64,000 nucleotides of DNA from Cellulomonas sp. WB94 (GTDB lineage Bacteria; Actinomycetota; Actinomycetes; Actinomycetales; Cellulomonadaceae), in assembly GCF_003115775.1 (NCBI RefSeq), contig NZ_QEES01000002.1, positions 1,178,001-1,242,000 of the forward strand. The letters are read 5' to 3'. The notes below the pieces were generated by a model. That model had not been told where the DNA came from and searched no databases. It saw nothing but the letters and a program-made list of their open reading frames with translations. Position numbers and translations under genes: made by a program. This document shows, one piece after another, positions 1-64,000 of this stretch (position 1 is its first letter; every line of letters begins with the position of its first letter).

Positions 1-616
1 GCGTGCGACCGTCCTCGTGCAGGCGCGCGCACAGGTCCATGACCTCGACCTGGTGGGCGATGTCGAGGAACGTCGTGGGCTCGTCGAGCAGCAGCAGGTC
101 GGTCTCCTGCGCGAGGGCCATCGCGAGCCACACGCGCTGGCGCTGCCCGCCGGAGAGCTCGCTCACGAGCCGGCCGCGCAGGTCGGTGACCTCGGTCGCG
201 GCGAGCGCGGAGGCGACGGCGACCTCGTCCGCGGGCGACCACTGCCGCAGCAGCCCCTGGTGCGGGTAGCGGCCGCGCGCGACGAGGTCGCCCACCGTGA
301 TCGCGTCGGGCGCGAGGGGGGCCTGCGGGAGCAGCGCGAGACGACGGGCGACGTCCCGGGTGCGCAGCCGCGAGAGCGGGACGCCGTCGAGCAGCACGCG
401 CCCGGAGCGCGGAGGGAGCGTGCGGGCGAACGCGCGCAGCAGGGTGGACTTGCCGCAGCCGTTGGGGCCGATGACGACCGCGAACGAGCCGCGCGGGATG
501 GTGACGCTCAGGTCCTGCACGACGACCGCGTGGTCGTACGCGAGCGTCAGCGCATCGGCACGGAGCGCGTCGGCGGCCGGCGCTCCGGCAACCAGCGATT
601 CGGTCGGGGTCGTCAC
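1..616 (-). CDS. Iron-siderophore ABC transporter ATPase (3' end cut by window edge)
   Basis: Cytoplasmic ATPase of a FecCD-type iron(III)-siderophore importer. From a GTG at 614-616 the translation shows Walker A GPNGCGKST at residues 49-57, a Q-loop region, the ABC signature LSGGQRQR, and Walker B LLLLDEPT followed by a D-loop; the reading frame runs off the left edge, so the last ~60 residues are missing. The GTG overlaps the stop of the upstream permease as GTGA (613-616), which implies translational coupling and fixes the start. It is the last visible gene of the operon binding protein-permease-permease-ATPase. The FepC/FecE/FhuC family is clear; the particular siderophore cannot be told from sequence. 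Confidence 0.93.
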   Translation of the reverse strand, partial: MTTPTESLVAGAPAADALRADALTLAYDHAVVVQDLSVTIPRGSFAVVIGPNGCGKSTLLRAFARTLPPRSGRVLLDGVPLSRLRTRDVARRLALLPQAPLAPDAITVGDLVARGRYPHQGLLRQWSPADEVAVASALAATEVTDLRGRLVSELSGGQRQRVWLAMALAQETDLLLLDEPTTFLDIAHQVEVMDLCARLHEDGRT

Positions 617-1644
617 AGCGAGCTCCTCTTCCATTCACGGACCAGCAGGGCGGCGAGGTAGACCCCGCCGAGGCCGGCCGTGACGACCCCGACCGGGTAC
701 TGCACGCCGAACGGCAGCCGCTGGGCGATCAGGTCGGCGACCACGAGGGCCGCCGCGCCGGCGCAGGCGGCCGCGACCATGCCCGGACCGGTCGACCGGG
801 TCAGGCGGCGGGCGACCTGCGGCGCCGCGAGCGCGACGAAGGCGACCGGGCCGCACACCGCGACGGCCGCGGCTGTCAGCAGCACCCCGACCCCGACGGC
901 CAGGAGCCGGGTCCGGCCCGGGGAGACGCCGAGCGACGTCGCGGAGTCGTCGCCCAGCTCGAGGGCCTGCAACGGGCGGGTCAGCGTGAGCGCCGCGGGG
1001 ACGAGCAGCACGAGCGCCGCCGCGATGACCGCCACGTCGCTCCAGCGGCGGGACGCGAGCGAGCCGTTGAGCCATGCGGCCATGACCTGGGCGTCCTCGC
1101 GCGTCGCGCGCACGAGCGCGAGCTGCACGAACGCGAGCGCCATCGCACCGACGGCGATGCCGGTGACGACCATCCGGTACGGCGACGCGAACCCGCGCCC
1201 AGATCCGACGAACACCGCGACCACGGCCAGGAGCGCCCCGAGAACGGCCCCGACGGGAGCCGGCACCACACCCGGCCAGACGAGCGACGCGGCTGCCGCG
1301 CCCGCGGCCGCGCCCGCCCCGAGCCCGATGACGTCCGGGCTGCCGAGCGGGTTGCGCGTGACGCTCTGGAAGATCGACCCCGCGACGCCGAACGCCGCGC
1401 CCGCACCGAGCCCGACGAGCAGCCGCGGCATCCGGTTGGTGCGCAGCACCCACTGCTGGGCCCGGCTCCCGTCGCCCGCGAGGACGGCGGGCAGGTCGGC
1501 GAGCGGGATGCCGAGCTCACCGACCGTGAGCGTGACGAGCATCGCGACGAGCGCGACGACGACCGTCGCGGCGCACACGAGGACGGCCCGGCGGTGCCAC
1601 CGCAGCGTCACGCCCGCGCCGAGGCGCACGACCGGTGCGCTCAC
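613..1644 (-). CDS. FecCD-family iron-siderophore permease (second of pair)
   Basis: Integral-membrane permease of 343 residues, the usual FecCD/BtuC size, with about ten hydrophobic segments. The family landmark near residue 95, NPLGSPDVIGLGAGAAAG, is present, as is LAAPQVARRLTRS in the cytoplasmic loop that contacts the ATPase, and the C-terminal LPFGVQYPVGVVTAGLGG. The gene overlaps both neighbours by 4 bp, the permease upstream and the ATPase downstream, as expected for one polycistronic message. It forms a heterodimer with the permease encoded at 1641-2687. A FepG-like role is inferred from gene order; substrate specificity is unknown. Confidence 0.93.
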   Translation of the reverse strand: MSAPVVRLGAGVTLRWHRRAVLVCAATVVVALVAMLVTLTVGELGIPLADLPAVLAGDGSRAQQWVLRTNRMPRLLVGLGAGAAFGVAGSIFQSVTRNPLGSPDVIGLGAGAAAGAAAASLVWPGVVPAPVGAVLGALLAVVAVFVGSGRGFASPYRMVVTGIAVGAMALAFVQLALVRATREDAQVMAAWLNGSLASRRWSDVAVIAAALVLLVPAALTLTRPLQALELGDDSATSLGVSPGRTRLLAVGVGVLLTAAAVAVCGPVAFVALAAPQVARRLTRSTGPGMVAAACAGAAALVVADLIAQRLPFGVQYPVGVVTAGLGGVYLAALLVREWKRSSL

Positions 1645-2687
1645 AGGCCCGACCCCCCGCGGCGGACCGCCGCGACGAGGAACGGCGCGCCGACGAACGC
1701 CGTGACCGCCCCCACGAGGAGCTCACCGGGCCGGGCGACGACTCGGCCGAGGATGTCGGCGCCGAGCAGCAGGACGGGGCCGAGAAGCGCGCAGTACGGC
1801 AGCAGCCACCGGTGGTCGGCGCCCGTGAAGGAGCGGACCACGTGCGGGACGGCGAGCCCGACAAAGGCGATCGGTCCGGCGGCGGCGACCGCGGCCGCCG
1901 CGAGCACCGTGGCGGCGAGGGCGCCGACGGCCCTCGTCCGACCGGCGCGCAGACCGAGCGACGTCGCAGTCTCGTCCCCGAGCGCGAGCGCGTTGAACGG
2001 ACGCGCGAGCAGCAGCGCGGCGACGAGGCCGGCCGCGACGAACGGGAGCGCCTGTCCGGGGGTCCCGGGCGAGCGGCCCGCGAGCGACCCGATGACCCAG
2101 TACCGGTAGCTGTCGAAGACCTCGGGACGCGTGAGCGAGATCGCGGCGACGACCGCCACGAGGACCGCCGAGATCGCCGATCCGGCCAGCACGAGCCGCA
2201 CCGGGGTCGGTCCGCGCCTGCCTGTGCCGATCGCGTAGACGGCGACGGCCGCGAGCAGCGCACCGGGGATCGCCGCCCACACCGACCGGCCGATCCCCGC
2301 CCCCGCGAGCGCCGTGACGACGACGACCGACGCCGACGCGCCCGCGTTGACCCCGAGCAGTCCGGGGTCGCCGAGCGGGTTGCGGGTGATGGCCTGGATG
2401 ACCACTCCCGAGACGGCGAGCGCGGCGCCGACGAGGAGCCCGAGCTGCGTGCGCGGGATGCGCGAGCCGACGACGGTCGCGGCGTACGACCCGTCAGGGG
2501 ACCGCAGCGCGTGCCAGACGTCCCCGAGGGGGACCGGCTTCGAGCCGACGGCCACGCTGAGGCCGACCATGAGCACGAGCAGCCCGGCCGCCGCAACCAG
2601 ACCGGCCGTGAGCGCCCGCGACCGCGAGCGCGGCCCCCGCACCCCCGACGGGTGCTGGGGCCGCGCTCGCAGGTCGAGAGCGGTCAC
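1641..2687 (-). CDS. FecCD-family iron-siderophore permease (first of pair)
   Basis: Permease subunit of 348 residues. I place the start at GTG 2685-2687 (VTALDLRARPQ), 8 bp after the stop of the binding-protein gene; the open frame continues far upstream only because it lies antisense-like across that gene. Family signatures include the NPLGDPGLLGVNAGASAS loop and VGLAVPHVVRSFTG, the ATPase-coupling helix region. Hydrophobic segments begin around residue 25. The 3' end overlaps the next permease by 4 bp. It partners that permease to form the transmembrane channel. Confidence 0.92.
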   Translation of the reverse strand: MTALDLRARPQHPSGVRGPRSRSRALTAGLVAAAGLLVLMVGLSVAVGSKPVPLGDVWHALRSPDGSYAATVVGSRIPRTQLGLLVGAALAVSGVVIQAITRNPLGDPGLLGVNAGASASVVVVTALAGAGIGRSVWAAIPGALLAAVAVYAIGTGRRGPTPVRLVLAGSAISAVLVAVVAAISLTRPEVFDSYRYWVIGSLAGRSPGTPGQALPFVAAGLVAALLLARPFNALALGDETATSLGLRAGRTRAVGALAATVLAAAAVAAAGPIAFVGLAVPHVVRSFTGADHRWLLPYCALLGPVLLLGADILGRVVARPGELLVGAVTAFVGAPFLVAAVRRGGSGL

Positions 2688-2695
2688 CGTGGGGC

Positions 2696-3769
2696 TCAGG
2701 CCGCGGGGACCTGGGCGATCGCCGCGGCGATCTGCGGCACGTAGGCGTCGAGCGCCCACGGGATGCTCAGCGGCGACGCGACCGAGACGGCCATGCCGAG
2801 CTGCCGGTCGATCATCGGCACGTACGAGCCGCGCTGGACCGCGGGGATCTGCGCCCACAGCGGCTGGGCCTCGGTCGCCTGCTGCTCGGCCTCGTCGTTG
2901 AACCACGTGAACAGCACGTCGACGTCCGCGAGCCGGTCGGCGTTCTCGAGCCCGAGGGGCGACGTCCCGATGGATCCCGTGGCGGGCGCGAGGTCGGCGA
3001 CGGACGGCGCGAGCATGAGCCCGAGGTCCGTCAGGAGCGCCACGCGCGAGTCGCCCTCGAGGTAGACGTCGAGCGAGCCGGGGGTGCCGCCCCATACGTA
3101 CGCGAAGGTCTTCCCGGCGAGCTCGGGGTGGGCGTCACGGGCTGCCGCGAGGGCCGCGTCGGTGTCGTCGATGAGGCCCTGGGCCTTGTCGGGGACGCCG
3201 AGCGCCTTCGCCGCGATGCGCACCTGGTCTTCGGGCGAGGTCTGCCAGGCGACGCCCGGGTGGGCGACGACCGGTGCGAACTCGGAGAGCTTGTCGAACG
3301 TCGCCTGGTCGATGCCGGACTGTGGCGCGATGATGACGTCGGGCTCGAGGGCGATGATCGCCTCGATGTCGATCTCGGGGTACATCGTGATGGTCGCGGG
3401 AAGCGCCGCGCCCTGCGCCTCGACCGTGTCGCGGAACCACGGCTCGAAGCCGTCGGCGTCGCCGCCCCACGTGTCCGCCTCGATGCCGACGGGCACGACG
3501 CCGAGCGCCAGCACGATGTCGGCGGCACCCCAGCCGAGCGCGACGACGCGCTCGGGTGCGGCGGGGATGACCGCGTCGCCGAGCGCCGAGCTCACCGTGA
3601 CGGGGAACGCGGCAGCCGACGACGCGGGCGACACGGTCGTTGCCGGTGTCGCGGCGTCCGACGACGCGCCCGCGCCGCACGCGGCGAGCGTGGAGGCCAC
3701 GAGCCCGGCGCCGACGGCGGCGGTGACCCGGCGGGTGCGCGCGGTGGGGTGTGCCGTGCTGAGGTGCAC
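2696..3769 (-). CDS. Iron-siderophore ABC transporter substrate-binding lipoprotein
   Basis: FecB/FepB-type (helical backbone, TroA superfamily) binding protein of 357 residues. It starts at GTG 3767-3769 with a GGAG ribosome-binding core a few bases upstream. A lipoprotein signal peptide is visible: positively charged TARTRR, a hydrophobic stretch, then lipobox LAAC near residue 31. The mature part contains PERVVALGWGAADIVLALG and LEPDVIIAP, typical of the periplasmic-binding fold lobe 1, and VDVLFTWFN in lobe 2. It is the first gene of the siderophore operon and lies 26 bp downstream of an iron box, so it should be made under iron limitation. Confidence 0.92.
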   Translation of the reverse strand: MHLSTAHPTARTRRVTAAVGAGLVASTLAACGAGASSDAATPATTVSPASSAAAFPVTVSSALGDAVIPAAPERVVALGWGAADIVLALGVVPVGIEADTWGGDADGFEPWFRDTVEAQGAALPATITMYPEIDIEAIIALEPDVIIAPQSGIDQATFDKLSEFAPVVAHPGVAWQTSPEDQVRIAAKALGVPDKAQGLIDDTDAALAAARDAHPELAGKTFAYVWGGTPGSLDVYLEGDSRVALLTDLGLMLAPSVADLAPATGSIGTSPLGLENADRLADVDVLFTWFNDEAEQQATEAQPLWAQIPAVQRGSYVPMIDRQLGMAVSVASPLSIPWALDAYVPQIAAAIAQVPAA

Positions 3770-3794
3770 AAGGGCTCCGATCCGAGGAGGTTAG

Positions 3795-3813
3795 TGAGGC
3801 AAGGCTAACCTAA
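3795..3813 (-). promoter_or_regulatory. IdeR/DtxR-type iron box
   Basis: Read on the minus strand the 19 bases are TTAGGTTAGCCTTGCCTCA, matching 16 of 19 positions of the known DtxR/IdeR palindrome TTAGGTTAGSCTAACCTAA. It sits 26 bp before the start codon of the siderophore-binding lipoprotein, where a bound repressor would cover the promoter or transcription start. Iron-dependent repression of the operon is inferred. Confidence 0.8.
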
Positions 3814-3910
3814 TGGATCGAGGCCGAACGCCTCGTCGACCGCGGGATGGATCACAGCACGGCGTCAGCAAACGGCCGCCCCGCAGACGCCGGGGGACGG
3901 CGCCACACCC

Positions 3911-4843
3911 TCAGCGCAGCGGGTGCCCGGTCAGCCGCTCGAACGCCTCGAGGTAGCGGGACCGGGTCCGCTCGACCACGTCGTCGGGCAGCGGGGGCGG
4001 CGGGGTGACACCCGAGCGGTCCCACCCGGACGCCGGCGAGGTGAGCCAGTCGCGCACGTACTGCTTGTCGAAGCTCGGCTGGGCGCGGCCGGGCGTCCAG
4101 TCGCCGGCGGGCCAGAACCGCGACGAGTCGGGGGTCAGCACCTCGTCGCCCAGCACCGTCGCACCCGTCGCCGGGTCGACGCCGAACTCGAGCTTGGTGT
4201 CCGCGAGGATCACGCCCCGCTCACGCGCGATCCCCTCGGCCCGCGCGTACACCGCGAGCGTCAGGTCACGCAGCCGCGCCGCGTCGTCCACGCCGATCTG
4301 CCCGGCGACGACGTCGAAGCTGACGTTCTCGTCGTGGTCGCCGAGGGCCGCCTTGGTCGCGGGCGTGAAGATCGGCTCGGGCAGCCGCGAGCCGTCAACC
4401 AGCCCCGCGGGCAGCGGGATGCCGGTGACCTCGCCCTTCGCGACGTACTCGACGAGCCCGGAACCGGTCAGGTACCCGCGCGCGACGCACTCGACCGGGA
4501 ACATCTCGAGCCGGCGGCAGACCATCGCGCGGCCCACGACCGCCGCCGGGACCGCGTCGTCGGAGCCGGCCACGACGTGGTTCGGGACGAGGTCCGCGAG
4601 CTGGTCGAACCACCACCGGCTGAGCTGCGTGAGCACGACGCCCTTGTCAGGGATCAGGGTCGGCAGCACGTGGTCGTACGCGCTGATCCGGTCGCTCGCG
4701 ACGACCAGCAGGACGTCTCCGAACCTCGCCAGCACCGACGCACCCACCGGGTGGGCGGGATCCGGGACGTAGAGGTCCCGGACCTTGCCGGAGTACGTGG
4801 GGGTCCAACCGGGTAGCTCGATCGACGCGGTCACGAGGCCCAT
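3911..4843 (-). CDS. purC: Phosphoribosylaminoimidazole-succinocarboxamide synthase (SAICAR synthase)
   Basis: Purine biosynthesis enzyme that ligates aspartate to CAIR using ATP. The 310-residue protein has [11 protein letters not shown] near the N-terminus (glycine-rich ATP site), [13 protein letters not shown], the substrate motif [15 protein letters not shown], and [12 protein letters not shown]; all are classical PurC landmarks. Length fits the longer actinobacterial/fungal form rather than the ~240-residue E. coli type. The annotated start (GTG/ATG region MGLVTASIE) could be shortened by three residues to VTASIE. In many relatives purC sits next to purD; here ~20 kb of accessory DNA separates them. 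Confidence 0.96.
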
Positions 4844-4943
4844 CCTGCCGTACCTGCGCTCCGCGCACGGGTGGCCCTCGGGGTGCGGACGCCCGGGACC
4901 TAGGGCCCACGGGCGGCGGGGGTGCGGGACTACCTTCGCCCAG

Positions 4944-6398
4944 ATGCCCCTGCCCGGAGATCAGCCCCCCGTCACCACCCCCCAGCGCGTCGTCGTCGTG
5001 GGTGGCGGCGTCAGCGGGCTGGCCGCCGCCTACCACCTCGGCTGCGCCGGCCGACCGGGCCTCGAGGTCGTCCTCGTCGAGCGCGACGACCGGCTCGGCG
5101 GCAAGGTGCGGACGCAGGCGATCGGCGGGCACCTCGTCGACACCGGACCCGACGCCCTCATGGTCCGGGCACCGGCGATGCGTGCGCTGCTCGAGGACCT
5201 GGACCTGGCCGACGCCACCGTCGCGCCCGGTGCGGGCGGCTCGTTCGTGTGGTCGCGCGGTCGGCTGCGGACCCTCCCGCCGAGCACCATGTTCGGCATC
5301 CCGCAGCGGCTGCTGCCCCTGCTGCTGTCGGGCCTGCTCTCTCCCCTGGGCATCGCCCGCGCGGGCCTCGACCTGGTCCTCCCGCGCCGCACTGTGCCCG
5401 ACGACGAGGACCTCTCGATCGGTGCCCTCGTGCGTCCCCGGTTCGGCTCGCAGGTCTTCGACCGGCTCATCGACCCGCTGCTCGGCGGCATCCACGCCGG
5501 TCGCGCGGACCTGCTCAGTGCGCGGAGCACCGTCCCGGAGGTCGACGCGCTGGCCCGTCGGAGCCGCAGCATCTACCTCGCGCTGCGCCGTCAGCCGCGG
5601 CGGGAGGTCCCTCAGGGCCCCGCTCTCGTGTCCCTCGACGGCGGCCTGACCCGGCTCGTCGAGTCCCTGACCGGCGCGATCGAGGCGATCGACGGGTGCC
5701 GGGTGCGGCTCGGCACCGAGGTCGAGTCGCTGCGGCGCGACGGCGACCGCTACCTCCTGACCCTCTCCGACGGGAGCGAGCTCGCCGCGGACGCGGTCGT
5801 CCTGACGACGCCCGCCTTCGTCACCGCTCCCCTGCTCGCCGACCTCGCGCCCGATGCCGCCGCGGCCGCCGCCGAGGTGCCCTACGTCGATGCCGCCTGC
5901 GTCACGCTGCTCTATCCGCGCGAGGCACTGACCCGCGAGCTGAACGGCACCGGGTTCCTCGTCCCGGCCGACGAGGACCTGCTGCTCGTCGGCTGCAGCT
6001 GGCTCGCGGCCAAGTGGCCGCACCTCGCCGACCCCTCGACCGTCCTGCTGCGCGCGATGGTCGGCCGGTACGGCGACCGCCGGTTCATGGACATGGACGA
6101 CGACGAGCTCGTGGCACGCGTCCACGCCGACCTCGTCCGGACCATGGGGATGAGCGCCGACCCCGTCGAGGTCCGGGTCCAGCGCTGGCCCCGGGCCATG
6201 CCGCAGTACACCGTCGGCCACCGTGGCCGGCTGGACCGGATCGCGCGCGCACTCGGCGAGGTCCCCGGCGTGCACGTCATCGGCGCCGCCAGCACCGGCG
6301 TCGGGGTGGCCACGTGCGTCGGGGTGGCACGACGCACCGCCGACGAGGTGCTGGCCGGGCTCGTGAGCGCCGGCGACCCCACGAGAGGACTCGCATGA
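4944..6398 (+). CDS. hemY: Coproporphyrinogen/protoporphyrinogen oxidase, HemY (CgoX) type
   Basis: FAD-dependent oxidase of 484 residues. The dinucleotide-binding motif [17 protein letters not shown] lies at residues 16-32, followed by [12 protein letters not shown], which is the usual second FAD contact. The C-terminal [18 protein letters not shown] matches the FAD-closing motif of the family. In actinobacteria this type oxidises coproporphyrinogen III to coproporphyrin III in the coproporphyrin-dependent haem route, so CgoX is the more exact name by family knowledge. The ATG at 4944 is chosen because longer upstream frames lack family similarity. The stop overlaps the next gene by 4 bp (ATGA). 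Confidence 0.9.
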
Positions 6399-7591
6399 CC
6401 ATCCCGACGACCGATCGCCCGCACGGCCACGGCCACGGCGGTGGCGGCCACCCCGGCGTGCCCATGTCGAAGGTGGACTTCGCCCAGCGCCCGATGCTCG
6501 TCTTCTGGGAGACGACACGGGCGTGCGGTGTCGCGTGCCGGCACTGCCGTGCGTCCGCGCTGACGAAGCCGCTCCCGGGCGAGCTCGACCTCACCGAGGG
6601 ACGCGACCTCATCGACCAGGTCGCCGGGTTCGGTCGCCCGTACCCGATCCTGGTGCTCACGGGCGGCGACTGCCTGCTGCGCCCCGACCTGTTCGAGCTC
6701 GTCGAGCACGCCAAGAACCTCGGGATCCCCGTGGCGCTCTCCCCCTCGGTGACCCCCTCGCTCACCCCGGAGATGATCGAGCGCATCGCGACCAGCGGCG
6801 TCCGGGCCGTCTCCATCAGCCTCGACGGCGCGACCGCACCGACCCACGAGGGTGTCCGCGCGATCGAGCACCACTTCGACGACACCGTCGCGGCCATCCG
6901 GGCGCTCGTCGCCGCGGGGCTCGACGTCCAGATCAACACGACCGTCATGCGCGAGAACCTCGAGGAGCTCGCCGACATCGCGGCGCTCGTGCGGAGCACC
7001 GGCGCCCACGTCTGGGAGGTCTTCTTCCTCGTCCACGTCGGCCGTGGCGTCGCGACGAACGCGATCACCCCCGCCGAGCACGAGGACGTGTGCCACTTCC
7101 TGTTCGACGCGTCCGCCTACGAGTTCATCGTCCGGACCGTCGAGGCGCCGTTCTTCCGTCGCGTCGTCGCCGCTCGGCGAGCCGGTGACGACGCCCCCAC
7201 GTCCGCCACGTACCGCGCGCTCACCGCGCGCCTGAGCGACCAGCTCGGCGCACCGACCCGCAAGCCGAGCGCGCACACGGCCGCGACGCGGGACGGCAAG
7301 GGCATCCTGTTCGTCGCGTACGACGGCGAGGTCTACCCGGCCGGGTTCCTGCCGCTCGGGCTCGGGAACCTGCGCGAGCGTCCCCTGAGCGAGATCTATC
7401 GCGACAACGACGTGCTCCGCGAGATCCGCGGGACCTCGTTCGAGGGACGGTGCGGGCGGTGCGAGTACGCCGACCTGTGCGGCGGGTCTCGCGCGCGGGC
7501 CTTCGCGGTCGACGGCAACCCGCTCGGCGAGGACCCGGCGTGCATCTACGAGCCGGTCGGGGACCTCACGGAGGCATCCGTCCCGAGCTGA
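6395..7591 (+). CDS. Radical SAM/SPASM protein, TIGR04053/AhbD-like
   Basis: 398-residue radical SAM enzyme. The 4Fe-4S/AdoMet motif is C44-x3-C48-x2-C51 in TRACGVACRHC. A GGD segment (LTGGDCLLRPD) follows for AdoMet binding. The C-terminal SPASM cysteines appear in GRCGRCEYADLCGGSRARAF and DPACIY, which would hold auxiliary clusters. The N-terminus is unusually His/Gly rich (HGHGHGGGGH, residues 10-19) and may bind metal. The ATG overlaps the stop of the haem oxidase gene (ATGA) and has GAGAGGAC as ribosome-binding site, so the two are co-translated. Relatives act in haem or peptide maturation; the substrate here is unknown but a porphyrin-linked job is a fair inference. Confidence 0.85.
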   Translation: MTIPTTDRPHGHGHGGGGHPGVPMSKVDFAQRPMLVFWETTRACGVACRHCRASALTKPLPGELDLTEGRDLIDQVAGFGRPYPILVLTGGDCLLRPDLFELVEHAKNLGIPVALSPSVTPSLTPEMIERIATSGVRAVSISLDGATAPTHEGVRAIEHHFDDTVAAIRALVAAGLDVQINTTVMRENLEELADIAALVRSTGAHVWEVFFLVHVGRGVATNAITPAEHEDVCHFLFDASAYEFIVRTVEAPFFRRVVAARRAGDDAPTSATYRALTARLSDQLGAPTRKPSAHTAATRDGKGILFVAYDGEVYPAGFLPLGLGNLRERPLSEIYRDNDVLREIRGTSFEGRCGRCEYADLCGGSRARAFAVDGNPLGEDPACIYEPVGDLTEASVPS

Positions 7592-7729
7592 CTGGGACGT
7601 GGCCGGCGGCCCGGGTGACGGTCGTCCGACGCAGGACGTCGTCGCGACCGTAGATCTTGAGCTGGGCCACAGGGGTCGCTCTTCTCGTCGGCCCGGCGGG
7701 GTCCGCAGCAGGCGGGATGACGCGGACGG

Positions 7730-8197
7730 TCAGTCGCGAGCGAGGTCGAGGTACGCCTCGAGCTTGGTCTCGTCGCGGCCGAGCTCTTTCACGTCGAAGC
7801 CGAGGCTCGTGGATGCCGCGGACGCGGTCAACGAGTAGGAGTGGTCGTCCGCCGTGACGGACACCATGTCGAGGTTGGAGACCAAGCCGAGCATGAGTGT
7901 CGCGTTGGCGCTGAAGTCGACGTCGTCGAACGGCTTGTCGAGATGATCGAAGGCCACGGTCATGGCGTACGGCGCCTGTTTCGTCTGGAGCGCGAGGCTG
8001 TACGTGCCCGCGGGCCCGAATCCTGCCTGGTCCGCCAACTCGGCCACACGCGAGCTGTCACCGACGAAGTCGGTGCGGGCCGACCAGAGGGACTGCACCC
8101 TGTTCGGCGGATCTGACTTCTCGGCGCCCGACGGGGCACACCCGCCCAGCGTCACTGCGATGAGGAGCGCACCCACGGCCACCTGAGCTCTCAGCAC
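7730..8197 (-). CDS. Secreted lipoprotein, DUF4825-like
   Basis: 155-residue predicted lipoprotein. I choose GTG 8195-8197 because GAGGAGGGG (8201-8210) sits 6 bp upstream and the resulting N-terminus, VLRAQVAVGALLIAVTLGGC, is a proper signal peptide with lipobox LGGC; a longer GTG start at 8251 adds 18 residues without such support. The mature part has FVGDSSRVAEL, YSLALQTKQAPYAMTV and a C-terminal YSLTASAAS strand. These patterns resemble the DUF4825 family often attached to membrane-anchored proteins, but the match is from memory and moderate. It converges on the radical SAM gene with a 138-bp gap. Confidence 0.65.
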   Translation of the reverse strand: MLRAQVAVGALLIAVTLGGCAPSGAEKSDPPNRVQSLWSARTDFVGDSSRVAELADQAGFGPAGTYSLALQTKQAPYAMTVAFDHLDKPFDDVDFSANATLMLGLVSNLDMVSVTADDHSYSLTASAASTSLGFDVKELGRDETKLEAYLDLARD

Positions 8198-8298
8198 ACG
8201 ACCCCTCCTCGGCGCCACACGTGCGCACAGGGTATCCACGACCTTCCGCACCCAGACCCCGAAATGAATGACCGGGCCGCTCGCGATCTACGGGCACG

Positions 8299-9858
8299 TC
8301 ACGTGAGCTTGCGCTTGAGGATCTTCCCGGTCGCAGTCGTCGGCAGCGACTCGACGATCTCGACCATCCGCGGGTACTTGTACGAGGCCATCTGCTCCTT
8401 GCCCCACGCGATCAGCTCGTCGGGGGTGAGCGAGGCGCCCTTCTCGAGGATGACGTAGGCCTTGACCTCCTGGCCGTTCCTCTCGTCCGGCACCCCGATC
8501 ACCGCGGCCAGCGAGACCGCCGGGTGGGTGAGCAGGACCTCCTCGATCTCGCGGGGGTACACGTTGTAGCCGCCGCGGATGATCATGTCCTTCGACCGGT
8601 CGAGGATGTAGTACCAGCCGTCCTCGTCGCGCCGCGCGAGGTCGCCTGTCCGGAACCACCCGTCCTGGATGGCCTCCGCGGTCGCATCAGGACGGTTGTA
8701 GTAGCCCTTCATGACGTTGTGGCCCTTGATCGCGATCTCCCCGACCGCGTCGGGTGAGTCCTCGATCTCCGACCAGCCGACCGGGTCGATCAGCTTCATC
8801 TCCACGCCGGGGATCGGGACCCCGATGGAGCCGACCCGGGCCGGTTCGCCCGGCTTGCTGAAGCTCGCGACCGGCGACGTCTCGGACAGGCCGTACCCCT
8901 CGAGGATCGTGACGCCGAACCTCTTCTCGATGTTCTTGTGCACCTCCACCGGCAGCGCGGCGCCGCCCGACACGGCGACCCGGAGGGACTTGGCGATCGA
9001 GGAGACGTCGACGCCCTCCTCCAGAGCATCGAGCAGGGCCCAGTACATCGTCGGCACGCCGGCGAAGAACGTCACTCCTGCCTTCATCATCAGGTCCAAC
9101 GCCGGGACGGCACCGAAGCGCGGCAGCATGACGACGGTACCGCCGAAGGCGCAGGCGCTGTTCTGGATCACGGTCTGCCCGAAGGAGTGGAACAGCGGGA
9201 GCACGCACAGGTAGGTGTCCGGGGCGTTGACGTCAACATCGAACAGTGCCCCGCAGGCCAGTGCGTTGTCGCGCATGTTGCGGTGCCGCAGCTCAGCGCC
9301 CTTGGGCTGCCCGGTCGTTCCGGACGTGTAGAGGATCACCGCGGTGTCGTCCTCGTCGGTGGCCACCGTCTCGAAGGTCGCGGGCTGTGAGGCCATGGCC
9401 GACCCCAGCGTCTCGGTGCCGTCGATCGGGGACGCGGCGGCGGGGTCTGCGGTGATCACGAAGAAGTGCTCGCACGACTCGACCTGGCCGAACCCGGCGT
9501 ACCCCTCCGCCCCGATCGGCAGCTCGGGCGTGCCCTGGAAGCAGAAGTAGGCCTTCGCCTCCGAGTCGCTCAGGTGGTAGGCCACCTCGCGACCCCTCAG
9601 CAGCACGTTGAGCGGCACCACTGTCGCCCCGGCCTTCAGGATCCCGAAGTAGACGATGGTGAAGTACGGGAGGTTCGGGCAGCTCAGCGCGACCTTGTCT
9701 CCTGGCGCGATCCCCCGGGCCACCAGCAGGTTGGCGACCTGGTTGGCGGCGCCGTCGAGCCGGGCGTAGGTCAGGCGCGTGTCCCCCACGACGATCGCGT
9801 CACGTTCGGGGAATCGGTCGGCACTGTCCTCGAGCAGGGACGCCAGGTTGTACAACAT
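8299..9858 (-). CDS. Long-chain fatty-acid-CoA ligase family (AMP-binding) enzyme
   Basis: ANL-superfamily acyl-CoA synthetase of 519 residues. The P-loop ILYTSGTTGQPKG, the YGLSETSP adenine-binding motif, GWFRTGDLARRDEDGWYY, the hinge RSKDMIIRGGYNVYPREIEEVL, and the catalytic lysine in TATGKILKRKL at the extreme C-terminus are all intact. It activates a carboxylic acid to its CoA thioester through an acyl-adenylate; medium or long-chain fatty acids are the likely substrates. ATG at 9856-9858 follows GGAGGTG at a good distance. No beta-oxidation partners lie nearby, so it seems a stand-alone gene. Confidence 0.88.
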   Translation of the reverse strand: MLYNLASLLEDSADRFPERDAIVVGDTRLTYARLDGAANQVANLLVARGIAPGDKVALSCPNLPYFTIVYFGILKAGATVVPLNVLLRGREVAYHLSDSEAKAYFCFQGTPELPIGAEGYAGFGQVESCEHFFVITADPAAASPIDGTETLGSAMASQPATFETVATDEDDTAVILYTSGTTGQPKGAELRHRNMRDNALACGALFDVDVNAPDTYLCVLPLFHSFGQTVIQNSACAFGGTVVMLPRFGAVPALDLMMKAGVTFFAGVPTMYWALLDALEEGVDVSSIAKSLRVAVSGGAALPVEVHKNIEKRFGVTILEGYGLSETSPVASFSKPGEPARVGSIGVPIPGVEMKLIDPVGWSEIEDSPDAVGEIAIKGHNVMKGYYNRPDATAEAIQDGWFRTGDLARRDEDGWYYILDRSKDMIIRGGYNVYPREIEEVLLTHPAVSLAAVIGVPDERNGQEVKAYVILEKGASLTPDELIAWGKEQMASYKYPRMVEIVESLPTTATGKILKRKLT

Positions 9859-10028
9859 GGGGCGACACCTCCATCATCGGGGCTGGTATGCCCAACGTAC
9901 TCACGGGGCATCAGGGCCGCGATCAGCGGCCCTTGGCGAGACGTCAGCGGCGGGGTCGCTCCACGGCCGCGCTGTGGGTCTCCTCGAGACCGTCTGACGG
10001 CGGAGCCGACGAGATCGGCGAGGGGCCG

Positions 10029-10826
10029 TCATCTCAGCTCCAAGAACCCGGCTCGCTGGCAGGCGTCGACCATCCGCCTGATGTCGTCGTAGCTCTGGGG
10101 CCCCACGGGGACGAAGCGAGCGATCATGCCGCGCGCGAGGGCTCGTCGGGTCCCGGGGTCCCGGTGCATCGAGACGAGTGCGTCTTGGATCCGCGAGCGC
10201 AGGACCGAGTCGATCCGCCTGCTGACGGCGACCGGTTGGATGGTCGACGGCCCGAGGGTCTCCACGACGCGAAGCCGTGCCGCCAGCTCGGGGTGGTGGC
10301 GCAGCTCGACCCCGAGCACCTGCGAGTCGATCGCCGATGCGTCGACTTCACCCTCGGCGACGAGTCGGATCGCGGTCTCGTGGAAGCCCGCCTCGACGAT
10401 CTCGCCGAAGAAGCCGCCCGTCAGCCCTCTCTCGACCATCGTGTACCGCGTGATCCCGTAGCCGGACTGCGACAGCCGCTCGTTGTACGCCCAGGAACGG
10501 CCCCTCAGGTCGGCGAACGCCCGGAACGGGCTGTCACTTCGGACGATCACATCCGAGTAGTAGATCGGCTGGCCGCGGTAGCGGGCACCGGCGAGCACCG
10601 GCGCTGCCACGGGAACCGCCAGGTCGATGCCCTCACGCTCGAACATGACGTAGGGCAGGCTGCACACGAAGCAGACGTCGTTGACGTCCGCACGGCAGGA
10701 CTCGTAGTCCGTCTCGACGACAAGCTCGGTGGTACACCCCAGAACCGTGCCGACCCGATCCGTGATGGCCCGGTAGACGTCCAGCATGTCGGGGGCGAGA
10801 TACGTCGCGAAGCGCAGGTCAGCCAT
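10029..10826 (-). CDS. PhnD-like solute-binding domain protein without signal peptide
   Basis: 265-residue protein with the periplasmic-binding fold of phosphate/phosphite/phosphonate ABC transporters: N-terminal LRFATYLAPDMLDVY, the central IYYSDVIVRSDSPFRAFADLRGRSWAYNE, and SAIDSQVLGVEL. These are the PhnD-family core motifs. No signal peptide or lipobox is present at ATG 10824-10826 and no transporter genes adjoin. It may therefore be a cytoplasmic sensor or an orphan derived from a transporter. The next gene upstream on the same strand is far away, so it is probably monocistronic. Substrate not assignable. Confidence 0.72.
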   Translation of the reverse strand: MADLRFATYLAPDMLDVYRAITDRVGTVLGCTTELVVETDYESCRADVNDVCFVCSLPYVMFEREGIDLAVPVAAPVLAGARYRGQPIYYSDVIVRSDSPFRAFADLRGRSWAYNERLSQSGYGITRYTMVERGLTGGFFGEIVEAGFHETAIRLVAEGEVDASAIDSQVLGVELRHHPELAARLRVVETLGPSTIQPVAVSRRIDSVLRSRIQDALVSMHRDPGTRRALARGMIARFVPVGPQSYDDIRRMVDACQRAGFLELR

Positions 10827-11030
10827 GAGCGCGGTTCTCGCACGTCATGTGACAACGGTACCGACTCACCCGTGTGAGGCGCCCGCGGTCAGCCCCGCCC
10901 TCCGACTCGCCTCAGCCCCTCGCGGCTACGAGTGCGACGGACTGCGCTAGCCCGGACGCCACGCCCCTTCTCCGTGGCCGGGTCCAGCGCAGGGCTCCAG
11001 TTGTTCTCGTCCGAGGCATAGGCTCGGCGC

Positions 11031-11405
11031 GTGGGCGAGGTCGGCGCGTATCTCAGCACGATCGATGGGGCGGATCGCGACGCGCTCCAGCGCGTCATCG
11101 CCATCGCCCGCGACGTCGTGCCCGAAGCCCAGGAGGGCACCAGCTACGCCATGCCGGCGCTCCTCTACCGCGACAAGGGCCTTCTTGCGACGGTCCGCAC
11201 GAAGAAGTTCCTGTCGCTCTACCCCTACAGCGGTGCGGTCATCGCTTCCGTCCTCGACTCGCTGAGCGACTTCGACACCACCAGCGGGAGCATCCACTAC
11301 TCGGCAGACCACCCGCTGCCCGACGCCATCGTGCGGCGCATCGTCGAAGCGCGACGAGCTGAGATCGACGCGAAAGCACGGGTGCGACGGCCTACCGCCC
11401 AGTAG
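11031..11405 (+). CDS. DUF1801 / YdhG-type iron-chaperone-like protein
   Basis: Small cytoplasmic protein, 124 residues, starting at GTG 11031. The sequence VGAYLSTIDGADRDALQRVIAIARDV, the EGTSYAMPALLYRDKGL segment and SIHYSADHPLPDAIVRRIVEAR fit the DUF1801 superfamily (frataxin-like fold, YdhG). Members have been linked to intracellular iron handling, but the biochemical role is not firm. It precedes a small membrane protein by 19 bp on the same strand, so the two may share a transcript. Confidence 0.78.
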   Translation: MGEVGAYLSTIDGADRDALQRVIAIARDVVPEAQEGTSYAMPALLYRDKGLLATVRTKKFLSLYPYSGAVIASVLDSLSDFDTTSGSIHYSADHPLPDAIVRRIVEARRAEIDAKARVRRPTAQ

Positions 11406-11424
11406 CGTCCTCGGGGAGAGGATC

Positions 11425-11745
11425 GTGCAGCGCCGAGGAAGGCCGTGTCCTGTGCATTCGACCGCGAAGAAGTGCGTTCAGTGGGCCGTCGCTCTGTTCG
11501 TCTCGGGTGTGATCCTGTCGGTCTACGGGACCGATCTGTACATGGCTCTCGCCCGTGTTGCCGGCGCGAACGCCGAGACCGGGCTCGGCGCGGTCACCAT
11601 CCTGCTGAACCTCGTGCGATCCACGGCCTTCCCGCTGGGCGCCGTCCTGATCGGGACTGCGATCGTCGTCCAGACGCTGGCTCCCCACGACGAGCCTCTC
11701 GCCCACGAGCCCAGCGACCGGGATCAGGTGGCACCTGGCGCGTGA
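11425..11745 (+). CDS. Small membrane protein, unknown
   Basis: 106 residues with two predicted membrane spans (about residues 17-38 and 55-83 in the longer form). The start is ambiguous: GTG 11425 follows GGGGAGAGG closely, while an in-frame GTG at 11452 has GAGGAAGG (11435-11442) 9 bp upstream. I keep the longer form. No family recognised. The C-terminus is acidic and Pro-rich. It follows the DUF1801 gene by 19 bp. Confidence 0.5.
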   Translation: MQRRGRPCPVHSTAKKCVQWAVALFVSGVILSVYGTDLYMALARVAGANAETGLGAVTILLNLVRSTAFPLGAVLIGTAIVVQTLAPHDEPLAHEPSDRDQVAPGA

Positions 11746-11792
11746 CGTGCCGCAGATGATCGGACCGACCGGGACTGACGGCAGCTCTCGGC

Positions 11793-12716
11793 TCATTTCT
11801 CCGCGGTGAGCGGCAGCGAGCGGACGCTGCGGAACCGCCGGGGCTGCCCGTCGACGGGGTCGGTGAACGCGATCTCGGCCGCGAGGAGCTGGAGGGGTCG
11901 GCGGAAGTCGTCGACCGGGACGTCCCGCACGACGGGGTACAGCGGGTCGTCGACGATGGGGATGCCGAGCCCCAGCAGGTGCAGGCGCAGCTGGTGCGTC
12001 CGGCCCGTGCGGGGTGTCAGTCGGTAGACCCCGCCGCCGTCGACCTGACGCTCCAGCTCGACGAGCGTCTCGGCGTTGACGAGCGCCCCGGGCACGACCT
12101 CGGCGCACCAGGTGCCGGGCACCTTGCGGATGTGGTTGCGGACGACGGCGGGCAGCTCCAGGTCGGCGCGCACCGGCGCGAGCGCCCGGTAGGTCTTCTC
12201 GACCGAGCGCCGCTCGAACGCCGTCTGGTAGGGGCCCCTCCACCGGCTCTCGGTGGCCAGCATCAGCAGGCCGGACGTGACCCGGTCGAGGCGGTGCAGC
12301 GGCGACAGCTCCGGCAGGTCGAGCTCCGCGCGCAGCCGGACGACGACGCTCTGCATGACATGCCCGCCGCGCGGGATCGTCGAGAGGAACGCCGGCTTGT
12401 CGACGACGACGAGGCGCTCGTCCCGGTGCACGACGTGGATCCGACCCGGCACCTCCGGCTCGTCGCGCAGGTCGCGATGGAACCACACGAACCGGTGCGG
12501 CCCGTAGGGGTCCGCCTCGCGCACGGCCCGGCCGGCCTCGTCGACGAAGCGCTCCTGCGCCAGCATCCCCGGCACATCGACGTGCTCCGGCAGGCGGTGC
12601 CGCAGCCACGCACCCATCGTCGGCCACGAGGTCGGGTTCCCGCGATCACGGTCGGGGGTGCGGAGCCAGGCGGCGGCGAGGCCGTGGCGTGCCGGGAGCG
12701 GTGAGCGGGGAGGCAC
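11793..12716 (-). CDS. RluA-family 23S rRNA/tRNA pseudouridine synthase
   Basis: 307-residue enzyme that isomerises uridine in structured RNA. The catalytic motif HRLDRVTSGLLM contains the essential Asp, preceded by VVVDKPAFLSTIPRG and followed by YRLTPRTGRTHQLRLHL, the classic RluA C-terminal motif. I start at GTG 12714-12716 (VPPRSPLPARHG). The frame stays open another 60 codons toward the IS3 element, but that stretch has no family look. N-terminal region resembles the actinobacterial subfamily with HVDVPGMLAQERFVDEAG. The IS3 element inserted about 160 bp upstream may have separated the gene from its original promoter. Confidence 0.88.
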   Translation of the reverse strand: MPPRSPLPARHGLAAAWLRTPDRDRGNPTSWPTMGAWLRHRLPEHVDVPGMLAQERFVDEAGRAVREADPYGPHRFVWFHRDLRDEPEVPGRIHVVHRDERLVVVDKPAFLSTIPRGGHVMQSVVVRLRAELDLPELSPLHRLDRVTSGLLMLATESRWRGPYQTAFERRSVEKTYRALAPVRADLELPAVVRNHIRKVPGTWCAEVVPGALVNAETLVELERQVDGGGVYRLTPRTGRTHQLRLHLLGLGIPIVDDPLYPVVRDVPVDDFRRPLQLLAAEIAFTDPVDGQPRRFRSVRSLPLTAEK

Positions 12717-12906
12717 CGGTCGATGGTACGAGGCGAGCCCGAGGTGTCCTGAACTCTTGTGCCGGGTCCAGGCATGCGCGGTTGTCGCCGCGTTGGCACC
12801 AACCCGGAGCTCCGGTGGGTCCTCGCCCGGAATGGGGAGCATGAGGCCGTCCTTGTGGCCTTGCCCACCCGGGGCTTGACCCCCGGTGGTGGACACGCGG
12901 TGGGTT

Positions 12907-13806
12907 TCACGCGGCGGTGGCCAGCGTAGCCGCGTAGTGGGTGTTCTCGTAGGTGATGGGGCTGAGGTAGTCGCAGTAGGAGTGGCGGCGGCGGGTGTTG
13001 TAGCGGGTGATCCACGCGAACACGACCCGACGTGCGGTGGTCGCGTCGGGCCACCCGTGGGAGCCGGCGAGGGTCTCGCGCTTGAGGGAGGCGTTGAAGG
13101 ACTCGGCCATTGCGTTGTCCGCCGAGGTCCCCACGGCGCCCATGGAGCGGGTCACGCCCAGCCGCTCGCAGAGCGCGGTGTAGTCCTTGGCGACGTACTG
13201 ACCGCCGTGGTCGCTGTGAAAGATCGCCCCGGCCAGCGACCCGCGTTCTCGGGCGGCTGCGCGCAGGGCGTCGGCGACCAGGTCGGTGCGCATGTGGTCG
13301 GCGATCGACCAGCCGACCAGGCGCCGGGAGTAGCAGTCGATCACGGTGGCCAGGTAGAGGAACTGCCCGGCCCCGCAGGGCAGGTAGGTGATGTCCCCGA
13401 CGTACTTCGTGTTCGGTGCGTGGGCCGTGAAGTCACGCTCGAGCAGGTCCGGGACCAGCTGGCCGTCCGGGTCGGGCACGGTGGTGCGCACCCGTCGGCG
13501 CAGCCGGATCCCGGCGATGTGATGGGCGCGCATCACCCGGGCGACGCGCTTGTGGTTGACACGCTCCTGCTCGCCGGCGCCGTCGTTGAGCTCGGCGGTG
13601 ATCCGCGGCGCCCCGCACGCACTGTCGGTGGCGTGCACCGCGGCGATCCGCGCGGCCAGGGCCGCATCGGCCGTCTGGCGTGCCGCGCGGGCCGGGGCTG
13701 CGGACAGCCATTTGTAGAACGAGGACCGTGCGACCTGAACGACCTGGCACAACCGCTTCACCTCGAAGGTGGACTGGTGGTCGGCGACGAACTGGAAGCG
13801 GCTCAC
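12907..13806 (-). CDS. IS3-family transposase OrfB (DDE integrase domain)
   Basis: 299 residues with the N-terminal HTH_21-like segment (RQTADAALAARIAAVHATDSACGAPRIT) and an rve-type catalytic core. Catalytic acidic residues are visible: D in KYVGDITYLP, D in IFHSDHGGQYV, and E in MAESFNASLKRE. The frame begins GTG within a GTGA overlap with the OrfA stop, so it may be coupled or expressed by frameshift as in other IS3 members. C-terminal FAWITRYNTRRRHSY is typical. Confidence 0.93.
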   Translation of the reverse strand: MSRFQFVADHQSTFEVKRLCQVVQVARSSFYKWLSAAPARAARQTADAALAARIAAVHATDSACGAPRITAELNDGAGEQERVNHKRVARVMRAHHIAGIRLRRRVRTTVPDPDGQLVPDLLERDFTAHAPNTKYVGDITYLPCGAGQFLYLATVIDCYSRRLVGWSIADHMRTDLVADALRAAARERGSLAGAIFHSDHGGQYVAKDYTALCERLGVTRSMGAVGTSADNAMAESFNASLKRETLAGSHGWPDATTARRVVFAWITRYNTRRRHSYCDYLSPITYENTHYAATLATAA

Positions 13807-14132
13807 CAGTTCGTCTCCCCGGCGAAATACTTCGCCGCCGCGCGCAAGATCTCCCGCTCGGTGCTCAGCTTGCGCTCGGAGTCCTCCAGCTCACGCACCC
13901 GCGAGCGAAGTCGCACGAGCTCCTGCTCGGGTGTCTCACCCGGCGGCGGGGCCGTCGATGCCGGCCGGGACTGCCCGCGGATCGCCACCCCAGCGGCCTT
14001 GATCCAACCCGACAGGGTCGTGTCCATGATCCCCAGATCAGCCGCGATCCCCGCGACCGTCGCTGTCGGCGTCGAGCGGTACAGCTCGACCGCATCGCGG
14101 CGGAACTCCGCCGAGTACGTCTTCCTCGCCAT
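13803..14132 (-). CDS. IS3-family transposase OrfA (helix-turn-helix)
   Basis: 109 residues from ATG 14130-14132: MARKTYSAEFRRDAVELY, then an HTH, then a leucine-zipper-like coiled coil ending LSTEREILRAAAKYFAGETNW. This is the standard IS3 OrfA architecture that recognises the inverted repeats and joins OrfB by frameshifting. A longer in-frame start exists near the right IR but lies within the terminal repeat and is unlikely. Confidence 0.9.
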   Translation of the reverse strand: MARKTYSAEFRRDAVELYRSTPTATVAGIAADLGIMDTTLSGWIKAAGVAIRGQSRPASTAPPPGETPEQELVRLRSRVRELEDSERKLSTEREILRAAAKYFAGETNW

Positions 14133-14196
14133 GATCAGATCTTCTCGCTTCCTCCAGGCCAGACCTGGAATCAGCGTGTCCACCCCCAGGGGTCAA

Positions 14197-14491
14197 GGCC
14201 CCCCAGCCCGTGGCGGGGATGGCCGACGGCACGGGGGACCTGACGGGAATATCACGTCCGGGTGGGTTGAGTGGATACCGACCGTTGCGTCCTTCTCCGC
14301 CTTCGTCATCCAGAACTCGCATTTGTCATTGACGTCGGTACTCAATCAGCGCCGTGCGGTTCCCGGGGTCGCATTCGAAGATGCGGCGCAATCGGGTGCT
14401 CTGCAACGGAATCGATCACGACCGCCGTCCGGCCATGTTTTGATGAACACGCGTGCGGCTCGGATGGCTGCGCTGTCAGGGGGATACGGTG
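14197..14491. other. Non-coding stretch between IS3 right end and HNH nuclease gene
   Basis: No convincing gene on either strand. It should carry the promoter of the downstream nuclease gene. Only the ribosome-binding site AGGGGG (14478-14483) before ATG 14492 is clear. Confidence 0.5.
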
Positions 14492-15598
14492 ATGAGCGCC
14501 GAGGACGAGACCCAGCCGCGAATCGTGCCCAGACGCTCATGGCTTGGCCCGACGCGACGTCGTCTTGGGGCGGGAGTCCTCGCCGGCGGCCTCTTCATCA
14601 GCATCGTCGGGAGTGCCGTCGCCGGCCCTGCCGACGCACCGCCGCGGGCAACGGCATCCCCGACCGCCCCCACATCGCAGACCCGGACGCCGACCGTGAC
14701 CGCAACCTCGACGCCGAGTCCGGTTGTGATCCCACAACCAAGGTCGACACCGTCGGCAACCGCGTCCGTCGGGACTGAGAGCCCGTCGCAAGCGGCACCG
14801 GGTGCGGCACAGCGGACGGCCACAGCGGCACTGGCTGAGCTCGCCATCAAGGGCCGCGCAGCCAAGACCGGCTACAGCCGAGACCAGTTCGGGCAGGCGT
14901 GGGCCGACGTCGACCGCAATGGGTGCGATACCCGCAACGACATCCTCCGCCGCGACCTGACCGCCGCGACCATCAAGCCCGGTACGCACGGCTGCCTAGT
15001 CCTGTCCGGCATGCTCGCGGACCCCTACTCCGGCGGCTCGATCACGTTCCTCCGCGGCGAGGCGACCTCGATTGCCGTGCAGATCGATCACGTCGTCGCC
15101 CTGTCCGACGCCTGGCAGAAGGGCGCGCAGGACCAGACACTGGAGCAGCGCACCGCACTCGCCAACGACCCGCTCAACCTGCTCGCCGTCGACGGTCCGC
15201 TCAACGGTCAGAAGGGCAGCGGTGACGCCGCGACGTGGCTGCCGCCGAACAAGGCGTTCCGTTGCCAGTACGTCGCCCGGCAGGTCGCGGTGAAGATCAC
15301 CTACGGGCTCTGGGTGACGAGCGCCGAACACGACGCCATCGCCCGCATCCTGACGGCCTGCCCAGACGAAGTCCTGCCGACCGGCACCGCGCCACAACCG
15401 ACGGTGGGCACCTCGGCGGCACCGGCACCTGCGCAAGCAGCTGAACCCGCACCGGCTGTCGTGCCGACACCGCCCGCATCCGCCTACTTCGCCAACTGCA
15501 CCGCTGCTCGTGCGGCAGGCGTCGCGCCCCTGCTTCTCGGTGAATCGGGCTATCGCAGCGCGATGGACGGCGACGACGACGGCATTGCCTGCGAATAG
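14492..15598 (+). CDS. Secreted HNH nuclease with C-terminal excalibur domain
   Basis: 368-residue exported protein. After a basic N-terminus (RRSWLGPTRRRLG) comes a hydrophobic signal segment ending AVAGPADA. Residues ~45-95 are a Ser/Thr/Pro linker. The nuclease core has DVDRNGCDTRNDIL, the catalytic QIDHVVALSDAWQKGA (D-H pair), and ANDPLNLLAVDGPLNGQKG with ATWLPPN, the pattern of GmrSD C-terminal/DUF1524-type HNH enzymes. A second Ala/Pro linker leads to an excalibur calcium-binding domain: YFANCTAARAAG ... DGDDDGIACE. Likely degrades extracellular DNA. The next gene ends in the same domain, pointing to a duplicated cell-surface module. Confidence 0.85.
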   Translation: MSAEDETQPRIVPRRSWLGPTRRRLGAGVLAGGLFISIVGSAVAGPADAPPRATASPTAPTSQTRTPTVTATSTPSPVVIPQPRSTPSATASVGTESPSQAAPGAAQRTATAALAELAIKGRAAKTGYSRDQFGQAWADVDRNGCDTRNDILRRDLTAATIKPGTHGCLVLSGMLADPYSGGSITFLRGEATSIAVQIDHVVALSDAWQKGAQDQTLEQRTALANDPLNLLAVDGPLNGQKGSGDAATWLPPNKAFRCQYVARQVAVKITYGLWVTSAEHDAIARILTACPDEVLPTGTAPQPTVGTSAAPAPAQAAEPAPAVVPTPPASAYFANCTAARAAGVAPLLLGESGYRSAMDGDDDGIACE

Positions 15599-15747
15599 TC
15601 GCAAAACGGACGGCCCTGTTCGAGTGAAGCATGCGTGTGGTCGAGGAAGTCGGTAATCACCCGGGAAATGACCACGCGGGCCGTTGCTGCGTGCTCTGAT
15701 GGGGTGGGTGGTGGGCCGTCGCCCACAGCAATCAGCAGGGAGATGCA

Positions 15748-16446
15748 GTGGTGCGCGCAAATCACGAAGTCGCAGCGACAGACGGACCCGAATTACGGCT
15801 TGGCGCGGCCGACGGGGAGCCCACCGAGTTGATCCGCACGACGCACGCCTGCGCGCGGAACCCGCGCGCACGGCGCCTCGCCGCGATCGCCGCAGCAATG
15901 TCCCTCACGTTCGGCCTCGCAGCTTGCGGCGCATCCGCCGACGAGACGCAGCCCGCGAAACTGGTCGCCACCTCACCCAGCACGGCCGAGGTCCCCGACC
16001 TCGTCGGCCGCGCTCTCGATGAGGCCCGTGTCGCGCTCGGCGCAGTGGGCATTCCCATCATCTCCGAGACGGACATCCGGGACGGCAAGATGGTCCTGAA
16101 CGCCAAGAACTGGACCGTCGTCGAACAGTCCGGCGACGCGACCGGGGTAGTCCTCGGAGTGGAGAAGCCCGTCGAGCTTTCCACCCCGACCCCAACGATC
16201 ACCGCAGAGCCCGTCCCAGTGGTCCCGGCGCCCGTCGCAGAACCCACCCCAGCAGCCCCGGCGCCCGCCGCAGAACCCGCCCCAGCAGCCCCGGCGCCCG
16301 TTGCGGCGCCCGTTGCGCCACCTGCCGACGACTACTACAAGAACTGCACCGAAGCGCGTGCCGCTGGAGCCGCGCCCCTGCACGTCGGCGACCCCGGCTA
16401 TCGAAGCGCGATGGACCGCGACGGCGACGGCATTGCCTGCGAGTAG
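15748..16446 (+). CDS. Excalibur-domain lipoprotein with PASTA-like segment
   Basis: 232 residues. AGGGAG (15737-15742) supports GTG 15748 or 15751. About 40 residues precede a signal segment RRLAAIAAAMSLTFGLAAC with lipobox LAAC. The mature part has a PASTA-like stretch (VPDLVGRALDEARVALGAVG), then a proline/alanine linker made of near repeats PAPVAEPTPAA, PAPAAEPAPAA, then an excalibur domain YYKNCTEARAAG ... DRDGDGIACE. The last ~37 residues are very similar to those of the upstream HNH nuclease. Function is unknown; peptidoglycan or calcium binding at the cell surface is plausible. Confidence 0.75.
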   Translation: MVRANHEVAATDGPELRLGAADGEPTELIRTTHACARNPRARRLAAIAAAMSLTFGLAACGASADETQPAKLVATSPSTAEVPDLVGRALDEARVALGAVGIPIISETDIRDGKMVLNAKNWTVVEQSGDATGVVLGVEKPVELSTPTPTITAEPVPVVPAPVAEPTPAAPAPAAEPAPAAPAPVAAPVAPPADDYYKNCTEARAAGAAPLHVGDPGYRSAMDRDGDGIACE

Positions 16447-16540
16447 CGGCCAGGCACAGACGCGGCTCACCACCTGGGGATCTGGAGCCCTAGCCCGCTC
16501 GAACGGCCCGGCACCGTGAGCCGTGAGGCGGCATGCCGAC

Positions 16541-16628
16541 CAGTGTGATGCGCTCGACTCCGGCGCAGGCGGCCGCCCGGCGTGCAGCACGTGCACGCCT
16601 CGCTTCCGCGTGGTCAGCACCGACCTAG
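16541..16628 (-). pseudogene. Degenerate purD 3'-end relic A
   Basis: Three short blocks appear in the same order as in the intact purD at 24.8-25.3 kb. CAGTGTGATGCGCTCGACTCC matches the purD block from 24832. GCGTGCAGCACGTGCACGCC matches 24971-24990 with one change. TGGTCAGCACCGACCTAG matches a block near 25241 less well. The DNA between blocks is missing. The surrounding 16447-16775 holds no other gene that I can support. Confidence 0.5.
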
Positions 16629-16775
16629 GGCTCCAGTCGGCCCTCGCCCGGGAACGCGTCTGCCTGACCATGTTCCTTGGGGTCTTGCCGACGCGAAGCG
16701 GACCACGTACGGGCCCTCCCTGTGGGACGCTTTGGGTAGGGATGGGCAGCAGCCCCGTCCTGTCGGAGCGCGAAC

Positions 16776-17291
16776 ATGGACGTCATCGGCGTTCCGTCGC
16801 CCGGTGAGCAGCGTCTGAAGCCGGCAAGGCGGATGAAGGACGGGTGGCCAGCACCCGCCCTGGCGGGCGCGGCCGCGTTCTGGATCGCAAACCTCGCCAT
16901 CTCTGCGACTCCGGTGGCCGCCGATTATCGGTCCGCTCTCACCATCTCCTATGTGCCGATGCTGGTGGAGTCGGCGGCCGGTGGGTTGGTTCTGGGCAGC
17001 GTGGTGGCGTTCCTCCTTGTTCGCTTCCCGGCGAAGATCCCCGGGTCCGACCTGCTGAGCAAGGCCCTGCTGCTGGGAGTGGTGGCGATCGTCCTCCTGA
17101 CGGTTGGCCTCGAGCTTCCGTCGAAGTTGAGCTCGGACGTCGACGACCCGGCCCACTGGCTGTTGGTGGCCACGGTGTTCAACGTGATCCGCATCCTCGC
17201 CCTCGCGGCCACCATCGGTTGGGTCACAGGCGCCGGAGGCCAACGACGCAGCCGTCACCACGGGCGAACAACGAGGGAGACCAGGAAATGA
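16776..17291 (+). CDS. Membrane protein, unknown
   Basis: 171 residues with about four hydrophobic segments: AGAAAFWIANLAISATPV, YVPMLVESAAGGLVLGSVVAFLLV, LLLGVVAIVLLTVGL and TVFNVIRILALAATIGWVTG. The C-terminus is basic (RRSRHHGRTTRETRK). ATG 16776 is the first plausible start. The stop overlaps the following DUF4386 gene by 4 bp (ATGA), so the two are co-translated and probably act together in the membrane. No family recognised. Confidence 0.65.
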   Translation: MDVIGVPSPGEQRLKPARRMKDGWPAPALAGAAAFWIANLAISATPVAADYRSALTISYVPMLVESAAGGLVLGSVVAFLLVRFPAKIPGSDLLSKALLLGVVAIVLLTVGLELPSKLSSDVDDPAHWLLVATVFNVIRILALAATIGWVTGAGGQRRSRHHGRTTRETRK

Positions 17292-17998
17292 CCACCGTCA
17301 CCGCAATCCCGTTGGCACGCAGCGCCATGGCTAGACGGGCGGGCGTCCTGTACCTGACCTACATCGTCCTGAACATCGTCGCCAGCCTGGTGGGCCGCAT
17401 CGGCTTGAGCGATGCGGCGACGCTGGAGGCGACGATCGCCGACGACGAGGCGATGTTCCGCCTCGGACTCGTTGCGGCACTCGGATCCGGTCTGCTGTTC
17501 GTGCTCACGGCGTGGGCTCTCTACGCGCTCCTCCGCCCGGTCGACGGGACGGTTGCCCTGCTGTTCCTCGTCCTCAACGCTGTCGGGGTGGCTGTGCAGT
17601 GCGCCAGCTACCTCCCGCTTCTCACTGCCCTGTCCCTCCGAGACAGCTCCACCGGAACGGCGGGCCTCGACGGATTGGCTGCGCTGTCAGTCACCACGTA
17701 TCAGCCCGCGTTCGTCATGGCCCAGCTGTTCTTCTCGGCGTGGCTCTTCCCTCTCGGCTGGCTGGTCCTGCGCTCAGGATTCCTCCCACGCTTCCTGGGC
17801 TGGCTCCTCATCCTCGACGGCGTCGGAGTCCTCGTGTGGTTCCTCCAGGTGTTCCTTGCCCCGGACTACCCCGCGATCAGCTACCCGGCGTGGGCGATCG
17901 GCCTCGTCGCCGAGCTCGGGCTCGCTCTCTGGCTCGTCATCAAGGGCGCCGGACCCTATGAGACACCAACGGCCCCGTCGCCGGACGCCGCGGTCTGA
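17288..17998 (+). CDS. DUF4386-family membrane protein
   Basis: 236 residues with roughly six membrane spans. MARRAGVLYLTYIVLNIVASLVG at the N-terminus, FRLGLVAALGSGLLFVLTAWALY in the middle and LFFSAWLFPLGWLVLRSGFLPRFLGWLLILDGVG follow the DUF4386 pattern. Function of that family is unknown. The ATG overlaps the upstream membrane gene; CCAGGAA provides a modest ribosome-binding site. Probably an operon of two membrane proteins. Confidence 0.75.
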   Translation: MTTVTAIPLARSAMARRAGVLYLTYIVLNIVASLVGRIGLSDAATLEATIADDEAMFRLGLVAALGSGLLFVLTAWALYALLRPVDGTVALLFLVLNAVGVAVQCASYLPLLTALSLRDSSTGTAGLDGLAALSVTTYQPAFVMAQLFFSAWLFPLGWLVLRSGFLPRFLGWLLILDGVGVLVWFLQVFLAPDYPAISYPAWAIGLVAELGLALWLVIKGAGPYETPTAPSPDAAV

Positions 17999-18043
17999 GC
18001 GCTCCGAGCGAGCAGGCCGGTCGCACAGCTGGTCGCGGTCCGC

Positions 18044-18129
18044 CGGCGAGCAGCGCGACGTCCGTGCGGTGGTGCGACCCAGGTAGTCCCCGCGTGCAGC
18101 ACCTGCATGCCGGGCAGCGCTTCGGCGTC
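18044..18129 (-). pseudogene. Degenerate purD 3'-end relic B
   Basis: Two blocks of near identity to purD. 18044-18083 matches the purD 3' end from 24791 and still encodes [12 protein letters not shown] with a replaced terminal residue. 18086-18129 matches 24965-25008 with four changes. About 130 bp of purD between the blocks is missing. Together with relic C it reads as one purD copy split by the FAD oxidoreductase pseudogene. Confidence 0.65.
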
Positions 18130-18204
18130 ACGGTGCGAACCTCCTGGATCAACCCGCGGGACAGGTCTTTCACGCTGTCGGTGGCCGCTCGTAACGTGGT
18201 GCGC

Positions 18205-19581
18205 GTGACAGTGGACGAGCTCGCGACCTCATTGGCCGGTGCGCTGACCGGATCGGTCGTCCTGCCCCACTCGCCCGAGTTCGACCGGGCCCGCCTCTAC
18301 CACGGCAGGCCTGGCGACCCCGCGGCCGTGGTGCAGGTAGCCGATGCTTCCGACGTGGCCGTGGCCATCGCGCTCGCCCGGGGGCGGGGCTGCCGGTCGC
18401 GGTGCGCGGTGGAGGCCACAGCACCTGGGAGTCGCTGCCGGGCGCTGTGGTCGTGGACCTGCGCGCGTTGCACGAGGTGGAGCTCGACGACTCCGCGCGG
18501 GCTCTCCAGGACGGCACCAGGCTGGTGCACGTCGGTGGGGGCGCAACCTGGGGCGAGGTCGCCGAGCAGCTCTCCCGACACGGCCTGGCGATCAGCTCGG
18601 GCGACACGCGGTCGGTGGGCGTGGGCGGACTGACCCTGGGAGGGGGCATCGGTTGGGTGGTGCGGGGCTGGGGCCTCGCGCTCGACCAGCTGGTCAGCGC
18701 CCAGCTGGTCACCGCGGCCGGGGAGGTGCTCGAGATCTCTGCGTCTTCGCTCCCGGAGCTGTTCTGGGGCGTGCGCGGCGGCGGCGGGAACCTGGGGGTC
18801 GTCACCCGGTTCGACTTCATCGCTCACCCGCTGGCCGAGGTCGTCCACGCGAACGTCCAGCTCGACCCGTCGGACCTCGGCGTCCTGGTGCGGGCATTCC
18901 GCGATCTCATGCGGCAGGCCCCGCGCGAGATGAACGGCTCCCTGGTGCGAACCCCGCAGATCGGTCCGCAGATGCCCAGCCGCACGATGATCGAGCTCGC
19001 CTGGGCCAGCTCCGACGAGGCCGCAGCGCGGCAGGCGCTCGCCCCGTTCCTTGCGCTGCCGCAGGTGACGCACTCCGAGGTCTCCGCGACCCGATACCTC
19101 GACCTGCTCCAGGAGCCGCCGATGCCACCACCCGACATCCCGATGCCGATGATCATCGACCAGAACGGTTGGTTCGCCTCACGTGGTGGCGGCGCTGGTC
19201 AGCGCTTCAGACGCGGCCGCGGGCGGACTGTTCATGGTGCGCTGGCTCGGCGGGGCGTTCAGCGACGTGGACCCGGACGCCACCGCTATCGCGTTCCGCG
19301 ACGCCGAGGCGTTCGTGGTAATTGCCGGGTTCGTCATGCCGGGGGAATCGGGGGGCGCTGTCGAGGTGCTGCAATCCGCACTCCAGCCGGTCGCGAACTT
19401 GTCCGCGGGCGCCTACGGCAACTTCTCGAACTCGGTGGCACCCGGGCTCACGGAACGGATGTACCCGCCGGCAACCCTGACCCGGCTGCGCGCACTCAAG
19501 CGCGAGTGGGACCCAGACAACCTCTTCGCCCGGAACCACAACGTCGTTGACCCTCTTCCACCGTCTCACGTTGCTGGCTAG
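18205..19581 (+). pseudogene. FAD-linked (BBE-type) oxidoreductase, broken by two frameshifts
   Basis: Reading starts at GTG 18205 (VTVDELATSLAGALTG). The frame carrying RPGDPAAVVQVADASDVAVAI changes at about 18375-18400 to one with VRGGGHSTWESLPGAVVVDL, whose His would bind FAD covalently, and SVGVGGLTLGGGIGWV. It changes back near 19175-19190 to the C-terminus with GAYGNFSNSV and LRALKREWDPDNLFARNHNV, the BBE-domain ending. All three parts together give one ~455-residue berberine-bridge-like oxidase. Either this is a decayed gene or the assembly has two single-base errors; the first junction lies in a G-rich run where errors are common. It lies between two purD relics. Confidence 0.8.
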
Positions 19582-19698
19582 TGTCTGGCGCCATGGACCT
19601 CCAGGAGCAAGTCGAGGTCTACGTCACCAGTCAACCCGAGCCCAAGCAGGCTGACCTTCGGCAGGTCCACGTGCGCACCCTGGAGGTAATTCCCCTGC

Positions 19699-19759
19699 TC
19701 TTGCTGGTCAGCGCGAGACCGACGTAAAGCACGCCGGCGAACGGCGTTCCGCGGCGGGC
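19699..19759 (-). pseudogene. Degenerate purD internal relic C
   Basis: About 60 bp matching the purD interior at 25237-25297 with only two or three substitutions. On the minus strand the part before the changes still spells [11 protein letters not shown]-type coding with one codon turned into a stop-like triplet region. It has no ribosome-binding site and is not a gene. The block lies downstream of the FAD pseudogene in the order expected if relics B and C were once one copy. Confidence 0.7.
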
Positions 19760-19815
19760 GCTGCCTCAAGCGGACCTGGGAGACCGCCGCCGACAGCCAT
19801 GGGAGCATCGCTACC

Positions 19816-20466
19816 ATGACCGGGCGAGAGGTCGTCGAGCGAATTCTGGCGTTCGTCGAGGTGGAGCACGTCGCGGCGGGCGGGCCAGCTGGTGACCTCG
19901 CCGCGGCCTGGCTGGTGCACGTCACCGAGACGACGCGGGCCGCGCTCCTGCTCAACGGTCGCGGCCTCCAGGAGGTTGCCGCGCCACTGCGGCGCTCCGT
20001 CCTGGAGCACGCGCTATGGATGCACTGGCTGAGCCGCAATCAGGACATCGCGCTGGACACCGTGCGCGCGAAGCGACGGCGCGCCGTCGCCCTGAACGAA
20101 GCGGCGCTACGCGAGTGGGCCGACTGGTCGCCCGCGGCCGTCGACGAAGTGATGAAGATCGAGGAACGTCACGTGCCGTCGGTAAAGGAGCTGATTGCGG
20201 ATCTGGTCGATGCCGAGCGCGCCGAGAGGCCCGGGGAACCGACGACGAATCAGGGCTGGTACGCGGCGTACTGGAGTGACTCGGAATCGTCCCACCCAAG
20301 CCTCAGCACGGCGGCCCGCCACGACGAAGATGTGCCCCACGACGCAATGCTCGGCTCGACGGTCCTCCTTGCACTCTCCGCGTTCTCGCAGCTTCTCCCG
20401 GGCGACCCCTGGTCCGACCAGATCGAACGCTTCGCGGAGGAGCTGGCGGAGTCCGTCCGGAGGTGA
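19816..20466 (+). CDS. Hypothetical cytoplasmic protein
   Basis: 216 residues, helical and charged, no signal peptide or membrane span. Notable segments: REVVERILAFVEVEHV, VTETTRAALLLNGRGLQEVAAPLRRSVLEHALWMHWLSRN and a C-terminal DPWSDQIERFAEELAESVRR. The pattern of a long helical bundle with LRRS/LEHALWM vaguely recalls DUF5677-type proteins found in defence neighbourhoods, but I cannot claim membership. ATG 19816 is the only good start. It lies between purD relic C and the arr fragment, in accessory DNA. Confidence 0.55.
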   Translation: MTGREVVERILAFVEVEHVAAGGPAGDLAAAWLVHVTETTRAALLLNGRGLQEVAAPLRRSVLEHALWMHWLSRNQDIALDTVRAKRRRAVALNEAALREWADWSPAAVDEVMKIEERHVPSVKELIADLVDAERAERPGEPTTNQGWYAAYWSDSESSHPSLSTAARHDEDVPHDAMLGSTVLLALSAFSQLLPGDPWSDQIERFAEELAESVRR

Positions 20467-20579
20467 GCCACGGGCGACGTGAGGGCTGCGACGCCACATC
20501 CTTGGCACACGAACGCACCACCGGTGGCAGATCCGGGCGAGCGTCGCCGCCCTCAACGCGGCATGAGCGGATGAGCCGA

Positions 20580-20618
20580 TCAGTTGATGATGTCCCCGCG
20601 TTCATCGGCGCGGATAGC
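20580..20618 (-). pseudogene. arr: Detached 3' end of arr (original C-terminus and stop)
   Basis: Read on the minus strand in phase with arr codons, this piece gives ...AIR-ADERGDIIN followed by TGA at 20580-20582. It directly continues the arr frame at 23770-24149 once the IS256-family element is removed, sharing the 8-bp duplication. It is therefore the severed tail of the rifampin ADP-ribosyltransferase gene. Confidence 0.85.
20611..20618. repeat. Target-site duplication, left copy (CGGATAGC)
   Basis: Eight bases CGGATAGC directly before the left end of the IS256-family element; an identical copy follows its right end at 23770-23777. Eight to nine bp is the duplication size known for IS256. 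Confidence 0.85.
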
Positions 20619-20740
20619 GGTGGCGTCCCGTGAGGTGGTGTAGTTCTCGATCTTCTTCGTCGTGGTGACCACGACGGAGAAGGCCATCGTGCGATGGTCG
20701 GTGAGACCGGACTAGGGAACTCACGGAAGGACATCGCACG

Positions 20741-21937
20741 ATGGCTATGGACCAGTCTGCCCTGCTCGACCTGCTCGCCGCATTGAAGGACACCGACGTC
20801 AGCGACCGGATCCGGACCGCGACCGAGCACCTGTATCAAGAGCTGATCGACGCCGAGGCGACCGCGGTGATCGGCGCCGGCCCCTGGCAGCGCACGCAGG
20901 CCCGCACGGCGTTGCGCAACGGGTCGCGGGACCGGGTGTTGACGACCACGGCCGGGGACCTGGACCTGCGGATCCCCAAGCTGCGCACCGGGTCGTTCTT
21001 CCCGTCCTTGCTCGAGCGGCGCCGCCGGGTCGACCAGGCACTGTTCGCGGTCGTGATGGAGGCCTACCTGCACGGGGTCAGCACCAGGAAGGTCGACGAC
21101 CTGGTCAGGGCCCTGGGGGCCGACACCGGGATCTCCAAGAGTGAGGTCTCCCGGATCTGCGCGGGCCTGGACGAGGAGGTCTCGGCGTTCCGTGACCGGT
21201 CCCTGGCCGACGCGGGGTTCCCCTACGTGTTCCTGGACGCGACGTACTGCAAGGCCAGGGTCGGGCGCCGGGTGGTGTCCCAGGCCGTGGTCATCGCCAC
21301 CGGGGTCCGCGCCGACGGGCACCGTGAGGTCCTCGGCTTCGACGTCGGAGACTCCGAGAACGGCGCCTTCTGGACCAGCTTCCTGCGCTCGCTCAAGGCC
21401 CGCGGGCTGGGCGGTGTGGCGCTGGTCATCTCCGACGCCCACGAGGGCCTGAAGACCGCGATCGCCTCGGTCCTGCTCGGCTCGTCCTGGCAACGCTGCC
21501 GGGTCCACTTCACCCGCAACGTCCTCGACGCGGTGTCCAAGACGAACGCCGAGATGGTCGCCGCCGCGATCCGCACGATCTTCGCCCAACCCGACGCCGC
21601 CCACGTCGCCGAGCAGTTCGAAGTCATCGCGACCATGCTGACCCGCTCCCACCCGAAGGTCGGGCACATGCTCACCGACGCCCGCGAGGACCTGCTCGCC
21701 TTCACCGCGTTCCCCGCCAGCCACTGGAAGAAGATCTGGTCGACCAACCCCCTGGAACGACTGAACAAGGAGGTCAAACGCCGCACCGACGTCGTGGGGG
21801 TCTTCCCCAACCCCGCCGCCCTGCTGCGCCTGGCCGGCGCCGTCCTGGTCGAGGCCCACGACGAATGGGCCGCCACCGACCGCCGCTACCTATCCGAGAA
21901 CTCCATGGCCCAACTCGCCACCATGACCCTGACCTGA
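20741..21937 (+). CDS. IS256-family transposase, C-terminus trimmed by nested IS
   Basis: 398-residue mutator-type transposase. Core motifs: RNGSRDRVLTTTAGDLDLRIPKLR, FLDATYCKARVGRR (first catalytic Asp), LVISDAHEGLKTAI (second Asp), CRVHFTRNVLDAV and FPASHWKKIWSTNPLERLNKEVKRRT, which carries the family C-terminal signature. The present stop is created by the inner element's first bases. If that element is removed, translation runs on through TQEVDHTELLTA to a TGA near 23710, 11 residues longer. Trimming of the tail may or may not impair activity. Confidence 0.93.
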   Translation: MAMDQSALLDLLAALKDTDVSDRIRTATEHLYQELIDAEATAVIGAGPWQRTQARTALRNGSRDRVLTTTAGDLDLRIPKLRTGSFFPSLLERRRRVDQALFAVVMEAYLHGVSTRKVDDLVRALGADTGISKSEVSRICAGLDEEVSAFRDRSLADAGFPYVFLDATYCKARVGRRVVSQAVVIATGVRADGHREVLGFDVGDSENGAFWTSFLRSLKARGLGGVALVISDAHEGLKTAIASVLLGSSWQRCRVHFTRNVLDAVSKTNAEMVAAAIRTIFAQPDAAHVAEQFEVIATMLTRSHPKVGHMLTDAREDLLAFTAFPASHWKKIWSTNPLERLNKEVKRRTDVVGVFPNPAALLRLAGAVLVEAHDEWAATDRRYLSENSMAQLATMTLT

Positions 21938-23667
21938 CTCGTGCCACGTTCGGTCCTCGAGGGTGGGCGCGGGTCGCTGACCTGCTGTTTCGTTGTGCGC
22001 TCGGGTGCGATGTGGTCACTAAGAACCTCGTCGTGCAAGCCTTCGGGGGTGGTCTCGCGGTTCGTGCGCAAGGTCCGCACCGCTTCGGGAGCGGTCGCGG
22101 TCCAGATCGTCACGCGCCGGGGCCGGCAGGTCGAACAGGTCGAGCACGTCGGGTCAGCGCATAGCGATGCCGAGCTCGCGTTGCTGCTGGCCGTAGCGCG
22201 TGAGCGGCTGTCCCCAGGCCAAGACGCCCTGGACCTCGGGGACCTGTTGGTGGTCCCGGCGCGGATGGACGACGTCGCGGACTGGACCGCCGAACCGGAA
22301 CTGCTCCTGCAGCCGGCGACGCCGGCGGCCGGTGGGCGTCCTGCGGCCGTCGCCGCAGGTGGGCGGGTCGTGGGGACCTCCGCGGACCTGTTGTGGAAGG
22401 TCCTGACCAGCGAATACACCCGGCTGGGGTTCGACGTCCTGGGCGATGACGGGTTCCGGGCGATGGTCCTGGCACGGATCGTGGAGCCGACCTCCAAGGC
22501 CGAGGTCGTCCGCGTCCTGGACGAACTCGACGCACCGGCGGTCAGCCTGCGCACGTTGTTCCGGTCGCTGGCCCGGTGCCAGGCCCAGGACTACCGCGAC
22601 ACGTTGGCCAGGGCCGCGTGGGCGCACTCGGTCCGCACCACCGGGACATCGGTCCTGATCTTGTACGACGTGACGACGCTGCACTTCGAGCGGCCGGACG
22701 AGGACGAGCTGCGCAGGGTCGGGATGAGCAAGGAGCACCGCGTGGACCCCCAGGTTCAGGTCGGGCTGCTGGTCGACCCGGGCGGGTTCCCGCTCGAGGT
22801 GCACCTGTTCGAGGGCAGCAAGGCCGAGACGACCACTCTGATCCCCGTACTGACCGCGTTCGGCAAGCGGCACGACGTCACGGACCTGGTCGTCGTCGCC
22901 GACGCCGGGATGCTCTCGGCGGGCAACCTGAACGCCCTGGAGGACGCCGGGTTCTGCTTCATCGTCGGCTCGCGGATCACCCGGGCCCCCTACGACCTGG
23001 CCGATCACTTCGAACGGCACGGCAACTACTTCACCGACGGGCAGGTCCTGGAATCGACCCGGGACATGGGCACCGGCAAGGCGGCCCGGGCCCGGCGGGT
23101 GGTCTACCAGTGGAAGTTCGCCCGCGAGCAGCACGACAACAAGGCCATCAACGCGATGATCGACCGGGCCGAGAAGATCGCCGACGGCCGCGCCCCGTTG
23201 AAGAAGGCCCGGTTCCTCAAGATCACCGGAGCCACCAAGGAACTCGACCAGGCCACCATCGACCGGGCCCGCCAGTTGGCGGGCCTCAAGGGCTACGTCA
23301 CCAACCTGCCGACCGCCACGATGGACGGCGCGGCGGTCATCGCGGCCTACCACGACCTATGGCACGTCGAGCAGTCGTTCCGCATGACCAAGTCCGACCT
23401 ACGAGCCCGGCCCGTGTTCCACCACCAACGCGACGCCATCGAAGCCCACCTGACGGTGGTGTTCGCCGCCCTGGCCGTCGCCCGCCATCTGCAAGACCTC
23501 ACCGGCATGAGCATCAAGAAGATCGTCCAGGCCCTGCGCACCGCACGCTCAGCAACCATCGAGATCAACGGCCAACGCCTCACCCTCGACCCCGACCTCA
23601 CCGAGACCGCCCGCGCCATCCTCAACCGACTCGAAACCGGTCACTAAGGCAAGTGGCACGAGTCGGG
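21934..23667 (+). mobile_element. IS1634-type (IS4 group) element nested in the IS256 transposase gene
   Basis: About 1.73 kb, bounded by CTGACTCGTGCCAC at the left and, inverted, CCCGACTCGTGCCAC at the right. The 6-bp CCTGAC occurs at 21928-21933 and again at 23668-23673 as a target duplication. One intact transposase gene fills it. It must be the younger of the two insertions. Confidence 0.85.
22049..23647 (+). CDS. IS1634-type DDE transposase
   Basis: 532 residues from GTG 22049 (VVSRFVRKVRTASGAVAVQI), chosen because relatives begin at the equivalent FVRKVRT; in-frame ATG 22010 and GTG 21941 are possible but add unlike sequence. Core: LILYDVTTLHFE and LVVVADAGMLSAGNLNAL supply catalytic Asps, and YHDLWHVEQSFRMTKSDLRARPVFH the Glu. 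The following IEAHLTVVFAALAVARHLQ is the usual end of IS1634/IS1549 transposases. It appears intact and probably functional. Confidence 0.9.
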   Translation: MVSRFVRKVRTASGAVAVQIVTRRGRQVEQVEHVGSAHSDAELALLLAVARERLSPGQDALDLGDLLVVPARMDDVADWTAEPELLLQPATPAAGGRPAAVAAGGRVVGTSADLLWKVLTSEYTRLGFDVLGDDGFRAMVLARIVEPTSKAEVVRVLDELDAPAVSLRTLFRSLARCQAQDYRDTLARAAWAHSVRTTGTSVLILYDVTTLHFERPDEDELRRVGMSKEHRVDPQVQVGLLVDPGGFPLEVHLFEGSKAETTTLIPVLTAFGKRHDVTDLVVVADAGMLSAGNLNALEDAGFCFIVGSRITRAPYDLADHFERHGNYFTDGQVLESTRDMGTGKAARARRVVYQWKFAREQHDNKAINAMIDRAEKIADGRAPLKKARFLKITGATKELDQATIDRARQLAGLKGYVTNLPTATMDGAAVIAAYHDLWHVEQSFRMTKSDLRARPVFHHQRDAIEAHLTVVFAALAVARHLQDLTGMSIKKIVQALRTARSATIEINGQRLTLDPDLTETARAILNRLETGH

Positions 23668-23753
23668 CCTGACGACCCAGGAGGTGGACCACACCGAACT
23701 CCTCACGGCATGATCTGAGCACTGACCCGCACGGTGTCGAGAAACTCCACCAC

Positions 23754-24149
23754 TCAGCGGGACGTCACCCGGATAGCCTCCAGGCGCTCGCGCCATGCCC
23801 GCAACTCCGCAGGGCTTTGCCGCTTCCAGTCGGTTACCTCGTCGACGATCCTGAGCGGCTCTCGACTGCGGTAGGACCTGGTGGGATTGCCGGGGAACTT
23901 CTTGTCAGTCACGTTGGGGTCGTCCTCGAACGCCCCGGTCGGCTCAACAACGTAGACGCGGGGAGCGCCGTCACCTTCTGCGAGTTCCGCGGCCAGTCCT
24001 GCACCGTCGAGCAGCGCGGTGGAGTAGATGTGGTTCATCACCACATCGGGCCGGTAGTTCGACCGGAAGCCAGCCGTGAGAAATTCGCCCAGCCTCAGGT
24101 CGGCTCTAGTGCCATGGAAGAACAGACCCTCGCCCAGCACCTCGTTCAC
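23754..24149 (-). CDS. arr: Rifampin ADP-ribosyltransferase, 3' end replaced by IS sequence
   Basis: 131-residue Arr-type enzyme, which inactivates rifamycins by ADP-ribosylation using NAD+. Motifs: GLFFHGTRADLRLGEF, NHIYSTALLDGAGLAAELA, PRVYVVEPTGAFEDDP, NLTDKKFPGNP-like NVTDKKFPGNPTRSYRSREPL, all matching Arr. The start is GTG 24147-24149; the N-terminus is a little shorter than the ~140-residue norm. The last four residues (VTSR) and the stop are encoded by the IS256 terminal repeat; the native end was ADERGDIIN. The catalytic body is complete, so activity could persist. Confidence 0.88.
   Translation of the reverse strand: MNEVLGEGLFFHGTRADLRLGEFLTAGFRSNYRPDVVMNHIYSTALLDGAGLAAELAEGDGAPRVYVVEPTGAFEDDPNVTDKKFPGNPTRSYRSREPLRIVDEVTDWKRQSPAELRAWRERLEAIRVTSR
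23770..23777. repeat. Target-site duplication, right copy (CGGATAGC)
   Basis: Exact copy of 20611-20618 immediately outside the IS256 right end, within arr codons for EAIR on the minus strand. Confidence 0.85.
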
Positions 24150-24261
24150 GACGACAGCCTACGAGTCGCGCACATCGGACGACAGGATCGATCGCGGTGC
24201 ACGTCGCACGTCTCCGGCCCGATCTTCCGTCACGCCCCGTCGGCCGACCGTAGCGACGCGG

Positions 24262-24669
24262 TCAGTCGACGAGGAACGCGACCGGATCGATTCCCAGCCG
24301 GAGCAGCAGCACGACGAGCGACAGCAACGCAGCCACGGCTGCGGCAGCGAGCCCCTGCAGAACCGGCGGCCAACGGCGTGCCGGGGTGGACTCAGTCAGC
24401 CGAGCTGCTCCGGCAGTCGTGACCAGCGCGACTCCGGCAGCCAGAGCGAAGGCCCACCCGAACGTGCCCGCGTCGGTAGACGCGATCCCGGACTCGGGGG
24501 CGAGCACCTGTACCGAGCCACCTACGAGCGCCTGCATCACGAGGAGTCCCACGCTCAGCGCGGCGAGGCCGACCACTGTGACCGCAGTGAATCCCAGCGC
24601 CCACATCATGGTGCGACGCCTTGTCGGGCCCGCCGACCTCCTCGGCGGCGCGGTCAGGTGGCTGTTCAC
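24262..24669 (-). CDS. Small membrane protein, unknown
   Basis: 135 residues from GTG 24667-24669 (VNSHLTAPPRRSAGPTRRR), with GGGGAGC just upstream; an internal ATG before MWALGFTAV is also possible. Three hydrophobic segments: MMWALGFTAVTVVGLAALSVGLLVMQAL, GTFGWAFALAAGVALVTTAGAARL and LQGLAAAAVAALLSLVVLLLRLG. A basic N-terminus precedes the first span. No family recognised. It follows purD on the same strand at a distance of ~120 bp. Confidence 0.6.
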   Translation of the reverse strand: MNSHLTAPPRRSAGPTRRRTMMWALGFTAVTVVGLAALSVGLLVMQALVGGSVQVLAPESGIASTDAGTFGWAFALAAGVALVTTAGAARLTESTPARRWPPVLQGLAAAAVAALLSLVVLLLRLGIDPVAFLVD

Positions 24670-24786
24670 GCTCCCCAGTCTGCCGTCGTGCCTCCCGGCA
24701 GGGCGGCATGACCGGTGGTTCGCTCCGCACGTCGTCCTGGCAGCGCAGTCGTGCCCCCGCACGGCGGACACACGGCCGTCACGCTG

Positions 24787-26052
24787 TCAGTCGGCGAGCA
24801 GCGCGACGTCCGTCCGGTGGTGCGACCCGGGCAGCGTGATCCGCTCGACCCCGGAGTACGCGGCAGCGCGGGCGGCCGTCTGGTCGGCTCCGACGCCGAC
24901 GACCGACAGCACACGCCCACCGGCCGCGACGAGCTGGTCGCCGGCGGGCCCCTGCGCCAGGGCCGTCCCCGCGTGCAGAACGTGCACGCCGGGCAGCGCG
25001 TCGGCGTCCTCGATGCCGGTGATCGGGTCGCCGCCGCGCGGGTCGGCCGGGTAGCCGTGCGCGGCGATCACGACGGTGACAGCCGCGTCGTCGAGCCACT
25101 CCAGGGGCGCGATCTGGCCGAGCCCGCCGGTCGCGGCGGCGTGCAGCACGCCGGCCAGCGGGGTCGCGAGCCGCGCGAGGACGACCTGCGTCTCGGGGTC
25201 GCCGAACCGCGCGTTGAACTCGACGACGCGCGTGCCCTTGCTGGTCAGCGCGAGACCGACGTAGAGCACGCCGGCGAACGGCGTGCCGCGGCGGGCCATC
25301 TCGTCGATCGTCGGCTGCGCGACGCGGGCCACGACGTCGTCGACGAGGTCGGCGGGTGCCCACGGGAGCGGCGAGTACGCGCCCATGCCGCCCGTGTTCG
25401 GGCCCGCGTCGCCGTCGAGCGCGCGCTTGTAGTCCTGCGCCGGCACGAGCGGGACGACGTGCGCGCCGTCGGACAGGACGAACAGCGACACCTCGGGTCC
25501 GTCGAGGTACTCCTCGATCACGACGCGGCTGCCGGGCTTGGCGAGGCAGGCCTGCGCGTGCGCGAGCGCCTCGGCGCGGTCGGTCGTGACGACGACGCCC
25601 TTGCCCGCGGCGAGACCGTCGTCCTTGACGACGTACGGCGGGCCGAACGTGTCGAGGGCAGCGGCCGCCTCATCGGAGGTCGTGGCGACGCGGGGCTCGG
25701 CGGTGGGGACACCGGCCGCGGCCATGACGTCCTTCGCGAACGCCTTGGAGCCCTCGAGCTGCGCCGCCGCGCCGCTCGGGCCGAAGACGGCGATCCCGGC
25801 GTCGTGCACCGCATCCGCGACCCCGGCCACGAGGGGGGCCTCCGGGCCGACGATGACGAGGTCGACACCGAGGTTCACCGCGAGCGCTGCCACCGCCGCG
25901 CCGTCGAGCGGGTCGACCGGGTGCAGCGTTGCCAGCTGCCCGATCCCGGGGTTCCCGGGCGCCGCGTGCAGCGCCGTCACCTGCGGGTCACGGGACAGCG
26001 CCCGGACGAGGGCGTGCTCGCGAGCACCGGTCCCGACTACGAGGATCTCCAC
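24787..26052 (-). CDS. purD: Phosphoribosylamine-glycine ligase (GAR synthetase)
   Basis: ATP-grasp enzyme of purine synthesis, 421 residues, the family norm. It starts at GTG 26050-26052 ([16 protein letters not shown]), the conserved PurD N-terminus; the open frame further upstream is unrelated. Landmarks: [60 protein letters not shown] and [17 protein letters not shown]. The 3' end ([13 protein letters not shown]) is the part echoed by the relics at 16.5, 18.0 and 19.7 kb. purC, its common neighbour, is 20 kb away. Confidence 0.97.
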
Positions 26053-26102
26053 GCTGCCGGAGTGTATCGGCGCTCCGCGCCCGACGGCGGCCCGGTCCGC
26101 GG

Positions 26103-26786
26103 TCAGATGCCCTCGAGGCGCTGCTCGAGGCCCGACCGGACCGTCGGCCACTCCGACGCGAGGATCGAGAACACGACGGTGTCGCGCCGCGTGCCGTCGG
26201 CCCGGACGACGTGCTCGCGCAGGACCCCCTCGCGCACGGCACCGAGCCTGGCGATGGCGGCCTGCGAGCGCACGTTGATCGCGTCCGTCTGGATCTTCAC
26301 GCGGTGCATGTGGCAGTCGTCGAACGCGTGGGTGAGCAGCGCGAGCTTCGTCGCAGGGTTGACGACGCCCGCCCACACGTCGGGGGCGTACGCCGTCCAG
26401 CCGAGATGGACGCGTTCGTTGGCCACGTCGACGTCACCCAGGCTGCTCGTGCCGACGAGCCGTCCGGCGGGCCCGACGTCGGACGTGCGGGCCAGCCGGA
26501 TCGCGTAGGCCGCCTGAGCGGGACGGCCGGTCAGCGCGGCGATCCACGCGGTCATGGCACGCGGGGTCGGCGGGCGACCTCGTGGTCCCCCGCCGAACCC
26601 CGCGGCCCAGACGCGCTCGTCGTTGAGCGCGACGAACAGCTCGTCCGCGTCGGCCTCGCCGAGCGGCGTGAGTCGGACCTCCTGGTTCGCCAGCACGGCT
26701 CCGGACGGCGCGGTGGCCTCGCCGTGCCCGACCACCACCGCCTGCTCGACGACCGCGGGCTGGGTCACGACGTCCGACTGCTCCAT
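26103..26786 (-). CDS. GNAT-family N-acetyltransferase (RimJ/RimL type)
   Basis: 227 residues from ATG 26784-26786. The first ~35 residues are a variable, possibly disordered lead. The GNAT core starts at [20 protein letters not shown], with [31 protein letters not shown] and the C-terminal [46 protein letters not shown], typical of ribosomal-protein or small-molecule acetyltransferases of this clade. It lies just upstream of purD on the same strand with a 50-bp gap. Substrate unknown. Confidence 0.85.
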
Positions 26787-26806
26787 GCGACGACCGTAGC
26801 GGCCCC

Positions 26807-28720
26807 TCAGCTCGCGGCGAGACGCGCGCGCAGCGTCGTGAGCTCCTGCGTCATGGCCTCCGGGAGGCGGTCTCCGAACCGCTCGAAGAACTCCTGCGTG
26901 AGGTCGCACTCGGCCGACCACGGCTGAGGATCGATGGCGAAGAGAGCCGACACGTCCTCGGCCGGCAGGTCGAGACCTGTCAGGTCGAGCGCGCCGGGAG
27001 CGGGCAGGAGACCGACCTGCGACTCGACGGCACCGACGGCCTCGTCGCCCGCGACCCGACCGAGCGCCCACGCGAGCACGCGCGAGTTCTCGCCGAACCC
27101 GGGCCACAGCCAGCGACCGTCGGCCCCCTTGCGGAACCAGTTGACCTGGAAGACCGCCGGCAGCGGGACGCCCCGGGCCGTGAGCTCGTCGCCGAGCCGC
27201 AGCCAGTGGCCCCAGTGGTCGGCCATGTTGTAGCCGCAGAACGGGAGCATCGCGAACGGGTCGCGGCGCAGCGCCCCGACGGTCCCCTCGGCGGCGGCCG
27301 TCTGCTCCGAGGAGATCGTCGCGCCCATGAACACCCCGTGCGCCCAGTCGCGCGCCTGGGTCACGAGCGGGACGTTGGTGGCCCGACGACCGCCGAAGAG
27401 GATCGCGTCGATCGGGACGCCCGCCGGGGAGTCCCAGTCGTCGGCGATGCTCGGGCACTGGTCGGCGGCGACCGTGAACCGCGAGTTGGGGTGCGCGGCC
27501 GGACGGCCCGACGACGGCGTCCAGTCCTGGCCCTGCCAGTCGGTGAGGTGCTCGGGCGCCTCGTCGGTCAGGCCCTCCCACCACACGTCCCCGTCGTCGG
27601 TCAGCGCGACGTTCGTGAAGATGACGTTCGAGTGCAGGGTCTCGATCGCTGTCGGGTTCGTCGTGATGCCCGTGCCCGGTGCGACACCGAAGAACCCGGC
27701 CTCGGGGTTGATCGCGCGCAGCCGGCCGTCCGTGCCGGGTCCGCCCGGGCGCATCCACGCGATGTCGTCGCCGATCGTCTCGACCTTCCAGCCGGGGATC
27801 GTCGGGCGCAGCATCGCGAGGTTCGTCTTGCCGCACGCCGACGGGAACGCGGCCGCGAGGTGGAACACGCGGTCCTTCGGGTCGGTGATCCGCAGGATGA
27901 GCATGTGCTCGGCGAGCCAGCCCTCGTCGCGGGCCATGACGGACGCGATGCGCAGCGCGAAGCACTTCTTGCCGAGCAGGGCGTTCCCGCCGTATCCCGA
28001 GCCGAACGACCAGATCTCTCGGGTCTCGGGGAACTGGACGATGTACTTGCGCTCGCTGCACGGCCAGGGCACGTCGTCGATCCGCTCGCCGTCGAGGGCG
28101 ACGAGCGGTGCCCCGACCGAGTGCACCGCGGGCACGAACGCGCCGTCGTCGCCGAGCAGGTCGAGGACCGGGGTGCCCGCGCGCGTCATCGTCAGCATGC
28201 TCACGACGACGTACGGCGAGTCGGTGAGCTGGACGCCGAGCTGGGAGATCGGGCCGCCGAGCGGTCCCATCGAGAACGGGACGACGTACATCGCCCGGCC
28301 CCGCATCGACCCTTCGAAGACCCCGCGGAGCTCGGCGCGCATCACGGCCGGCTCACGCCAGTTGTTCGTCGGACCGGCGTCCTCGGGCCGCTCGGAGCAG
28401 ATGAAGGTGCGGTCCTCGACGCGCGCGACGTCGCGGGGGTCCGAGCGGGCCAGGTAGCTGTTCGGGCGGCGCACGGGGTTGAGCCGGATGAGCGTGCCGG
28501 ACGCGACCATGAGCTCGGTGAGCTCGCGGCGCTGGGCGTCCGAGCCGTCGACCCAGACGACCGCGTCGGGCCGGGTGAGGGCGGCGATGTGGCTCACCCA
28601 GGCGAGCAGCTCGGTGTGCGACGTCGGGGCGCCGGCGGCGTGGTCTTCGCTGGCGGGCGCCGGGGCGACGGCCATCCGGGTGCGTGCCGTGTTCGCGACG
28701 GACGTGGCGACGAGGGTCAT
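26807..28720 (-). CDS. pckG: Phosphoenolpyruvate carboxykinase (GTP)
   Basis: Converts oxaloacetate and GTP to PEP, the entry to gluconeogenesis. 637 residues. ATG 28718-28720 follows GGAGG at 8 bp. Motifs of the GTP class: [38 protein letters not shown] with active-site Cys and the kinase-1a loop, [30 protein letters not shown] and [16 protein letters not shown]. The N-terminal ~30 residues vary and a start at MAVAPAPAS is possible. Divergent from a RamB-like regulator across 164 bp that hold a perfect 16-bp palindrome. Confidence 0.95.
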
Positions 28721-28837
28721 GAGAAATGCCTCCGGTTCGGGCGGACGGCCGCGGCGGTAGCTGCGGCCTGTGCGCGCTGAAGTGATCTCTTCCAGAGTTC
28801 GCCATGTCCGGCAGGGTTTCAACGACTCGCATCTGTC

Positions 28838-28853
28838 AAGAACGGCCGTTCTT
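28838..28853. promoter_or_regulatory. Perfect 16-bp palindrome, possible operator
   Basis: AAGAACGGCCGTTCTT is its own reverse complement. It lies in the divergent pckG/ramB-like intergenic region, 32 bp before the chosen start of the regulator and 118 bp before pckG. It could be the binding site of the XRE-type regulator or another factor. The sequence differs from the RamB motif known in Corynebacterium. Confidence 0.55.
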
Positions 28854-28884
28854 TCGCTACTGTCAGGAGGTGACCGACGAGACG

Positions 28885-30402
28885 ATGGACCTCCCGCCCG
28901 GTGCCCCCGTGCCCGCGGGTGACGGCTCGCGCGCCCGGCGCCCGGCGAACACCGGCGACCGCCTCACGCTCGGCCGGCGCATCCGGCACTTCCGCACCGT
29001 GCGTTCGATGACGCTCGACCAGCTCGCCCGCGAGACCGGCACCGCCCCCAGCCAGCTCTCGCTCATCGAGAACGGCCACCGCGAGCCCCGGCTGTCGCTG
29101 CTCGGTGAGATCGCGACGGCCCTGCACGTCGAGGTCGCCGACCTCATCGCCCCCGAGCCACCCAGCCGCCGGGCCGCCCTCGAGATCGCCCTCGACCGCG
29201 CGCAGCGCTCCCAGGCGTACACGGGCCTGGGCCTGCCCGCGGTCCGTCCGAGCCGCGGCATGCCGCTCGAGGCGCTCGAGGCGCTCGTCGGCCTGCACGC
29301 CGAGCTCGACCGCCGCGAGCGCCAGTCGATCGCGACGCCCGAGGAGGCCCGCCGGGCCAACACCGAGCTGCGCCTGTGGATGCGCGAGCGCGACAACTAC
29401 CTGCCCGCGATCGAGCAGGTCGGCGAGGACCTCGCGCGCGCCGCGGGGTACACCGTCGGAGCCCTGACGCACCGGGCCGTCGCGCGCATCGCCGCCCAGC
29501 TCGGGTTCCAGATCCTCCACGTCGACGACCTGCCGCACTCCACCCGCACCGTCACGGACCTCGAGGGCGGGCGGATCTACCTGCCGCCCGCGTCCATCCC
29601 CGGCGGCCACGGGCTGCGGTCGCTCGCACTGCAGGCCATCGGCCATCGCGTGCTCGGTCACGACCGGCCCGTCTCGTACGCCGACTTCCTGCGCCAGCGC
29701 CTCGAGATCAACTACTTCGCGGCGTCGTGCCTCATGCCCCGGAGCGCCGCGCTCGAGTTCCTCGGGGCGGCCAAGCGCGCCAAGGACCTCGCGATCGAGG
29801 ACTTCCGGGACGCGTTCGGCGTCACGCACGAGGCCGCCGCGCACCGTTTCACGAACCTCGCGACGAGCGAGCTGGGCCTGCCCGTGCACTTCCTGCGCGT
29901 GGACGACGACGGCGCTCTCGCACGCGGCTACGAGAACGACGGCGTCGGCTTCGCGACCGACCCGACGGGCTCCATCGAGGGCCAGCACGTCTGCCGCCAC
30001 TGGGCCGCACGGGTCGCCCTGAGCCGCCACGACCGGACGACCGAGTTCCACCAGTACACCGACACCCCCGAGGGCACGTTCTGGTGCACCGCGCAGACCG
30101 GCGTGTCCGACGCGGGTCAGTTCTCCATCACCATCGGCGTGCCGTTCGCGCACGCGTCCTGGTTCCGCGGTCGCGACACGAAGCTGCGGACGCAGTCACG
30201 GTGCCCCGACCCGTCGTGCTGCCGCCGGCCCGACACCGCTCTGGCCGCGCGCTGGAGCGACCACTCCTGGCCGAGTGCACGGCTGCACGCGCAGGTCCTC
30301 AGCCCGCTGCCGCAGGGCACGTTCCCCGGGGTCGACGACGCCGAGGTCTACGCGTTCCTCGACCGCCACGCGACGCAGGCCCCACGGGACCAGCCCCGCT
30401 GA
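28885..30402 (+). CDS. XRE-family regulator with ImmA/IrrE-like and ScfR domains (RamB-like)
   Basis: 505-residue regulator. N-terminal HTH at residues ~30-85: [46 protein letters not shown] long linker follows, then an IrrE-like segment with [17 protein letters not shown] and [22 protein letters not shown], and a C-terminal domain with [24 protein letters not shown] cysteines and [13 protein letters not shown]. This is the arrangement of RamB/ScfR acyl-metabolite-sensing regulators of acetate and gluconeogenic genes. Starts at ATG 28885 or GTG 28870; AGGAGG at 28865-28870 fits neither perfectly. Divergence from pckG suggests that it controls that gene. Confidence 0.85.
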
Positions 30403-30453
30403 CGGGCGGATCCGCCGAGGACGGGCCCGGCGCGGCCTTCGACGCCGGCAGGC

Positions 30454-30516
30454 GCCGAACCGGCCGAACCGGCCGAACCGGCCGGACGAGCCGGACGAGC
30501 CGGACGAGCCGAACGG
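30454..30516. repeat. Seven 9-bp tandem repeats at the purA 3' end
   Basis: Three GCCGAACCG units are followed by three GCCGGACGA and one GCCGAACGG, continuous up to the base before the purA stop codon. It lies between the convergent regulator and purA. The units could arise by slippage and may fold as a weak terminator; no hairpin with a U-run is present. Confidence 0.85.
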
Positions 30517-31941
<1,425 letters not shown>

Positions 31942-31973
31942 TCATCGGCGGTCCGCCCCCGCCGGCGAACCGG

Positions 31974-32399
31974 TCAGCGCAGGCCGGAGATCTCGTCCTC
32001 GGACGTCCCCGAGTCCGCGAGGAACCGCGCGATCCGGTCGACCTCCTCCTCCTCGCCGATCGCCTCGGCCGCCTCCTCGAGCGCGAGCAGGGCCCGCAGG
32101 AACCCGAGGTTCGGCTCGTGGTCGGCGGGGATCGGTCCCTGGCCGCGCCAGCCGGCCTTGCGCAGCGCGTCGAGCCCGCGGTGGTACCCGGTCCGGGCGT
32201 AGGCGTAGGCCGCGACGGGGTCGCCGTCGTCGGCCAGCGCGCGCTCCGCGAGCAGCGCCCAGGCGTACGGCGACGCCGGGTTCTCGCGCGCGGCGTCCTG
32301 CAGGTCGGCGCCGGCGGTCAGCGCGGCACGCACGTCGGCGTCGGGACCGTCGGCGGGCAGGCGGACGGGTTCGGGGCCCAAGAGGTTGTCGTGGCTCAT
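31974..32399 (-). CDS. DUF3151 family protein
   Basis: 141 residues, all helical, with MSHDNLLGPEPVRLP at the start, ENPASPYAWALLAERAL (TPR-like helices), AYAYARTGYHRGLDALRKAGWRGQGPIP and an acidic C-terminus. This is the actinobacterial DUF3151 family, regularly found near purA or fba. Function is unknown; a TPR-like fold suggests a protein-protein adaptor. Probably leads the transcript that includes purA, though the gap is 170 bp. Confidence 0.85.
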   Translation of the reverse strand: MSHDNLLGPEPVRLPADGPDADVRAALTAGADLQDAARENPASPYAWALLAERALADDGDPVAAYAYARTGYHRGLDALRKAGWRGQGPIPADHEPNLGFLRALLALEEAAEAIGEEEEVDRIARFLADSGTSEDEISGLR

Positions 32400-32521
32400 G
32401 CCCCCATCCTCGCGCGGTGCGGCCCGACGTGCGGCCCGCGGCGACCGTCATTACAGTCGAACCCGCCAGCCGACGCGGTTGAACCCGCCACTGTCCCCCC
32501 GAACCCTCCCCGAACCTGAGG

Positions 32522-32863
32522 ATGCCGATGATCGAGGTCGTCGCGACACCGTCGGAGACGACGCTCGTCCTCGCGGGTGACCTCGACGTCGCCGAGCGCG
32601 ACGCGTTCCCCGAGGCTCGCGCCCGGATCGCGGGCATGCGGCACGGCCGCCTCGTCGTCGACATGTGCGGCGTGACCTTCATGGACTCGACGGGCGCCGC
32701 GTTCCTCATCTCGCTCGCCGACGCCGGCAACGCCCGGGGCAGCCAGACGGTGCTGCGCGGGACCGACGAGCGTGACCTGTTCGTGCTGTCGGTGTGCGGG
32801 GTCCTCGACCTGTTCGTGATCCAGGCCGACTGCGACGTCGAGGCGCACGCGCCGACCCCGTAG
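32522..32863 (+). CDS. STAS-domain anti-sigma factor antagonist
   Basis: 113 residues comprising one STAS domain: TTLVLAGDLDVAERDAF, GRLVVDMCGVTFMDSTGAAFLI and TVLRGTDERDLFVLSV. The Ser in MDSTG is the standard phosphorylation site. In partner-switching systems the unphosphorylated form binds an RsbW-like kinase and frees a sigma factor. It sits tail to tail with the PAS/SpoIIE/HATPase gene 35 bp away. It could be a dephosphorylation substrate of that protein's phosphatase domain. Confidence 0.85.
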   Translation: MPMIEVVATPSETTLVLAGDLDVAERDAFPEARARIAGMRHGRLVVDMCGVTFMDSTGAAFLISLADAGNARGSQTVLRGTDERDLFVLSVCGVLDLFVIQADCDVEAHAPTP

Positions 32864-32898
32864 GCCGCAGGCCGCCGAGCCCGTCAGGGGCCGACCTC

Positions 32899-35040
32899 TC
32901 AGACGTCGGTGCCCTCGCCGGCGCGGATCTTCGCCCACACGACCTTGCCCGTGCCGGCCGGCCGCCAGCCCCAGTCCGCCAGGCGCTCGACGATCTGCAT
33001 GCCGAACCCGCCGACCCGTCCGCGGTGGCCGTCGGTCGTCACAGGCGGCGCGGGGTTCGCGTCCTCGACCTCGATCCGCAGCCCGTCCTCGGTGTCGTCG
33101 AGACGCAGCAGCACGTGCCCCCACCCGTGGAGCACCGCGTTCGCGACGAGCTCGGAGACGACCAGCTCGGCGCTCGGGCCGCACGTCAGGCCCCAGGCCT
33201 GGCACGTGCGCACGACCGCGTGCCGGGCACGACCGGCCGCCGCGGGCTCGCTCGGCAGCCGCCACCGCCGTGAGCGTGGGCTGCGCGCGACGGACCCGTC
33301 GACCGCCGGGTCGGGGATGCGCACGACGACGACCGCGACGTCGTCCTCCGGGTCGTCGGCGAGCCGCGCGAGCAGGTCCTCGCCGATGCCCGCGGCGTCG
33401 GTCGCGGTCACGCCCTCGGCGGCCTCACGCAGCGCCGCGAGGCCCTCGCGCAACGCGCGGTCCCGCCGTTCGATGAGGCCGTCCGTGTAGAGGACAAGGA
33501 CGTCGCCCGGAGCCAGCGGGACCTCCGACGTCGTGCGGGGGCCGACGGAGATGCCGATCAGCCGCCCGCCGGCCTCGTCGAGCTCCGTCACGCGGCCGTC
33601 GCGCACGAGCAGCCCGGGGAGGTGGCCGGCGCGGGAGTACGCGAGCCGCCAGGTGTCGTCCGTCCGCGTGAGCGTCATCAGGACGAGAGCCGCGGGGCGT
33701 GGGATCCGCATGCCGGCGACCAGCTGGTCGACGCGCTCGAGGACGAGCCCCGGCGTCCGGACCTCGAACGCGTACGTCCGCACGACCGAGCGCAGCTGGC
33801 CCATCGACGCGGCGGCCTCGATGTCATGCCCGACGACGTCCCCGATGACGACACCCACGACGTCCGCATCGATCTCGAGCACGTCGAACCAGTCGCCGCC
33901 GACCTGCGCGTGCGCGGAGCTCGGCGCGTAGTACGACCAGACGTCGAGGCCGTCGACGTCGGCCTGTTCGGGCAGCATCGACCGCTGGAGCGTCTCGGCG
34001 ACCCGGTGCTCACGCTCGTACAGCCGGGCGTTGTCGACGGCGAGCCCGACGCGGCGCGTCGTGAGCTGGAGCACGGTCCCGACCGCGCTGTCGATCGCCG
34101 CGGCGTCGGTCCCGTCCGAGGGGACCACGACGAGCACCCCGAGGACCCGGCGACGGCCCGGCACGGGCAGCACGACCACGCCGGACGGCGCTTCGGGCAG
34201 GCGCGTCACGGCCCTGCGCACCTGGTCGGCGAGCCACCCGGACGCGGTCGAGGCAGCCGGTGCCGCCAGGTCCAGGTCGACGGGCTGGGTGCGCTCGCCG
34301 GTCAGGAGCTCGTGGACGGGGTCGACCGCCTGCGTGCACGGCGATGCCGCCGCGTCCTGCGCGGCCGCTCCGACCTCGACGACCGCTGCGTGACGGCGTC
34401 CGACCCGGTACGGGGGCGTGTCGGTGCCGTCGGCCGGCCGCAGCCCGTCGTCGTCCTCCAGGTAGAAGCCGGCCCACCGCACCACCGAACGGCCCAGGAC
34501 GCCCGCGACCTCACCGAGCGAGCTCGGGTCGTCGAGGTCCATGAGGATGTCGGAGATCCGCGAGATGATCCCGATGCTCGTCCGCTCGCGGCGCTCGCGC
34601 TCGACCTCGGCGAGCTGCTCGCGGTGGCGCTCCTCGAGGTCGGTGACGTCGACGAGCACGTAGAACCAGTGCGTGATCCCGTCCTGGTCCCCCTGGACGG
34701 GGGCGATCGACACGCGCGTCCATGACGGCGTCCCGTCGGCGGCCACCGTGCGCAGCGTCTCGGCCCACGGCTGCCCGTCGGCGATCGCGGCCCGGAACCT
34801 GTCGATCAGCTCGGGGTGGGTGTCCGGCCCGAGGAGCCGTCCCGGCGCCTGGCCGACGATCTCCTCGGCGGTGAACCCCGTGCGCCGGACGAACGCGTCG
34901 TTGACCCACACGATGGTCTGAGCGGGTGAGCCCGCCGCCGCGATGTACATGGGGACGTCGGCGGCCCGGAAGGCCCGCTCGCGCACCTCCGCGAGAGCGT
35001 CCGGAGGCGGATCGATCGTCGAACAGTTGACCGCCACCAC
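32899..35040 (-). CDS. PAS-GAF-SpoIIE phosphatase-HATPase multidomain stress regulator
   Basis: 713 residues. Order: PAS domain (~10-130, IVWVNDAFVRRTGFTAEEIVG), GAF-like region (~150-345, with a variable loop), PP2C/SpoIIE phosphatase (~365-570: HAQVGGDWFDVLEI, VIGDVVGHDIEAA, LVLYTDGLIERR), and a C-terminal HATPase_c kinase domain (~590-713: LVVSELVANAVLHGWGH, EDANPAPP, GRVGGFGMQIVERLADWGW). Joining an RsbU-like phosphatase to an RsbW-like kinase in one chain is common in high-GC actinobacteria. Flanked on both sides by STAS antagonist genes, it forms a local partner-switch module. No sigma factor gene is nearby. Cytoplasmic. Confidence 0.9.
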   Translation of the reverse strand: MVAVNCSTIDPPPDALAEVRERAFRAADVPMYIAAAGSPAQTIVWVNDAFVRRTGFTAEEIVGQAPGRLLGPDTHPELIDRFRAAIADGQPWAETLRTVAADGTPSWTRVSIAPVQGDQDGITHWFYVLVDVTDLEERHREQLAEVERERRERTSIGIISRISDILMDLDDPSSLGEVAGVLGRSVVRWAGFYLEDDDGLRPADGTDTPPYRVGRRHAAVVEVGAAAQDAAASPCTQAVDPVHELLTGERTQPVDLDLAAPAASTASGWLADQVRRAVTRLPEAPSGVVVLPVPGRRRVLGVLVVVPSDGTDAAAIDSAVGTVLQLTTRRVGLAVDNARLYEREHRVAETLQRSMLPEQADVDGLDVWSYYAPSSAHAQVGGDWFDVLEIDADVVGVVIGDVVGHDIEAAASMGQLRSVVRTYAFEVRTPGLVLERVDQLVAGMRIPRPAALVLMTLTRTDDTWRLAYSRAGHLPGLLVRDGRVTELDEAGGRLIGISVGPRTTSEVPLAPGDVLVLYTDGLIERRDRALREGLAALREAAEGVTATDAAGIGEDLLARLADDPEDDVAVVVVRIPDPAVDGSVARSPRSRRWRLPSEPAAAGRARHAVVRTCQAWGLTCGPSAELVVSELVANAVLHGWGHVLLRLDDTEDGLRIEVEDANPAPPVTTDGHRGRVGGFGMQIVERLADWGWRPAGTGKVVWAKIRAGEGTDV

Positions 35041-35138
35041 CTCCGATCGTCTAGCGTTCCCCCATGTCGTGAGTCCGACCGTGGACTGGGCACGTGCCGG
35101 GAACCGAGGGCGGTCGCCCTCATCCGGAGAGGAGCATC

Positions 35139-35576
35139 GTGCGCGACGTTAACAGCCGGACGGGCCACGGGCCCGCTGAGGACGCCACCGGACTGCACGC
35201 CGACCGGAGCGCCCCGCCGCGCGGCGAACCCGGAGCCGTGCACGTGATCCTCGGCGCCGACCGCACCCGGATCGTCCTGTCGGGCGAGATCGACGCGGAT
35301 CTCGGCACCGACCTCCACCAGGCGACGGCCGATGCCGAGCAGTCCGGCCTCCCCATCGAGGTCGACACCCACCACGTGACGTTCATGGACTCCTCGGGGG
35401 TCGCGTTCCTCGCACGCCTGGCGACCCGGAGCCAGCACCGCGTCCGGCTGCTGCGCGTCCCCCCGACCGTGCGGTTCCTGCTCGAGGTCACCCGCATCGG
35501 CGAGCTGCTCGACGTGGTCGACGACGACGCAGAGACGCAGTTCGAGGCTCGCGGCGACGGCAACCTGCTCTCCTGA
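35139..35576 (+). CDS. STAS-domain anti-sigma factor antagonist (second)
   Basis: 145 residues from GTG 35139, with GGAGAGGAG 4 bp upstream; an upstream in-frame start at 35094 lacks such a site. About 30 variable N-terminal residues precede the STAS core: TRIVLSGEIDADLGTDLHQA, IEVDTHHVTFMDSSGVAFLARLA and RFLLEVTRIGELLDVV. The phosphorylatable Ser in MDSSG is present. Divergent from the multidomain phosphatase/kinase gene, with both promoters in a 98-bp gap, so the pair is probably co-regulated. It differs clearly from the STAS protein at 32.5 kb. Confidence 0.85.
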   Translation: MRDVNSRTGHGPAEDATGLHADRSAPPRGEPGAVHVILGADRTRIVLSGEIDADLGTDLHQATADAEQSGLPIEVDTHHVTFMDSSGVAFLARLATRSQHRVRLLRVPPTVRFLLEVTRIGELLDVVDDDAETQFEARGDGNLLS

Positions 35577-35616
35577 CGCGCTGAACCTCTGACGCGCTGA
35601 TCCTCTGGCGCGCTGA

Positions 35617-35660
35617 CCCGGCACGGCCGAGGGCCCGGCACGGCCGAGGGCCCGGCACGG
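35617..35660. repeat. 17-bp tandem repeat, two full copies and a partial one
   Basis: CCCGGCACGGCCGAGGG occurs at 35617-35633 and 35634-35650, then CCCGGCACGG. The last copy doubles as the left arm of the hairpin at 35644-35702. Confidence 0.85.
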
Positions 35661-35702
35661 CACCGACGTCCATCGGACGGTGGTGCCGGACCGGGCCCTC
35701 GG
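35644..35702. terminator. Large inverted repeat between convergent genes, likely bidirectional terminator
   Basis: CCGAGGGCCCGG (35644-35655) and CCGGGCCCTCGG (35691-35702) form a perfect 12-bp stem around a ~35-bp loop with additional partial pairing (GGCACC/GGTGCC). It lies between the STAS gene (+) and fbaA (-). No U-run follows, as is usual in high-GC actinobacteria. Confidence 0.75.
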
Positions 35703-35745
35703 GCCTGTCTGGGTCGTTCAGGTCGTACTGGTCGTGCGGGCTGGG

Positions 35746-36768
<1,023 letters not shown>

Positions 36769-36851
36769 CGACGGATCTCCTGGAGGTAGAAGGGGGGTGG
36801 TGACTTCGTGCCGATTCTTTCACGTCCGGCCGTGGGCAGGGCCGGGACGTC

Positions 36852-37676
36852 CTACCCAGCGGGCAGCCCCGCGGCGGTCGAGCCGTGCCCGGCCGTCCCG
36901 TGGCCCGACGCGTCCGCGTGGCGGGCGATCCACGCGTGCATCGCGATCGCGGCGGCCGCGCCCGCGTTGATCGAACGGGTCGAGCCGAACTGGGCGATGT
37001 GCAGCACGTCGACCACCCCCGCGCGCGCCTCGTCCGACAGGCCGACGCTCTCCTGACCGAACAGCAGCACGCAGCCGCGCGGCAGCGGGTACCCCTCGAG
37101 CGGGACCGACCCGGGCAGGTTGTCGATGCCGAGCACGGGCAGCGGGTCGCCGGCCGGACCCGCGGTGCGCGCCCACGTGAGCAGGTCCTCGACGGTCGGG
37201 TGGTAGCGGACGTGCTGGTACCGGTCGGTGACCATGGCGCCGCGACGGTTCCAGCGCCGTCGCCCGACGATGTGGACCTCGGCCGCAGCGAACGCGTTCG
37301 CGGTCCGCACGACGGACCCGATGTTCATGTCGTGCGCCCAGTTCTCGATCGCCACGTGGAACGGGTGGCGGCGGGTGTCGAGGTCCGCGACGACCGCGTC
37401 GAGCGTCCAGTACCGGTAGCGGTCGACGACGTTGCGGCGGTCGCCGTGCGCGAGCAGGTCCGGGTCGTAGCGCGGTGCGCCGTCGGGCCCGGCGAGGTCC
37501 GGCCACGCGCTCGGGCCTCCGGGCCACGGGCCGACGCCGACCTCGCCCTCGACGACGGCACTCTCGACGACGGCTCCCCCGGCGACGGCACCGTCCTCGA
37601 CGCTCCCGACGACCGCGCTCGCGAGATCCCCGGTCGGGGCGTCGCCGGTCACGTCGTGCCGGCCCACCGCGGTCAC
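36852..37676 (-). CDS. TrmH/SpoU-family RNA 2'-O-methyltransferase
   Basis: 274 residues from GTG 37674-37676 in a GTGA overlap with the purT stop. The N-terminal ~75 residues are an Asp/Gly/Val-rich variable lead. The SPOUT fold follows: [49 protein letters not shown], and [26 protein letters not shown], the three SpoU motifs with the knot. Target could be tRNA or rRNA ribose; not assignable. Co-translated with purT. Confidence 0.88.
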
Positions 37677-38935
37677 GTGAGCTCGACCCGCAGAGCCGCC
37701 GCGCTCGACCGCGCACGCTCCCGCGCCTCCTCGACGTCCGCGCCGCGAGCGAGCGTCACGGCGACCCGGCGTCGGCCCGCGACGGACGGCTTGCCGAACA
37801 GGCGCACCTGCGCGGTCGGCACCGCGAGCGCGACGTCGACACCGGAGAACACCGGCACGCCCGTGCCCTCGGCGAGCACCGCGCACGATGCCGCCGCACC
37901 TTGCCCGTCGACAGCACCCTGCCCGTCCCCCGCACCGAGCCGCAGGACGTCGCCCGCGGGCAGCCCGAGCACCGCGCGTGCGTGCAGCGCGAACTCCGAC
38001 AGATCCTGCGACACGAGCGTGACCAGCCCGGTGTCGTGCGGCCGGGGCGACACCTCGGAGAACAGCACGCGGTCGCCGACGACGAACAGCTCGACGCCGA
38101 ACACGCCCCACCCGCCGAGCGCGCCGGTCACGGTCGCGGCGACGCGCTGGGCCTCGACGAGGGTTGCCGGTGCGAGCGCGGCGGGCTGCCAGGACTCGCG
38201 GTAGTCGCCGTCGACCTGCACGTGCCCGATCGGGTCGCAGAACGTCGTCCCGCCGACGTGCCGGACGGTCAGCAGGGTGATCTCGGAGTCGAACGCGACG
38301 AACCCCTCGACGATGACGCGCGCCGGGGGGCCGTCCGCCGAGCCTGTGGCGCGGCCACCGTGCTGCGCGTGCTCCCACGCGGTCTCGACGTCGTCGGCCG
38401 TCCGCACGACCGACTGCCCCTTGCCCGACGACGACATGACCGGCTTGACCACGACGGGCAGCCCGAGCTCACCGACCGCGGTCCGTAGGTCCTCGAGCGA
38501 GCCGACGAACCGGTACGGCGACGTGGGCAGCCCGAGCTCCTCGGCGGCGAGCCGGCGGATGCCCTCGCGGTCCATCGTCAGCACCGTCGCGCGGGCGGTC
38601 GGCACCACGCGGACGCCGTCGGCCTCCGCCTCGGCGAGCACGTGGGTCGCGATCGCCTCGATCTCGGGGACGACGACGTGGGGGCGCTCGGCGGCGAGCA
38701 GTGCCCGCAGCGCGTCGGGGTCGAGCATGTCGAGCACGTGCGAGCGGTGCGCGACCTGCATCGCCGGGGCGTCGGGGTACCGGTCGGCCGCGACGACCTC
38801 GACCCCGAGGCGCTGCAGCTCGATCGCGACCTCCTTGCCGAGCTCACCTGCCCCGAGCAGCAGGACGCGGGTCGCACCCGGGGTCAGCGGGGTGCCGAGG
38901 GTGCCCGGCGTGACGGGCGGCAGGGAGGAGGTCAT
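37673..38935 (-). CDS. purT: Formate-dependent phosphoribosylglycinamide formyltransferase
   Basis: ATP-grasp enzyme that formylates GAR with free formate and ATP, an alternative to PurN. 420 residues from ATG 38933-38935. Motifs: [100 protein letters not shown]. The C-terminal section contains a [11 protein letters not shown] run between SAD-like strands. PurT is patchy in actinobacteria. The stop overlaps the methyltransferase start. Confidence 0.95.
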
Positions 38936-39027
38936 GCGGGCGATTCTCCCAGCCGCCGGGCGCAGGCGTGCGAGGTCTTCACGTGCCCCGTCGTATCGCG
39001 ACACAACCGCACCCGTAGGCTGGTCGG

Positions 39028-39747
39028 GTGCTCGCACTGACCGCCCTCACCGCTGCCGTCTCCGGCTCCGGTCACCTGGCGACCCTCGGACCCAGCTTCC
39101 TCAACCCCGACCACCTGATCCAGTCGTTCGGCGCCTACGCGCTCATCGGCGTCGTCATCGTGGTCTTCATCGAGACGGGACTGCTGTTCCCGCTGCTCCC
39201 GGGCGACTCCCTCCTGTTCACCGCGGGCGCCCTGGTCGCGCAGGACGTGCTGCAGTTCCCGTTGTGGCTGCTCTGCCTGCTGCTGTTCCTCGCGGCGTTC
39301 GGCGGGGACCAGTGCGCGTACTGGATCGGCCGCAAGCTCGGCCCGAAGGTGTTCGACCGGCCCGACTCGAAGATCTTCAAGCGCAGCCACATCGACGAGA
39401 CGAACGCCTACTTCGAGCGGTACGGCGGCCGGACGATCATCGTCGCGAGGTTCATCCCGTTCGTGCGGACGTACGCGCCGGTGGCCGCGGGCGTCGGGCG
39501 CATGTCGTACCGGCACTACGTCTCGTTCGACCTGGTCGGCGCGCTGCTCTGGGGTGTCGGCGTGACGCTGCTCGGCTACGCGCTCGGCAACGTCCCCTTC
39601 ATCAAGGCGAACATCGAGTTCCTCCTCATCGCCGTGGTCCTGGTCTCGGTCGCCCCCATCGGGCTCAAGCTCGCCCGCTCGTGGCTCGCCGCACGTCGCG
39701 CCCCCGCGGCCGTGCTCGCCGACGAGACGGCCGACGAGGCAGTCTGA
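39028..39747 (+). CDS. DedA-family membrane protein
   Basis: 239 residues, start GTG 39028. It has the DedA/VTT domain with [42 protein letters not shown] (GGxxGYxxGR-like), [39 protein letters not shown] with the conserved Arg pair, and further membrane spans. Family members act as lipid flippases or affect membrane energetics. C-terminus is cytoplasmic and acidic. It is followed at 59 bp by the HAD phosphatase and is probably part of the same operon. Confidence 0.9.
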
Positions 39748-39806
39748 CCGCTCCGGTCTCGACCGAGCCGTCCCACCGACCCGCACCACCGAGCCGCGAG
39801 GAAGTC

Positions 39807-40580
39807 ATGACCCGCGAGATCCGCAGCTGGCTGACAGACATGGACGGCGTCCTCGTCCACGAGGGCACGGCGCTGCCCGGTGCCGCCGACTTCGTGCGCG
39901 CGCTGCGCGACGCCGGTCGACCGTTCCTCGTCCTGACGAACAACTCGATCTTCACGCCGCGTGACCTGCACGCGCGCCTCGCGTCGTCGGGTCTCGACGT
40001 GCCCGAGGACGCGATCTGGACCTCGGCGCTCGCCACCGCGCAGTTCCTCGACGACCAGGTCCCGGGCGGCAGCGCCTACACGATCGGCGAGGCCGGCCTG
40101 ACGACCGCGCTGTGGGAGGTCGGCTACACGCTGACCGACACGGACCCGGACTACGTCGTGCTCGGCGAGACCCGCACGTACTCGTTCGAGGCCATCACGA
40201 AGGCGATCCGGCTCATCAAGGGCGGCGCGCGCTTCATCGCGACGAACCCCGACGTGACCGGCCCGAGCGCCGAGGGTGACCTCCCCGCAACGGGTGCGGT
40301 CGCCGCGATGATCACCGCCGCGACGGGTCGCAAGCCCTACTTCGTCGGCAAGCCGAACCCCATGATGTTCCGCTCGGCCCTCAACCGGATCGACGCGCAC
40401 TCCGAGACGACGGCCATGGTCGGCGACCGGATGGACACGGACATCGTGGCCGGGATCGAGGCCGGCCTGCAGACCTTCCTCGTGCTCACCGGCTCCACGC
40501 GGGCCGCCGACATCGAGCGCTTCCCGTTCCGGCCGAGCCACGTCGTCGACTCGATCGCGGACCTCGTCTCCTGCGTGTGA
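39807..40580 (+). CDS. HAD-IIA family phosphatase (NagD-like)
   Basis: 257 residues from ATG 39807, with GAGGAAG upstream. Motif I is WLTDMDGVLVHEG (nucleophile Asp), motif II VLTNNSIF, cap domain with VVLGETRTYSFEAITKAIRLI, GARFIATNPD, and motifs III/IV KPNPMMFRSAL and MVGDRMDTDIVAG. Substrates in this family include nucleotides and phosphosugars such as UMP or glycerol phosphate. The 3' end overlaps the YwiC-like gene by 4 bp, so they are co-translated. Confidence 0.92.
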   Translation: MTREIRSWLTDMDGVLVHEGTALPGAADFVRALRDAGRPFLVLTNNSIFTPRDLHARLASSGLDVPEDAIWTSALATAQFLDDQVPGGSAYTIGEAGLTTALWEVGYTLTDTDPDYVVLGETRTYSFEAITKAIRLIKGGARFIATNPDVTGPSAEGDLPATGAVAAMITAATGRKPYFVGKPNPMMFRSALNRIDAHSETTAMVGDRMDTDIVAGIEAGLQTFLVLTGSTRAADIERFPFRPSHVVDSIADLVSCV

Positions 40581-41374
40581 CCGACCCCGCAACGGGCACC
40601 GGGCGCACCCCGACCCGTCGGCGGCGCGGACCGGGCTGGGTCCCGAACCAGCACGGGGCGTGGGCGATGCTCGTCCTGCCCGTCGTCGTGGGCGCCCTGC
40701 GGGCCGGCCCCACGTGGCGTCACCTGCTGCTGGCAGCCGCCTGGCTCGCGGCGTACCTCGCGTTCTTCGCGACCGGGCTGTGGCTGCGGTCCGGTCGCAA
40801 AGCCCGCTACTGGCCCCCCGTACGCGCGTACGCGCTGGTCACGGCCGCGCTCGGGCTCGCTCTGCTGGCGAGCCGCCCGGCGCTCGTCACCTGGGGCGTC
40901 GTGTACGCGCCGCTCCTCGCGGTCAGCCTGTGGCACTCCGTCCGGCGCACGGACCGGTCGCTCGTCAACGACGCGGTGACGATCGTCGCGGCGAGCGTGA
41001 TGGTCGCCGTCGCGGCCGGCCTGGGACCGGCGGCGCCCGGCGGGTGGACGTGGCTGCCCGGCGCGACGGACGGTGCGACCTGGGCCGTCACGGGGCTGGT
41101 GCTCGCGTACTTCTTCGGCACCGCGCTGTACGTCAAGACGATGATCCGTGACCGCGGCGACCGGCGCCGGTACGTCCAGTCCGTCGCTTACCACGCGCTC
41201 GTCTGCGTACCGGCGTTCGGGTGGAGCCCCTGGGCGGGCGTGCTGTTCCTCGCGCTCGCTGTGCGGGCCGCCGTCGTCCCCCGGCTCTGGCCGCACACCT
41301 CGCCGCGCACGGTCGGGCTCGGCGAGGTCGCCGCGTCCGTGGCCCTCGCGGTGGTCCTCGTCGCGGCCGGCTGA
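40577..41374 (+). CDS. YwiC-like membrane protein
   Basis: 265 residues, start GTG 40577 in a 4-bp overlap with the phosphatase stop. The conserved N-terminal WVPNQHGAWAMLVLPVVVG motif and about seven to eight hydrophobic spans define the YwiC-like family. VLAYFFGTALYVKTMIRDRGDRRRY is the other conserved part. Function is unknown. It ends the DedA-phosphatase-YwiC operon; 17-bp tandem repeats follow. Confidence 0.88.
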   Translation: MTDPATGTGRTPTRRRRGPGWVPNQHGAWAMLVLPVVVGALRAGPTWRHLLLAAAWLAAYLAFFATGLWLRSGRKARYWPPVRAYALVTAALGLALLASRPALVTWGVVYAPLLAVSLWHSVRRTDRSLVNDAVTIVAASVMVAVAAGLGPAAPGGWTWLPGATDGATWAVTGLVLAYFFGTALYVKTMIRDRGDRRRYVQSVAYHALVCVPAFGWSPWAGVLFLALAVRAAVVPRLWPHTSPRTVGLGEVAASVALAVVLVAAG

Positions 41375-41395
41375 ACCCAGCCGTACTCTGGCCGG

Positions 41396-41473
41396 GCTCA
41401 GACGGGCAGCGCGCTCAGACGGGCAACGGGCTCAGACAGGCAGCACGCTCAGCCGGGCAGCGGGCTCAGACGG
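41396..41473. repeat. 17-bp tandem repeats between ywiC-like and lemA-like genes
   Basis: Four full units with consensus GCTCAGACGGGCAGCGC, at 41396, 41413, 41430 and 41447, plus a 10-bp partial unit that runs into the lemA-like stop codon. Units differ by one to three bases. It lies between convergent genes. Possible slippage product. Confidence 0.88.
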
Positions 41474-42074
41474 TCGGTGCGCCCGGTGCCGGGGCGTCGC
41501 CCGCGCCGAAGCTGACCTGGGGCGCCGCACGCACCGCGGGGTCCTCGGTCTCGAAGTACTCGGCGCGCACGAAGCCGAACGCCCCCGCGATGAGGTTCGA
41601 CGGGAACGACTCGACCTTTGTGTTGAGCGTGCGCACGTTGGCGTTGTAGAACCGACGACCCGCGGCGATGCGGTCCTCGGTGTTGGTGAGCTCGGCCTGC
41701 AGCTGCTGGAAGTTCTCGCTCGCGCGCAGCACCGGGTACGCCTCGGCGACGGCGAACAGCCGCCCGAGGGCCTGCGTGAGCACGTTCTCGGAGGCGGCCT
41801 GCTGCGCCGGGGACTGCCCGGCACCCGAGGCGGCGGCGCGCGCCCGGCTGACGTCGTCGAACACGCCGCGCTCGTGCGCCGCGTAGCCCTTGACGGTCTC
41901 GACGAGGTTCGGGATGAGGTCGTGACGTCGGTTGAGCTCGACGTCGATCTGCCGCCAGGCCTCCTGCACGAGGTTGCGCAGGCGGACGAAGCCGTTGTAC
42001 GTGGCGACGGCCCAGATCAGGACGATGACGATGATCGCCACGACGACGAGCAGTGCGATGGTGATGCCGGTCAC
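41466..42074 (-). CDS. LemA-family membrane protein
   Basis: 202 residues from GTG 42072-42074, which overlaps the stop of the upstream gene. N-terminal single membrane span (ITIALLVVVAIIVIVLIWAVATYN), then the LemA domain: LVQEAWRQIDVELNRRHDLIPNLVETVKGYAAHE, VLTQALGRLFAVAEAYPVLRASENFQQLQAEL and NTEDRIAAGRRFYNANVRTLNTKVESFPSNLIAG. These are textbook LemA motifs. Role is not settled; members are membrane-anchored helical bundles. The C-terminus is Ala/Pro/Gly-rich. The last codons lie in the 17-bp repeats. Confidence 0.93.
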   Translation of the reverse strand: MTGITIALLVVVAIIVIVLIWAVATYNGFVRLRNLVQEAWRQIDVELNRRHDLIPNLVETVKGYAAHERGVFDDVSRARAAASGAGQSPAQQAASENVLTQALGRLFAVAEAYPVLRASENFQQLQAELTNTEDRIAAGRRFYNANVRTLNTKVESFPSNLIAGAFGFVRAEYFETEDPAVRAAPQVSFGAGDAPAPGAPTV

Positions 42075-42787
42075 GAGTTCCCCCGGGTGGTCTGGTCGGT
42101 CATCGGATCGTAGCCGTGGTCCATCCACACGTGTCGAGGAATCGCGTGGGCGATGGCCACCAGCACCCCGAGCCGCCGGGCCAGGGTGTCTGTGTCGGTC
42201 GCGCCGTACGCCCACGACAGGATCGAGGTCCCCTCGATGCGCACGCACTCACCGGTCGCGTCGCCGCGCAGGAGACGCTCCATCAGGCGCGGGTTGACGA
42301 TCGCGTGCGCGACCGCGAGGTCCCGGCTCTCGACGCGCCACGCGCGGTTGAAGTCGTCGGACTCGAACTGGATGTCCTGGCCGCCGACGACCTTCGCGAG
42401 CTTCGCGCCGAGCCCGTCGGGCGTCAGCTCGACCGTCGGCAGGTAGGCGGGCAGGTCGAGCGCGACGACGTGGCGGACGTTGGTCGTCCTGTTCTTGCCC
42501 GATCCGGTGGTCCAGCGGTAGGTGAACGACGTCGCGGGGATCCCCTGGAAGTGCCCGCGCAGCACCTCGGTCGCCCGCCGCGCGTCACCCTGCCCGAACG
42601 GCTGACCCGTCCACCGTCGGGTGAGCGAGGCGTCGCTGCCGTCGAACCGCCAGCCGGTCGTGGCCGCCCAGGCCGTGAGCCGCTCGGTCCGCTTGGTCTG
42701 GAGCCACCACGAGCCGACGAGCCCGAGCGGTATGCCGATGACGAGGAGGACCAGCCAGAGCGACTGGAACAGGTCGAAGCCGCCCAC
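42071..42787 (-). CDS. Membrane-anchored protein coupled to lemA, unknown
   Basis: 238 residues. One N-terminal membrane span (SLWLVLLVIGIPLGLVGSWWL) followed by RTERLTAWAATTGWRFDG, then a soluble domain with TSFTYRWTTGSGKNRTTNVRHVVALDLPAYLPTVELTP, FNRAWRVESRDLAVAHAIVNPRLMERL and ILSWAYGATD. Overlaps the lemA-like gene by 4 bp, and LemA genes elsewhere often pair with DUF3137-type membrane proteins; this could be one, but the similarity is only general. The gene starts 11 bp after pyrE. Confidence 0.65.
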   Translation of the reverse strand: MGGFDLFQSLWLVLLVIGIPLGLVGSWWLQTKRTERLTAWAATTGWRFDGSDASLTRRWTGQPFGQGDARRATEVLRGHFQGIPATSFTYRWTTGSGKNRTTNVRHVVALDLPAYLPTVELTPDGLGAKLAKVVGGQDIQFESDDFNRAWRVESRDLAVAHAIVNPRLMERLLRGDATGECVRIEGTSILSWAYGATDTDTLARRLGVLVAIAHAIPRHVWMDHGYDPMTDQTTRGNS

Positions 42788-42798
42788 CGCGCCGGCGC

Positions 42799-43392
42799 TC
42801 AGGCCAGGCCGAGGTCGGCCAGGTCGAACAGGAAGTGGTACGGCACGCCGAGCGCCTCGATCTTCTCGCGCGCGCCGGTCGACCGGTCGACGATCACCGC
42901 GACGCCCATGACCTCGGCGCCCGCCGCGCGCGCAGCCTCGACCGCGGCGATGGGTGACGCACCGGTCGTCGAGGTGTCCTCGAGCACCACGACCCGCCGG
43001 CCCGCGATGTCCGGGCCCTCGATGCGGCGCTGCATGCCGTGCGCCTTGGCCTCCTTGCGGACGACGAACGCGTCCAGGTCCTGGCCGCGCGACGCCGCAG
43101 CGTGCAGGAGGGCTGTCGCGACGGGGTCGGCGCCGAGCGTCAGGCCGCCGACGGCGTCGATCTCGGCGGTGCCGAGGCCGACCTCCTCGAGCAGGTCGAG
43201 CAGCACGTGCCCGACGAGCGGGGCCGCGCGGTGGTGCAGCGTGATGCGGCGCAGGTCCACGTAGTAGTCGGCCTCGCGCCCCGAGGACAGCGTGACCTTG
43301 CCGCGCACCACGGCCAGCTCGGTGATGAGGTCGCGCAGCTGCTCGCGCGGCGTCGGAGACAGCTCGGCGCCGTGGGACGTCTCGGGGGTCAC
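42799..43392 (-). CDS. pyrE: Orotate phosphoribosyltransferase
   Basis: Transfers ribose 5-phosphate from PRPP to orotate in pyrimidine synthesis. 197 residues from GTG 43390-43392 in a GTGA overlap with the SDR stop; the longer open frame upstream is not family-like. Motifs: GKVTLSSGREADYYVDLRRI, GGLTLGADPVATALL, FVVRKEAKAHGMQRRIEGP and the PRPP loop RVVVLEDTSTTGASPI. Normal length for PyrE. It is co-translated with the SDR gene and followed closely by the LemA pair. Confidence 0.95.
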   Translation of the reverse strand: MTPETSHGAELSPTPREQLRDLITELAVVRGKVTLSSGREADYYVDLRRITLHHRAAPLVGHVLLDLLEEVGLGTAEIDAVGGLTLGADPVATALLHAAASRGQDLDAFVVRKEAKAHGMQRRIEGPDIAGRRVVVLEDTSTTGASPIAAVEAARAAGAEVMGVAVIVDRSTGAREKIEALGVPYHFLFDLADLGLA

Positions 43393-44180
43393 AACGACTC
43401 GCTCTCGCTCGCGGCGGTGGTCAGACGGTGGCGGTAGTTCCCGAGGGCCCGGATGGCGAACCGTGGCAGCACGCGCACGACCCCGGCGACCCCCTGGTAG
43501 CGCAGGCTCGGGTTCGACAGGACAGCACCTCGGCGCACGTCGGCCAGCGCGGTCGCGACGACCGCGTCCGCGTCCAGCCACGCGATGTCCGGCAGCGCCG
43601 TCATGTTGATGCCCGCGCGCTCGTGGAACTCGGTGTGGACGAACCCGGGGGTCACTGCGGTGGCCGTGACCCCTGTCCCCTTGAGCTCCACCGCGAGTCC
43701 CTCGGTGAACGTCCGCACCCACGCCTTGTGCGCCGAGTACGTGCCCGACGCGAGCAGAGCGGCGATCGACGACACGTTGAGGATGGCGCCGCGACCCCGC
43801 TCGACCATCGCGCCCGCGGCCGCGTGCGAGAGCACGAGGACGGAGTGGACCATGACCGCGAGCGCCCTCTCCTCGACGTCCAGGTCGCCGCCGACGAACC
43901 GCTGGTTCAGCCCGAGCCCCGCGTTGTTGACGAGCAGACCGACCGGGTGCACGGTCGCGCGCAGCCGCTCCGCGACCCGTTCGACGTCGGCGCGGACAGT
44001 GAGGTCCGCCGGGAGGACCTCGACGTGGACCCCTGCCGCGGCACGGAGCTGGCTCGCGAGGTGCTCGAGGCGGTCGGCGCCGCGGGCCACCAGGACGACG
44101 TCGTGCTTCGCGGTCGCGAGCTGCCAGGCGAACTCCAGGCCGAGGCCCGCGCTCGCGCCGGTGATCAGTGCGGTTCCCAT
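43389..44180 (-). CDS. Short-chain dehydrogenase/reductase
   Basis: 263-residue classical SDR. Cofactor loop ALITGASAGLGLEFAWQLA, VLVARGADRLEHLA, NNAGLGLNQRFVGG (NNAG motif), ILNVSSIAALLASGTYSAHKAWVRTFTEGL with catalytic Ser and Y-x3-K. NADP is the likely cofactor from the RGADR segment. Substrate unknown. The stop overlaps the start of pyrE. Divergent from xth across about 107 bp. Confidence 0.92.
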   Translation of the reverse strand: MGTALITGASAGLGLEFAWQLATAKHDVVLVARGADRLEHLASQLRAAAGVHVEVLPADLTVRADVERVAERLRATVHPVGLLVNNAGLGLNQRFVGGDLDVEERALAVMVHSVLVLSHAAAGAMVERGRGAILNVSSIAALLASGTYSAHKAWVRTFTEGLAVELKGTGVTATAVTPGFVHTEFHERAGINMTALPDIAWLDADAVVATALADVRRGAVLSNPSLRYQGVAGVVRVLPRFAIRALGNYRHRLTTAASESESL

Positions 44181-44287
44181 GCGGCCACCCTACGGATCAG
44201 CCCGCCGCTTGTCAGACCCCGGGCCCGTGTCCGGTCACGATCCGCGCCGACCCGCCCGTGACGGTCCGTCCGGCTAGCCTGACCGTC

Positions 44288-45088
44288 ATGCGCCTCGCGA
44301 CCTGGAACATCAACTCGATCCGCTCCCGCGCCGACCGGGCGCTGGCCTTCCTCGAGCGCTCGGGCACCGACGTGCTCGCGCTGCAGGAGACCAAGTGCAA
44401 GGACGAGCAGTTCCCGCGGGAGGTCTTCGAGGCCGCCGGGTACGAGGTCGCGACGAACGGCCACAGCCAGTGGAACGGGGTCGCGATCATCTCGCGGGTC
44501 GGGATCGAGGACGTCGAGCGGGGCTTCGTCGGCCAGCCCGCCTGGGGTGAGGAGCCCGCCATCGAGGCGCGGGCGCTCGGCGCGACCTGCGGCGGCGTGC
44601 GCGTGTGGAGCCTGTACATCCCGAACGGGCGGGAGATCGACAACCCGCACTACGCCTACAAGCTCGAGTGGCTCGAACGCCTCAAGGAGCAGGCGGCGTC
44701 CTGGCTCACGCCCGGGCCCGACGGCGACCCGTCCGCGCAGATCGCGCTCGTCGGGGACTGGAACATCGCCCCGCTCGACGAGGACGTCTGGGACATCGAG
44801 GTGTTCGCCGGGCGCACCCACGTCACGCCCGCCGAGCGGGCCGCGTTCGCGGCGTTCGCGACCGCCGGGTACACCGAGGTCACCCGCGAGCACATCCCCG
44901 CCCGCACGTTCACGTACTGGGACTACCAGCAGCTCCGGTTCCCGCGGAACGAGGGCATGCGCATCGACTTCACGTACGCGTCGCCGACCCTCGCCGCGCG
45001 CGTGACGGGCGTGACCATCGACCGCAACGAGCGCAAGGGCAAGGGCGCGTCCGACCACGTCCCGGTCATCGTCGACCTCGCCGACTGA
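44288..45088 (+). CDS. xth: Exodeoxyribonuclease III (AP endonuclease)
   Basis: DNA base-excision repair nuclease of 266 residues, start ATG 44288 (MRLATWNINSIRSRADRAL). Motifs: LALQETKCKDEQFP with metal-binding Glu, WSLYIPNGREIDNPHYAYKLEWL, ALVGDWNIAPLDEDVWD with catalytic Asp/Asn, GMRIDFTYASP and KGASDHVPVIVDL with the catalytic His. Intact and typical. It stands alone between the SDR promoter region and the DUF4190 proteins. Confidence 0.95.
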   Translation: MRLATWNINSIRSRADRALAFLERSGTDVLALQETKCKDEQFPREVFEAAGYEVATNGHSQWNGVAIISRVGIEDVERGFVGQPAWGEEPAIEARALGATCGGVRVWSLYIPNGREIDNPHYAYKLEWLERLKEQAASWLTPGPDGDPSAQIALVGDWNIAPLDEDVWDIEVFAGRTHVTPAERAAFAAFATAGYTEVTREHIPARTFTYWDYQQLRFPRNEGMRIDFTYASPTLAARVTGVTIDRNERKGKGASDHVPVIVDLAD

Positions 45089-45198
45089 GCCGCTCGGGTC
45101 GACCGGGCTGCGCGTGGCGCTCGTGCTGCGCGAGGCGATCGGGTGGACCGGTCCGGATCGCCCTCGGCCGACCTGTCCGCTCCGCTAGGTTCGTCGCC

Positions 45199-46350
45199 AT
45201 GAGCACGCCGCCGACCTGGCCTCTCCCCCAGCCCGAGCGCCCGAACCCGTTCGCGCCGCCCGCAGCGCAGCCGGACGGGTCGACCGCCGGGGCGCCGTCG
45301 CCTTACGGGGCCGGGTACGCGCCGCCGACCGGGTACGACGCCGCACCGACGCCGCCGCCGTCGTGGACGCCGGAACCTGTTCCGGCCGACGCACCCGCGC
45401 CGGGCCCGTCGGGCACCGGGTACCCGCAGACGCCCGGCTACCCCCCGGCCGCGCCGGGCTACCCGCCCGCACCCCCCGCCTACGGCTCACCGCAGGCGGG
45501 ATACCCGCAGACCCCTGGCTACCCGCCGGCCGCCCCCGGCTACGGGGCGCCGCAGGGACAGGGCGCGTACGGCTACCCCCAGGCCCAGTCGCAGGTCCCG
45601 TCGTACGGGTACGCGCAGCAGCAGGGCCCCTACGGCTACCCGCAGCCCCAGTGGGGCAACCCCCAGCCTCCGTGGGACGGTCTGGCGATCGCCTCGATGT
45701 CGGTGAGCGGTGCCGGGATCGTCACCATGGGCATCACCGGTCCGGTCGGGATCGGGCTCGGGATCGCGTCGCTCCGCAAGATCCGGCGCACCGGTGCCCG
45801 CGGCCGCGGCCTCGCCTGGGCCGGCATCGCCGTCGGGATCTTGATGACCCTGTTCATCGCCGGGTTCGTCGCGCTCGTCGTCGTGGGGGCCCGCAGCGGC
45901 TGGGAGAGCGAGACGAACTCGTCCAGGACGTCGACGCCCCTCACTGAGCAGTCGCAGGAGCCCGTCGAGTTCCTCGCGTTCGACGAGCGGCTGTGGCCCG
46001 GCGACTGCCTCGAGGTGGTCCCGTCCGCGGACCTCCTCGACGCGGCATTCATCGACTGCGCGGCGCCGCACGCCGCGGAGGTCCTCGCCTATGAGGACTT
46101 CACCCTGGCGCCGTCCTCGGTGGAGCAGGCGACGGCGGTCCAGGCGGACTGCGGCGACATCGCCGTCTCGGTCGCGGGTGGAGCCCTGATGTCCGAGGTT
46201 GCAGGCTCCGTCGTGTGGGCACCGTCGGACGTCGACTGGACGAACGGCGTGCGGTCGGGCTACTGCCTGCTCGTGAGCAGCCCGGGCGGCCTGACCGGCT
46301 CGGCTCTCGACGGGACGCTGGCCGGCGAGTCACCGCAGGTGCAGTCCTGA
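45199..46350 (+). CDS. Pro/Gly/Tyr-rich DUF4190 and septum-formation-domain membrane protein
   Basis: 383 residues from ATG 45199. Residues 1-150 are low-complexity, with two copies of GYPQTPGYPPAAPGY and several YGYPQ units. A DUF4190-type segment with two membrane spans follows (~155-235: DGLAIASMSVSGAGIVTMGI ... RGLAWAGIAVGILMTLFIAGFVALVVVG). The outside part matches the Septum_form pattern: LWPGDCLEVV, FIDCAAPHAAEVLAYEDF, RSGYCLLVS with paired cysteines. Such proteins are actinobacterial envelope proteins linked to septation. The stop overlaps the next gene, a shorter paralogue. Confidence 0.82.
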   Translation: MSTPPTWPLPQPERPNPFAPPAAQPDGSTAGAPSPYGAGYAPPTGYDAAPTPPPSWTPEPVPADAPAPGPSGTGYPQTPGYPPAAPGYPPAPPAYGSPQAGYPQTPGYPPAAPGYGAPQGQGAYGYPQAQSQVPSYGYAQQQGPYGYPQPQWGNPQPPWDGLAIASMSVSGAGIVTMGITGPVGIGLGIASLRKIRRTGARGRGLAWAGIAVGILMTLFIAGFVALVVVGARSGWESETNSSRTSTPLTEQSQEPVEFLAFDERLWPGDCLEVVPSADLLDAAFIDCAAPHAAEVLAYEDFTLAPSSVEQATAVQADCGDIAVSVAGGALMSEVAGSVVWAPSDVDWTNGVRSGYCLLVSSPGGLTGSALDGTLAGESPQVQS

Positions 46351-47024
46351 CCGCCTGGGACGACCCGGGCGGCCCGTCGTCGAACGAGCCGTACTACGCG
46401 CCGGGCTGGCACGCGCCGCCAGTGCCGCTCGAGCCGCTCGCGGTCGCCTCGGTCGTCACCGGAGCGCTCGCGCTCGGGCCGGTCGCGGGCGTGCTGGCGG
46501 TCATCGCGCTGCGTCGGATCCGTGCGCGCGGCACCCGAGGCCGCGGGCTGGCCCGCACCGGGCTCACGCTCGGCGTCGTCGGCACGCTCGTGCTCGTCGG
46601 CGTCCTCGTCGGCGCCGCGCTCACGGCCCGCAACGCCCGGCCGCTCCCGCCCGACGTCACGGCGCCCCGCGATGCCCACGCGCGCCAGCTCGTCACGGGC
46701 AGCTGCCTCGACCCGCTCCCGACCGGCACGGAGGTCGACGCCGTGCACGTCGTGCCGTGCAGCGACCAGCACGCGGCCCAGGTCGTCACCGTGTACGCGT
46801 TCGACGACGCCGCCGTCTGGCCCGGTCAGGCCGCGGCAGATGCCCGGGTCGCGGCGTCGTGCGACCTGACCCCGGCCGAGCGCGAGGCCGGCGTCCGTGC
46901 GGTCGCGTGGGCGCCGACCGAGGAGTCATGGCGCCGTGGGGACCGACTCGGCCTTTGCCTGGCCACGACCGACGCCGGCGAGCTCACCGGCTCGTTCCTC
47001 GACGGCACGGTCCACCTGCCCTGA
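46347..47024 (+). CDS. DUF4190/septum-formation-type membrane protein (paralogue), CTG start suspected
   Basis: 225 residues from CTG 46347, which overlaps the preceding stop as CTGA. No ATG or GTG lies near this point in frame; the next candidates are GTG 46422 (VPLEPLAVASVV) or a far-upstream GTG at 46215 inside the previous gene. Two spans, PLAVASVVTGALALGPVAGVLAVIAL and GLTLGVVGTLVLVGVLVGAAL, precede a cysteine-containing outer domain (GSCLDPLPTGTEVDAVHVVPCSDQHAAQVV, LGLCLATT). The architecture and RGRGLARTGL motif repeat those of the upstream gene, so it is a tandem duplication in which the Pro-rich tail has been lost. Confidence 0.78.
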   Translation: MTAWDDPGGPSSNEPYYAPGWHAPPVPLEPLAVASVVTGALALGPVAGVLAVIALRRIRARGTRGRGLARTGLTLGVVGTLVLVGVLVGAALTARNARPLPPDVTAPRDAHARQLVTGSCLDPLPTGTEVDAVHVVPCSDQHAAQVVTVYAFDDAAVWPGQAAADARVAASCDLTPAEREAGVRAVAWAPTEESWRRGDRLGLCLATTDAGELTGSFLDGTVHLP

Positions 47025-47068
47025 CGGGTGCTGGGCCGGCGGACGCCGGGCTCAGCCCGCCGACCGGT

Positions 47069-49606
47069 TCAGCGGATGACGACGGCGTCCAGGGCCGTGT
47101 CCGTGGCGTCCCGACCGACGATCAGCGTGAACCGGCCCGGCTCGGCCGTCCAGGCGTGCGCCTCGGAGTCCCAGTGCTGGAACGCGCGCGCCCGCACGAG
47201 GACCTCGGCGGTCTTCGTCTGGCCCGGCTCGGCCGTGACGACCGCGGAGCCCGCGAGCCACCGCAGCGGCCGGTCGACCGTCAGCGACTCGCGCGACAGG
47301 TACACCTGGACGACCTGACGGCCCGTGCGCTCGCCCGTGTTCGTCACGTCGACGCTCACCCGGACGCTGCCCGACGCGGCGACCGCACCCGAGTGCACGC
47401 CGGCGTCCATGACGCGCACGGCGTCGTAGGACCACGTCGTGTACCCGAGCCCGAACCCGAACGGGTAGGCGGGCTCGGTCCCGGCGCGCAGCCACGCGCG
47501 GTAGCCGACGTGGATGCCCTCGTCGTACCGCACGAGACCGTCGTGCGGGGTCACGTCGAGGACGGGCACGTCCGCCTCGGTCTTCGGCCACGTCGTCGGC
47601 AGGCGCCCGCCCGGCTCGGCAGCTCCGGTGAGGACGTCGGCGAGCGCGTGCCCGTACTCCTGGCCGCCGAACCACGTGAGCAGCACCGCGGCGACGTCGT
47701 CGCGCCACGGCATCACGACCGGCGAGCCCGAGTTCACGACGACGACCGTGCGCGGGTTGACCGCGGCCACCGCGGCGACCAGGTCGTCCTGACGGCCGGG
47801 CAGGCGCAGGTCGGACCGGTCGAAGCCCTCGGACTCGACCTTCTCGTTCGTGCCGACGACGACGATCGCCACGTCGGCCGTGCGGGCGACCTCGACGGCC
47901 TCGGCGATGAGCGCGTCGGTCGACTCGACGACGGGCCGCCAGCCGGCCGTGAAGCCCAGGACCGCAGCCAGCTCGGCGCCGTCGGGCATCGACGGGATCC
48001 CGGTGAGGGGGTGGGTCCAGCGCAGCCGGTAGGTGCGGCCGGCCTCGACGTCGACGCGGACGGTCGCGCTCGGCGGGGCCATGAGCGCCGCACCGAGGTC
48101 CTCGGGGTCGACCGGGAGCTCCGCCGTGAGCACGACCTCGCCGTCGACCTCGAGCGTGGTGCTGCCGATCACGGCCCAGCCGAGCTCGATCGGGCCCGAC
48201 TCGGTCGCGGTGTAGTCGGTCAGGAGCTCGAAGGTGTGCGCGGCCGGCGCGTTGCCGAGCCACATGAGGTCGGTCGCGCGGCGGACCTCATCGAGCACGA
48301 CGCCGCCGTCGGCTGCGAGGAACCGCGTGCGGACACCGGGTGCGCCGGTCTCGGGGTCGCGCACGTCGTCGAGCGCGAACGGCAGGACGCCGTCGTGCAC
48401 GAGGGCGCCAGTGGCGTAGGTGACGGTCGCGTCGGGGAGCGCGGCGCGCAGGCCGTCGAGGGGCGAGACCGTCGAGACCGGGACGACCGTCGCGGAGCCG
48501 CCGCCCTGGGTGCGCGGGCGCAGCGCGCTCTGGCCGAGGACCGCGATCGTCGCCGGCGCCGGGGAGGTCGGGGTGCCGAGCGGCAGCACGCCGTCGTTGC
48601 GCACGAGCACGATGCCGCGCGTCTCGGCCTCGCGGGCGAGCGCGATGTCGGCCGGGTCGGTGCCGACGGTCGCCTCGTCGTCCGACGACTCCGCCGCCTG
48701 CGCGGCAGCGGCAGCGGGCACGGCAGGGTCGAACCCGTCGAGCGCGCCGAGGCGGGCCGCGAGCACGAGGATCCGGCGCACCTTGTCGTCGACGACGTCG
48801 ACCGGGATCTCGCCGGCCTCGACCGCCGCGACCAGCGCGTCGCCCCACGGCCCGTCGGGGCCGGGCATGACGACGTCCTGGCCGGCCGCCGCGGACGCGA
48901 GCGAGCGCACGGCCGTCCAGTCGGAGATGACGACGCCGTCGAACCCCCACGTGCCCTTGAGCGGCTCGGTGAGCAGCGGGTGCTCGGTCATGGTCGTGCC
49001 GCCGACCGCGTTGTAGGCGCTCATGACGCTCCAGGCACCGGCGTCGACCACGGCACGCTCGAACGGCGCGAGGTACAGCTCGTGGAGCGCCTGCTCGGAG
49101 ACCTCGACCGAGGCCGTGAACCGGTCGGTCTCGAAGTCGTTCGCGACGTAGTGCTTCGGGCACGCCGCGACGCCGTGGTCCTGCAGGCCGCGGACGAACG
49201 CCTCGGCGATCTCGGCGGTCAGCAGCGGGTCCTCCGAGTACGCCTCGAAGTGCCGGCCGCCGAGCGGGCTGCGGTGCAGGTTGATGGTCGGGCCGAGCAC
49301 CACGCCGACACCCTTGCGGTGGGCCTCGTGCGCCGCGGCCACGCCGTAGCGGTAGGCGATCTCGGGGTCCCAGGTGGCCGCGAGCGCGGTCGCGCTCGGC
49401 AGGTTGAGCGACGGGTCCCGCTCGTCCCAGACGGCGCCGCGGACCCCCGACGGCCCGTCGGAGACGACGACCGTCCGCAGCCCGACGGCGGGCTCGGCGT
49501 GCAGCGACCAGAAGTCGGCGCCAGTCAGCAGGCGGACCTTGTGAGCCAGCGTCAGCCGGGCGACGAGCTCGTCGATCCGGGGGTCCGGGGTGCTGCCAGC
49601 CATCAT
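47069..49606 (-). CDS. Glycoside hydrolase family 3 beta-glucosidase with PA14 domain
   Basis: 845 residues, no signal peptide, so probably cytoplasmic. GH3 N-domain: GLRTVVVSDGPSGVRG, HRKGVGVVLGPTINLHRSPLGGRHFEAYSEDPLL, CPKHYVANDFETDR, and the nucleophile Asp in FDGVVISDWTAVRS. GH3 C-domain begins at GIVLVRNDGVLPLG. A PA14-like insert (~390-540) carries HTFELLTDYTATESGPIELG. The chain ends with a fibronectin-III-like domain (NTGERTGRQVVQVYLSR). This matches oligosaccharide-active beta-glucosidases of cellulolytic actinobacteria. A TetR gene 96 bp upstream on the same strand may regulate it. Confidence 0.93.
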   Translation of the reverse strand: MMAGSTPDPRIDELVARLTLAHKVRLLTGADFWSLHAEPAVGLRTVVVSDGPSGVRGAVWDERDPSLNLPSATALAATWDPEIAYRYGVAAAHEAHRKGVGVVLGPTINLHRSPLGGRHFEAYSEDPLLTAEIAEAFVRGLQDHGVAACPKHYVANDFETDRFTASVEVSEQALHELYLAPFERAVVDAGAWSVMSAYNAVGGTTMTEHPLLTEPLKGTWGFDGVVISDWTAVRSLASAAAGQDVVMPGPDGPWGDALVAAVEAGEIPVDVVDDKVRRILVLAARLGALDGFDPAVPAAAAAQAAESSDDEATVGTDPADIALAREAETRGIVLVRNDGVLPLGTPTSPAPATIAVLGQSALRPRTQGGGSATVVPVSTVSPLDGLRAALPDATVTYATGALVHDGVLPFALDDVRDPETGAPGVRTRFLAADGGVVLDEVRRATDLMWLGNAPAAHTFELLTDYTATESGPIELGWAVIGSTTLEVDGEVVLTAELPVDPEDLGAALMAPPSATVRVDVEAGRTYRLRWTHPLTGIPSMPDGAELAAVLGFTAGWRPVVESTDALIAEAVEVARTADVAIVVVGTNEKVESEGFDRSDLRLPGRQDDLVAAVAAVNPRTVVVVNSGSPVVMPWRDDVAAVLLTWFGGQEYGHALADVLTGAAEPGGRLPTTWPKTEADVPVLDVTPHDGLVRYDEGIHVGYRAWLRAGTEPAYPFGFGLGYTTWSYDAVRVMDAGVHSGAVAASGSVRVSVDVTNTGERTGRQVVQVYLSRESLTVDRPLRWLAGSAVVTAEPGQTKTAEVLVRARAFQHWDSEAHAWTAEPGRFTLIVGRDATDTALDAVVIR

Positions 49607-49702
49607 CGACCTCGTCCTGTCGTCACCGTCGTCGTCATCTCGGGGCTTGTGCTTACCAGGTGGTCCGGAGCGAGTCCATTCCAGGACTCCCGGACGAATC
49701 GG

Positions 49703-50302
49703 TCAGACGCCCGCGACGACGAGCTGGGCGAGCGTCTGCCGGAGCACCGCCGCCATGTCGACGCTGTCACGGTCGAACAGCCACTGCACCTGCAGGCCGT
49801 CCATCAGCGCGACGAACGCGCGCCCCGCGGCGTCGGGATCGATGCCGGGCCGCAGCAGACCGGCGGCCCGCGCGCCCTCGAACCCGGCTGCGCACCGCGT
49901 GACGGAGCGGGTGTACCGCTCCACGAAGAACGCGTGCGCGGGATGGTCTGGGGCCGTCGACTCGGCGGACAGCACGCAGTACAGCTCGACGATCCCTGGC
50001 CGCGTCGCGTTGAACTCCACGAGGTCGACCATGTGCCGGAGCAGCTCGAGGCCCTGGAGGTGGTCGAACCCGAACCGTTCGGTGTCGACCTCGTCCCGGT
50101 GCTCCAGGACCGCGAGCAGCAGCGCCTGCTTGGCCGGGAAGTGGTGCAGGAGGCCGGGGTGCGAGATGCCGACGCGGGTCGCGATCTCCCGCAGCGACGC
50201 CGCCCGGTAACCGACCTCGCCGAACAGGGCGGTCGCCTCGTCGAGGATCAGCTGACGCCGCGCTCGACCGTTGGCGTAGCCGCGGACCACGAGCTCGGTC
50301 AC
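49703..50302 (-). CDS. TetR-family transcriptional regulator
   Basis: 199 residues. N-terminal HTH: ARRQLILDEATALFGEVGYRAASLREIATRVGISHPGLLHHFPAKQALLLAVL, typical TetR, with a C-terminal ligand domain of TetR_C type (PDAAGRAFVALMDGLQVQWLFDRDSVDMAAVLRQTL). Start at GTG or ATG 50300-50302. Codirectional with and just upstream of the GH3 gene, so control of that gene by a sugar-derived or other ligand is possible but unusual, as GH3 genes are more often under LacI control. Confidence 0.88.
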   Translation of the reverse strand: MTELVVRGYANGRARRQLILDEATALFGEVGYRAASLREIATRVGISHPGLLHHFPAKQALLLAVLEHRDEVDTERFGFDHLQGLELLRHMVDLVEFNATRPGIVELYCVLSAESTAPDHPAHAFFVERYTRSVTRCAAGFEGARAAGLLRPGIDPDAAGRAFVALMDGLQVQWLFDRDSVDMAAVLRQTLAQLVVAGV

Positions 50303-50468
50303 GTTCCCTCGACCTCCTCAGGTTCGACCCGGCAGCGATGCGACCGGCAGCGATGCGACCCGGTGGCGACTCCACCCGCCGGCGAGCACGAGGGTAGCGC
50401 TCCCACACCCCTCGGCCGGCCGTGTTCTCACCACGATCGGCGGTCGGTTGCGACCCGGTGACCAGGGG

Positions 50469-51530
50469 CTACTCCCCCGGGAAGATGACCCCGACCTGGC
50501 GGCGGACCTCGTCGGCGGTCTCGAGCGTCGCGATCGTCTCGTCGAGCGGCAGCAGCGGCGACTCCGTGAGCCCCTCGGTGACGAACCGGGCGAGGGCGGC
50601 GGCCTGGAAGCACAGGCCCGCGTGGCCGAGGATCCGGTTGTCGTCCCACGTCACGCGCTGCTCGCCGGCGACGTAGGTGACGCTGGTGGGCGTGAACGAC
50701 TTGGGGCCGAGCTCGACCCGGGCCCGCGAGCCGGCGATCGTCCCGGTCTGCGCGGTCTCGGCGAGCATCGTCGTGAACAGCTCGGCGTGGGCGTCGCCCG
50801 TGTAGCTGAGCTGGATCGCCGTCTGCGCGTCGACCCCGGTCGCGGCCAGCACGCCGGCCGCCTGGATCGCCGTCGGGCGCTCACCGAGACCCGCGTGACG
50901 CGCCACGAACGCCGCGAACGCCAGCGGGTAGATGCCGAGGTCGAGGAGCACGCCCCCGCCCAGCTCGGGGTTGAGCAGGCGGTGGGTCGGCGCGGGCTGC
51001 GACCACACGCCGAAGTCCGAGGTGATGCGGTGCACGTCGCCCAGCGCGCCGTCCTCGAGCAGCTGACGGATGACGTCGGTGTGGGGCAGGTACCGCGTCC
51101 ACATGGCCTCCATCGCGAAGACCCCGGCCGCGCGCGCCGCCGCGACGACCTCGCGCGCCTCGCCCGCGTTGCGGGTGAACGCCTTCTCGACGAGCACGTG
51201 CTTGCCGGCCGCGATCGCGAGGAGCGCCTGCTCGCGGTGCTCGCTGTGCGGGTTCGCGACGTAGACGACGTCGATCTCCGGGTCCTCGACGAGCTGGGTG
51301 TACGAGTCGTACGAGCGCTCGATGCCGTGCGTCGCGGCGAACGCCGCGGACCGCTCGGCCGACCGGGAGGCGACCGCGACGACGCGCTGGCCGGTGTTCG
51401 CGAGCACCGTCGAGGCGAAGGTCCCCGCGATCTTGCCCGGCGCGAGGATGCCCCACCGCAGCACGGGCGCGTCCCGCGGGTCCGGGAAGCGGGGGGTCGG
51501 GAGGGCGGTCGGTACGGGTGCTGAGGTCAT
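50469..51530 (-). CDS. Gfo/Idh/MocA-family NAD(P)-dependent oxidoreductase
   Basis: 353 residues from ATG 51528-51530. Rossmann fold: LRWGILAPGKIAGTFASTVLAN and RVVAVASRSAERSAAFA, then DVVYVANPHSEHREQALLAIAAGKHVLVEKAFTRN with the EKA catalytic Lys of the family and AMWTRYLPHTDVIRQLL. The C-domain has GGGVLLDLGIYPLAFAAF. Likely acts on sugars or inositols. It follows the UPF0303 gene by 10 bp and is probably the last gene of the clpB operon. Confidence 0.9.
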   Translation of the reverse strand: MTSAPVPTALPTPRFPDPRDAPVLRWGILAPGKIAGTFASTVLANTGQRVVAVASRSAERSAAFAATHGIERSYDSYTQLVEDPEIDVVYVANPHSEHREQALLAIAAGKHVLVEKAFTRNAGEAREVVAAARAAGVFAMEAMWTRYLPHTDVIRQLLEDGALGDVHRITSDFGVWSQPAPTHRLLNPELGGGVLLDLGIYPLAFAAFVARHAGLGERPTAIQAAGVLAATGVDAQTAIQLSYTGDAHAELFTTMLAETAQTGTIAGSRARVELGPKSFTPTSVTYVAGEQRVTWDDNRILGHAGLCFQAAALARFVTEGLTESPLLPLDETIATLETADEVRRQVGVIFPGE

Positions 51531-51540
51531 ACCCCAGACG

Positions 51541-52050
51541 CTACCGGGCGCTCCCGAGGTATGCGGTGAGGCCCTCGACGACGAGCGCGTGGTCGTCCTG
51601 CTGGGGCAGCCCCGAGATGCCCACGACCCCCACGAGCTGGCCGTTGACCCGCAGCGGGAAGCACCCGCCGTGCGCCGCGTACTGCTCGGGGTCCAGCTCC
51701 GCCCGGGTCTCGAACGTGCCGCCCTCGACGCGGTACCGCGTGCCGACCGCGAACGAGGAGTGCCCGTAGTGGCGGACCACCGCGGCCTTCCGGCTGAGCC
51801 ACCAGTCGTTGTTCGGCGAGGTGCCCGGCATCGCCTGCTGGAAGACGGTGTGCGGACCCGTGGGCGTGTCGATCTCGACGCGGACGACGACCGGCAGGCC
51901 GCCCTGCTCGGCGAGCCCGGCGAGGGTCGCACCGAGGCGTGCCGCGTCGTCGTAGTCGAGGTGCGGCAGGACGAGCCGGTCCTCCTGGTCGAGCAGCTCG
52001 GCGAGGAGCGCGGGGTCGGAGAACGGGATGGCGGGAGCGGCGTCGGTCAC
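51541..52050 (-). CDS. UPF0303/HbpS-like heme-degrading-domain protein
   Basis: 169 residues, start GTG 52048-52050, in a GTGA overlap with the clpB stop. Family features: [50 protein letters not shown] and [34 protein letters not shown], matching the UPF0303/GlcG-HbpS fold. Members bind haem or related small molecules. Co-translated with clpB; whether it matters in heat stress is unknown. Confidence 0.85.
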
Positions 52051-54680
52051 GCGACCGACGCTACCGGACGTGCCACCACCGCGAGCGTGAGGCTCCCCGA
52101 GCCGTCGGCCGCCCGGTCGACCCGGACCGTGTCACCGTCACGGGCCTCTCCGCCGAGCAGCATCCGGGCCAGCCGGTCGCCGATCTCCCGCTGCACGAGC
52201 CGGCGCAGCGGCCGGGCACCGTACGCCGGGTCGAAGCCCTCGATCGCGAGCCACTCGCGCGCCGCCGGGGTCACATCGAGCGTGAGCCTGCGGTCCGTCA
52301 GGCGGTCGGCCAGGGCCTTGACCTGGATCTCGACGATCCGGCTGAGCTCGTCGAGGGACAGCGGGTCGAAGAGGACGACGTCGTCGAGGCGGTTGAGGAA
52401 CTCGGGCTTGAACGCGGCGTGGACGGCGGCCATGACGGCCTCGCGCTTGGCGGCGTCGTCGAGCATCGGGTCCACGAGGAACTGCGAGCCGAGGTTCGAC
52501 GTGAGCACGAGGATCACGTTGCGGAAGTCGACCGTGCGGCCCTGGCCGTCGGTGAGGCGGCCGTCGTCGAGCACCTGCAGCAGGATGTCGAACACCTCGG
52601 GGTGCGCCTTCTCGACCTCGTCGAACAGGACGACCGAGTACGGCCGACGCCGCACGGCCTCGGTCAGCTGACCGCCCTCCTCGTACCCCACGTACCCGGG
52701 GGGCGCACCGACGAGGCGCGCGACCGAGTGCTTCTCGGAGTACTCGGACATGTCGATCCGGACGATCGCGCGCTCGTCGTCGAACAGGAAGTCCGCGAGC
52801 GCCTTCGCGAGCTCGGTCTTGCCGACGCCGGTCGGGCCGAGGAACAGGAACGAGCCCGTCGGCCGGTCGGGGTCGGAGATGCCGGCCCGGGCGCGACGGA
52901 CCGCGTCGGACACCGACGCGACGGCCGCGCGCTGACCGATGAGCCGCTGGCCGAGCACGTCCTCCATGCGCAGCAGCTTGGCGCTCTCGCCCTCGAGCAG
53001 GCGCCCCGCGGGGATGCCGGTCCAGGCGGACACGACCTCGGCGATCTCATCGGGCCCGACCTTCTCGGCGATCATCGGCTCGGGGACCGGGCCGATGGCG
53101 TCCTCGACGCCCGCCCGCTGCTCGCGCGCCTCGGCCTCGGCGATCTCGCGCTCGACCGCGGGGATCTCCCCGTAGAGCAGTCGGGAGGCGGTCGCGAGGT
53201 CGCCGTCGCGCTGCGCCTTGTCCGACTCGATGCGCAGCTCGTCGAGCTTGGCGCGCAGGTCACCGACGCGGTTGTGGCCCGCACGCTCGTTCTCCCACCG
53301 TGCGGTCAGCGAGGCGAGCTCCTCCGAACGGTCCGCGAGGTCCGCGCGCAGCTTCCCGAGCCGTTCCCGGGACGCGTCGTCGTCGGCATTCTCGAGCGCG
53401 AGCTCTTCCATCTTCAGGCGGTCGACCGCGCGGCGGAGCTGGTCGATCTCGACCGGCGACGAGTCGAGCTCCATGCGCAGCCGGCTCGCGGCCTCGTCGA
53501 TGAGGTCGATGGCCTTGTCGGGCAGCTGACGGCCGGAGATGTAGCGGTCCGACAGGCTCGCGGCGGCGACGAGCGCGGCGTCGGAGATCGCGACCTTGTG
53601 GTGCGCCTCGTAGCGCTCCTTGAGGCCGCGCAAGATCGCGATGGTGTCCTCGACGCTCGGCTCGCCCACGAAGACCTGCTGGAACCGGCGCTCGAGCGCG
53701 GGGTCCTTCTCGATGTGCTGACGGAACTCGTCGAGCGTCGTCGCGCCCACGAGGCGCAGCTCGCCGCGCGCGAGCATCGGCTTGAGCATGTTGCCGGCGT
53801 CCATCGAGCCCTCGGCCGCGCCGGCCCCGACGACCGTGTGCAGCTCGTCGATGAACGTGACGATCTCGCCGTCGGACGACTTGATCTCCTCGAGGACGGC
53901 CTTGAGCCGCTCCTCGAACTCGCCGCGGTACTTGGCGCCCGCGACCATGGCTGCGAGGTCGAGCGAGACGAGCCGCTTGCCGCGCAGCGACTCGGGCACG
54001 TCACCCGCGACGATGCGCTGCGCGAGCCCCTCGACGACGGCGGTCTTGCCGACGCCGGGCTCGCCGATGAGGACGGGGTTGTTCTTGGTGCGCCGCGACA
54101 GGACCTGCACGACGCGGCGGATCTCGGCGTCGCGGCCGATGACGGGGTCGAGCTTGCCGTCCCGGGCCGCGGCCGTGAGGTCGACGCCGTACTGCTCGAG
54201 AGCCTTGTACGTGCCCTCGGGGTTGGGGCTCGTGACCTTGCCCGACCCGCGCACGGTCGGCAGCACGGCCAGGAGGGCGTCACGGGACGCGCCATGGGTG
54301 CGCAGCGCGTCGGCCACGCCCGAGCGGCCCGCGGCGACGCCGAGCAGCAGGTGCTCGGTCGAGACGTAGTCGTCGCCCAGCGCGCGCGCCTCGGAGGACG
54401 CGGCCTCGATCGCGGTCGAGGTCGCGCGCGAGGCGGTCGGCTGCGCGACGGCGGACCCGCTCGCTGCGGGCAGCGCCACCAGGGCGGCCCGGACCGCTCG
54501 GCCCAGGGCACCCCGGTCGGCGCCGACCGCGTCGAGCAGCCCGTTGGCGACCCCACCCTCCTGCGCGAGCAGCGCGTTCAGCAGGTGCGCGGGCTCGAGC
54601 TGGGGGTTGCCCGCGGCGGACGCCTGCTGGATGGCATCACCCAGGGCCTCCTGCGACTTGGTGGTGAGCTTGGCGTCCAC
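52047..54680 (-). CDS. clpB: ATP-dependent disaggregase ClpB
   Basis: Hsp100 chaperone that, with DnaK, dissolves protein aggregates. 877 residues, the family norm. N-domain, NBD1 (Walker [16 protein letters not shown], Walker [13 protein letters not shown]), a long middle coiled-coil, NBD2 ([39 protein letters not shown]) and the C-terminal [19 protein letters not shown] are all in place. Start GTG 54678-54680 ([13 protein letters not shown]). A HAIR element lies 72-92 bp upstream, so HspR control is expected. UPF0303 and Gfo/Idh genes follow. Confidence 0.97.
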
Positions 54681-54751
54681 TCGTCCTCCGGTCCGGTGAT
54701 CGATGATCTGGTTCTGTCAGCGCTGGTCCCGCTAGCACGAACCCGACCGAA

Positions 54752-54772
54752 GTTGAGTGTATTCCGCTCAAG
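54752..54772 (-). promoter_or_regulatory. HAIR element (HspR binding site) upstream of clpB
   Basis: Half-sites GTTGAGT (54752-54758) and GCTCAAG (54766-54772), separated by 7 bp, correspond to the HspR consensus CTTGAGT-N7-ACTCAAG with one mismatch per arm. It lies just past the dodecin stop and 72 bp before clpB. Heat-induced derepression is known for this site type in actinobacteria. Confidence 0.85.
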
Positions 54773-54784
54773 TCTTGCACGTCC

Positions 54785-54988
54785 TCACTCGAGGACGAAC
54801 GTGACCTCCAGGACGACCTGGAACGCCGTGATCCGGCCGTCGGTCACCTCCACCTTCTGGTCCTTGACCCACGCGCCCGAGATGTTGCGCAGCGTCGTGG
54901 CCGCCTTCTCGATGCCGCCGCGGACCGCGTCCTCGAAGCTCGTCTCCGAACGTGAGCTGATCTGGGTGATGCGTGCCACCGATCCCAT
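54785..54988 (-). CDS. Dodecin flavin-binding protein
   Basis: 67 residues, the usual length. MGSVARITQISSRSETSFEDAVRGG, then TTLRNISGAWVKDQKVEVTDGRITAFQVVLEVTFVLE. The Trp in SGAW stacks against flavin or CoA in known dodecins, and the ~70-residue chain forms a hollow dodecamer that stores flavin. Start ATG 54986-54988 is preceded by GAGGAGG. It sits on the same strand ahead of clpB but the HAIR element suggests a separate promoter for clpB. Confidence 0.92.
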   Translation of the reverse strand: MGSVARITQISSRSETSFEDAVRGGIEKAATTLRNISGAWVKDQKVEVTDGRITAFQVVLEVTFVLE

Positions 54989-55096
54989 GGCGTCCTCCTC
55001 GTCGAGTCGTTCCCGGACCTCCCAGCCTCCGCTGCTCCGCCTCGGGCCGCAATCGCTGCGGCTCCCCCCGGCAGGCTGCGCGTGCGACGATCACGT

Positions 55097-56083
55097 ATGG
55101 CCGACGACGACGTCACCGCAGCTGTCACCTCACCAGTCTCCGAAGCAGTCCCCGACGTGCTCCGCGACGGGTGGACCGCCCGCACCCTGCCGCTGCGGCC
55201 CGACGCGCAGGGAGAACCTGTCGCGACCCTCGTCCACCTCGAACCCACCGGACCGGCGCCGCGGCGCGCCGTCCTGTACGTGCACGGGTTCGTCGACTAC
55301 TTCTTCCAGGAGCACGTCGGCGACGCCTTCGCCGCACGCGGGTACGACTTCTTCGCGCTCGACCTGCGGGACTACGGGCGCTCGATCCGTCCAGGACGCG
55401 AGCCCAACTTCGTGACCGACCTCGCCGCATACCGCGAGGAGATCGACGCCGCCGTCCGGCTGCTGCGGGCCGACCACGACCAGCTCGTGGTCCTCGGGCA
55501 CTCGATGGGCGGGCTGGTCACGTCGCTGTGGGCCGACGCGCGCCGCGGAGCCGGGGTCGTCGACGCGCTCGTGCTCAACAGCCCGTGGCTGGACCTGCGC
55601 GGGTCGTGGGTCGAGCGGGTGCCCGTGACGTGGCTCGTCGACATGCTCGGCCCGCTCGTCCCCCGGCTGAAGGTCGGTGCGCTCGGGCAGCACTACGGCG
55701 CCGCGCTGCACTCGGGGACCGGTGGGGAGTGGGACTACGACCTCGCCTGGAAGCCGCTGCTGGGCTTCCCGGTCCGCGCCGGGTGGCTGCGCACGATCCG
55801 CCGCGGGCACGCGCGGGTCGCCCGCGGGCTGGCGATCGACTGCCCTGTCCTCGTGCTGTCGTCGGAGGCCTCGGGTCCCGACGACCGGTGGCACGACGAG
55901 CTCGTCACGACCGACAGCGTCCTCGACGTCGAGCACATCGCCGCGCGCGCCCCGCTGCTCGGCCCCGACGTGACGTACGTCCAGGTCACCGGCGGAGCGC
56001 ACGACCTCGCGCTGTCCCCCGCGCCCGCCCGGGACCGCTACCTCGACGAGGTGCTCGGCTGGCTCGAGGCGCGGCTCGGCTGA
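55097..56083 (+). CDS. Alpha/beta hydrolase (serine aminopeptidase/monoacylglycerol lipase type)
   Basis: 328 residues from ATG 55097 (MADDDVTAAVTSPVSEAVPDVL). Oxyanion loop: VLYVHGFVDYFFQEHVGDAFA. Nucleophile elbow: LVVLGHSMGGLVTSLW. A catalytic Asp is likely in the segment around VLSSEASGPDDRWHDEL and the His in VTGGAHDLALS. The pattern LDLRDYGRSIRPGREPNFVTDL resembles the S33/lysophospholipase group. No signal peptide. Substrate unknown, perhaps monoacylglycerol or an ester. It faces the large tail-like operon tail to tail, 15 bp away. Confidence 0.88.
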   Translation: MADDDVTAAVTSPVSEAVPDVLRDGWTARTLPLRPDAQGEPVATLVHLEPTGPAPRRAVLYVHGFVDYFFQEHVGDAFAARGYDFFALDLRDYGRSIRPGREPNFVTDLAAYREEIDAAVRLLRADHDQLVVLGHSMGGLVTSLWADARRGAGVVDALVLNSPWLDLRGSWVERVPVTWLVDMLGPLVPRLKVGALGQHYGAALHSGTGGEWDYDLAWKPLLGFPVRAGWLRTIRRGHARVARGLAIDCPVLVLSSEASGPDDRWHDELVTTDSVLDVEHIAARAPLLGPDVTYVQVTGGAHDLALSPAPARDRYLDEVLGWLEARLG

Positions 56084-56098
56084 CGTTCGCCAGGCGGG

Positions 56099-59000
56099 CT
56101 ACAGCCCGACCACGACCCGCTCGCCGCGCGTCCTGACCAGCTCCGCCGCCGACGCGATGATCTTCGCCGCGAGCTTCGTCGAGACCCCGGGCAGCGCTGC
56201 CACGAGGGCTGCGTCCGCCCGGGCCAGCGCGGTGATGTCACCGACCCCCGCGGCGCGCAGCTGGGCGGCCCGCACCTGACCGACGAACGCGATGTCGGTG
56301 ACCGGGGCGTCGACCGTCATCCGGCTGGCCAGGGCCGGCGCCCCGCGCACCGGGACGGCGAGCACCCGGTCGACAGCGCGGAACTGCGGCAGCGACACGG
56401 TCTGCGCCCGGCGCAGCGGGACACCGCCGAGGCGCACGCGCGCGGCGCCGCACGTGGGGCACGGCGTGACGGTGGCCGCCCGACCGGCCGCGGTCACCGC
56501 GGTCGTGCCGTGCGTCGCCGGTCCGTGCTGCCCGCACCCCTGGCAGTAGCAGTCGTCGCCGTCCTCGCTCGTCGGGGTCACCGGGCACAGGCCGCCGGGC
56601 GGGACCGGGACCGGCGCCGGGACCCCGCGGTCGAACGTCACCGACACGTCCGTCAGGCTCAGGTCTCCGGGCGCCTCGGACGTGAAGTAGAGCCCCACGT
56701 CGGTCGGCTCCCCGATCTCCAGGGTCAGCTCCGTGAGGTGCACGACGGCGCCGGGCGGCAGGACGACCCGCAGCTGCGCCTCGACGGCCCCGGCCGGGAC
56801 CACGCCCGACGCCGCGCGCGCGTCGAGGTCGAGGACGTCGAGCGGGAGCCGCATCGGGTCGCGGACCGACAGCCCGGTCTCGTCCCCGAACGTGAGCTCG
56901 ACGCCGGCGCCGGGCTCACCGCTCGCGGCGGCCGTCACGACCAGGTCGAACCGGTCCCCCGCGACGACCCCCACGATCTGGCTGACGTCGGAGTCCACGG
57001 CTCCGCCGTTCGACAGCGTGACCCCGTCGTCGGCGCGCGCCACGGTCGTCGACGGGGCGGCCGGCTGCCACGTCGAGGTCGCCGCGTCGGCCGAGCCGCT
57101 GAGCGTCACGTGGTCGACGACCATCCGGCCCTCCGGCGTGAAGAGCTGCACCTCGGCCTGAGTCGCCCCGGCGGGCGCCACGAGGACGACCTCCTGGCGC
57201 GGGACGCGGTCGAGCGAGGTGCGCTTCTCGAGGTCCAGCACCGGGACGGGGACCCGGTCGGTGCGCTCGGTCGAGCACGCGTCGCCGCGCCAGGTCACCT
57301 GCGCCCGGGCGCCGTCCACGAATGCCACCCCGTCGAAGCCGAACCGGTACCTCGCGCCGCCCACGACGGGGACGACCTGCGAGATCGACGACCGGGTGGT
57401 CGCCGCGACCTGGCCCTGCCGCAGGGTCACGACCTCCTTGCCGGGCGCAGCGTCGTGCAGCCTGACGCTCTGCTTGAGCGTCGAGCTCCCGAGGAGCGCG
57501 AGCACCTCGCCCGTCGCCGGCAGGCTGACGGGTCGCACCGAGCCTGCCGTGAGCTCCCACTCGGCCGGCAACGCGTCGCCGAGCGTCAGCAGCTCGACCG
57601 AGGGGTCGTCGAAGCGCGCGACCGTCGCATGGGTCCCCGTCGGGCTGACCGCGACGGCGAGCGACCCCTCGCCGAACGGCACCGGGATGTCGGGGTCGGG
57701 GAGCATCCGCCGGGCGCTCACGTCCAGGACGGCCACCGTGCCCTCACGCGCGATGACGGCGAGCGCGCCCTGCGGGTCGAGCGCCCAGGCTCGGGCCGGG
57801 TCACCGGCGGCGAGCCGGACCTCGGTGAGCGTCGACAGGTCGGTCGCGCGCAGGTAGCGGACGCGGTCCTCGGCGAGCACCAGCACGAGGTCCGCGGAAG
57901 GGCATGCGGCGTCGACCGCGTCGGCCACGGCGTCGACCCCGATCCGGTCACCGGCGGCGAGCGCCGCCCGGTCGGCGTAGGTCCAGACCCGTTCCGCCGC
58001 CTGCCCGGTCCCGGTCGCGGTCCCCACGACCGCCGGTGTCCCCGTGAGCAGCACGACGCGGCCGTCGTCGCCGCCCGCGAGCGCGAGCGGGAGGCCAGGC
58101 ACCTCGTCGTGCGGCTGGGTGTCCCAGTCGAGCGGGGATCCCCCCGCAGCCGCGGTCACCGCCTCCCACTCGACGTGGCGCAGGACCGTGGTGGTGCCGG
58201 TGGACTCGTCGGACACCCCGCCCGCGAGGTAGACCCCCCGACCGTCCGGCGCAGGCACGATCGCCATGGTCGGCTCGGGCACGGGGACGGACGCACCGGT
58301 GGCCCGGCCCGTCGCGACGTCGACGAGCTGCAGCCACGACCCGTCGGCGCTGTCCCCGGCCGCGACCTCCGGCGTCGTCCCCCAGACGAGGGTCGCGACC
58401 AGGAGCCTGCGGCCCGTGGGGTCGAGCGCCAGCGCGGTCGGCTCGGACATTCCGGCGGGGGCGGCGATGTCCACGTCGAGGTCGCTCTGGCCCGAGAGCA
58501 CGTCGAAGACGACGAGCCGGGTGCTGGTCCGACTGTTCCCGCCGTCGGGGCCGACGGTCGTCCGGCTGCCGACCGTGAGCGCGCGGGCGCCGTCCGCCCC
58601 GAACACGCACGCGCGGGCGTCGTACCCGTCCGACGGGTCGGGCGTGAGGTCGCGCGACCGCCGGACGGTGGTCCCCACGCGGTACCAGCTCGCGAAGTCG
58701 CCGTTGGCCACATGCTCCCCGCCACCGGCTGCCGCCCCGGCACCCGCAGCCGCGAGCGCCGTGTTGACGGCGCCGGCGACCTCGGGGAAGTCGAGGCCGA
58801 AGTCGACGGCCCCCGAGGCCGCGAACCTCTGCACCGACACCCCGACCTCGGTGCCGCCTGCGCCGACGCGGAGCTCGAGCGGGAGGTGGAAGCCCGTGGT
58901 GGCGTGCCGCAGCCGGAGCGCCGCCGCGAGCCCTGCGCCCGTCGGGGTCGCCGGGGTCGCGGGCGCGGCACCCGACGGCGCCGCACCCGACGACGCCGCG

Positions 59001-60283
59001 CGCCACGACAGCCCACCGTCGCGCGTCCCCTGCAGGGCAGGCCCCGGACGGTCGCCCGTCTCGCGCGCGGACCCGGCCGCAGCGCTCCACGCCGCCGACC
59101 CGGTGCGCGTCTGGACGACGAGCCACACCCGCCGGCCCGCAGCCACCTCGACCTCGCGCGGCAGCGCCACGCTGACCCACGTGGGCGAGCCGGCGTCGTC
59201 CCGCGTGATCGTGAGGTCCGCCGGGTGGGGCAGCAGCGACGCGCTCCCGGGCTTGCCGTCCAGGTCGACGACGAGGTCGACCGCGAGCGTCACGGCGGCC
59301 GTCACCGCGGTGAGCAGGAGGTCCACGCTCGTGGCGACCACGGTGCCCGCGGGGACGAGCGCCTGCGCGAGCGACTGGCCGGCAGCGACGACGACCAGCT
59401 CGGTCGCCGTCGCCGCGGTGAGGGCGCCGTGCACGACGCGGGTCGCGGCGAACGCACCCTGCACGCGTCCGGTCGTCGCACCCTCGACCGCGACCATGCC
59501 GGGCGGCACGCTGACCGCCAACATCCCTCCGCCAGCGACGGGCGCACCGCCGAACCGGTAGGCCGCCTGCACGGTCCGCACCCCGTCGGGTGTCGCGGAC
59601 GCCGCCAGGGTGAGGTCGATCGCGAGGTCCAGGTCGATCCGCGCGATCGAGTCGGAGTGAAGCACGAACGGCACGACCCAGCAGCCGTTCTCGACGTCGA
59701 GCTCGGGGAGCATGCCCTGCAGCACGTCCGAGAAGTCGGGCGTCGTCACCGGTTCGACGAGGTCGCCGCGGTGGGTGAAGAACACCGGGCCGCCCTCGAC
59801 CGCGACGGTGACGCCGCTCGGCGGCGACGAGACCCGCAGGACCGACACGTCGGCACCTGCCTTGGGCATCCGCAGCCCCGTGACGGTGAGCCCCGGGAGG
59901 TCTGCCGCGTTCGTCAGGGTCAGGGGCGCACCCCCGCTGAAGCCGCCGAGGGTGTCGACGCCGAGGAACCCCCCGCCGATGTCGACGAGCAGCGGTACGC
60001 CGACGAGACCCGACCCGGTCAGCGCGGCGAGCCGGCGCCGGGCATGCAGGTCGATCTCGACCGCCCCCGTCGTCACGACCTTCGTCGCTCCGCGGTCCCC
60101 CGCACCCGAGCCCGCCGGGAAGGTCAGTGTCTCCAGGAACCGCCCCGTCGGGTCGGTGCTCACAGGCGTCAGGGTCAGGACGGCACGCGTCACGACCGCG
60201 CCGACCGGCAGCCGACGCAGCACGAGCCGCTGGTCGCGCTCGAACGGGAGCCGCCCGCCCGCATGCCTCGCGCGGACCTGCAT
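56099..60283 (-). CDS. Giant protein with propeller-like repeats, zinc-type CxxC motifs and C-terminal helix-hairpin-helix, unknown
   Basis: 1394 residues, ATG 60281-60283 after GAGGAGGAGG. No signal peptide. Residues 1-~450 are a beta-rich Ala/Val region. Around 540-1000 there are WD/NHL-like strands with motifs such as TALALDPTGRRLLVATLVWG, TMAIVPAPDGRGVYLAGG and ALDPQGALAVIAREGTVAVLD, suggesting a beta-propeller. Beta-sandwich stretches follow. Near 1260-1330 come cysteines (CPVT, CYCQGCGQHG, CPTCGAARVRL), a rubredoxin-like zinc knot. The last ~50 residues, GQVRAAQLRAAGVGDITALARADAALVAALPGVSTKLAAKIIASAAELV, are a helix-hairpin-helix. Third visible gene of an operon with tail-like neighbours. 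No family recognised. Confidence 0.7.
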   Translation of the reverse strand: MQVRARHAGGRLPFERDQRLVLRRLPVGAVVTRAVLTLTPVSTDPTGRFLETLTFPAGSGAGDRGATKVVTTGAVEIDLHARRRLAALTGSGLVGVPLLVDIGGGFLGVDTLGGFSGGAPLTLTNAADLPGLTVTGLRMPKAGADVSVLRVSSPPSGVTVAVEGGPVFFTHRGDLVEPVTTPDFSDVLQGMLPELDVENGCWVVPFVLHSDSIARIDLDLAIDLTLAASATPDGVRTVQAAYRFGGAPVAGGGMLAVSVPPGMVAVEGATTGRVQGAFAATRVVHGALTAATATELVVVAAGQSLAQALVPAGTVVATSVDLLLTAVTAAVTLAVDLVVDLDGKPGSASLLPHPADLTITRDDAGSPTWVSVALPREVEVAAGRRVWLVVQTRTGSAAWSAAAGSARETGDRPGPALQGTRDGGLSWRAASSGAAPSGAAPATPATPTGAGLAAALRLRHATTGFHLPLELRVGAGGTEVGVSVQRFAASGAVDFGLDFPEVAGAVNTALAAAGAGAAAGGGEHVANGDFASWYRVGTTVRRSRDLTPDPSDGYDARACVFGADGARALTVGSRTTVGPDGGNSRTSTRLVVFDVLSGQSDLDVDIAAPAGMSEPTALALDPTGRRLLVATLVWGTTPEVAAGDSADGSWLQLVDVATGRATGASVPVPEPTMAIVPAPDGRGVYLAGGVSDESTGTTTVLRHVEWEAVTAAAGGSPLDWDTQPHDEVPGLPLALAGGDDGRVVLLTGTPAVVGTATGTGQAAERVWTYADRAALAAGDRIGVDAVADAVDAACPSADLVLVLAEDRVRYLRATDLSTLTEVRLAAGDPARAWALDPQGALAVIAREGTVAVLDVSARRMLPDPDIPVPFGEGSLAVAVSPTGTHATVARFDDPSVELLTLGDALPAEWELTAGSVRPVSLPATGEVLALLGSSTLKQSVRLHDAAPGKEVVTLRQGQVAATTRSSISQVVPVVGGARYRFGFDGVAFVDGARAQVTWRGDACSTERTDRVPVPVLDLEKRTSLDRVPRQEVVLVAPAGATQAEVQLFTPEGRMVVDHVTLSGSADAATSTWQPAAPSTTVARADDGVTLSNGGAVDSDVSQIVGVVAGDRFDLVVTAAASGEPGAGVELTFGDETGLSVRDPMRLPLDVLDLDARAASGVVPAGAVEAQLRVVLPPGAVVHLTELTLEIGEPTDVGLYFTSEAPGDLSLTDVSVTFDRGVPAPVPVPPGGLCPVTPTSEDGDDCYCQGCGQHGPATHGTTAVTAAGRAATVTPCPTCGAARVRLGGVPLRRAQTVSLPQFRAVDRVLAVPVRGAPALASRMTVDAPVTDIAFVGQVRAAQLRAAGVGDITALARADAALVAALPGVSTKLAAKIIASAAELVRTRGERVVVGL

Positions 60284-60334
60284 CGTGCGCCTCCTCCTCG
60301 TCGCGTCCTGGGCCCGCTCCTGGTTGCTGGCGGG

Positions 60335-61336
60335 TCAGACCTTGAGCAGCACCATGAGCTTGAGCTCGCGCTCGAACCGCCCCTGGATGTCGTCTCCGTC
60401 GGTGGACAGGTTGTCCGGGTCGATGACCGGGCTGCTCGGGTCGTTGATGTAGGCCCGGGCCCGGGCGTCGTCGCCGGGGTCGTGCGGCGTCGGCGGCCTG
60501 AACCACACGGCCGTGCGGTTGTTGTCGAGGTGCTGGACGAACACGTTCGCCGGCTGCGGGAACCGGGCAGCAGGCGTCGTGGTGTCCGTGAAGTTCACCG
60601 TCTTGCGCGGCTGGACGATGAAGAGCATGTCGTTCCAGTCGCCCTGGTCCTTGAGCCGCTTGACGCTGTGCTGCTCGGAGCAGCACCGCTCGAACCACGG
60701 CGAGTGGCAGTACTGGTCGTCGTTGAACCGGTCGTTCGGCGCCTTGAAGAACGCCTTCCAGAACTCGGTCTCGAGGTCGTCGAGGTTCGTCTTGTCGGTG
60801 TACGGCACCTTGTAGCGCGTGAGCATGTCCGCGAACGGGATCCCGATCTCGGGGCCGTCGGGCGGCTGGATGTCGATCGAGCGGCGGCCACCGCTCGCGG
60901 TCGGCACCCGCACGCGGCGCTCCTCGCGGTTGACGAGGTAGAACGTCGCGAAGGACGCGCGCATCTCCTCGTCCTCGTGGCACGCGACCTCGAAGTACTC
61001 GAGCTTGTAGAGGTCGACGAGCGGCATGGTGCCCAGGCCGTGCTCGATGATCGTGGGCTCGTCGGCCTTGAGCACCTTGAAGAGCTGCTGGTAGCCGGTG
61101 CGCCCGCGCACGTCGTCGAGGACGCGCTTGGTGACCTCGTCGGTGAGCGCGGCGAGGTCCTTGCCCTCGAGGTGGGCCGCGTCGTCGGCGTTCGCGACGT
61201 GGGTCACGGACGCGGCGGCAGCCTGGGAGCTCGCCTCGATGTCGGCGTGGATCTTGCGCTGCATCTCGTTCCACGCGTCGGCGGTGAGGATGTCGCCGGG
61301 CGCCTGCTCGACGTACGGCACGGTGGTGTCGGTCAT
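60335..61336 (-). CDS. Tail-fibre-like protein of a phage-tail-type cluster, unknown
   Basis: 333 residues, ATG 61334-61336 in an ATGA overlap with the upstream gene. The N-terminus APGDILTADAWNEMQRKIHAD matches a pattern common in tail-fibre or baseplate-adjacent proteins of phages and contractile systems. ADDAAHLEGKDLAALTDEVTKRVL is another fibre-like segment. The rest is a charged domain with clustered cysteines around YCHSPWFERCCSEQHS and a Pro-rich APRFPQPANVFVQHL-type end. No signal peptide. Role in receptor binding or assembly is inferred only from these patterns and context. Confidence 0.6.
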   Translation of the reverse strand: MTDTTVPYVEQAPGDILTADAWNEMQRKIHADIEASSQAAAASVTHVANADDAAHLEGKDLAALTDEVTKRVLDDVRGRTGYQQLFKVLKADEPTIIEHGLGTMPLVDLYKLEYFEVACHEDEEMRASFATFYLVNREERRVRVPTASGGRRSIDIQPPDGPEIGIPFADMLTRYKVPYTDKTNLDDLETEFWKAFFKAPNDRFNDDQYCHSPWFERCCSEQHSVKRLKDQGDWNDMLFIVQPRKTVNFTDTTTPAARFPQPANVFVQHLDNNRTAVWFRPPTPHDPGDDARARAYINDPSSPVIDPDNLSTDGDDIQGRFERELKLMVLLKV

Positions 61337-64000
61337 GGTGTTCCTTCCTCGTCCGGGCGTGGCCCGTCCTGGTGGGTGCGGTGCTCGGTGGCGGCCGGGG
61401 TGGCCCGGTCCCTCGTGACGATGGCGCGGACGCCGGCCGCCTTGGCCGCGGCGACCCCGACCGGGCCGGGCTTCAGCAGGTGCTCCGCGAGGGTCGGCAG
61501 GTCCGGCCCGAGGACGGCGGCGCGGGCGTTCTCGAACCGCGCGCCCGGCATGGAGACCTCGACGTCGTAGATCTCCGGTCCGACGAGCCGCGCGGACACC
61601 CGGATGTCGTTGCCGTACGTGCCGGGCTCGGCGGCCGCGATCTCGACGAACCGTGGCGCGAGACCCGGACCCGTGACGTAGAGGCGGGCGACGTCGTGCG
61701 TCCGGCCGAGCGTCAGCGGGGTCGGGTCGCGGAAGGGCAGCGTCACCGCGGTCCACCCGAGCGGGACGACGGGCACGTCCTTCGCCTCGACGAGCCGCGA
61801 CTCGAGGTTGATCCGCCGGACGAGGCGGTCGGCGTCGAGCTCGGGCTCAGTGACGACGCCCGCGACGAGCTCGGGCTCGGCCGCACCGAACCGGGCCTCG
61901 TCGAAGACGCGCCCGAACCGGGGGTCCAGGTCGCGCGGCAGGTTGACCTCGAAGGTCCCCGCAGCGTGCGAGTCCCACGCGACCCGCACGTGCGCGGTCG
62001 CCGACCGGGTCGCCGACGACCCGAGCACCGCCGGCACCTCGGTCGGCGAGAACCGGCTCACGTCGAAGACCGCCTCCTCGGTGCACGGCTCCCCCGCGAA
62101 CCGGTCCGTGTCGACGACCGCGGCGTCGAACCGCGCGGCACGGCACTCGGTCCAGCTCCAGCGGTTGCGGCCCCGGCGCACGGTGAGCGCGGCGCGCGCG
62201 CCCGGCGCTGGATGCTCGGGCACGACGTGGACGAGCTCGGGGGCAAGCACGCGCGTCTCTCCGCGCTCTGCCACGGTCGCGGTGACGCCACCGGCGTCGG
62301 TCGGTTCGAGGACGAGCCGCCCCCCGGCCCCGATCGCGGCTGCGACGCGGACCGACCAACCGCCCGCCGGGTCGCCGAGCCGCGGCCACGCGATCCCGCG
62401 CGCGGTGTCGACCTCGATCGTGGCCGGGACATCCGCGGACCCGGTGCTGGTGAACGTCAGCACGCTGCCGTGGGCCACGTCGGCCTCGACGTCGGCCCGG
62501 ACCGGCGGGTACTCGACGACCTCGAGGTGGCGCACCGGCACGACCTCGACGCGACTGGCCGGTCCGGCGGTCGAAGACACCAGCCGGAGCCGTTCCGACG
62601 GGCCGGCCTGGGCCACGCCGGGCAGCACCGCGTCGATCGCGGCGACGATCTCGGCGAGCAGGGTCGCCGACGGCCGGATGCCCGCGAGGTCCGCGTCGAC
62701 CGGCTCACCGCCGTCGACCGCGAGGCGCAGCACCGACCGTTCTGACAGGTCGACGGGTGCGAGCAGGTCGACGGTGCCGTCGAGCATCGCGGGCTCGGGG
62801 TCGGTGCCCGCCGCGGACGCACCCACGGCGCCCAGCAGGAACGGCGCCGCGTCGCCCGCGCCGGTGCGCAGGACCTCGACGCGGCTCGACGGGCCGGTCG
62901 TCGGCGAGGTCACGTGGAGGCCCAGGCCGCCCGGCAGCACGAGGGTGCCGGACTCGGCGGTCGTGGCGGCCCGGATCGCCGCGGCGACCTGGACGGCGCT
63001 CACCGTGCGGCGGTCCTCCGCGGGGACCGCCGCCGTGAGGTCGACCGCGACGGGGGCACCGCCGTCGATCGCGAGGCGCAGCACGTGCGCGGTGCGCAGG
63101 TCGGCGCCCGCGGTCAGGTCGACGGTTCCCGCGACGCGCGCGGCCGCTGCGGCCTGCCCGACGTAGGTGCGCGGAGCCGGGAACCCGAGCACGGCAGGCG
63201 TCACGTCGGTGCCCGCGGTCGGGACCTCGAGGACGAGCCGGCTCGCGGTCGCGGTCGCGGGCGGGACGAGCAGCAGGTGCGTGCCGTCGTGCGCGGCGAC
63301 CTGGGCCGCGAGCGCGAGGTTGACCTGCGCGACGATCTGGCTGAGCTGGCGCGTCGCGGTCGTGGAGCCGTCACCGACCGGGACGTCGACCGGCGGGGCG
63401 TCACCGACCCCGATCCGCAGCGCGGCGTCGGCGGGCAGCTCGACCCCGGCGGACAGGTCGACGGTCCCGGCGAGGTGCACGGAGACCGCTCCCTGCCCCC
63501 GCGCGAGCACCGGGGGAACCCCGAGGACGCTGTCGAGCGCGTCGAGCGTGCGCGGCGGCTCGACCAGGATCCGCGACGCCGCCCCGGGCTCGGGGTCGGT
63601 CAGCACGAGGGTGCGACCGTCGGTCAGGGCGATCGGGCCGGGCGCGGTCGGGTGCTGCGCGGCATACGCGGTGGTGATCGCGTGGACGATCTCGGCCGCC
63701 GTGGTGGCCCGCGGGCGGGGGCCGGCGCAGTCGATCGGGACGGGCGTGCGGTCGCCGACCGTGAGGAGCAGGTGCCTGTCGACACTGAGGTCGACACCGC
63801 CCGAGAGGTCGTGGGGGCCGGTGAGGCGCGCGACGGTCGCGGCCTTGCCCGTCGCGGTGCGGGCCGTGAAGGCGAGCACCGTCGTCGCGGCGTCGTCCGT
63901 GACGCGGGCACGGGTGACGAATCGCCGGCGCAGGGTGTCGCTCAGCGGCTGCAGGTCGATCGAGCCGGCGGTGCCGGCGCTCGCCGACACGAGCTGGAGG
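61333..64000 (-). CDS. Modular beta-rich protein with tail-sheath-like C-terminal motif (5' end cut by window edge)
   Basis: At least 889 residues; the frame stays open to the right edge, with LQL before the first GTG at 63990, so the true start is outside. Four consecutive ~90-residue modules begin DLSGGVDLSVDRHLLLTV, TVDLSAGVELPADAALRIGV, TVDLTAGADLRTAHVLRLAI and TVDLLAPVDLSERSVLRLAV; each ends in a grLvLts..tGp.SrveV strand, like IN-type modules in flagellin/hook and tail proteins. The C-terminal RFVEIAAAEPGTYGNDIRV and YDVEVSMPGARFENA resemble the phage tail-sheath motif with P-G-x-[WY]-G-N. Probable structural component of a tail-like particle. Confidence 0.65.
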   Translation of the reverse strand, partial: LQLVSASAGTAGSIDLQPLSDTLRRRFVTRARVTDDAATTVLAFTARTATGKAATVARLTGPHDLSGGVDLSVDRHLLLTVGDRTPVPIDCAGPRPRATTAAEIVHAITTAYAAQHPTAPGPIALTDGRTLVLTDPEPGAASRILVEPPRTLDALDSVLGVPPVLARGQGAVSVHLAGTVDLSAGVELPADAALRIGVGDAPPVDVPVGDGSTTATRQLSQIVAQVNLALAAQVAAHDGTHLLLVPPATATASRLVLEVPTAGTDVTPAVLGFPAPRTYVGQAAAAARVAGTVDLTAGADLRTAHVLRLAIDGGAPVAVDLTAAVPAEDRRTVSAVQVAAAIRAATTAESGTLVLPGGLGLHVTSPTTGPSSRVEVLRTGAGDAAPFLLGAVGASAAGTDPEPAMLDGTVDLLAPVDLSERSVLRLAVDGGEPVDADLAGIRPSATLLAEIVAAIDAVLPGVAQAGPSERLRLVSSTAGPASRVEVVPVRHLEVVEYPPVRADVEADVAHGSVLTFTSTGSADVPATIEVDTARGIAWPRLGDPAGGWSVRVAAAIGAGGRLVLEPTDAGGVTATVAERGETRVLAPELVHVVPEHPAPGARAALTVRRGRNRWSWTECRAARFDAAVVDTDRFAGEPCTEEAVFDVSRFSPTEVPAVLGSSATRSATAHVRVAWDSHAAGTFEVNLPRDLDPRFGRVFDEARFGAAEPELVAGVVTEPELDADRLVRRINLESRLVEAKDVPVVPLGWTAVTLPFRDPTPLTLGRTHDVARLYVTGPGLAPRFVEIAAAEPGTYGNDIRVSARLVGPEIYDVEVSMPGARFENARAAVLGPDLPTLAEHLLKPGPVGVAAAKAAGVRAIVTRDRATPAATEHRTHQDGPRPDEEGTP

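Follow-up and report, generated by a model that had tools for sequence, protein, structure and literature searches.

Phage-tail-like PLTS clusters are reported always to hold an AAA+ ATPase (Sarris et al., PMC4122934), the BTAD regulator has been described as a shell domain of eCIS loci (PMC8213781), and the contractile injection systems (CIS) of Streptomyces and Chloroflexota have been assigned to eCIS lineage IId (PMC12998442, PMC13277306). Surveys of contractile systems are described as requiring eCIS-specific genes, the complete set of eCIS baseplate genes or fibre anchors already known, and as classing loci without an ATPase as phages or tailocins (PMC8213781, PMC12210884, PMC12923769). 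One metagenome survey made the complete eCIS baseplate set its first requirement and afterwards discarded loci that had Cis13 and Cis14 but lacked Cis15 and Cis6 (PMC12210884), and a fibre catalogue placed weight on DUF4157, Pvc16_N, CIS_tube and DUF6519 and left out any locus lacking eBAP fibres (PMC12923769). The same catalogue reports an eBAP5/DUF6519 subtype in Actinobacteria and depicts a single eBAP4 fibre of Cellulomonas origin, which we could not link to the cluster described here.

The window analysed here is a 64,000-nt stretch of the Cellulomonas sp. WB94 genome (G000:C2:1178001-1242000). We read the sequence rightwards past its edge, calling genes by codon usage, and found a single cluster of 18 minus-strand genes (g01 to g18) at 56099-82783, in window numbering continued beyond 64000. 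Three giant genes in the window are the distal end of this 18-gene operon, which probably encodes a headless contractile phage-tail-like particle, known here from its genes alone.

Gene content and order of the cluster

The initial annotation had described three codirectional genes, and these lie on the minus strand, as do all cluster features given below, at 56099-60283 (g01), 60335-61336 (g02) and 61333-65703 (g03, which runs past the right edge and occupies 61333-64000 in the window). The described overlap of 4 bp (61333-61336) and gap of 51 bp (60284-60334) are confirmed to the base, and the strong ribosome-binding site is present as GAGGAGGAGG, shortly before the ATG at 60283. Neighbouring genes from g17 through to g01 either overlap, by 4-8 bp, or leave 1-94 bp between them, and therefore probably form one operon. 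As had been expected, this operon goes on rightwards: J, spike, sheath, hub and gp25-type genes were found there, with PF04865, PF04717, PF04984 and PF17482 above Pfam cut-offs, and the neighbours are thus tail genes rather than unrelated ones. The remark that no tube or baseplate gene is visible holds within the window, but genes for baseplate, spike, hub and sheath follow at 1.7-16 kb past its edge. G+C content is 0.747 in the cluster vs 0.719 in its flanks.

The cluster runs in the order terminator slot, sheath, tube, chaperone, tape slot, adaptor, hub, spike, PAAR slot, gp25, J, I and fibre slots, with the extra genes g12, g11, g10 and g09 between tape slot and hub. The operon had been judged unlike those of phages, a view we do not uphold: its genes follow the arrangement of a myovirus tail such as that of HJTV-3. 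At the upstream end stands g18 (81908-82783, 291 aa), which encodes a SARP/BTAD-type regulator (PF03704, E 5e-22). Tail functions are recognised by sequence, in tail order, for the sheath g16 (78684-80333, 549 aa; PF04984 and PF17482 above cut-offs), the hub g08 (69103-70185, 360 aa; Pfam below cut-off, good PHROGs match), the spike g07 (68300-69106, 268 aa; PF04717 above cut-off), the gp25/GP46-type g05 (67300-67806, 168 aa; Pfam below cut-off, good PHROGs match), the J-type baseplate protein g04 (65696-67303, 535 aa; PF04865 above cut-off) and the I-type g03; PHROGs searches covered all cluster proteins other than g16 and g18.

Position or a weak match suggests the remaining tail components: the tube g15 (78114-78674, 186 aa; by position), the tail chaperone g14 (77621-78067, 148 aa; match below cut-off), the terminator g17 (80380-81648, 422 aa; no family matched, and no match among solved structures at E 1), a tape measure in either g13 (76269-77624, 451 aa as the longest frame, with an unsure start and poor conservation) or g11 (75242-75658, 138 aa, helical-looking by eye; tape-measure match at E 0.0098) and a PAAR-like tip in g06 (67901-68221, 106 aa; by position only). 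The names terminator and tape measure are tentative, because they were taken from the HJTV-3-like tail order and not from sequence alone. For g15, no family was matched and nothing fell below E 0.59 among solved structures; its profile reached E 0.2 against the classical eCIS tube and, at low probability, E 0.0048 against the other cluster type, neither of which amounts to firm tube homology.

Two of the extra genes are related to each other. The adaptor g10 (71189-75211, 1340 aa) has a DNA_circ_N-like start, residues 1-125 of which match g12 (75725-76267, 180 aa; DNA_circ_N, barely above cut-off) at 43% identity, and it further carries an OmpA-type domain below cut-off (23.8 of 27.2 bits in Pfam; NCBIfam Pal_lipo, E 1e-11, also below) and a PG_binding_1 domain above cut-off (E 1.3e-8). 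The OmpA-type motif TD...LS.RRA is kept in 6/6 copies, and endolysin matches to g10 are confined to its PG-binding part. LysM domains in other baseplates have a purely structural role. The OmpA-type domain of the T6SS protein TagL, on the other hand, is described as a wall anchor (PMC8253398), and for g10 a part that might hold peptidoglycan or contact the wall and one that might be a purely structural clamp are equally open. The neighbouring g09 (70188-71192, 334 aa) matched no family.

The three distal genes

The 1456-aa product of g03 is an I-type baseplate protein with a repeat arm, residues 3-130 of which match the baseplate family phrog_1160 (E 3.9e-5), and its orthologues in the four syntenic genomes described below are 63-69% identical. 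The beta modules noticed earlier correspond to a tandem array of eight repeats, each about 110 aa long, found with a profile derived from the protein itself both in g03 and in the four other complete copies tested; repeats 8 to 5 and part of 4 lie in the window (62437-64000). Compared with solved structures, the repeats gave no match at E 1, and the eight-repeat arm is a candidate for a new recognition part. The PGTYGN motif (61609-61626), read earlier as sheath-type, is present and is the sole PGT[YWF][GA]N in the six frames of the window, but g03 is not a sheath, the true sheath being g16. As proof of a sheath the motif was set aside: its alignment to the PGTWAN stretch of g16 spans only 17 columns at a weak E of 0.04.

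Its neighbour g02 encodes 333 aa, a candidate fibre or adaptor with orthologues of 66-70% identity in 4/4 syntenic genomes and a further one in Kribbella. The fibre-type start that had been recorded, PGDILTADAWNEMQ, is at the N-terminus, where P, G, D, T, A, W and N of the PGDILTADAWN element (61268-61300) are invariant in 6/6 copies, and W-N elements occur in genes downstream of the I-type gene in several diverged clusters. The structure model of g02 is unusable (mean pLDDT 43), and its search of solved structures returned ferritin only, at E 0.48. A match to g02 in another genome (G147; 33% over 88 aa, E 7e-4) was dropped, the neighbourhood being, by eye, without tail genes.

The final gene of the operon, g01, is an open frame of 1394 aa with a ribosome-binding site, whose product is a candidate recognition or terminal protein with orthologues of 51-55% identity in 4/4 syntenic genomes. 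It contains a WD40-like beta-propeller (57572-58672, about residues 538-904), a cysteine cluster CYCQGC...CPTC (56450-56551, residues 1245-1278) and a helix-hairpin-helix (HhH) domain (56144-56302, residues 1328-1380; PF14520 above cut-off, E 2.5e-7). The cysteines, CxCxxC followed by CxxC, are kept in 5/5 copies and would be expected to bind zinc, in line with the helix-hairpin-helix and zinc-knot giant protein of the initial annotation. Only the propeller is usable in the structure model (mean pLDDT 57.5). Searched with Foldseek against viral structures, this model gave 50 listed matches, mostly propeller-containing or of very low TM-score, with no clear tail-protein relative among them; the VIA list for the model covers model residues 236-605 only. 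The g01 profile matched only the HhH parts of ribosomal L32e among solved structures. Together with its propeller, g01 is a candidate for another new recognition part.

Two expectations about these proteins came out in part. A tail-like fold was not obtained for the three of them, as the g02 model is too poor and the g01 propeller is non-diagnostic. That they are non-secreted agrees with the lack of any N-terminal hydrophobic peak above 1.52, but a buried membrane helix is possible, as hydropathy further inside reaches 2.01 in g01 and 1.79 in g03; by this crude test (19-residue Kyte-Doolittle means), peaks above 1.6 occur in g01, g03, g10 and g17, which may therefore touch a membrane. The underlying proposal of a tail-like or contractile assembly is nevertheless supported.

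Distribution and genomic setting

All 18 genes are syntenic in four other genomes, with g13 present as fragments only. One of these (G063) belongs to a second genus of Cellulomonadaceae and three (G208, G325, G412) to another family, Occultella-type, in which the regulator gene g18 is inverted. Because the three window proteins are syntenic in these four genomes, at 51-70% identity, the observation made in the window is more than chance. Across the syntenic copies g01, g09 and g13 vary most, and sheath, tube and chaperone least. A stretch of Kribbella catacumbae holds 16/16 expected cluster genes, and Frankia CiP1 (G660) holds 14 whole or cut orthologues and a g13 fragment, where g01 and g02 would fall past the contig end. 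In Frankia CiP1 another gene stands in the g09 slot (L055:6035-6547), its 170-aa product being unrelated to g09 and matching HEAT only weakly, so this slot is variable. The tail operon is conserved and apparently complete.

Wider searches indicate that the cluster is sporadic. With g02 as query, three of 150 family genomes matched, one of them spuriously, leaving two real cases including our own, and the single match among 396 phylum genomes was our own. Sheath searches matched 12 of 297 order genomes (four strongly, including our own), and a hub profile matched 16 of 394 class genomes (our own and one Frankia strongly, three moderately, eleven weakly). A single spike pattern, which as one short pattern undercounts loci, recovered 20 loci from 87 stretches in the species-genome collection, or 19 after we dropped a Burkholderiales locus (L080) with only a weak spike-profile match and, by eye, a T6SS-like setting; L061, L063, L064, L072, L074 and L077 come from the same genomes as G412, G325, G660, G590, G636 and G161 and are not additional. 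These loci include Occultella, Kribbella, Frankia, Mycolicibacterium agri, Neoroseomonas lacus, Devosia insulae and Sorangium cellulosum, and extend to Gemmatimonadota, Acidobacteriota, a Desulfuromonadales MAG and three archaeal MAGs. On the three archaeal contigs, whose MAG binning could err, sheath, adaptor, hub, spike, gp25-type and J-type genes stand in the same order. The sheath of one diverged cluster (L074) matched nothing among solved structures at E 0.01.

Several relatives carry additional genes in or near the cluster. An M23 peptidase with PG_binding_1 adjoins the regulator gene in G208 (L032:17924-18727), similarly by eye in G412 and G325, and is possibly a release or wall-opening enzyme. 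Neoroseomonas encodes, two genes before its sheath, a candidate cargo of 893 aa (L070:1787-4468) whose match to zinc-dependent phospholipase C falls narrowly short of the cut-off. Near the cluster end, collagen-repeat proteins matching phage tail-fibre families or the collagen family are encoded in Neoroseomonas (L070:17874-19319) and Sorangium (L075:17821-19218).

In its own genome the cluster is flanked by a hydrolase gene (55157-56083) and a glycosyltransferase-like gene (at 83471). We read six other genomes of the genus at the hydrolase: in four (G016, G038, G069, G081) hydrolase and glycosyltransferase are adjacent without the cluster, in G055 a single 208-aa frame stands between them, and G091 is uninformative, the glycosyltransferase being absent from its 12-kb contig. 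Cluster proteins had no match in the hydrolase stretches of these six genomes, nor had g02 in the six whole genomes. The cluster thus reads as a 27-kb island with empty sites in relatives. No integrase was seen by eye in the flanks and no direct repeat longer than 11 bp at the edges, so no integration site is recognised; the intergenic flanks are too diverged for placing the island junction to the base. Near the cluster and on the same strand stands a gene at 52047-54680, which we take from its sequence to encode a ClpB-like AAA+ chaperone. We rejected it as a missing ATPase: it lies within one gene of the hydrolase in five cluster-free genomes (G016, G038, G055, G069, G081), and since the adjacency is also kept at cluster-free sites, it looks old and accidental.

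Proposed function and relation to known contractile systems

Our best reading is a domesticated, ATPase-free contractile tail that would puncture cell envelopes. Its particles would assemble in the cytoplasm, the eight stacked g03 modules could form an arm on the baseplate, g02 would attach through its PGD..TA..WN start, and g01 with its propeller would form the recognition end. The g10 adaptor, with its OmpA-like and PG_binding_1 parts, would hold peptidoglycan or clamp the baseplate, and contact would trigger contraction of the sheath, driving tube and spike through an envelope, with no AAA+ ATPase of the cluster's own involved, though one encoded elsewhere in the genome might be. Puncture of, or injection into, bacterial cells is the most likely use, which we propose tentatively; fibre, effector and lysis genes were not recognised among the 18 proteins. 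Next comes a role inside the producer, perhaps in its development or in stress-linked cell death, by analogy with the CIS that act in the cytoplasm of Streptomyces. The lack of a secretion-signal peak and of a recognised lysis gene is in keeping with such a role, as is the actinobacterial precedent (PMC13277306), but contact with an envelope is suggested by the size of the distal proteins and by the domains of peptidoglycan-binding type, and the presence is sporadic (two real cases in 150 family genomes), and we consider it rather unlikely.

It is plausible that this cluster type is undescribed. A literature search, largely limited to openly accessible text, brought up no paper that we recognised as describing an ATPase-free lineage with such a gene set, which falls short of establishing absence from print. 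The cluster would probably fail the published survey filters, and since several actinobacterial genera carry it and diverged forms are found in further phyla and in archaeal MAGs, contractile devices may be more widespread than counted. A bolder proposal, which we hold to be doubtful, is that it belongs to an overlooked ATPase-free branch of contractile machines common to bacteria and archaea and separate from eCIS, T6SS and known phages, the actinobacterial type being wall-directed, with an adaptor that gained peptidoglycan-binding domains and a baseplate tethered to, or firing at, the cell wall of Gram-positives.

Compared with classical eCIS and PLTS (Afp, PVC, Streptomyces SLP/CISSc), the cluster has the eCIS core set of sheath, hub, spike, gp25 and J, and BTAD regulators are found there too. 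It would be an ordinary eCIS if ATPase and terminator had diverged past recognition or were encoded elsewhere, as its identical functional slots, its regulator (PMC8213781) and a best solved sheath match in a haloarchaeal CIS (E 1.5e-8) might suggest. We regard this as improbable, because Pvc16_N, T4_gp19 and an AAA+ ATPase were not found for the cluster. Family searches recognised no AAA family among the 18 proteins, which also lack any Walker A motif, and of eight whole genomes searched, our own, G063 and G660 (87% complete) have neither Pvc16_N (DUF4255) nor T4_gp19. The other five (G208, G325, G412, G161, G636) have both outside the cluster, and in G208 and G636 they belong to a separate cluster with a Walker-motif protein, its own sheath and two T4_gp19 tubes. 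These classical-eCIS-like clusters are L108 and L109 (G208:C1:5585405-5601530) and L110 and L111 (G636:C1, about 2986500-3005700). Some genomes thus carry both the cluster type and a classical eCIS, so the two presumably do different jobs.

Sheaths of the cluster type are only 20-23% identical to those of the classical type (22% to the classical sheath of G208). Among the 18 proteins we found no Pfam match to DUF4157 (HExxH occurs only by chance, in the regulator), no DUF6519 and, in family searches, no T6SS membrane-complex family. Walker-A-like strings in relatives were confined to L080, L081 and, once, L074 (apparently by chance) among 15 loci scanned (14 of the 20 loci plus L081; plus strand, frames of at least 150 aa, flanks of up to 10 kb). 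The solved structure that best matches the g16 sheath, 9ezm, is taken as the T6SS-like CIS of the haloarchaeon Halogeometricum borinquense because the paper on that system carries the code (PMC11566945). That CIS thus provides the nearest solved sheath; it differs in being described as having an ATPase and a candidate membrane anchor (PMC11566945).

In a tree of J proteins, classical eCIS stand apart with 100/100 support, and a halovirus joins the cluster types in a part of the tree that is unresolved; by this tree the baseplate is more phage-like than eCIS-like. Since 9/19 inner branches are without full support, and the alignment has a long phage row and five rows of unusual composition, we used only the separation of classical eCIS and single clades. 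Phage-collection matches are numerous for J (162 records, near 33% over 40% among the matches listed) and few for sheath (four, weak), spike (five) and g10 (two, to its OmpA or PG-binding part only), and no close phage relative was found; g02 matched neither the phage nor the plasmid collection, and J had 12 partial matches in the latter. The viral_contigs collection gave one weak relative, an IMG/VR contig (L081) encoding distant sheath, adaptor, hub, spike and J relatives, which is a possible viral cousin. The cluster might instead be what is left of a decayed prophage, or the tail portion of a phage, whether active or satellite. This would account for the phage-type tail order and for L081 but is highly improbable, as no head, packaging or integration gene is recognised, the tail genes are intact and syntenic across genera, the empty sites fit a cluster-sized island and the phage matches are distant only.

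With R-type tailocins the cluster would share a headless contractile tail, a phage-type gene set and the lack of an ATPase, given as defining features (PMC12210884). Contractile tail genes are present and no capsid, packaging/terminase or integrase gene was recognised among the 18 proteins (flanking genes were judged by eye). It differs from tailocins in its SARP/BTAD regulator and in having no recognised fibre family or lysis cassette; neither a holin nor an endolysin was recognised among the 18 proteins. The myophage tail module of HJTV-3 (Haloferacalesvirus) belongs, unlike the cluster, with head genes and is only remotely similar (J about 33% over 40%), but in its annotated record it has the same gene order and the same protein types.
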